Source: Betaproteobacteria bacterium (GTDB lineage Bacteria; Pseudomonadota; Gammaproteobacteria; Burkholderiales; Usitatibacteraceae). From it: 34,596 bases of DNA. Made by a program: the position numbers and the translations under genes. The notes below the pieces were generated by a model, which had not been told where the DNA came from, made no database searches, and worked only from the letters and a program-made list of their open reading frames with translations. Shown here piece after piece: positions 1 through 34,596 of the stretch (position 1 is the stretch's first letter; every line of letters starts with the position of its first letter). The stretch spans positions 1-34,596 of the forward strand of contig JAGRPO010000199.1 of assembly GCA_019449455.1 (NCBI GenBank), given 5' to 3'.

Positions 1-1
1 C

Positions 2-184
2 GACCAGTTCGACCCGCCGCCGCGCAACTTCGCGTGCGCGGACACCGTCCGGGGCATCCCCGACGGGCAGCTCTTCTGGATCATCCGGTTCGGCTCGCCC
101 GGGACCTCGATGCCGGCGCACGGGAAGTTCGACGACGAGCGCATCTGGCAGCTCGTCCTGCACCTGCGGAGACTGGCCCGCTAG
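2..184 (+). CDS. C-terminal end of a c-type cytochrome (partial)
   Basis: Only the last 60 codons lie in the window; the frame is open at the left edge and stops with TAG at 182-184. The visible part reads like the end of a class I cytochrome c domain: a PPR-N-F stretch, then G-x-L-F-W-x-I-R-F-G, then GTSMPAHGKF, where the Met is the expected distal haem ligand. It closes with an aromatic-rich helix (IWQLVLHLRRL). The CXXCH haem-binding motif would lie upstream, outside the window, so the full domain structure is unknown. A periplasmic electron-transfer role, alone or as a domain of a larger enzyme, is inferred. The stop is 9 bases from the stop of the convergent Rieske gene. Confidence 0.8.
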   Translation, partial: DQFDPPPRNFACADTVRGIPDGQLFWIIRFGSPGTSMPAHGKFDDERIWQLVLHLRRLAR

Positions 185-193
185 GGGCCCGCG

Positions 194-1309
194 CTAGAGG
201 TGCTGCGCGAGCTCGCGGCGCATGAACTCGTGGAAGTGGACCATGCCGTCCTCCATCGGGGACTGGTACGGCCCGTGCTCCTCGCGGCCCTCGAGCCAGA
301 GCGCGCGGCGGCCTTCCGTCATGCGGTCGCAGATCTCCTTGTCCTCCACCGCCGTCTCGTCGTAGGCCTTCTGCTCGGCCTCCACGAAATCGCGCTCGAA
401 GAGCGCGATTTCCTCGGGGTAGTAGAACTCGACCACGTTGGCGCACTTCTCCGGCCCGCGCGGCCAGAGCGTGGAGACCACCAGGACGTGCGGGTACCAC
501 TCGACCATGATGTTCGGGTAGTACGTGAGCCAGATCGCGCCGTGGGGCGGCGGCTCGCCGTGGCGGAACTTGAGGACCTGCTCGTGCCACTTCGCGTACA
601 CCGGGCTGCCGGGCTGCGACAGGGACTTGTTCACGCCCACCGTCTGCACGCTCCACCAGTCGCCGTACTCCCACCTGAGGTCGTCGCAGGTGACGAAATG
701 GCCCAGGCCCGGGTGGAACGGGGCGACGTGGTAGTCCTCGAGGTAGACCTCGATGAAGGTCTTCCAGTTGAAGTCGTAGTTCACGACGTCGACGCGGTCG
801 AGGACGTAGCCCTCGAAGTCGAGGTCCTTCGCCGCGCCCATGGCGGCGAGGTCCGCGGCGATGTCGTGAGGCCCGTTGAAGAGCATCCCGTGCCACTGCT
901 GAAGGTTGCGCCTCGGCAGGTCCAGGCACGGGTGGTCGGGGAAGTGGGGCGCGCCGATGTGCCTGCCCTCGCTGTCGTAGGCCCAGCGGTGCACGGGGCA
1001 GGTGATCGTGCCGCCGGGGAGCTGGCCCGCGCCCTTGAGCATCACCGCCTGCCGGTGCCGGCACACGTTGGACACCATGTCGTGGCGGCCGTCGTTGTTC
1101 ACGAGCACCCAGCCGGGGCCGTGCTCGCGCCAGTCCAGCACGCGGTAGTCGCCTGCCTTGGGCGCCATCATGGCGTGGCCGACGTACCCGGGGCCCTGGT
1201 CGAAGAGGAGCTTCTGCTCGATTTCCGCCACTTTCGGGTCGAAATACCACGACAGCGGCAGGTGCGTTGGCGTGCGGGTGAGCGCCCGCTGGCTCGCCAA
1301 GTCCGACAT
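194..1309 (-). CDS. Rieske ring-hydroxylating oxygenase, alpha subunit
   Basis: A 371-residue Rieske non-haem iron oxygenase terminal component. The Rieske [2Fe-2S] ligands are C83-x-H85 and C104-x2-H107. The catalytic domain has NWKTFIEVYLEDYH, giving iron ligands H194 and H199, with D323 (in VEDKEIC) as the likely carboxylate ligand. The residue three before H194, which relays electrons between the two centres, is Glu191 rather than the Asp of naphthalene dioxygenase. Glu is also used by carnitine monooxygenase CntA and is found in choline monooxygenase-like enzymes. The substrate is unknown, and no reductase or beta subunit is adjacent. The start at 1309 is chosen over an in-frame ATG at 1351 because a GGAGG lies 8 bases upstream. 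Confidence 0.88.
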   Translation of the reverse strand: MSDLASQRALTRTPTHLPLSWYFDPKVAEIEQKLLFDQGPGYVGHAMMAPKAGDYRVLDWREHGPGWVLVNNDGRHDMVSNVCRHRQAVMLKGAGQLPGGTITCPVHRWAYDSEGRHIGAPHFPDHPCLDLPRRNLQQWHGMLFNGPHDIAADLAAMGAAKDLDFEGYVLDRVDVVNYDFNWKTFIEVYLEDYHVAPFHPGLGHFVTCDDLRWEYGDWWSVQTVGVNKSLSQPGSPVYAKWHEQVLKFRHGEPPPHGAIWLTYYPNIMVEWYPHVLVVSTLWPRGPEKCANVVEFYYPEEIALFERDFVEAEQKAYDETAVEDKEICDRMTEGRRALWLEGREEHGPYQSPMEDGMVHFHEFMRRELAQHL

Positions 1310-1317
1310 GTTCCAAA

Positions 1318-1322
1318 CCTCC
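1318..1322 (-). promoter_or_regulatory. Shine-Dalgarno that fixes the Rieske gene start
   Basis: On the minus strand a perfect GGAGG is followed by 8 bases and the ATG at 1309. It decides the start against the in-frame ATG at 1351, which has no comparable site. A TTATAT hexamer just upstream (about 1323-1328) is too close to serve as the -10 of a transcript carrying this site. Confidence 0.8.
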
Positions 1323-1528
1323 GATATAAAACCGAAAGATGAAAACCACACCGGGCTAATCGAGTCAGCTAGCTTTTAACTCTGCAGCTCCGTCCCGAAC
1401 CAGCACAGAATAAGAGCAGGCCAGTTTGCCCAAAGTTCCTTCATTATTCAAGGATTTCGGCTCGTCGCGTTGAGGGCCGTCAAGGGGCCGGGCCATGGGC
1501 GCGGACAAGCCGCGCGCGCGGCGCGAAA

Positions 1529-1557
1529 ATGACGAGGCGCGCCATTTGCGATAAGGT
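1529..1557 (+). promoter_or_regulatory. Candidate sigma70-type promoter of xseB-ispA
   Basis: ATGACG at 1529-1534 (four of six to TTGACA) is spaced 17 bases from TAAGGT at 1552-1557. A start site 6-8 bases downstream would fall at or just before the xseB ATG at 1566, so the transcript would be leaderless or nearly so. Alternatively AAGGTG at 1553-1558, seven bases before the ATG, acts as a ribosome site on a longer transcript. The two readings cannot be separated from sequence. Confidence 0.4.
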
Positions 1558-1565
1558 GCCGACCC

Positions 1566-1802
1566 ATGCCCAAGACGACCGTCCCTGCCGACGACATGGC
1601 CTTCGAGAAGGCCCTGGAGGAACTCGAGGCCATCGTGGCCCGCATGGAGGACGGCAAGCTCCCGCTCGAGGAATCGCTAGCGGCCTACCAGCGCGGGGCG
1701 GAGCTGCTGCGCCACTGCGAGGGCAAGCTCTCCGCCGCCCAGGCGCGCATCAGCGTGCTCGAGGGCGAAGCGCTGAAGGACCTGCCCGCGGCCGAATCGT
1801 GA
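1566..1802 (+). CDS. xseB: Exodeoxyribonuclease VII small subunit
   Basis: A 78-residue protein matching XseB in length and pattern: FEKALEELEAIVARMEDGKLPLEESLAAYQRG followed by a helix with LL-x2-C. XseB binds the large subunit XseA to form exonuclease VII, which degrades single-stranded DNA in both directions and acts in repair. It is largely an alpha-helical coiled-coil protein. xseA is not in the window, which is usual. The stop overlaps the GTG start of ispA in GTGA, so the two are probably translationally coupled. The xseB-ispA-dxs order is common in proteobacteria. Confidence 0.95.
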   Translation: MPKTTVPADDMAFEKALEELEAIVARMEDGKLPLEESLAAYQRGAELLRHCEGKLSAAQARISVLEGEALKDLPAAES

Positions 1803-2695
1803 GCGCCTCCGATTTCCCGGCCTGGTCGCGCGAGGTGGCCGGCCGCATCGAGACGGTCCTCGCCGATCTCCTGCCCCCTTCCCGCATCGCGCCCGCACGC
1901 CTGCACGACGCGATGCGATACGCGGCGCTGGGCGGCGGAAAGCGCGTGCGCCCGATGCTCGTCTTCGCCGCCGGCCTCGTGTCGGGCGCGAGTGCCGCCC
2001 GGCTCGAGATCGCCTCCGCGGCCGTCGAGCTGATCCATGCCTACTCGCTGGTGCACGACGACCTGCCGTGCATGGACGACGACGTGCTGCGGCGGGGAAA
2101 GCCGACCTGCCACGTCGAATTCGACGAGGCCACCGCGCTTCTCGCCGGCGATGCCTTGCAGAGCCTCGCCTTCCAGTTGCTGGCCGAGAACCGCCTGGCC
2201 GACGACCCCGAATTGCAGCTGCAGATGATCCAGCTCTTCGCGGTGGCCTGCGGGTCGCGCGGGATGGCCGGCGGACAGGCCATCGACCTCGACGCGGTGG
2301 GCAAGACCCTCACCCTGCCCGAGCTCGAGAACATGCACATCCACAAGACCGGCGCCCTCATCCGGGCATCCGTGCTCCTGGGCGCCCACTGCGGCCAGCC
2401 CCTCGACGCGGCGTCCCTGGGAGGCCTCGACCGCTACGCGAAGTGCGTCGGCCTCGCCTTCCAGGTGGTCGACGACGTCCTCGACGAGGAAAGCGACTCC
2501 GCGACGCTCGGCAAGACCGCCGGCAAGGACAGGGAGGCCGGAAAGCCGACCTACACGGCCCTGCTCGGCCTGGCCGAGGCGAAGAAATTCGCCGGCGAGC
2601 TCCTCGCCGAGTCCCACGACGCGCTCGCCCCGTTCGACGCCCGCGCCGACCGCCTTCGCGAGCTGGCCGACTACATCGTCAGGCGCGACCGGTAG
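1799..2695 (+). CDS. ispA: Farnesyl diphosphate synthase (polyprenyl synthetase)
   Basis: A 298-residue cytoplasmic prenyltransferase that condenses IPP with DMAPP and GPP to give farnesyl diphosphate for quinones and undecaprenyl carriers. The GGGKRVRP substrate-binding motif is near residue 45. The first Asp-rich motif is DDLPCMD (D87-D93), with the two-residue insertion typical of bacterial FPP synthases, followed by RRGKPT. The second Asp-rich motif is DDVLD (D225-D229), followed by GKTAGKD. The GTG start at 1799 overlaps the xseB stop and gives the family's usual length and N-terminus. The nearby dxs supplies precursor for the same pathway. Confidence 0.93.
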
Positions 2696-2789
2696 CGCCG
2701 GTGCCGCGCACGGATTTGAGGCCGCGCAGACGGGATTCGGCCAGTTGCGGCAAAATGCATGTCTGCGGCCCTCCGGCCGATGCCTGGCA

Positions 2790-4688
2790 ATGAGCGCTTA
2801 CCCCCTTCTCGAGACCATCAACGACCCGTCCGACCTGCGGCGGCTCGACCGCAAGCAGCTGCACGTGCTTGCCGAGGAGCTGCGCCGGTTCATCCTCGAG
2901 TCGGTGGCGCAGACCGGGGGGCACCTGTCGTCCAACCTGGGGACGGTGGAGCTCACCATCGCCCTGCATTACGTGTTCGCCACTCCCGAGGACCGCATCA
3001 TCTGGGACGTGGGCCACCAGACCTACGGGCACAAGATCCTCACGGGCCGGCGCGCGGGCATGGCGAAGCTGCGCCAGAAGGGCGGCATCGCGGGCTTCCC
3101 GCGGCGCGAGGAGTCGATCTACGACGCGTTCGGCACGGCGCATTCGTCGACCTCCATCTCGGCCGCGCTGGGCATGGCCGTGGCCGCGCGCCACCTCGGC
3201 AAGGACAACCGCGCCATCGCCGTCATCGGCGACGGCGCGATGACCGGCGGCATGGCCTTCGAGGCGCTCAACAACGTGAAGCAGTCGGGCGCCAACGTGA
3301 TCGTGGTCCTGAACGACAACGACATGTCGATCTCCGAGAACGTCGGCGCGCTGAACAACTACCTCGCGAAGCTCATGTCGGGGCGCTTCTACGCCGCCAC
3401 CAAGAAGACGGCCGACAAGATCCTGTCCGTCTCGCCTCCCATGAAGGAGCTCGCCAAGCGCTTCGAGGGCCATGCCAAGGGCATGCTCACCCCCTCCACG
3501 CTCTTCGAGGAGTTCGGCCTCAACTACACCGGCCCCATCGACGGCCACAACATCGACGTGCTCGTCGAGACGCTCGGCAACGTGAAGCGCCTCGAGGGCC
3601 CGCAGTTCCTGCACGTGGTGACGAAGAAGGGCCAGGGCTACGCCTTCGCGGAGGACGACCCGATCGCCTACCACGGCCCCGGCCGGTTCGACCCCGGCGT
3701 CGGCCTGGTGAAGCCCGCGCCGGTGGCGGGCGCGAGGCCCCGGCCCACCTACACGCAGGTCTTCGGCGACTGGCTGTGCGACATGGCGAAGCTCGATCGC
3801 CGCCTCGTGGGCATCACGCCGGCGATGCGCGAGGGGTCCGGCATGGTGCGCTTCTCGCGCGAGCATCCCGACCGCTACTTCGACGTGGGCATCGCCGAGC
3901 AGCACGCCGTCACCTTCGCGGCGGGCCTCGCGTGCGACGGCATGAAGCCCGTCGTCGCGATCTATTCCACGTTCCTGCAGCGCGCCTACGACCAGCTCAT
4001 CCACGACGTGGCCCTGCAGAACCTGCCCGTCGTCTTCGCGCTCGACCGCGGCGGGCTCGTGGGAGCCGACGGCCCCACGCACCACGGCGCGTTCGATCTT
4101 TCCTACCTGCGCTGCATCCCCAACATGACGGTGATGGCGCCCGCCGACGAGAACGAGTGCCGCCAGATGCTCTACACCGGCTTCACGCTCGCGGGCCCCT
4201 CGGCCGTGCGCTACCCGCGCGGGGCCGGCCCCGGCGTCGAGGCGCTCGTGCAGATGACCGCGCTGCCGGTCGGCCGGGGCGAGATCCGCCGCGAAGGCCG
4301 CCGGGTCGCCATCCTCGCGTTCGGCTCGATGGTGAGGCCGGCCCTGGAGGCCGCCTCCGAGCTCGGCGCCACCGTCGCCAACATGCGTTTCGTGAAGCCG
4401 CTCGACGAGGACCTCGTCCTGCGGCTCGCCACCACCCACGAGCTCGTCGTCACCGTCGAGGAGAACGTCCTCGAGGGCGGCGCGGGGTCCGCGGTCCTCG
4501 AGTCGCTCGCGGCCCAGGGCGTCGAGGTGCCGGTGCTCCAGCTGGGCCTTCCCGACCACTTCGTCGAACACGGCGATCCGGCGCAATTGCTGGCCGATTG
4601 CGGCCTCGATGCCCCCGGCATCGCACGTTCCGTTCGTGAAAGGCTATCGAAAGGCGATGCGTCCAAGAGACCCGGCATGGCGGCTTAG
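2790..4688 (+). CDS. dxs: 1-deoxy-D-xylulose-5-phosphate synthase
   Basis: A 632-residue thiamine-diphosphate enzyme of the MEP pathway joining pyruvate and glyceraldehyde 3-phosphate. The N-terminal domain has the TPP/Mg motif [16 protein letters not shown] (G147-D148-G149) with its partner Asn at N175 in LNDNDMSIS. The central domain has [15 protein letters not shown] with E370, the same number as the catalytic Glu of E. coli Dxs, and a GPTHHG motif. The C-terminal transketolase domain is complete. The start at 2790 (MSAYPLLE) is preferred over an in-frame ATG at 2745 because homologs begin there. The 94-base spacer holds CAAAAT at 2752-2757 as a possible -10 element. The downstream gene overlaps its end by 32 bases. 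Confidence 0.95.
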
Positions 4689-5160
4689 CGCCGCGGCATT
4701 CCTCCTCGCGGCCACGATCATTCCCCCGGCCGCGGCCGACAAACCTTGCAGCCCGGCCGACATGGCCAGCGCCGAAAAGGCGATCGACAACGTCACCTCC
4801 TGGGCCGCGCTCGACCGCGCGGTGCGCGACTTCGGCCATTGCGACCGGGGCCGGGCCGCGGAGCTCTTCACCGAAGCCCTGCTGCGCGTGGTGATCGACG
4901 GATGGCCGAAGATCGGCGAGGCCGAGCCGTTCCTCGGCACCGACTCGCCCTTCCGGGCGTGGACCACGAGGCGCCTGTCCAGCTCCACGCTCTCCAAGGA
5001 GGACTCCGAGTCGGTGCGCGGGCTGGCCAAGTCCAGCTGTCCCGCGGGACGCGCCCAGCTTTGCGAATACTTCCGCGAGGCGCTCGAGTTCGGCAAGCCG
5101 CTCGTCATGCCGACACCCATCGAGATCGCGAAGCCGCCGAGCCCGACCGGCAAGAAATGA
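4657..5160 (+). CDS. Small exported protein with four cysteines, function unknown
   Basis: A 167-residue protein I do not recognise. From ATG 4657 it starts with a classical signal peptide (RPRDPAWRL, hydrophobic run, cleavage likely after PPAAA near residue 27), so a periplasmic location is inferred. The mature part has exactly four cysteines (C31, C62, C128, C136), enough for two disulfides, and a Pro-rich tail. An earlier in-frame ATG at 4609 would bury the signal sequence. The gene overlaps dxs by 32 bases and overlaps the following dehydrogenase in ATGA, which suggests translational coupling. No function follows from the sequence. Confidence 0.72.
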
Positions 5161-5939
5161 CGGGGCTCGCGGGAAAGGTGGCGCTCGTCACCGGCGCCGC
5201 CCAGGGCATCGGGCTGGCCTGCGCCGAAGCTTTCGCCCGCGCGGGTGCCAGCGTCGTCCTGGCGGACTTGAACGACGACGCCGGCCGGAGCGCGTGCGCG
5301 CGCCTGCGCGACGAAGGCGCGAAGGCGCTCTACGTGCGCTGCGACGTCTCCCGCAAGGCCGACGTCGAGTCCGCGGTCGCCGCCGCGGCAAGCGAATTCG
5401 GGCGACTCGACATCCTCGTGGCCAATGCCGGCATCGCGCACGCGGCCGATTTTCTCGAGCTGGACGAGGCGGACTTCGACCGGGTGCTCGCCGTGAACCT
5501 GAAGGGCGTGTTCCTCGCCGGGCAGGCGGCCGCCCGCCAGATGGTCAGGCAGGGTGGCGGCGGGGCCATCGTCAACATGTCGAGCGTGAACGCGGTGGTC
5601 GCGATCGCGAACCAGGTGCCCTACGTCGTCTCGAAGGGGGGCATCAACCAGCTCACCAAGGTGATGGCGCTCTCCCTCGCGCCGCACCGCATCCGCGTGA
5701 ACGCCGTGGGGCCGGGGACGATCCTCACCGACCTCGCGAGGCAGGCGGTGCTCGGCAACGCCGAGGCCGAGCGCAGGATCCTCTCGCGAACGCCCCTGGG
5801 GCGCATGGGCGAGCCCGGCGAGGTCGCCAAGGCGGTGCTCTTCCTCGCGGGCGACGATGCCTCCTACATGACGGGCCAGACGCTCTATCCCGACGGCGGA
5901 CGGCTCGCCCTCAACTACACCATGCCGTCGGCGCCCTAG
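5157..5939 (+). CDS. Short-chain dehydrogenase/reductase (SDR)
   Basis: A 260-residue classical SDR, probably a cytoplasmic NAD(P)-dependent oxidoreductase. The nucleotide motif TGAAQGIG is at residues 12-19, an Asp follows beta-2 (ADLND, favouring NAD), NAG is in LVANAGIA, and the catalytic triad is S143, Y156 and K160 (YVVSK). The C-terminal part has the usual VNAVGPGTI and a YMTGQTLYPDGG end. The start overlaps the previous stop in ATGA. The substrate cannot be assigned; FabG-like and sugar or alcohol dehydrogenase roles are all open. Confidence 0.88.
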   Translation: MTGLAGKVALVTGAAQGIGLACAEAFARAGASVVLADLNDDAGRSACARLRDEGAKALYVRCDVSRKADVESAVAAAASEFGRLDILVANAGIAHAADFLELDEADFDRVLAVNLKGVFLAGQAAARQMVRQGGGGAIVNMSSVNAVVAIANQVPYVVSKGGINQLTKVMALSLAPHRIRVNAVGPGTILTDLARQAVLGNAEAERRILSRTPLGRMGEPGEVAKAVLFLAGDDASYMTGQTLYPDGGRLALNYTMPSAP

Positions 5940-5949
5940 GCGGCCGCGC

Positions 5950-5955
5950 TACAAT
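5950..5955 (+). promoter_or_regulatory. Candidate -10 element before the tandem small exported proteins
   Basis: TACAAT lies 11 bases after the SDR stop. A GAAGGG ribosome site at 5972-5977 follows, seven bases before the ATG at 5985. I see no convincing -35 hexamer. Confidence 0.4.
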
Positions 5956-5984
5956 ATCGCACCGAAACGACGAAGGGTATCGCC

Positions 5985-6290
5985 ATGAAACGCCTCTGCC
6001 TCGCCGCCTCCTTCCTTCTCGGCAGCTCGCTCGCCTTCGCGCAGGCGCCCGAGGTCCCCAAGCACAAGTGCGAGCCCAGGCCGCAGTATCCCGGGCGCCT
6101 CGCGCTGGAGCGGGAAAGGGATCGCGTCGCGTTCCAGCGCGATATCAAGAAATACGAGACGTGCATCAAGGCATTCATCGAGGAGCGCAAGGCCGTCGTC
6201 GCCGCGCAGCAGACGGCCGTGAACGCGGCCATCGAGGAATACAACGCCACGCTGGGCGAGATCAACAAGCAGCAGCAGGAACCCAGGTAA
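5985..6290 (+). CDS. Small exported two-cysteine helical protein, paralog A
   Basis: A 101-residue protein with a signal peptide (MKRLCLAASFLLGSSLAFA, cleavage near residue 19). The mature part has KCEPRPQYPG, then FQRDIKKYETCIKAFIEERKA, then a long charged helix. C29 and C60 are the only cysteines of the mature chain. It is clearly related to the next gene, with the same order of motifs and the same 31-residue spacing between cysteines. I recognise no named family. A periplasmic, mostly helical protein with one possible disulfide is inferred. A good ribosome site (GAAGGG) supports the start. Confidence 0.75.
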   Translation: MKRLCLAASFLLGSSLAFAQAPEVPKHKCEPRPQYPGRLALERERDRVAFQRDIKKYETCIKAFIEERKAVVAAQQTAVNAAIEEYNATLGEINKQQQEPR

Positions 6291-6318
6291 GGCACCGGGC
6301 CTGCGGACCCTTCCTCCG

Positions 6319-6651
6319 GTGAAGCGCCTCGTCCTCGCGCTTGCTCTCGCCCCGGGCGCCATCGCGGCGCTCGCGCAGGCGCCCGACGCGCCCGCGATCC
6401 CCGCCGCCAAGTGCGGGGGCGCGCCCGCCTATCCGGGCATCAAGACCCTCGGCGACGACCGCGCGCGCGAGGCGTTCCAGGGGGAGATCAAGAACTACCA
6501 GGACTGCGTCAAGGCCTACGTGGCCGAGCGCAAGGCGTTCATCGACGCGAGCAACGCCGCCATCCGCGCGATCGTGGACGAGCACAACGCGGCCATGGGC
6601 CGGATCCGCGCGGAGCAGGAAGCCGCGATGAAGGCGCTGGAGAAGAAGTAG
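6319..6651 (+). CDS. Small exported two-cysteine helical protein, paralog B
   Basis: A 110-residue paralog of the preceding gene, starting with GTG at 6319 and a signal peptide (KRLVLALALAPGAIAALA). The mature part repeats the pattern: KC-x-G, YPG, FQGEIKNYQDCVKAYVAERKA, then I-x-DEHNAAMGRI and a Lys/Glu-rich end. C32 and C63 are 31 apart, as in paralog A. The genes are 28 bases apart and probably cotranscribed, consistent with a tandem duplication that has since diverged. Function is unknown. The stop is 10 bases from the stop of the convergent regulator. Confidence 0.73.
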   Translation: MKRLVLALALAPGAIAALAQAPDAPAIPAAKCGGAPAYPGIKTLGDDRAREAFQGEIKNYQDCVKAYVAERKAFIDASNAAIRAIVDEHNAAMGRIRAEQEAAMKALEKK

Positions 6652-6661
6652 CGCGCGGGCC

Positions 6662-8080
6662 TCAGTGCCGCGAGCCGTCGTGGCGAGGCGCCAGGGCGGA
6701 GAGCTTCTCGTAGAGCGTGGCGCGCGAGATGCCGAGCAGCTCCGCGGCAAGGATCTTCTTTCCGTCGGCCGCGGCGAGCGCGGAGCGGATGGCGTTGCGC
6801 TCCGCGTCGGCGACGATGTCGGCGAGCCTGAGCGTGGGGCGCCCGGCGGCGTGCGCCGGGCCGGTGAGCCGCGGCAGCACGAGGCTGAACTCCTCGGCCG
6901 AAAGCCGCGACGCGTCGGAGCGCATCGTCACCTGCTCGAGCACGTTGCGCAGCTCGCGGATGTTTCCCGGCCACGCATAGGCGCAGAGCACCGCGAGCGC
7001 CGTCGGCGCGAGCTCGCGCTGCGGCCGCCCGCTTCGCCGCGCGATGTCCTCGAGGATGTGCTCGCAAAGCGCCTCGAGGTCGGAGGCACGCTCGCGCAGG
7101 GGCGGCAGCTCGATGGGCAGCACCGAGAGCCGGAAGTAGAGGTCGGAACGGAATCGGCCCATGCTCACCATCTGGCGCAGGTCGACGCTGCTCGCCGCGA
7201 CGACGCGCACGTCGACCTTCGCCGCGCGATTCGAGCCCGGCGGCCCGACTTCCTTCTCCTGCAGCAGGCGCAGCAGCTTCGCCTGCATGCCCATGGGCAT
7301 GTCGCCCACCTCGTCGAGGAACAGCGTCCCGCCGTCGGCCTGCACGAACCTGCCGGCGCGGCCGCGACGGTCCGCGCCCATGTAGGGCGAGGGCGAGTCG
7401 CCGAAGAGCTCCGTCTCGAGGAGCGTGTCGGGAATGGCGGCCACGTTCACCCCGACGAAGGGGCCGTGGGCGCGCGGGCTCGCGGCGTGGATGGCCTGCG
7501 CCAGCACTTCCTTGCCGGTGCCCGTCTCGCCGAGCAGCAGCACCGTGGCGTCCGCCTGCGCCGCGCGCCGCGCCTGGCGCTTCACCTCCATGGCGCCGGG
7601 GGAGGCGCCGATGAAGCTGGAGAAGGTGTACTTCACGCGGCGCTCCTCGGCGAGGCTGCGGCGCGTGCTCGCGAGCTCGCGCTCGAGCTGGTCGAACTTG
7701 CGCACGAGCGGCTGCAGCGAGGCGAGCTTGTCGAAGAGCATGAACCCCGCCGCCCCGATGACGCGCCGGCGCTCGTCCTTCAGCGGCATGCGCATCACCA
7801 CGAAGGACTCCTCGCCGAACTGCATGATGTCGAGCAGCATCGGCTCGCCCGTGCGCACGACCTCGCGCATGAGGCTGTTGGGGATCACGTCCTCGACCAC
7901 GCGCCCCTCGGCCGCGGCGGCGGAGTCGAGGTTCAGGCGCGCGGCGTACTTGTCGCTGATCCAGACGATGCGGGCCTCGCGGTCGACGATGATCGCGCCC
8001 TCGCACAGGGCATCGAGCCCCTCGAACAGGGACTTCTTGGCGATGCGCCGGATGGCGTCGTGATCCTTGAGCCGTGGCAT
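6662..8080 (-). CDS. PAS-AAA+-Fis enhancer-binding-type regulator with altered GAFTGA loop
   Basis: A 472-residue regulator laid out like a sigma54 activator. A PAS-like sensor (about residues 15-115) and a coiled linker precede an AAA+ domain with Walker A GETGTGKE (184-191), Walker B FLDEVGD (254-260) and the arginine-finger region [16 protein letters not shown]. The C-terminus is a Fis-type helix-turn-helix ([16 protein letters not shown]). The sigma54-contacting loop, normally GAFTGA, reads SPYMGA (231-236), and the following segment is one residue longer than usual. The protein may therefore contact sigma54 differently or, like TyrR, work without it. No receiver domain is present, so the PAS domain probably senses a ligand directly. 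The divergent MgtA-type gene is a possible target. Confidence 0.85.
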
Positions 8081-8188
8081 GGGTATCCTCCCGCCGCTTC
8101 GTGGTTCCCGCTGGCGCCTGACGGGCGCCGGGCAGCTATTTCACCACGCTTTCGCCCCTCCCGAAGGCGGACTTGCGCCGCGCGCGCG

Positions 8189-8209
8189 CCACGGAGCCGG
8201 TTTCCGTGG
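8189..8209. repeat. 21-bp dyad in the regulator/ATPase spacer
   Basis: CCACGGA-N7-TCCGTGG is a perfect 7-bp inverted repeat in the 207-base divergent spacer, with its half-sites roughly one and a half helical turns apart centre to centre. This suits a dimeric Fis-type DNA-binding domain, so it is a candidate operator for the neighbouring regulator. A second inverted repeat, GGCGCC-N5-GGCGCC at 8113-8129, is less distinctive in such GC-rich DNA. Confidence 0.4.
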
Positions 8210-8287
8210 CCCGGCGTTGCTCGCGGTCAAGCGCTGCTGGAAACGGGGCGATAACCTGAAGGTCTCGGATCGCGTGGAGCGGCTCGC

Positions 8288-10846
8288 GTGAGGGTTCCTG
8301 GAGGCGCGGACGGCACGGCCTGGTGGAGCATCCCCATCCCGGAATTCCTGGCGGGGCTCGGCTCCGGGACGGGCGGGCTTTCGCCGGCCGAAGCGGGTGC
8401 GCGTCTTCTCGCCCTCGGGCCGAACAGCGTCGCCGAGGAGCGCGCCCTCGGCTGGACAGGGCTCCTCCTCGCCCAGCTCGCGAGCCCTCTCGTCCTGATC
8501 CTGGTCTTCGGCGCGCTCGTCTCCCTGGCCCTTCGCGACTGGGTCGAGGCCGCGATCATCCTCGCCATCGTGGCGGGCAGCGCCCTCCTCGGATTCGCCC
8601 AGGAATTCCGGGCCTCGAAAGCGGTCGCCGAGCTGCAGCGCAGGATCGCGCTCACGGTCCGCGTCCGCCGCGGCGCCGGGGTCGTCGCGGTGCCCGCGCG
8701 CGATCTCGTTCCCGGCGACGCCGTCCTGCTCGCGGCCGGCAACCTCGTCCCGGCCGACGGCCGCGTGCTCGAAGCGCGCGACTTCCTGGTGAGCGAGGCA
8801 GCGCTCACCGGGGAATCCTTCCCCGTCGAGAAAAGCGCGGGCGAAACGGCCCCCGACGCACCGCTGGCCGCGCGGACCAACAGCGTGTTCCTCGGCACCT
8901 CGGTGCGCAGCGGCACGGCCACGATCGTCGTCGCGCGCACCGGGCGCGACACCGTCTACGGCGCCATCGCCGCCCGCGTCGGCGCGCGGGCTCCGGAAGC
9001 GGAGTTCGCGCGCGGCATCCACCAGTTCGGCTACCTGCTCGTTCGCGTGATGGTCGTGATGGTGGTCTTCGTGATGGCGGTCAACCAGTGGCTCGGCCGC
9101 CCGGTCCTGGAGTCTCTGCTCTTCGCCGTGGCCCTCGCCGTGGGGCTCTCGCCCGAGCTGCTCCCCGCGATCATGAGCGTGACCCTGTCGCGCGGCGCGA
9201 GGGACATGGCGCGGCGCGGCGTGATCGTGCGCCGGCTCGAGGCGATCGAGAACCTCGGGTCCATGGACATCCTGTGCACCGACAAGACCGGAACGCTCAC
9301 CGAGGGCATCGTCACCCTCGAGGCGGCGCTCGACGCCCGGGGCGCCGCTTCCGGCGAGGTGAGGCGCCTGGCCCATCTCAACGCCGCGTTCGAGACGGGC
9401 ATCGACAATCCGCTCGACGCGGCCATCGTCGAGGCGGGCCGTCGCGACGGCATCACGACCGCCGGATGGCGAAAGGTCGACGAGATTCCCTACGACTTCA
9501 TCCGCAAGCGCCTGACCATCGTCGTCGAGCCCGAAGCCGACACCACCGCCCACCTCATGGTCACCAAGGGGGCCTTCGACACGGTGCTCGCCGCGTGCAG
9601 CGCCGTGGACCTCGACGGCGCGGCGCGGGCGCTCGACGGCCCGGCGCGCTCATCCCTCGAGGCGATGCACCGGACCATGGGCGAGGCGGGCTACCGCGTC
9701 ATCGCCCTGGCGCGGCGCGAGATCGAGGCGCGCAGCCGCTACGAAAGGACCGACGAGCGCGATCTCGTCTTCGCGGGGTTCCTGCGCTTCGCGGACCCGC
9801 CGAAGGCCGATGCGCGGGACACGATCCGCGACCTCGCGGCCATGGGCGTGCGCGTGAAGGTCATCACGGGCGACAACCGCTACGTCGCGGGCCACATCGC
9901 CAACGCGATCGGCCTGGACCACGGGACGATCCTTACCGGCGCGCAGATCGCGGCGATGCGCGACGAGTCCCTCTGGCGGCTCGCCGAGGACACCGCCCTG
10001 TTCGTCGAGGTCGACCCCCAGCAGAAGGAGCGCATCGTGCGCGCGCTGCAGCGAGGCGGCCACGCGGTGGGCTACCTCGGCGACGGCATCAACGACGCCC
10101 CGGCGCTCCACTGCGCCGACGTCGGCATATCCGTGGAGGGCGCGGTGGACGTGGCGCGCGAGAGCGCCGACGTGATCCTGCTGCGCCACGACCTCGACGT
10201 CCTTCGGCACGGCATCGAGGACGGGCGGCGCACGTTCGCCAACACGCTCAAGTACATCAAGATCACGACGAGCGCCAACTTCGGCAACATGGTGAGCATG
10301 GCCCTCGCCACGCCTCTCCTGCCATTCCTGCCGCTCGCGGCCAAGCAGATCCTGCTGAACAACTTCCTGTCCGACCTGCCGTCGGTGGCGATCTCCACGG
10401 ATCACGTCGACCGGCGGGAGCTCCTGGCCTCGCAACGCTGGGACGTGGCGGAGGTTCGCCGGTTCATGATCGTGTTCGGGCTGCTCAGCACCGCGTTCGA
10501 CCTTCTCACATTCCTCCTGCTGCTGCGCGTCTTCGCCACGGACGAAGCCACGTTCCAGACGGCCTGGTTCGTGGTCTCGCTGCTGACGGAGCTCACGGTC
10601 GTGTTCGTGCTGCGCACGCGCGGCCCGGCGCTCGCGAGCCGTCCGAGCCGGTTGCTGGCCGTGGGCTCTCTGGCGGTGGTCGCCGCCGCGCTCGCGGTGC
10701 CGTGGACGGGGTCCTTCGCGGCCGCTTTCGGCTTCCTGCCGCTGCCGGCGGGGATCGTCGCCGCGTCGGCGGGCGTGGTCCTTGCCTACCTCGTCGCGAC
10801 CGAGATCGCCAAGCGGTGGTTCTACCGCCTCCCGGAAAAGGGGTGA
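8288..10846 (+). CDS. mgtA: MgtA-type (P3B) P-type ATPase, probable magnesium importer
   Basis: An 852-residue inner-membrane P-type ATPase. Motifs in order are an N-terminal cation-ATPase segment, TGES (T174-S177) in the actuator domain, SPELLP in TM4 (E290), the phosphorylation site D332 in DILCTDKTGTLTEG, KGAFDTVL in the nucleotide domain, and GDGINDAP (D599). The run VIVRRLEAIENLGSMDILCTDKTGT is much closer to MgtA/MgtB than to calcium or Na,K pumps, so Mg2+ uptake is the best guess. TM6 reads NNFLSDLPSVAISTDHVD, somewhat unlike enterobacterial MgtA, so the ion is not certain. The GTG start has GGAG at 8276-8279 with an 8-base spacer. No Mg-sensing leader was recognised. Confidence 0.82.
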   Translation: MRVPGGADGTAWWSIPIPEFLAGLGSGTGGLSPAEAGARLLALGPNSVAEERALGWTGLLLAQLASPLVLILVFGALVSLALRDWVEAAIILAIVAGSALLGFAQEFRASKAVAELQRRIALTVRVRRGAGVVAVPARDLVPGDAVLLAAGNLVPADGRVLEARDFLVSEAALTGESFPVEKSAGETAPDAPLAARTNSVFLGTSVRSGTATIVVARTGRDTVYGAIAARVGARAPEAEFARGIHQFGYLLVRVMVVMVVFVMAVNQWLGRPVLESLLFAVALAVGLSPELLPAIMSVTLSRGARDMARRGVIVRRLEAIENLGSMDILCTDKTGTLTEGIVTLEAALDARGAASGEVRRLAHLNAAFETGIDNPLDAAIVEAGRRDGITTAGWRKVDEIPYDFIRKRLTIVVEPEADTTAHLMVTKGAFDTVLAACSAVDLDGAARALDGPARSSLEAMHRTMGEAGYRVIALARREIEARSRYERTDERDLVFAGFLRFADPPKADARDTIRDLAAMGVRVKVITGDNRYVAGHIANAIGLDHGTILTGAQIAAMRDESLWRLAEDTALFVEVDPQQKERIVRALQRGGHAVGYLGDGINDAPALHCADVGISVEGAVDVARESADVILLRHDLDVLRHGIEDGRRTFANTLKYIKITTSANFGNMVSMALATPLLPFLPLAAKQILLNNFLSDLPSVAISTDHVDRRELLASQRWDVAEVRRFMIVFGLLSTAFDLLTFLLLLRVFATDEATFQTAWFVVSLLTELTVVFVLRTRGPALASRPSRLLAVGSLAVVAAALAVPWTGSFAAAFGFLPLPAGIVAASAGVVLAYLVATEIAKRWFYRLPEKG

Positions 10847-10849
10847 GCG

Positions 10850-11551
10850 CTACTTGACCACGCCCTTGTCCTGCCCGAACAGGATCTTCCTTTCCTGCTC
10901 GGTCACCGGCCCGCGCGGCGCCGGGTTCACTTCCTTCGCCCGCGCATAGGCGCGCGCCGTGCCGGGACGCGCCCTGATGGCCGCGTGCCAGCGCGCGAGG
11001 TCGGGGAAGTCGGCGAGGTCCTGGCCCTGCCGCTCGGGGATGATCCACGGGTAGGCCGCCATGTCGGCGATCGAGTAGAGCTTCCCGAGGATGAAGTCGC
11101 GGCCCGCGAGCCGCTTGTCGAGCACGCCGTAGAGGCGGTTCGTCTCCTTCACGTAGCGGTCGATGGCGTACGGGATCTTCTCGGGCGCGTAGTGCTGGAA
11201 GTGGTGGTTCTGGCCGAGCATGGGGCCCAGGCCCCCCATCTGCCACATGAGCCACTCGAGCGCCTCGACCTGCCCGCGCAGGTCCTTCGGGATGAACTTG
11301 CCGGTCTTTCCCGCGAGGTAGAGCAGGATCGCGCCGGATTCGAAGACGCTCAGCGGCTTGCCGCCGTCGGCCGGCGCGTGGTCGACGATGGCCGGGATCT
11401 TGTTGTTCGGCGAGATCTTCAGGAAGTCGGCGGCGAACTGGTCGCCCTTCGAGATGTTGATCCCGTGCAGGCGGTAGGGGAGCTTCGCCTCCTCCAGGTA
11501 CATCGTGATCTTGTGGCCGTTGGGGGTGGTCCAGTAGTAGAGGTCGATCAT
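10850..11551 (-). CDS. yfcG: YfcG/Ure2p-like glutathione S-transferase
   Basis: A 233-residue cytoplasmic GST-fold protein. The N-terminal thioredoxin-fold domain starts MIDLYYWTTPNGHKITMYLEEA and contains ISPNNKIPAIVDH and the glutathione-binding FESGAILLYLA. Thr9 and Asn11 match the residues that replace the usual catalytic Ser/Tyr in E. coli YfcG, a disulfide-bond reductase using two glutathiones. The all-helical C-terminal domain has SIADMAAYPWI. It lies 15 bases downstream of the old yellow enzyme gene on the same strand, probably in one operon, suggesting joint action on electrophiles. A ribosome site GGGAG precedes the ATG. Confidence 0.87.
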   Translation of the reverse strand: MIDLYYWTTPNGHKITMYLEEAKLPYRLHGINISKGDQFAADFLKISPNNKIPAIVDHAPADGGKPLSVFESGAILLYLAGKTGKFIPKDLRGQVEALEWLMWQMGGLGPMLGQNHHFQHYAPEKIPYAIDRYVKETNRLYGVLDKRLAGRDFILGKLYSIADMAAYPWIIPERQGQDLADFPDLARWHAAIRARPGTARAYARAKEVNPAPRGPVTEQERKILFGQDKGVVK

Positions 11552-11566
11552 CGCGGTCTCCCGGGG

Positions 11567-12643
11567 TCAGCGGCCCAGCGGGCCGGTCTCGCAGCGCTTG
11601 TACTGGTTGGGCCACGCCATCGGCTCGCCGAGCGCGGCCGCCGCGTGGCGCGGCCAATAGGGATCGCGAAGCAGCGCGCGCGCGAGGCAGACGGCGTCGG
11701 CCTGGCCGGTAGCGAGGATGTGCTCGGCCTGCACGGGCTCGGTGATGAGGCCGACCGCGGCCGCGGGAATGCCGGCGTCGCGGCGGATGGCCGCGGCGAA
11801 GGGCGCCTGGTAGCCGGGACCCAGCACGATCTTCTGGTCCGCGGCATTGCCGCCGCTCGACACGTCGATCATGTCGACGCCGATCTCCTTCAGCTCCGTC
11901 GCGAACGCGATCGACTGCTCGAGGTCCCAGCCGCCCTCCTTCCAGTCCGTGGCGGAAATGCGCACCAGCACCGGCAGGTCGCTCGGCCACGCGTCGCGCA
12001 CCGCGCGCGCCACGGCGAGCGGGAAGCGCATGCGGTTGGAGAGCGACCCGCCGAAATCGTCGCCGCGCGGGTTCGACAGCGGCGAGAGGAATTCGTGCAG
12101 CAGGTAGCCGTGCGCCGCGTGCACCTCCGCCACCTCGAAGCCCGCCTGCAGCGCGCGGTCGGCGGCCAGCCGGAAGTCGGCCACGCACGCCTCGAGGTCC
12201 GGCACCGTCATGGCGCGCGGGGCCGGATAGTTGCCGAAGGGCACGTCGCCCGGGCCGTGCGTGCGCCACCCGCCGGCATCGCGGGCGAGGGGCTGGCCGC
12301 CGTTCCACGGCTTGTCGCACGAGGCCTTCCGGCCCGCGTGCGCGAGCTGGATGCCGGGCACCGCGCCCTGCGCCTTGATGAAGGCCGCGATGGGCTTCCA
12401 CGCCTCGGCCTGCTGCGCCGACCAGATCCCGGTGTCCCACGGCGTGATGCGGCCGTGGGGGGAAACCGCCGACGCCTCGGTGAGCACGAGCCCCGCGCCC
12501 CCGACGGCGCGGCTGCCCAGGTGCACCAGGTGCCAGTCGTTCGGGATGCCGTCCTCGGCCGAGTACTGGCACATGGGCGAGACGAACACGCGGTTGGCGA
12601 TCGTGACCGATCGCAGCGTCACGGGGCTGAAGAGGAGGGACAT
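11567..12643 (-). CDS. Old yellow enzyme family oxidoreductase (XenA/NamA-like)
   Basis: A 358-residue FMN-dependent TIM-barrel ene-reductase. The start MSLLFSPVTLRSVTIANRVFVSPMCQYS contains Cys25, the flavin-modulating cysteine of the YqjM/XenA class. Further marks are IPNDWHLVHLGSRA, the conserved IQLAHAGRK, the active-site region EVHAAHGYLLHEFLSPLSN and a phosphate-binding end around residues 300-325. Such enzymes reduce activated C=C bonds in enones and can attack nitro compounds and nitrate esters with NAD(P)H. It is the first gene of a probable two-gene unit with the glutathione transferase. No clear Shine-Dalgarno precedes the ATG. Confidence 0.88.
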   Translation of the reverse strand: MSLLFSPVTLRSVTIANRVFVSPMCQYSAEDGIPNDWHLVHLGSRAVGGAGLVLTEASAVSPHGRITPWDTGIWSAQQAEAWKPIAAFIKAQGAVPGIQLAHAGRKASCDKPWNGGQPLARDAGGWRTHGPGDVPFGNYPAPRAMTVPDLEACVADFRLAADRALQAGFEVAEVHAAHGYLLHEFLSPLSNPRGDDFGGSLSNRMRFPLAVARAVRDAWPSDLPVLVRISATDWKEGGWDLEQSIAFATELKEIGVDMIDVSSGGNAADQKIVLGPGYQAPFAAAIRRDAGIPAAAVGLITEPVQAEHILATGQADAVCLARALLRDPYWPRHAAAALGEPMAWPNQYKRCETGPLGR

Positions 12644-12716
12644 GGGGGAGGGTCGGACAGTGTTCCGGAAGGGCCCAATCTAGCACGGCCGCGCGCAGCG
12701 GGAGGCCGCGCTCGGA

Positions 12717-12722
12717 TAGAAT
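12717..12722 (+). promoter_or_regulatory. Candidate -10 element of the isoaspartyl peptidase gene
   Basis: TAGAAT lies 25 bases before the ATG at 12748 in the divergent spacer. AGGAG at 12740-12744 is a ribosome site with an unusually short 3-base spacing. No clear -35 is seen. Confidence 0.4.
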
Positions 12723-12747
12723 CGGTCCGAGCCTCGCGCAGGAGTCC

Positions 12748-13698
12748 ATGAAGCGCCTTGCAGCCATCGCCTTGGCCGCCTCGATCTGCGCCGCAGCGCA
12801 GGCCGCGGACGGGCCCTTCGCCATCGCCGTCCACGGCGGAGCGGGCGCCATGACGCGGGCTTCCCTCGCGCCGGAGCGCGAGAGCGTCCTTCGCGCCGCG
12901 CTCACCGAGGCGCTCGAGACGGGGCGCCGCGTCCTGGCCGAAGGCGGCTCGAGCCTCGACGCGGTGACGGCGGCCGTCAGGGTCCTGGAGGATTCGCCGC
13001 ACTTCAACGCGGGCAAGGGAGCGGTCTTCACGAGCGAGGGCACGAACGAGCTGGACGCCTCGATCATGGACGGGGCCACGCTTCGCGCGGGGGCCGTGGC
13101 GGGCGTCGCCACGGTGAAGAACCCCATCGAGGCGGCGCGCGCGGTGATGGAGAGATCGCGCCACGTCCTGCTGGCCGGCAAGGGCGCCGACCGCTTCGCG
13201 AAGGAGCAAGGGCTCGCGATCGTCGACCCCTCGTATTTCCGCACCGAGGAGCGCTGGCGGCAGTTCCAGCGCGCGAAGGACGAGGCGAAGCTGGGCACCG
13301 TCGGCGCCGTGGCGCTGGACAAGGCGGGAAACCTGGCCGCCGCGACTTCCACGGGCGGCATCGCCGGCAAGCGCATCGGCCGCGTCGGGGATTCCCCCAT
13401 CATCGGCGCGGGCACCTGGGCGGAAAACGAGAGCGTGGCGGTCTCGGCCACGGGCACGGGCGAGACGTTCCTGCGCGTGGCCGCCGCCCACGACATCGCC
13501 GCGCTCGTGAAATACAGGGGCCTCGCGCCGCGCAAGGCCGCCGACGGGGTGCTCGCGAAGGTGGCCGCCCTCGGCGGGCAGGGCGGCGTGATCGTGCTCG
13601 ACCGCTCGGGCGAACCGGTGTTCGCGTTCAACACCGAGGCGATGTACCGCGGGTTCGCGATCGGGCCGGCCAGGCCCCAGGTGATGGTCTTCCGGTAG
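12748..13698 (+). CDS. iaaA: Isoaspartyl peptidase/L-asparaginase (Ntn hydrolase), exported
   Basis: A 316-residue plant-type asparaginase/isoaspartyl dipeptidase precursor. Family marks are IAVHGGAG near residue 28, NAGKGAVFTSEG, LDASIMDG, and T184 in LGTVGAVALD, the Thr that becomes the catalytic N-terminus after self-cleavage; E. coli IaaA uses T179. The C-terminal half has GDSPIIGAGTWAEN and ATGTGE. The start MKRLAAIALAASICAAAQAAD is a clear signal peptide, so a periplasmic enzyme is inferred, unlike cytoplasmic E. coli IaaA. It would release aspartate from isoaspartyl peptides or asparagine. The next gene begins on the base after its stop. Confidence 0.87.
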   Translation: MKRLAAIALAASICAAAQAADGPFAIAVHGGAGAMTRASLAPERESVLRAALTEALETGRRVLAEGGSSLDAVTAAVRVLEDSPHFNAGKGAVFTSEGTNELDASIMDGATLRAGAVAGVATVKNPIEAARAVMERSRHVLLAGKGADRFAKEQGLAIVDPSYFRTEERWRQFQRAKDEAKLGTVGAVALDKAGNLAAATSTGGIAGKRIGRVGDSPIIGAGTWAENESVAVSATGTGETFLRVAAAHDIAALVKYRGLAPRKAADGVLAKVAALGGQGGVIVLDRSGEPVFAFNTEAMYRGFAIGPARPQVMVFR

Positions 13699-14811
13699 AT
13701 GGATGCGATCACGATTCGCGCCGGCCCGCGGGCGCTCGCGGCGATCCGGGAGAGCGGCCTTCGCGCCGCCGACGTCGCCGTCGTTCCGGGCGCCGCGGGA
13801 GGGCCGAAGGCGCTGGGCCTGCACGGCCTCGACGTGGCGCTCTTCGGCGAGTGGTTCCCGAAGGCGCCGCGCGTGCGCCACCTCATCGGCGCTTCGATCG
13901 GCGCCTGGCGCTTCGCGGCCGCCTGCCGGCCCGATCCCGTCCAGGGGCTGCGCGAGCTCGCGCGCCTGTACGCCGGGCAACGCTTTCCGCCGCGCCCGGC
14001 CGCCACGCTCGTCACGCGCAAGGTGCGCGAGATGCTGGCCGAGCTCTTCGACGGGCACGACGCGGACATCCTCGGCGATCCCGGCTACCGGCTGCACATC
14101 CTGGTGGTGCGCGGTCGCGGGCTCCTCGCGCGCGACGCGGGAATCCGGCGCACCTTCGGCTTCGGGGCCGCCGCGGTCGCCAACCTGGCGGGGCGAAGGC
14201 ACCTGCGCCATTTCCTCGAGCGCACGGTCTTCCACGACGCGCGCGAATGGCCGTCCTTCCTCGACGAGGCCGCGATTTCCGGGGACCTGCTGCCCGCGAG
14301 CGGCGCCGCGCCCATCCGCTTCGACGCCTTCCGCACGCACGCCGTGGCGCTCGAGCGCGACAACCTGCGCGAAGCCCTCGTGGCTTCCGCCGCGATCCCG
14401 ATGGTGATCGAGGGCGTGCCCGACATCCCGCACGCGCCGTCCGGCATCTACTGGGACGGCGGGCTCATCGACTACCACCTGCACCTGCCGTACTCGCGCG
14501 CCGAGGGGCTCGTGCTCTACCCGCACTTCACCGATCGCATCGTACCGGGGTGGATGGACAAGGCGCTGCCGTGGCGGCGCGCGCGCGGGGAGTGGCTCGA
14601 CAACGTGCTGCTCGTGTCGCCGTCGCGCGAATACCTCGCGAAGCTGCCCCTCGGGAAGCTGCCCGATCGCAGCGACTTCAGGCGCTTCGAATCCGATTAC
14701 GACGCCCGGCTGGCCTGCTGGAGGACCGCCATCGCCGAGAGCGCGCGGCTGGGCGACGCCTTCCTCGCCTTCGCCGAGCGCCCCGACCCCTCGCGCATCC
14801 TGCCCCTCTGA
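13699..14811 (+). CDS. Patatin-like serine hydrolase
   Basis: A 370-residue patatin-like protein. The oxyanion loop is GAAGGPKALG (about residues 31-40), the nucleophile elbow GASIGAW carries Ser66, and the dyad Asp is D253 in WDGGLIDYH, so the Ser-Asp dyad is intact. There is no signal peptide or membrane segment, and a cytoplasmic lipase or phospholipase is inferred with unknown substrate. The ATG directly follows the iaaA stop, so the two are almost surely cotranscribed, although a functional link is not obvious. The C-terminal third is Arg-rich and not recognised. Confidence 0.75.
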   Translation: MDAITIRAGPRALAAIRESGLRAADVAVVPGAAGGPKALGLHGLDVALFGEWFPKAPRVRHLIGASIGAWRFAAACRPDPVQGLRELARLYAGQRFPPRPAATLVTRKVREMLAELFDGHDADILGDPGYRLHILVVRGRGLLARDAGIRRTFGFGAAAVANLAGRRHLRHFLERTVFHDAREWPSFLDEAAISGDLLPASGAAPIRFDAFRTHAVALERDNLREALVASAAIPMVIEGVPDIPHAPSGIYWDGGLIDYHLHLPYSRAEGLVLYPHFTDRIVPGWMDKALPWRRARGEWLDNVLLVSPSREYLAKLPLGKLPDRSDFRRFESDYDARLACWRTAIAESARLGDAFLAFAERPDPSRILPL

Positions 14812-14826
14812 GGGGTGCCGGGCACC
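14803..14826. repeat. Inverted repeats between convergent stops
   Basis: CCCCT-N3-AGGGG (14803-14815) and GGTGCC-G-GGCACC (14814-14826) sit between the patatin stop and the Bug-protein stop. They could form short hairpins in either transcript, but no T tract follows on either strand, so they do not qualify as intrinsic terminators. Confidence 0.35.
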
Positions 14827-14827
14827 G

Positions 14828-15790
14828 TCATTCGAGCACGAGGTCGAGGGCGCGCCCGATGCGCGCCCACTTCTGCGTCTCCGCGCGGACGATGCGCGCC
14901 GCCTCCTCCGGCGTCGAGCCGACGGGGTCGATCCACTGCTTGTCCCAGAGGCGCTCCTTGAGCGCGGGGGCGCGGATGATCGCGGCGAGCTCGGCGTGCA
15001 GGCGCCTCACCGCCTCGGGCGGCGTCTTCGCGGGGACGACGATCGCCATCCAGACCGGCGCCTCGAAGCCGGGAAACCCCGACTCGGCCACCGTCGGCAC
15101 GTCGCCGACGAGCGGCGAGCGGGCCGCGCCCGTCTGCGCCACGACGCGGATCCTTCCCGTCCGGACGTGCGGGATGAGCGCGGTCGGGTTGAGCGACAGG
15201 AGCTGCACGTCGCCCGCGAGGATCGCGGCCACCGCCTGCGCGCCGCCGTTGTAGGGGATGTGCACGGTCTCGATGCCGGCGGCGGCGTTGAGGCTTTCCA
15301 TCGAGAGCTGCGAGACGCTGCCCTTCCCGACGGAGGCGAAGTTGAGCTTTCCCGGTTGCGCCTTCGCCGCGGCCACCACCTGCGCGAGCGTCGTCGCGCC
15401 GATCGAGGGATTGACGGCGATGAGGCTGGGCGAGGTGCCCACCAGCGTCACGAACGCGAAATCGCGCGCGACGTCGTAGGGAAGGTTCCTCGCCAGCGCC
15501 GGGCTCACCGCGAGCGGGCCGTTGGTGCCCATGAGCAGCGTGTGCCCGTCGGGGGCGCTCTTCGCCACCGCGTCGGCCGCGATGTTGCCGCCGGCGCCGG
15601 GGCGGTTCTCGACGATCACGCTCTGCCCCAGCGCCTTCGAGAGCGGTTCCGCGAGCGCCCGCGCCACGACATCGGGCTGGCCGCCGGGGGCGAAGGGGAC
15701 GACGATCCGCACCGGCTTCGTCGGCTGCCAGTCGGCGAGAACGGGAAGGGCGAGCGGGAGCAGCGCGGCGAGCAGGGCGGAAATGCGCAT
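14828..15790 (-). CDS. Bug/TctC-type tripartite transporter substrate-binding protein
   Basis: A 320-residue periplasmic binding protein of the Bug family. It has a signal peptide (MRISALLAALLPLALPVLA, cleavage before DWQP), KPVRIVVPFAPGGQPDVVARALA, VIVENRPGAGGNIAADAVAKSAPDGHTLLMG, and HIPYNGGAQAVAAILAGDVQ with DVPTVAESGFPGFE. These are the standard features of proteins that bind carboxylates or similar ligands. No TctA/TctB membrane genes are nearby, which is usual for the many orphan Bug proteins of Burkholderiales. The ligand is unknown. The gene starts 35 bases after the metH stop on the same strand and may share its transcript. Confidence 0.88.
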   Translation of the reverse strand: MRISALLAALLPLALPVLADWQPTKPVRIVVPFAPGGQPDVVARALAEPLSKALGQSVIVENRPGAGGNIAADAVAKSAPDGHTLLMGTNGPLAVSPALARNLPYDVARDFAFVTLVGTSPSLIAVNPSIGATTLAQVVAAAKAQPGKLNFASVGKGSVSQLSMESLNAAAGIETVHIPYNGGAQAVAAILAGDVQLLSLNPTALIPHVRTGRIRVVAQTGAARSPLVGDVPTVAESGFPGFEAPVWMAIVVPAKTPPEAVRRLHAELAAIIRAPALKERLWDKQWIDPVGSTPEEAARIVRAETQKWARIGRALDLVLE

Positions 15791-15825
15791 GGCGATGGCC
15801 GGATGCGGCGCGGGCACGCCCCGGA

Positions 15826-19530
<3,705 letters not shown>

Positions 19531-19551
19531 GGTTCGGCGGTTCCCGGAACG

Positions 19552-19582
19552 AAAAAAACCCGTCAGCGCGGCGACGGGTTTT
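19552..19582 (-). terminator. Intrinsic terminator in the metH leader (attenuator)
   Basis: On the minus strand AAAACCCGTC (19582-19573), an 8-base loop and GACGGGTTTT (19564-19555) form a perfect 10-bp stem; the Ts continue to 19552, giving seven in a row. It lies downstream of the aptamer and 21 bases before the metH ATG. No other minus-strand gene lies just upstream to need terminating, so it is best read as the expression platform of the riboswitch. Plus-strand transcripts would have only four Ts, so it is directional. Confidence 0.85.
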
Positions 19583-19585
19583 CGG

Positions 19586-19644
19586 ACCGGTCGCTTTAGC
19601 TGGATTTGTTGAGCGCCCGCAAGCTGTTCGATCAAATCGGCGCT
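19586..19644 (-). ncRNA. SAM-II riboswitch aptamer in the metH leader
   Basis: The minus strand carries stem AGCGCC (19644-19639) pairing with GGCGCT (19617-19612) around a loop that begins GATTTG and ends GCTTGCG. After the stem come exactly 11 bases of pattern xxAxAAATxxA and then GCTAAA (19600-19595). The crystallised metX SAM-II RNA, as I recall it, has the same layout: GC stem, GAUUU loop, 11-base xxAxAAAUxxA linker, GCUAAA. TCG in the loop can pair with CGA just after GCTAAAG, supplying the pseudoknot. SAM binding should promote the downstream terminator and lower MetH. SAM-II is best known from alphaproteobacteria. Confidence 0.85.
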
Positions 19645-19652
19645 AGGGCAAT

Positions 19653-19658
19653 ATCTTA
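19653..19658 (-). promoter_or_regulatory. Promoter -10 element of metH
   Basis: TAAGAT on the minus strand. A start site about seven bases downstream falls near 19646, one or two bases before the first riboswitch stem base, which is the expected arrangement. The -35 region (about 19676-19681) is GC-rich and weak. Confidence 0.6.
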
Positions 19659-19695
19659 CACCAGCCGGCCGGCCCCGCGCTCCGGGCAGGGCGGG

Positions 19696-19720
19696 CTTGA
19701 AATCCGCCCCGCCGGCATCA
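19696..19720 (+). promoter_or_regulatory. Candidate sigma32 (RpoH) promoter of htpG
   Basis: CTTGAAA at 19696-19702 is a perfect sigma32 -35 element. CGGCATCA at 19713-19720 is a partial match to the CCCCATnT -10, with a 10-base spacer, slightly short. The position before a heat-shock chaperone gene fits. The -35 lies in the loop of an inverted repeat, GGGCGG (19689-19694) and CCGCCC (19704-19709). Confidence 0.55.
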
Positions 19721-19762
19721 AGATTCGAGTTTTTCCGCCTCCCGATCGAGAAGGAACCGCCC

Positions 19763-21697
<1,935 letters not shown>

Positions 21698-21698
21698 G

Positions 21699-21753
21699 GC
21701 GCCGGGGGGGCGAGGCGCCGGGCTTGACGCCCCTCAATCCCCCTCCCCGGCGC
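21699..21753. repeat. Long-range inverted repeat after htpG
   Basis: GCGCCGGGG at 21699-21707 is the exact complement of CCCCGGCGC at 21745-21753, separated by 37 bases. It may fold in the htpG 3' end or in the leader of the next gene. No T tract follows, so a simple intrinsic terminator is unlikely. Confidence 0.35.
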
Positions 21754-21794
21754 TGCGCCATCATGGCGACCATCTTCCCGTGGAGCACGCCGAC

Positions 21795-22493
21795 ATGAAG
21801 CCCGCCGCCGCACTCGCCGCACTCCTCCTCGCCGCCGCCGGTTTCGCGGCCCAGGCCATGCCTTCCCAGGCACCGGCGGGCGCCGCCCTGAAGGGCGAGG
21901 TCCTCGAGGTCCTGAACGTCGACAGCTACACCTACCTGCGCCTGAAGACGAAGGACGGCGAGGCCTGGGCCGCGGTCCCGACCGCCGCCGTGAAGAAGGG
22001 CGCCCAGGTGACGATCGGCAACGCGATGCCGATGCAGAACTTCGAGAGCAAGACGCTCAAGCGCAAGTTCGACAAGATCGTGTTCGGCACGATCGCCGAC
22101 CCCAACGCCAAGCCCGCCGCGGCGCTTGCCGCGCCCCACGGCGCCGCGCCGGCCGCAACCGCCCCCGTGGCGAAGGTCGCCAAGGCGAGCGGCCCGGACG
22201 CGAGGACCGTGGCCGAGGTGGTCAAGGGCAAGGCCGCCCTCAAGGACAAGCCCGTGCTCCTGCGCGCCCAGGTGGTGAAGGTCAACAACGGGATCATGGG
22301 GAAGAACTGGGTCCACCTGCAGGACGGCTCGGGGTCGGCGGCGGACGGCTCGAACGACATCCTCGTGACGACGATGGACACGGCCGCCGTCGGCGACATC
22401 GTGAACGCGAAAGGCACGGTGCGCACCGACGTGAACCTCGGTTCCGGCTACGCGTACGCGGTGCTCATCGAAGGCGCCGCGCTGCGCAAGTAG
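21795..22493 (+). CDS. Exported protein with two OB-like domains, NrfJ-like
   Basis: A 232-residue protein with a signal peptide (MKPAAALAALLLAAAGFAAQA). The first mature domain (VLEVLNVDSYTYLRLKTKDGEAWAAVP) and the second (PVLLRAQVVKVNNGIMGKNWVHLQDGSG, then a VGDIVNAKGTV segment) look like small beta-barrel OB-type domains joined by an Ala/Pro linker. The pattern resembles NrfJ-type periplasmic proteins, but this is recognition by eye and the role is unknown. Start 21795 is preferred to GTG 21780 because GGAG (21782-21785) stands 9 bases before it and the signal peptide then starts properly. The next gene is 49 bases downstream. Confidence 0.72.
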   Translation: MKPAAALAALLLAAAGFAAQAMPSQAPAGAALKGEVLEVLNVDSYTYLRLKTKDGEAWAAVPTAAVKKGAQVTIGNAMPMQNFESKTLKRKFDKIVFGTIADPNAKPAAALAAPHGAAPAATAPVAKVAKASGPDARTVAEVVKGKAALKDKPVLLRAQVVKVNNGIMGKNWVHLQDGSGSAADGSNDILVTTMDTAAVGDIVNAKGTVRTDVNLGSGYAYAVLIEGAALRK

Positions 22494-22530
22494 GGGCCCG
22501 GCGCGCGCGGGAGGCGGCCGGGCGGATTGG

Positions 22531-22536
22531 TAGACT
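22531..22536 (+). promoter_or_regulatory. Candidate -10 element just before the TlpA-like gene
   Basis: TAGACT ends six bases before the ATG at 22543 and no Shine-Dalgarno is visible, so a transcript from here would start at or next to the ATG (leaderless). The -35 region is not recognisable. Confidence 0.3.
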
Positions 22537-22542
22537 CCGCCC

Positions 22543-23106
22543 ATGAAAGCGCCTTTCCTCCTTCTTGCCTTCGCCTTCGCCACGGGGGCGTTCGCCGCGG
22601 CCCCCGGGGAAGTCCCCGTCGGCGGCACGCTTCGCGAGGCGCCGCTCTACGGCCTCACCCTCGACTACCGCAAGCTCTCCGACTTCCGCGGCAAGCCGCT
22701 CGTCATCAACGTGTGGGCCAGCTGGTGCGGGCCGTGCCGCGACGAGATGGGTTCCCTGGACCGCCTGGCGCGCAGGCACAACGGGCGGCAGTTCAACGTC
22801 ATCGGCATCTCCACCGACGACCACGCGGACAAGGCGCAGGCCTTCGTCGTGGGCGCGGGCGTCTCGTTCGACAACTACCTCGACAAGAACCTGCTGCTCG
22901 AGACGATGCTGGGCGCCAACCGCATCCCGCTCACGGTTCTCGTGGATGCGCGCGGCAAGGTGCTCGCGAAGGTCTACGGCGCCCGCCAGTGGGACAGCCC
23001 GGGGAACATGGCGCTCATCGCCTCCACGCTGGGCGTGAAGCTCGACCCGCCCGTGGCTCCCGCCGCGCCGGGCGCGGGGGCGGGGGCGAAAGCCAAGAAT
23101 CGGTAA
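22543..23106 (+). CDS. TlpA/ResA-like periplasmic thioredoxin
   Basis: A 187-residue exported thioredoxin-fold protein. A signal peptide (MKAPFLLLAFAFATGAFA) is followed by a TlpA-type domain with the redox motif WCGPC (C62, C65) in INVWASWCGPCRDEM and the cis-Pro region NRIPLTVLVDARG. The tail after residue 165 is Pro/Ala/Gly-rich and probably disordered. Such proteins reduce disulfides in the periplasm, for example on apocytochromes, or act in envelope redox repair. The partner is unknown. It lies in a row of three exported proteins. Confidence 0.85.
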   Translation: MKAPFLLLAFAFATGAFAAAPGEVPVGGTLREAPLYGLTLDYRKLSDFRGKPLVINVWASWCGPCRDEMGSLDRLARRHNGRQFNVIGISTDDHADKAQAFVVGAGVSFDNYLDKNLLLETMLGANRIPLTVLVDARGKVLAKVYGARQWDSPGNMALIASTLGVKLDPPVAPAAPGAGAGAKAKNR

Positions 23107-23161
23107 CCGGGCATCCCGGGTTTCGGCGCAAAATGTCCTCCTGTCTCGATGGAGGCACACC

Positions 23162-24313
23162 ATGGGAACCCGGTCTCTCCTGCTGCTTTCGCTGATGCTG
23201 GGCGCCTGCGCGGTCGCGCCGCCCGCCCCGCAAGCCGATCTCTTCCTCGCCGACCGCCTTTTCGCCGCGCCGTCGGAGCCGGTCGACGCCGGCAAGGTGT
23301 TCGCCGTGAGCCAGGACATGCGGCGCTACCTCGCCACCAGCATGGGCGAGCTGTCCGCCTTCAAGGGCCACCAGCAGGCGCTCGTCGACGCCCTGCGCAG
23401 CAAGGGGCAGCTGAAGCTCGAGTACGACGCGGCGTTCACCCGCAACGCGGCCGAGACGTTCGAGGCGCGCACGGGCAACTGCCTGTCGCTGGTGATCATG
23501 ACGGCCGCCTTCGCCAAGGAGCTGGGCATCCACGTTCGCTACCAGACCGTGCACACGGAGGAGACCTGGAGCCGCAGCGGCGACCTCTACTTCTCGATCG
23601 GGCACGTGAACCTCACGCTCGGGCGCACGCCCCCGCCTTACGGCGCGCGCGTCGACGACGGCGAGCAGCTCACGATCGACTTCCTGCCGCCCCCGCGCCA
23701 GCGCGGCACCCGCTGGCGCGTGATCGAGGAGAAGACCATCCTCGCCATGTACATGAACAACCGCGCGGCCGAATTGCTCGCCGGCGGCAGGATCGACGAC
23801 GCGTACTGGTTCGCGCGCGCCTCGGTCCTGCAGGATCCGGACTTCATGACGCCCTACAACACGCTCGGCGTCGTCTTCCAGCGCCACGGGAACCTCGGCG
23901 AGGCGGCGCGCGTCCTCGCCTACGCCCTCGAGCGGGAACCGCGCAACACGATCGTGATGGCGAACCTCGCCCACGTGTACGCGAGCCAGGGGCGCCTCGC
24001 CCAGGCGCAGGCGCTCGAGCGGCGGCTCGCCGAGCTCGAGCCCGATCCCCCCTTCGCCTACTTCAACCGCGGCCTGGCGGCCATGCGGGCGGGAGACTAC
24101 CGGGCGGCGCGCGACCTCTTCGCGCGGGAGGTCGACCGCGACCCGAACTACCACGAGTTCCACTTCTGGCTGGCGCTCGCGCTCGCGAACCTCGGCGACG
24201 AGGAGCGGGCGAGGCGCCACCTGGCGCTCGCCATGGAGAGCAGCACCACGCGCAAGGACCACGACCTCTACGCGGCGAAGCTCGACCGCATCCGGTCAGC
24301 GCGGCGGCACTAG
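23162..24313 (+). CDS. Lipoprotein with transglutaminase-like and TPR domains
   Basis: A 383-residue outer-membrane lipoprotein candidate. The lipobox LMLGAC has Cys16, with Ala at +2, which favours the outer membrane. A transglutaminase-like domain shows C107 (TGNCLSLVIMTAAFAKELGI), H148 (IGHVNLTL) and D173 (LTIDFLP), a complete Cys-His-Asp triad. Residues about 195-380 hold several TPR-like helix pairs (DPDFMTPYNTLGVVFQRHGN, EPRNTIVMANLAHVYASQGR, DPNYHEFHFWLALALANLGD). Peptide or protein processing at the envelope is possible. A strong GGAGG at 23151-23155 supports the start, with CAAAAT (23128-23133) as a possible -10. The 3' end overlaps the convergent gene by 18 bases. Confidence 0.8.
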   Translation: MGTRSLLLLSLMLGACAVAPPAPQADLFLADRLFAAPSEPVDAGKVFAVSQDMRRYLATSMGELSAFKGHQQALVDALRSKGQLKLEYDAAFTRNAAETFEARTGNCLSLVIMTAAFAKELGIHVRYQTVHTEETWSRSGDLYFSIGHVNLTLGRTPPPYGARVDDGEQLTIDFLPPPRQRGTRWRVIEEKTILAMYMNNRAAELLAGGRIDDAYWFARASVLQDPDFMTPYNTLGVVFQRHGNLGEAARVLAYALEREPRNTIVMANLAHVYASQGRLAQAQALERRLAELEPDPPFAYFNRGLAAMRAGDYRAARDLFAREVDRDPNYHEFHFWLALALANLGDEERARRHLALAMESSTTRKDHDLYAAKLDRIRSARRH

Positions 24314-25087
24314 GGCGCGGCGGATCTCGCGCAGCTTCGCCTTCACCTTCGCCGCGTTGGCGTTGCCCATGCGAAAGAGCGCCTTGCGCCCGGCCGATTC
24401 GCCCTCCAGCACGGGGTCCGCGTACTCGTAGAGCACGTGCGGCACCGCGAGCCGCAGGGGCGCCTGCGGCTCCGGCGCCGTGAGCAGGTGGTCGATCACC
24501 TGCACCAGCCGCGTGTTGAAGTGGCCCTTCGGATAGCCCAGCTCCTCGTAGGCCTTCTGGAACAGCGGCTGGAAGCGCACGTAGAGCGCCACGAGCTTCC
24601 TCGCATCCACCTCCGACGCGAGCGCCACCCAGGGGGCGTAGCGCGCGGCGTTCTCCGGCGCGATGGCGAGGCCATCGTCCTTGCCGGTGGTGGCCATCTG
24701 CCCTCCGACCGGCTTCACCGGGCTCAGGCGCTGCGCGAAGGACTTGCGCGGCAGGTTGTCGACGGTGACGACGATGTTCCGCACGAGGCTGTCGAGACGG
24801 AAGAACCGCGCCAGCGCGTCCCGGCCCAGCAGGCCCGCGAGCGCCTCCCCCATCGCCATGTCGCTGGCGTCGAGCGCGGGCAGCGGTTGCGCGGGCGGGG
24901 AAGCGTCCGCGATCTCGGGGACGGGATAGTGCTCGGCCGGCGGGGGCGCGGGAACGGCAGCGGGACTCGCCTCCGCGACCGGCGTCGGCGCGGCCGGCGG
25001 CGCGGGCTCCGACGGCCAGAGGTACCACGCGGCCGCGGCAGCCCCCAGCACGGCGACCCCTGCCAGCACGATTCGAATCGGTCCCAT
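24296..25087 (-). CDS. DUF3014 family membrane-anchored protein
   Basis: A 263-residue protein with one N-terminal transmembrane segment (IRIVLAGVAVLGAAAAAWYLW), a Pro/Ala-rich linker (about residues 27-75) and a C-terminal domain with LVRNIVVTVDNLPRK, YVRFQPLFQKAYEELGYP and LVQVIDHLLTAPEP, the pattern I associate with DUF3014. The function of that family is not known to me. The C-terminal domain should be periplasmic. Start 25087 (MGPIRIV) has a GGGGAG seven bases upstream; an in-frame ATG at 25111 is less likely. The 3' end overlaps the TPR lipoprotein gene by 18 bases on the opposite strand. Confidence 0.78.
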   Translation of the reverse strand: MGPIRIVLAGVAVLGAAAAAWYLWPSEPAPPAAPTPVAEASPAAVPAPPPAEHYPVPEIADASPPAQPLPALDASDMAMGEALAGLLGRDALARFFRLDSLVRNIVVTVDNLPRKSFAQRLSPVKPVGGQMATTGKDDGLAIAPENAARYAPWVALASEVDARKLVALYVRFQPLFQKAYEELGYPKGHFNTRLVQVIDHLLTAPEPQAPLRLAVPHVLYEYADPVLEGESAGRKALFRMGNANAAKVKAKLREIRRALVPPR

Positions 25088-25163
25088 CACTTTCTCCCCC
25101 GGAGAGTCCACGTAGCCATTCGAGGCCGGGATCGCGGCCTGGTTCCCGCGCGCGCCGCGATCT

Positions 25164-27080
<1,917 letters not shown>

Positions 27081-27134
27081 GCCGCATTTTCCCATCCCGG
27101 GGCCCCGAGCGCACGGGCGGCGATCGACTGGGCG

Positions 27135-27167
27135 TAAAATCGGTGCCGTTGCCGGCGCAACGCCGGC
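27135..27167 (+). promoter_or_regulatory. Candidate promoter -10 and leader hairpin of the aminotransferase gene
   Basis: TAAAAT at 27135-27140 is a good -10 match, with no clear -35. Just downstream, GCCGGCG-CAA-CGCCGGC (27151-27167) is a perfect 7-bp hairpin. It overlaps an alternative stem, GTTGC-CGGC-GCAAC (27148-27161). Both lie in the predicted 5' leader before the ATG at 27191. Confidence 0.4.
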
Positions 27168-27190
27168 CCCTCGCCACACCGGAAATCCCC

Positions 27191-28393
27191 ATGCCCGCCA
27201 TCAGCCGCCGCGCCGACCAGCTCGGCACCGAAAACGCCTTCGTCGTCCTCGCCGAAGTGGCCAAGCTCCAGGCCGCGGGCAAGGACATCGTCTCCTTCTG
27301 CATCGGCCAGCCCGACTTTCCCACGCCGGCGAACATCCAGGACGCGGCGATCAAGGCGATCCGCGACGGCAAGCACGGCTACACGCCGTCGGCCGGCATC
27401 GCGGAGCTGCGCGAATCGATCGCGAAGTACGTCTCGCGCACGCGCGGCATCGCCGTCGCCGCCGACGACGTGGTGGTGGGCGCCGGGGCCAAGCCCTTCA
27501 TCGCGTACGCGATCCTGTCCGTCACCGACCACGGCGCGGGCGACGAGGTGATCTTCCCGAACCCCGGCTTCCCGATCTACGAGTCGCAGATCCGAGCCAT
27601 GGGCGCCGTGCCCGTGCCCGTCTACCTGCGCGAATCGCGCGGCTTCAACTTCGACCCGGCCGAGCTCGAGGCGAAGATCACGCCCAGGACGAAGCTCCTC
27701 ATCCTCAACTCGCCGCAGAACCCGACGGGGGGCGTGGTCCCGAGGAAGGACATGGAGGCCATCGCCGCCATCCTCGCGAAGCACCCGCAGGTGTGGGTGT
27801 ACGCCGACGAGATCTACTCGCGCCTCGTCTACGACGGCGCGTTCAGCTCGCTCGCGGCCATTCCCGGCATGCAGGAGCGCACCATCATCTCCGACGGCGC
27901 CTCCAAGACCTGGGCCATGACCGGCTGGCGGCTGGGCTACGCGGTGAACAAGGCGCTCGCCCCCGTGTTCACGCGCTGGGTCACCAACACCGAGTCGTGC
28001 GCCTCGCACATCAGCCAGTGGGCCGCGGTCGAGGCGATCGACGGCCCGCAGGAGGCCGCCGAGACGATGCGGGAGAGCTTCATGGCCCGCCGCGACCTCA
28101 TCGTGGGGCTGCTGAACAAGGTCCCCGGGGTCACCTGCCTGAGCCCCGGCGGCGCGTTCTACGCGTGGCCGAACGTGACCGAAGCCTGCCGCATGGTCGG
28201 CGCGAAGGATTCGGAGGAGCTGCGCGTGCGGCTGCTGAACGAGGCCGGCGTCGCGGTGCTGGCCGACATCCACTTCGGCCCGCGCGTGCCGGGCGAAGGC
28301 CAGCACATCCGCTTCAGCTACGCCGCCTCCAACGAGGCGATAGAGAAGGGCGTCGCGAGGATGGCCGACTTCATCCGCCGGAACGCGAAGTAG
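27191..28393 (+). CDS. Class I aminotransferase (aspartate-aminotransferase-like)
   Basis: A 400-residue PLP-dependent fold-type I aminotransferase. Marks in order are IGQPDFPTPANI near residue 36, YTPSAGIAELRESIA, LILNSPQNPTGGV, the YADEIYSRLVYDG PLP-contact region, Schiff-base lysine K239 in SDGASKTWAMTGWRLGY, and a C-terminal RFSYAAS substrate-carboxylate Arg. Subgroup I-gamma aspartate aminotransferases look like this, but related enzymes for alanine or aromatic amino acids cannot be excluded. It is cytoplasmic. The start MPAISRRADQLG at 27191 is preferred to the in-frame codon at 27143, which lies upstream of the leader hairpin. Confidence 0.87.
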   Translation: MPAISRRADQLGTENAFVVLAEVAKLQAAGKDIVSFCIGQPDFPTPANIQDAAIKAIRDGKHGYTPSAGIAELRESIAKYVSRTRGIAVAADDVVVGAGAKPFIAYAILSVTDHGAGDEVIFPNPGFPIYESQIRAMGAVPVPVYLRESRGFNFDPAELEAKITPRTKLLILNSPQNPTGGVVPRKDMEAIAAILAKHPQVWVYADEIYSRLVYDGAFSSLAAIPGMQERTIISDGASKTWAMTGWRLGYAVNKALAPVFTRWVTNTESCASHISQWAAVEAIDGPQEAAETMRESFMARRDLIVGLLNKVPGVTCLSPGGAFYAWPNVTEACRMVGAKDSEELRVRLLNEAGVAVLADIHFGPRVPGEGQHIRFSYAASNEAIEKGVARMADFIRRNAK

Positions 28394-28403
28394 GGGCGGG
28401 CGC

Positions 28404-29471
28404 ATGCCTGCCTGGGCCTGGCTCGTCCCCGCGGTCGCCGCGGCCGTCCTCGGCACGGCGATCGCCGCCGATGTCGGCCCGGTCGTCGCCCTCGCGAGCG
28501 GCGCGATGCTCGTGGCCGCGGTCATCGCCGCCGTCCACCACGCCGAAGTCGTGGCGCACCGCGTCGGCGAGCCCTTCGGCACCCTCGTCCTCGCGGTGGC
28601 GGTCACCGTGATCGAGGCCTCCCTGATCCTCTCGATGATGCTCGCGGGCGGGCGCGACACCGCGGTCCTGCCGCGCGACACGATCTTCTCCGCCATCATG
28701 ATCATCTGCAACGGCGTGGTCGGCATCTGCCTGCTGGTGGGGGGCCTACACCACCGCGAGCAGTCGTTCCGCGTCGAGGGCGCCGGCCCGGCCCTCGCGG
28801 CGCTGGTGGCGCTCTCCACGCTGTCCCTCGTGCTGCCCTCCTTCACCACGACGTCGCCGGGCGGGACCTACAGCACCTCCCAGCTCGCCTTCGCCGCCGT
28901 CGTCTCGGTGGCGCTGTGGGCGGTGTTCGTGTTCGTGCAGACGGTCCGCCACCGCGACTATTTCCTGCCCCTCGCGGACGCGGCCAACGAGGAGGCGCAC
29001 GCGCAGCCCCCTTCGGTCGGCGAGGCCTGGGCGAGCTTCGGCTTGCTGCTCGTCTCGCTGGTCGCCGTGGTGGGGCTCGCCAAGGTGCTCTCGCCGACGA
29101 TCGAGCGCGCGATCGCCGCGGCCGGCGCTCCACGGACCGTGATCGGGATCGCCATCGCCCTGCTGGTGCTGATGCCGGAGACCTGGGCCGCGGTGCGCGC
29201 CGCGCGGGCCGACCGCCTGCAGACGAGCATGAACCTCGCGCTGGGCTCCGCGCTCGCGAGCATCGGCCTCACCATCCCCGTGGTCGCCGCGGCCTCGGTG
29301 GCGTTCGACATCCCGCTCACCCTGGGACTCGAGCCCAAGGACCTCGTGCTGCTCGCGCTCACCTTCGTGGTCGGCGCCATCACGCTGGGCACCGGCCGCA
29401 CGAACCTCATGCAGGGCGCCGTGCACCTGGTGATCTTCGCGGCCTTCCTCTTCCTCGCGCTCGTGCCCTAG
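28404..29471 (+). CDS. chaA: ChaA-type Ca2+(Na+)/H+ antiporter
   Basis: A 355-residue inner-membrane protein of the CaCA superfamily, close to E. coli ChaA (366). It has about ten or eleven hydrophobic segments and two inverted alpha-repeats. The first has HHAEVVAHRVGEPFGTLVLAVAVTVIEASLI, carrying the acidic ion-binding residue. The second has VLMPETWAAVRAARADRLQTSMNLALGSALASIGLTIP. ChaA exchanges cytoplasmic Ca2+, Na+ or K+ for protons at alkaline pH. It starts 10 bases after the aminotransferase stop and is probably cotranscribed. Its last bases, CTAG, also encode the stop of the convergent transporter gene. Confidence 0.88.
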   Translation: MPAWAWLVPAVAAAVLGTAIAADVGPVVALASGAMLVAAVIAAVHHAEVVAHRVGEPFGTLVLAVAVTVIEASLILSMMLAGGRDTAVLPRDTIFSAIMIICNGVVGICLLVGGLHHREQSFRVEGAGPALAALVALSTLSLVLPSFTTTSPGGTYSTSQLAFAAVVSVALWAVFVFVQTVRHRDYFLPLADAANEEAHAQPPSVGEAWASFGLLLVSLVAVVGLAKVLSPTIERAIAAAGAPRTVIGIAIALLVLMPETWAAVRAARADRLQTSMNLALGSALASIGLTIPVVAAASVAFDIPLTLGLEPKDLVLLALTFVVGAITLGTGRTNLMQGAVHLVIFAAFLFLALVP

Positions 29472-30961
29472 CCGCGCGGGCGGCGCACGATCCGGCGCTC
29501 GGCCAGCTCGAACAGGGCGTGCACGGCCAGCGCGAGGGCCGCCGCGGGAATGGCGCCCGCGAGCAGCAGGCGGGAGTCGTTCACCGCGAGGCCCTGCGCG
29601 ATGCGCTCGCCGAAGCCGCCCGCGCCCACGAACGCGGCGATCGTCGCCGTGCCGACGTTCACCACCGCCGCCGTCTTCACGCCCGCGAGCATCACCGGGA
29701 GCGCCAGCGGCAGCTCGACCAGCGCGAGCGCCTGGGCGGGCCTGAGACCGAGCGCGAGCGCCGCGCCGCGCAGCCCGACGGGCACGCCCGCGAGCCCGGC
29801 GTGCGTGTTGCGCGCGATGGGCAGCAGCGCGTAGAGGAAAAGGGCGACGAGCGCCGGCCCCGCGCCGATCCCCGTGAGCGGGATGAGGAAGGCGAGGAGT
29901 GCGAGCGACGGCACGGTCTGCACGAGCCCGGCCAGCGCCAGCACCGGCTGCGCGACGGCGCGCACGCGCGCGGCGACGATTCCCATCGGCACGCCCAGGG
30001 CCACCGCCGCCGCGAGCGAGGCGAACACCAGCGTCACGTGCTCGATCGCGAGTCGCGCGAAGTCGGGCCCGAACACGGCGGACCAGAGCCCCCTCGACGC
30101 GACGCCCGCCTCGCCGCCCAGGTACTCGCGCGCCACGCGATCGAAGGGCAGCCGGTCCAGCTCCGCGCGCGCGTTGAGGCGGATCATCGCCGGCTCGTCG
30201 AGCGCGCCTTCGAGCGCCTTCCACGCCGCGAAGGCGGCCGGGTGGCGCGAGGCGGCGTCGATGCGGTGCAGCACCACGGCGTCGTAGCGCGGGAAGAAGC
30301 CGCGGTCGTCCGCCAGCGCCTGGACGTCGAAGCGCGCGATCTTCGCGTCCGTGGTGTAGATGTCGATCACGTCCACCTGCCCGGCGCCCAGCGCCTCGTA
30401 GGCCAGCCCGTGGTCCAGCCCGCGCGGGCTCTCCTGCGGCAGCGCGTAGGCCGCCTTGAGTCCCGGCCACCCGTCCTCGCGCCGCAGGAACTCGTGGGAC
30501 AGGCCCAGGGCGAGACCGGCGTGGCGCGCGAGGTCCGACACGCTCCCGATGCCTTTCGCGGCGGCCACGGACCGCCGGATGCCCAGCGCGTAGCCGTTGG
30601 AAAAGCCGAAGGGAGCGCCCGCCGCGAGCCCCATCGGCGCGAGCCGGCGGTTGATGCCCGCGAGATCGAGGGGCGCGGTTTCCCGGAGGATCTCGCGCGC
30701 GATCGTTCCCGTGTACTCGGGGTAGGCGTCGATCGCCCCGCGCGAAAGCGCCTCGAACAGGATGGCGGTGTTGCCGAGGCCCGGCCGGTGCTCGGCCGGC
30801 GCGCCCGCGCGCGCCGCCGACTGCGCGAGGATCTCGCCGAGGATGTAGGACTCGGTGAAGCGCTTGGAGCCGACGCGCAGCGGTTCCGCGCCCGCCGCGA
30901 GCGCAATCAATGCGGCGAGCGCGGCGGCGAAGGCGGCAACGGGTGATCGGCGGGGGACCAT
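29468..30961 (-). CDS. Osmoprotectant ABC transporter: fused binding protein and permease
   Basis: A 497-residue fusion. After a signal peptide (ending LAAGA near residue 25) comes an OpuAC-type binding domain: LRVGSKRFTESYILGEILAQ, AIDAYPEYTGTIAREIL, IDIYTTDAKIARF and the closing YDAVVLHR. From about residue 280 there is a ProW/OpuBB-type permease with five or six helices and the ATPase-coupling region LRGAALALGLRPAQALALVELPLALPVMLAGVKTA. It should take up glycine betaine, choline or a similar quaternary ammonium compound, or an amino acid. The essential ATPase is not adjacent on either side. Here the binding domain is N-terminal, whereas several known fusions have it C-terminal. Ion or osmotic stress genes surround it. 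Confidence 0.85.
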   Translation of the reverse strand: MVPRRSPVAAFAAALAALIALAAGAEPLRVGSKRFTESYILGEILAQSAARAGAPAEHRPGLGNTAILFEALSRGAIDAYPEYTGTIAREILRETAPLDLAGINRRLAPMGLAAGAPFGFSNGYALGIRRSVAAAKGIGSVSDLARHAGLALGLSHEFLRREDGWPGLKAAYALPQESPRGLDHGLAYEALGAGQVDVIDIYTTDAKIARFDVQALADDRGFFPRYDAVVLHRIDAASRHPAAFAAWKALEGALDEPAMIRLNARAELDRLPFDRVAREYLGGEAGVASRGLWSAVFGPDFARLAIEHVTLVFASLAAAVALGVPMGIVAARVRAVAQPVLALAGLVQTVPSLALLAFLIPLTGIGAGPALVALFLYALLPIARNTHAGLAGVPVGLRGAALALGLRPAQALALVELPLALPVMLAGVKTAAVVNVGTATIAAFVGAGGFGERIAQGLAVNDSRLLLAGAIPAAALALAVHALFELAERRIVRRPRG

Positions 30962-30970
30962 CGGGGCGAC

Positions 30971-30976
30971 AGCATA
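30971..30976 (-). promoter_or_regulatory. Possible -10 element close to the osmoprotectant transporter start
   Basis: TATGCT on the minus strand ends nine bases before the ATG at 30961. No Shine-Dalgarno is seen, so this may give a leaderless transcript. Read-through from the upstream gene, whose stop is 35 bases away, is equally possible. Confidence 0.28.
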
Positions 30977-30996
30977 CCGCTCCCCGCCGCGCGCGC

Positions 30997-32244
30997 TCAG
31001 CCCGGGGAGACGATCAGGTAGGCGCCCAGCGCCAGCATCACGACGCCGGAGACGAGCTTGAGCAGCCGGCCTTCCTTCTCCTGCATCCGCGCCTGGCTCA
31101 GCGTGACGACGCCGATGGCGAGCAGGGCCACGTCGTCGAGCATGTACATGAGGTTGTAGAGCAGCATGTAGCCGTAGTAATGCCACGGGTCGAGGCGGTA
31201 CGTCGTGAGGATGCGCGTGTAGAGCGCCGGCAGGCCCGAGGTGCACAGCAGCTCCACCAGCTGCACGAGGACCGCGAGCGCCACCGTGCCCGCGATCGCC
31301 GCCGCGAGGCTTCGCTCGTGCAGCAGCCGGCGCATGCGCTGGTATATCCCGGGCTTGGCCGCGGCGGGAATGGAGAGCGACACGCCGCGGCCGAAGGCGA
31401 AGTAGTCCTTGACGTGGATGAGCCCCGCCACCAGGGCGATCGCGCCGAGGACGACCTCCGAGGCGCGCGAGACGCCGATCAGCAGGAAGAGGTTGAGCCA
31501 CGCGGCCATGAAGGCGAAGTAGGCGATGCCCTGGATGACGACGAAGGTTCCGGCGATGGCGACCATCCTTCGCCGGTCGCCCACGACCGCGAGCATCGAG
31601 ATCATGAGGACCAGCACCCACATCGAGCAGGGGTTGAAGCCGTCGAGGAGCCCGATCACGATCGTGAACGCCGGCAGGCCCACGTCCTCGACCCGCACCC
31701 GGCGTCCGATCCACGGCAGGTCGAGGCCCCCGGCATCCGGATGGGGCGCGGAAGCGCACGGGATCTCCGTCCCGATGGCGCACAGGCCGTCGGAGGGCGC
31801 CGCGCCGCCCGCCGGCGGCCCGCGCGCGAGCAACGCACGCACGCGCGGCCCCGACGTGGCCTCGTCCACGAAGCCGATGAGAAGCTCGCCGCGGCGGTGG
31901 AAGGCGGGCACGCCGGAGATCGCGCCGGGGGACGCGGCCACGAGCTGCTCCAGCCTTTCGAGCGCGAGCCGGTCGCGGCTCACGTCGCGGATGGTCACCT
32001 CGAGGCCGGGCATTTCGAGGCGCAGCTTCGCGATGAACCGTTCCGCCTCCGCGCAGTGCGGGCAGCCCTCGCGGACGAACATTTCCAGCCCCTCGGCCCC
32101 GGGCGATGCGGCGGGCGGCGAGCCGGCGCGGGAGGCGCCGGGCGCCACGAGGCACGCCACGGCGACGAGCATCGCCATGGCGAGGGTTCGCGCCCATCGG
32201 CCTTCCCGAAAGGGCACTGGCAATCCGCACGGGCGTGGGGCCAT
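30997..32244 (-). CDS. Thioredoxin-fold/CcdA-like membrane fusion, probable envelope disulfide reductase
   Basis: A 415-residue two-part redox protein. A signal-like segment (about 20-40) is followed by a thioredoxin/glutaredoxin fold with CPHC (C61, C64) and cis-Pro 113 (SGVPAF). A linker with Cys155 and Cys163 leads to a six-helix CcdA/DsbD-type domain, with C206 in DGFNPCSM and C334 in ELLCTSGLPALYT, the two membrane cysteines that carry electrons in DsbD. The arrangement suggests electron transfer from the cytoplasm to the periplasmic CPHC domain. DsbD has its thioredoxin domain at the C-terminus, so the order here is reversed. The start is uncertain: 32244 as given, or ATG 32178 nearer the hydrophobic segment; neither has a clear ribosome site. 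Confidence 0.8.
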   Translation of the reverse strand: MAPRPCGLPVPFREGRWARTLAMAMLVAVACLVAPGASRAGSPPAASPGAEGLEMFVREGCPHCAEAERFIAKLRLEMPGLEVTIRDVSRDRLALERLEQLVAASPGAISGVPAFHRRGELLIGFVDEATSGPRVRALLARGPPAGGAAPSDGLCAIGTEIPCASAPHPDAGGLDLPWIGRRVRVEDVGLPAFTIVIGLLDGFNPCSMWVLVLMISMLAVVGDRRRMVAIAGTFVVIQGIAYFAFMAAWLNLFLLIGVSRASEVVLGAIALVAGLIHVKDYFAFGRGVSLSIPAAAKPGIYQRMRRLLHERSLAAAIAGTVALAVLVQLVELLCTSGLPALYTRILTTYRLDPWHYYGYMLLYNLMYMLDDVALLAIGVVTLSQARMQEKEGRLLKLVSGVVMLALGAYLIVSPG

Positions 32245-32279
32245 AGTGGCGGAACGCGACCGGTGAAGCTCGCGACTCC

Positions 32280-34596
32280 ATGGACATTGTCAACCTCTCG
32301 ATCGCCGACGTTCTGACGAGCCTCAAGACGTCGGCGGAAGGGCTCGCCGGCGACGAGGCGGCCAGGCGCCTGCGCGAGTTCGGGCCCAACCGCATCGAGG
32401 AGGTGGCGGTCGCGCCCCTCTGGCTGCGGTTCCTGCGCGAATTCACGCATTTCTTCGCGCTCGTCCTCTGGGTCGCCTCGGCCCTGGCGTTCTTCGCCGA
32501 GTCGCAGGATCCCGGCCAGGGCATGGGACAGCTGGGGACGGCGATCTTCGCCGTGATCGTCATCAACGGCGCCTTCTCCTTCTGGCAGGAGTACCGCGCC
32601 GAGCGCGCCATCGCGGCGCTGCGGCGGCTGCTGCCGCAGCAGGCGAAGGTCGTGCGCGACGGGGTTCTCCAGGAGATGCCCGCCGAGAGCCTGGTGCCCG
32701 GCGACGTGGTCCTCCTCGGGGAAGGCGACAACATTCCCGCCGACTGCCGCCTCATCGAAGCCTCGCGCCTGCGCGTGAACCTCTCCACCCTCACCGGCGA
32801 GTCGCTGGCGAAATCGAGAACGGCCGAGGGCATCATGGACGGCCGCCCGCTCGAGGCGAGGAACCTGCTCCTCGCGGGCACCTCGGTGATCTCGGGCGAA
32901 TGCCGCGCCGCGGTCTTCGCGACCGGCATGCGCACGGAGTTCGGACGCATCGCGCACCTCACGCAGACCGTGGGCGAGGCGGGCTCGCCGCTGCAACGCG
33001 AGATCGCGCGGCTGTCGAGCGTGGTCGCGGCCCTCGCCTCGGCGCTGGGCCTCGCCGTCTTCGCCCTGGGCACCGCCCTCGGGTTCCCGTTCTGGGAAAA
33101 CGCCATGTTCGCGATAGGAATCATCGTGGCGAACGTGCCCGAGGGGCTCCTGCCGACGGTCACGCTCTCCCTCGCGATGGCGACCCAGCGCATGGCCCGG
33201 CGCAATGCGCTCGTGCGCCACCTGCCCTCCGTGGAGACGCTGGGATCGGCCACCGTCATCTGCAGCGACAAGACGGGGACGCTCACGCAGAACCGGATGT
33301 CGGTCGCGCTGGCGTACGTGCCCCGCCTGCCGGACCCGACGGCCGACCGGCGCGAGCTGCAAGGCGATTTCCACCTCCTGAGGAACGCCCGGCACTGCCA
33401 CAACCTGAAGCGGGGAAGCCGCAACGGGCTCTCGGGCTGGCTCGGAGACCCGATGGAAATCGCGCTGGCGAATTTCGGCGGCGAGGCGAACGACCTCGGC
33501 GACGGCGCGGTCACCGACGAAATCCCCTTCGACAGCGACCGCCGCCGCATGTCGGTGGTCGTCGAGCACGGCGGCGAGCGCTGGCTCTACTGCAAGGGGG
33601 CGCCCGAGGTGGTGCTGGCGCGCTGCGAGCGCATCGAGAGCCGCGGCGCCGAAGCCGCGCTCGACGAGGCGGCCCGCCGCCGCGTGACCGCGGCCCAGGA
33701 CGCCATGACCGAAAGCGGCCAGCGCGTGCTCGCCTTCGCCTGCCGCAGGCTCGACGCGGGCGAGCCGGCCGTGGAGGAGCGCCTCGCGCTCTCGGGCCTC
33801 ATCGGCCTGCACGACCCGCCGCGCCCGGAGGCGCCCGAAGCCGTCGCCCGCTGCCGCGCCGCCGGCATCAAGGTGATCATGATCACCGGCGACCATCCGA
33901 ACACGGCCGTTGCCGTCGCGCGCGGGATCGGGCTCGTGACCGGCGAGGCGCCGGTGGTCGTGCAGGGCGCGGCCCTGCTCAAGTTGACGCCCGCGCAACT
34001 GCAGATCGCGCTCGATGCCCCCGAGATCCTTTTCACCCGCGTCACCGCCGTGCAGAAGATGCTGGTGGTCGAGGCGCTCAAGGCCAAGGGGCACGTGGTC
34101 GCGGTCACCGGCGACGGCGTGAACGACGCGCCCGCGCTCAGGACCGCGCACATCGGCATCGCCATGGGGATCGCCGGCACCGACGTCGCCAAGGAAGCCG
34201 CGGACATGATCCTGCTCGACGACAACTTCGCGAGCATCGTCAACGCGATCGAGGAAGGGCGCGCGGTGTACGAGAACATCCGCAAGTTCCTCACCTACAT
34301 CCTCACGTCGAACATCCCCGAGCTCGTCCCCTACCTCGCCTTCATGCTGTTCCGGATCCCGCTGCCGCTCACCGTGATCCAGATCCTCGCCGTGGACCTC
34401 GGCACCGACATGCTGCCGGCGCTTGCGCTGGGCGCCGAGCGGCCGCACGCGGACCTCATGCGGCGCCCGCCGCGCCCGGCGCGCGAGAGGCTCCTCACCT
34501 GGCCGCTCCTCGCCCGCGCCTACCTCTGGCTGGGCGCGCTGCAGGCCGCGGCGGCGATGACGGTCTTCTTCTTCGTCCTGCGCGAGGGGGGATGGC
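32280..34596 (+). CDS. Na,K-ATPase-like (P2C) P-type cation pump, C-terminally cut by the window
   Basis: The first 772 codons are present; the gene runs off the right edge. Motifs are TGES (T172-S175), NVPEGLLPT in TM4 (E288), D330 in ICSDKTGTLTQNRM, KGAPEVVL, and GDGVNDAP (D612). The flanking run MARRNALVRHLPSVETLGSATVICSD strongly resembles eukaryotic Na,K-ATPase alpha chains. TM5 has TSNIPE (S677, N678, E681) and TM6 has VDLGTDMLPA (D706, D710), matching Na,K-ATPase S775, N776, E779, D804 and D808 with the same spacing. Na+ and/or K+ transport is inferred. No beta subunit is visible. It is divergent from the thioredoxin-CcdA gene. Confidence 0.87.
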   Translation, partial: MDIVNLSIADVLTSLKTSAEGLAGDEAARRLREFGPNRIEEVAVAPLWLRFLREFTHFFALVLWVASALAFFAESQDPGQGMGQLGTAIFAVIVINGAFSFWQEYRAERAIAALRRLLPQQAKVVRDGVLQEMPAESLVPGDVVLLGEGDNIPADCRLIEASRLRVNLSTLTGESLAKSRTAEGIMDGRPLEARNLLLAGTSVISGECRAAVFATGMRTEFGRIAHLTQTVGEAGSPLQREIARLSSVVAALASALGLAVFALGTALGFPFWENAMFAIGIIVANVPEGLLPTVTLSLAMATQRMARRNALVRHLPSVETLGSATVICSDKTGTLTQNRMSVALAYVPRLPDPTADRRELQGDFHLLRNARHCHNLKRGSRNGLSGWLGDPMEIALANFGGEANDLGDGAVTDEIPFDSDRRRMSVVVEHGGERWLYCKGAPEVVLARCERIESRGAEAALDEAARRRVTAAQDAMTESGQRVLAFACRRLDAGEPAVEERLALSGLIGLHDPPRPEAPEAVARCRAAGIKVIMITGDHPNTAVAVARGIGLVTGEAPVVVQGAALLKLTPAQLQIALDAPEILFTRVTAVQKMLVVEALKAKGHVVAVTGDGVNDAPALRTAHIGIAMGIAGTDVAKEAADMILLDDNFASIVNAIEEGRAVYENIRKFLTYILTSNIPELVPYLAFMLFRIPLPLTVIQILAVDLGTDMLPALALGAERPHADLMRRPPRPARERLLTWPLLARAYLWLGALQAAAAMTVFFFVLREGGW

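Follow-up and report, generated by a model that had tools for sequence, protein, structure and literature searches.

The SAM-II riboswitch (RF00521, SAM_alpha; Corbino et al., 2005) usually has metA, metX, metY or metC as its target. In the description of its binding site (PMC3764141), the bases U10-U12, U20-C23 and G42-A47 are completely conserved, the triples G8-G42-C23, U11-A45-U21 and U12-A46-U20 are formed, and the adenine of SAM is contacted by U44. SAM-V (RF01826) has nearly the same pocket; there, U47 binds the adenine and U8 is bonded to U47 (PMC6061858). By our own mapping, these two bases correspond to U44 and U10 of SAM-II. A variety with long loops (RF01726) is listed as a form of SAM-II (PMC2864571).

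Bordetella bronchiseptica is listed with SAM-II in Corbino et al. (2005; PMC1273637), and SAM-II terminators in beta-Proteobacteria are mentioned by Barrick and Breaker (2007). A transcriptional expression platform of SAM-II was, in 2007, termed experimentally unestablished. According to the accessible part of Leyn et al. (2014; PMC4239095), finds of SAM_alpha were confined to the Rhizobiales and Rhodobacterales, and a metXZ element is reported as new from betaproteobacteria. The latter has six conserved blocks, of which 1 and 4 and likewise 2 and 6 pair as a pseudoknot, and a terminator follows. A further annotation of interest is Bp2_287 (RF02424), located in most genomes ahead of methionine genes (Khoo et al., 2012; PMC3521395) and equated with RIT77 of B. 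cenocepacia in a review (PMC10987360). Methionine synthase is little documented as a SAM-II target in the literature searched: in the portions of text retrieved for SAM-II together with methionine synthase the enzyme is named only in a reference, and the retrieved portion of PMC2704228 mentions metH only for SAM-V.

The locus studied here lies in a window of 34,596 nucleotides, this being the whole stretch of DNA analysed. A SAM-II riboswitch in front of metH had been proposed by a first-pass annotation made from the letters alone. The parts listed there (P1 arms, GATTTG, linker pattern, GCTAAA and TAAGAT) are all present on the minus strand at the positions given, and the element extends past the range then marked, through the terminator to the metH start codon. 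In the order of transcription the features are:

19653-19658, minus strand: -10-like hexamer TAAGAT, read from the sequence
19575-19653, minus strand: whole RF00521 SAM-II match, 38.9 bits (cut-off 36)
19639-19644, minus strand: P1 5' arm AGCGCC, read from the sequence
19633-19638, minus strand: L1 third strand GATTTG (G8 A9 U10 U11 U12, then G; numbering mapped from the available part of PMC3764141)
19619-19622, minus strand: P2 5' strand TTGC (U20 U21 G22 C23; pairs per the same source)
19612-19617, minus strand: P1 3' arm GGCGCT, read from the sequence
19601-19611, minus strand: L3 linker CAACAAATCCA, 11 bases, fitting xxAxAAATxxA
19595-19600, minus strand: P2 3' strand GCTAAA (G42-A47, SAM pocket per PMC3764141)
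19587-19594, minus strand: proposed antiterminator 5' strand GCGACcGG, continuing P2 (predicted fold and complementarity test over relatives)
19571-19578, minus strand: proposed antiterminator 3' strand CCcGTCGC, within the terminator 5' arm and loop
19552-19582, minus strand: intrinsic terminator AAAACCCGTC, 8-base loop, GACGGG and seven T, predicted at -16.5 kcal/mol
15826-19530, minus strand: metH, cobalamin-dependent methionine synthase, 1234 aa, full length

The architecture is that of SAM-II as described by Corbino et al. (2005), with P1, the L1 GAUUUG, the UUGC/GCUAAA pocket and an A-rich L3, a promoter-like box just before P1, a terminator ahead of the start codon and a methionine gene downstream. 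It departs from the usual arrangement in that this gene is metH. The ATG is found at 19530-19528 (minus strand), 64 bases downstream of GCTAAA, and the product was identified by NCBIfam NF007024 (2170.4 bits) and TIGR02082 (1740.8 bits), both above cut-off, which makes the element the leader of a methionine gene. The divergent upstream neighbour is htpG (HSP90), starting at 19763 on the plus strand. Transcription is predicted to start at about 19646, directly ahead of P1. No convincing -35 was seen by eye upstream of the TAAGAT box in the window leader; the other leaders of the genus carry TAAAAT or TAGAAT as -10 box (6/6).

In the window, the Rfam covariance model RF00521 gave an end-to-end match on the minus strand (E 1.7e-5) at only 2.9 bits over the curated cut-off. 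In the whole 3.48 Mb genome, where 150 of 300 first-look candidates were scored, the element is the sole RF00521 match at E≤0.001 (E 4.0e-7). When 19300-19900 was scanned with the Rfam models, the other SAM families, SAM-V (RF01826) and the long-loop form (RF01726) among them, gave no match up to E 10, and SAM-V was rejected as the identity of the element. The weak matches of tRNA-Sec, c4-a1b1 and asX2 lie far below their cut-offs. With RF00521 above cut-off, the pocket bases complete and the link between leader and metH conserved (see below), the original call is confirmed, and on its sequence the element is a genuine SAM-II riboswitch ahead of metH, a new member of an established family.

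All 13 of the completely conserved pocket bases (U10-U12, U20 U21 G22 C23, G42 C43 U44 A45 A46 A47) are found in the window. The strings ATTT, TTGC and GCTAAA are also kept in 15 metH-leader matches of R1, an order-trained model built from 32 elements of relatives including that of the window. The published triples, as given in the available part of PMC3764141, imply the pairs C23-G42, U21-A45 and U20-A46, between which a G22-C43 pair would lie. With this pair counted in, P2 in the window consists of TTGC (19622-19619) and GCtAA (19600-19596), i.e. UUGC with GC-U-AA. The first-pass annotation had suggested a pseudoknot of TCG with CGA. These letters are present and able to pair, but the published P2 pairing is a different one, and TCG/CGA was rejected as the pseudoknot. 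The CGA falls inside GCGAC, the proposed antiterminator strand.

Covarying stem pairs, which the first-pass annotation had recommended looking for, were found in P1, although not every measure exceeds its control. The alignment comprised 32 sequences chosen by a regular expression that fixes the letters of P2, which are complementary; conservation of P2 in these rows is therefore by construction. Two-sided changes occur in 3 of the 6 P1 pairs (11 cells), with a covariation score equalled by 6/500 shuffles, and 91.5% of the P1 and P2 cells are paired, a value equalled by 9/500. For further pair types the count does not exceed that of shuffles (387/500 reach it), and shifting the partners by -1 or +1 yields equally many two-sided pairs (3 and 4). 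Among 140 distinct elements (see below), the outermost P1 pair is standard in 97, taking six forms (CG, TG, AT, TA, GC, GT), and consists of unpaired letters in 43.

RF00521 matches 7 of the 8 genomes examined in the genus, each time before metH (for one of the loci, L008, this assignment was read by eye), and 4 of the 7 exceed the cut-off. The eighth genome, a 470-contig draft (G004), gave no RF00521 match. Using R1 at E≤0.001 on the best 80 of 594 MetH places, 14 of the 80 loci had a SAM-II element directly before metH, on its coding strand, and none had one outside the metH leader; a fifteenth leader matched at E 0.031. One of the 14 (L048) looks like the same contig as a training row (L003), so that 13 look independent. 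The hosts include Methyloversatilis, Propionivibrio, Undibacterium, Polynucleobacter, Noviherbaspirillum, Herminiimonas and Oxalicibacterium.

Across the order, R1 detected SAM-II in 230/300 genomes at E≤0.01 and RF00521 in 44/100 at E≤0.001, with 17/100 passing the cut-off; R1 was trained within the order, and the samples and thresholds of the two counts differ. The betaproteobacterial consensus, CAGCUUGC...GCUAAAGCG, differs from that of Rfam SAM-II and is scored poorly by the Rfam model. SAM-II is thus common and under-recognised in this bacterial order, and the window element is an ordinary member. The host had been taken for a betaproteobacterium, in agreement with the closest MetH among the matches listed, which is 90% identical and comes from 'Betaproteobacteria bacterium isolate FeB_7'. 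The accompanying view that such a case is unusual had to be abandoned given the presence of SAM-II in 230/300 genomes and the records of Bordetella bronchiseptica and beta-Proteobacteria already in print. Taken alone, the window element amounts to a routine annotation, a further SAM-II riboswitch whose target, methionine synthase, is less documented.

The set of 140 distinct elements was gathered with a regular expression forcing ATTT, CTTGC and GCTAA. It is a non-random sample, to which six metH cases came via the MetH search, and the downstream proteins were grouped into clusters, which were named by eye or after a single representative. The genes that follow are metZ/metY-like in 51 cases, metH in 27 (26 plus L008), metX in 24 and metK in 3. 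A small M[FY]DC protein, in three clusters, follows in 18, small or single clusters, one of them metN-like, in 15, and 2 elements have no usable frame behind them. The names metX and metN rest on what we take to be characteristic sequence features together with Pfam matches (Abhydrolase_1, ABC_tran).

The aptamer, by model and by letters, the gene, the terminator and the conservation are established. The best model for their operation, which we regard as very probable, is a SAM-triggered transcription OFF switch of metH in which the P2 3' strand serves as antiterminator; SAM binding by the window RNA, the OFF direction and the antiterminator are the parts that we infer. When SAM is plentiful, it would bind the pseudoknot, with L1 (GAUUUG) packed on the P2 helix UUGC/GC-U-AA. 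The bound pseudoknot would hold the GCUAAAGCGA strand, allowing the terminator at 19582-19552 to fold and RNA polymerase to halt ahead of metH. When SAM is scarce, the strand would be free and GCGACcGG could pair with CCcGUCGC in the terminator 5' arm and loop, blocking the terminator, and methionine synthase would be made. While SAM is bound, the bases next to this strand are taken up by P2, and the two states should therefore compete.

A terminator was called in 124/140 elements, several of the remainder being second aptamers of tandems. For the elements with a terminator, the energy of pairing with the terminator 5' arm and loop was computed for each of five 13-base aptamer segments and set against dinucleotide shuffles. 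Complementarity reaches p≤0.05 for the P2 3' strand in 42% of the 124 (mean z -1.66) and for the other four segments in 1-7%. In a non-redundant set the P2 3' strand was significant in 32/80 and the terminator 3' arm in 0. Within these 80, own pairs average -9.95 kcal/mol versus -9.28 for swapped ones; the difference is modest, and 0/5000 permutations attained the mean of the own pairs. The metH elements alone gave 29% of 14 non-redundant cases at p≤0.05. The pairing was not significant for the window element by itself (-8.4 kcal/mol, z -1.03); in its sister L004, the antiterminator comprises 7 uninterrupted pairs (z -3.38), and in L020 of the same genus both strands seem by eye to have changed together, yet z is +1.51. 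Folding of the window transcript up to just before the terminator 3' arm yields a structure containing GCGACcGG/CCcGUCGC. The minimum free energy fold of the full leader lacks P1; since pseudoknots are excluded from such folds, whole-leader folding is uninformative. The transcriptional SAM-II platform now has a specific antiterminator model, testable by mutation.

Antitermination by another strand of the SAM-II leader, or kinetic competition of the pseudoknot with the terminator and no dedicated antiterminator, would also accommodate the weak pairing in the window element (z -1.03). It is this absence of significance, together with the lowest mean duplex energy being that of the CAGCTTGC segment (-12.29 kcal/mol, as opposed to -10.39 for the P2 3' strand), that speaks for such an arrangement. 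Over composition-matched shuffles, however, enrichment is slight for the CAGCTTGC segment (7% at p≤0.05, mean z -0.48) and absent for the P1 3' arm (1%), while the P2 3' strand reaches 42%, and we consider this alternative unlikely. For the metXZ element, the available text of Leyn et al. (2014; PMC4239095) contains the speculation that its GC-rich regions 3 and 4 pair with the terminator. Such GC-rich regions were tested here as antiterminator and, being barely or not enriched over shuffles, were rejected. An OFF switch employing the P2 3' strand remains the preferred reading.

The modest Rfam score might also reflect a degenerate or decaying SAM-II copy without ligand response. This is very improbable: the pocket bases are retained, an element with -10-like box and terminator is found in 7/8 genomes of the genus, and the R1 score of 74.5 bits ranks third in the 300-genome list, the element itself having been part of R1 training. 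Slightly less probable still is that the other strand encodes the functional RNA, which would then be a small RNA of the Bp2_287 family. RF02424 does match the window at 19553-19673 on the plus strand, and Bp2_287 is described as an expressed sRNA by Khoo et al. (2012; PMC3521395) and in a table of a 2024 review (PMC10987360), as far as these texts were available. The match scores 25.8 bits, far below the family cut-off of 70. The above-cut-off matches in three genomes (203.9, 157.2 and 107.5 bits) are antisense to SAM-II in 3/3 cases and those below cut-off in 20/20, and the conserved letters are the SAM pocket letters of the other strand. An antisense sRNA as the functional strand was rejected on these grounds, in favour of the riboswitch.

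Bp2_287 and SAM-II thus share the same DNA in methionine-gene leaders and differ in that the former is annotated on the other strand as an sRNA gene; it seems that the Rfam family RF02424 has been annotated antisense to a riboswitch. Matches of RF02424 on the SAM-II reverse strand were recorded in the window (19553-19673, plus strand), L028-L047 and L219-L221. The metXZ element resembles the SAM-II of this order in its Burkholderiales hosts, in having metX and metZ downstream and in its SAM-II topology, whereas Leyn et al. (2014) report it as new; the comparison is one of the layout described in the available text, not of letters. Because this layout matches and because SAM-II precedes metX and metZ here, the metXZ element is presumably SAM-II. 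That the large comparative study saw SAM_alpha only in alphaproteobacteria may be due to RF00521 passing its cut-off in just 17/100 genomes of the order. We think it rather likely that SAM-II is a common methionine regulator of the order, acting on metH, metX, metZ, metN and metK, whose members are split among SAM_alpha, the metXZ element (as argued above) and Bp2_287/RIT77, with an apparently uncatalogued GAGUUA branch before metK in addition.

This branch came to light when R1 also recovered metK leaders carrying GAGTTA in place of GATTTG. The pattern GAGTTA-ACTTGC-GCTAAAGCG occurs in 54/300 genomes and 32/135 genera of the order, and the count of the reversed control pattern was 0 throughout the rows listed. 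Thirty loci were retrieved from the 54 genomes; 29 lie before metK and one before a small MYDC protein. The metK leaders noted with this variant, all in other genomes of the order, are L241-L269, L225, L229, L230, L232, L233, L235, L237 and L239. Its P1 covaries strongly: for 20 distinct sequences with a short linker, 0/500 shuffles equal the alignment in paired cells, in two-sided cells or in covariation score, and 60/500 do so in the number of pair types. With Rfam 15, the variant sites of 19 metK loci had no match up to E 1, and neither had 6 variant sites largely overlapping these 19. A literature search for a SAM-II variant of this kind found no paper. Masking of the Shine-Dalgarno sequence was rejected as expression platform, being significant (p≤0.05) in only 5/29 leaders. 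Judged by its letters, the variant is apparently an uncatalogued branch of SAM-II with G at the position mapped to U10, the base that braces U44, where the SAM adenine is bound. The variant may bind SAM via a rebuilt adenine triple, or it may have an altered ligand preference.

Several further elements were observed. The genome of the window holds a second SAM-II copy before metX (G000:C14:36670-36728, plus strand; L029, L217), which is divergent, has one extra L1 base (GAATTTG), scores 24.7 bits with RF00521 and was found by R1. In six loci of the same family, before metH (L035, L036) or metX (L040, L041, L042, L044), L3 contains an insertion of about 17-31 bases that is hairpin-like by eye, and none of the six genomes concerned was matched by RF00521. 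Tandem SAM-II, already published (PMC9481103), was seen in L005, L030, L133, L136, L139, L140, L147, L152, L187 and L195; the first aptamer has a terminator and the second lies near the small uncharacterised M[FY]DC protein, three examples of which were tested and had no Pfam match. A MetN-like ABC transporter ATPase is preceded by a SAM-II-like element (L037:1545-1597, plus strand) whose linker is very short (GGCGTAAAACAGCTAAAGCG). Elsewhere in the genome of the window, an SAH riboswitch (RF01057, 71.3 bits) is found at G000:C97:12884-12959 on the minus strand (L218).
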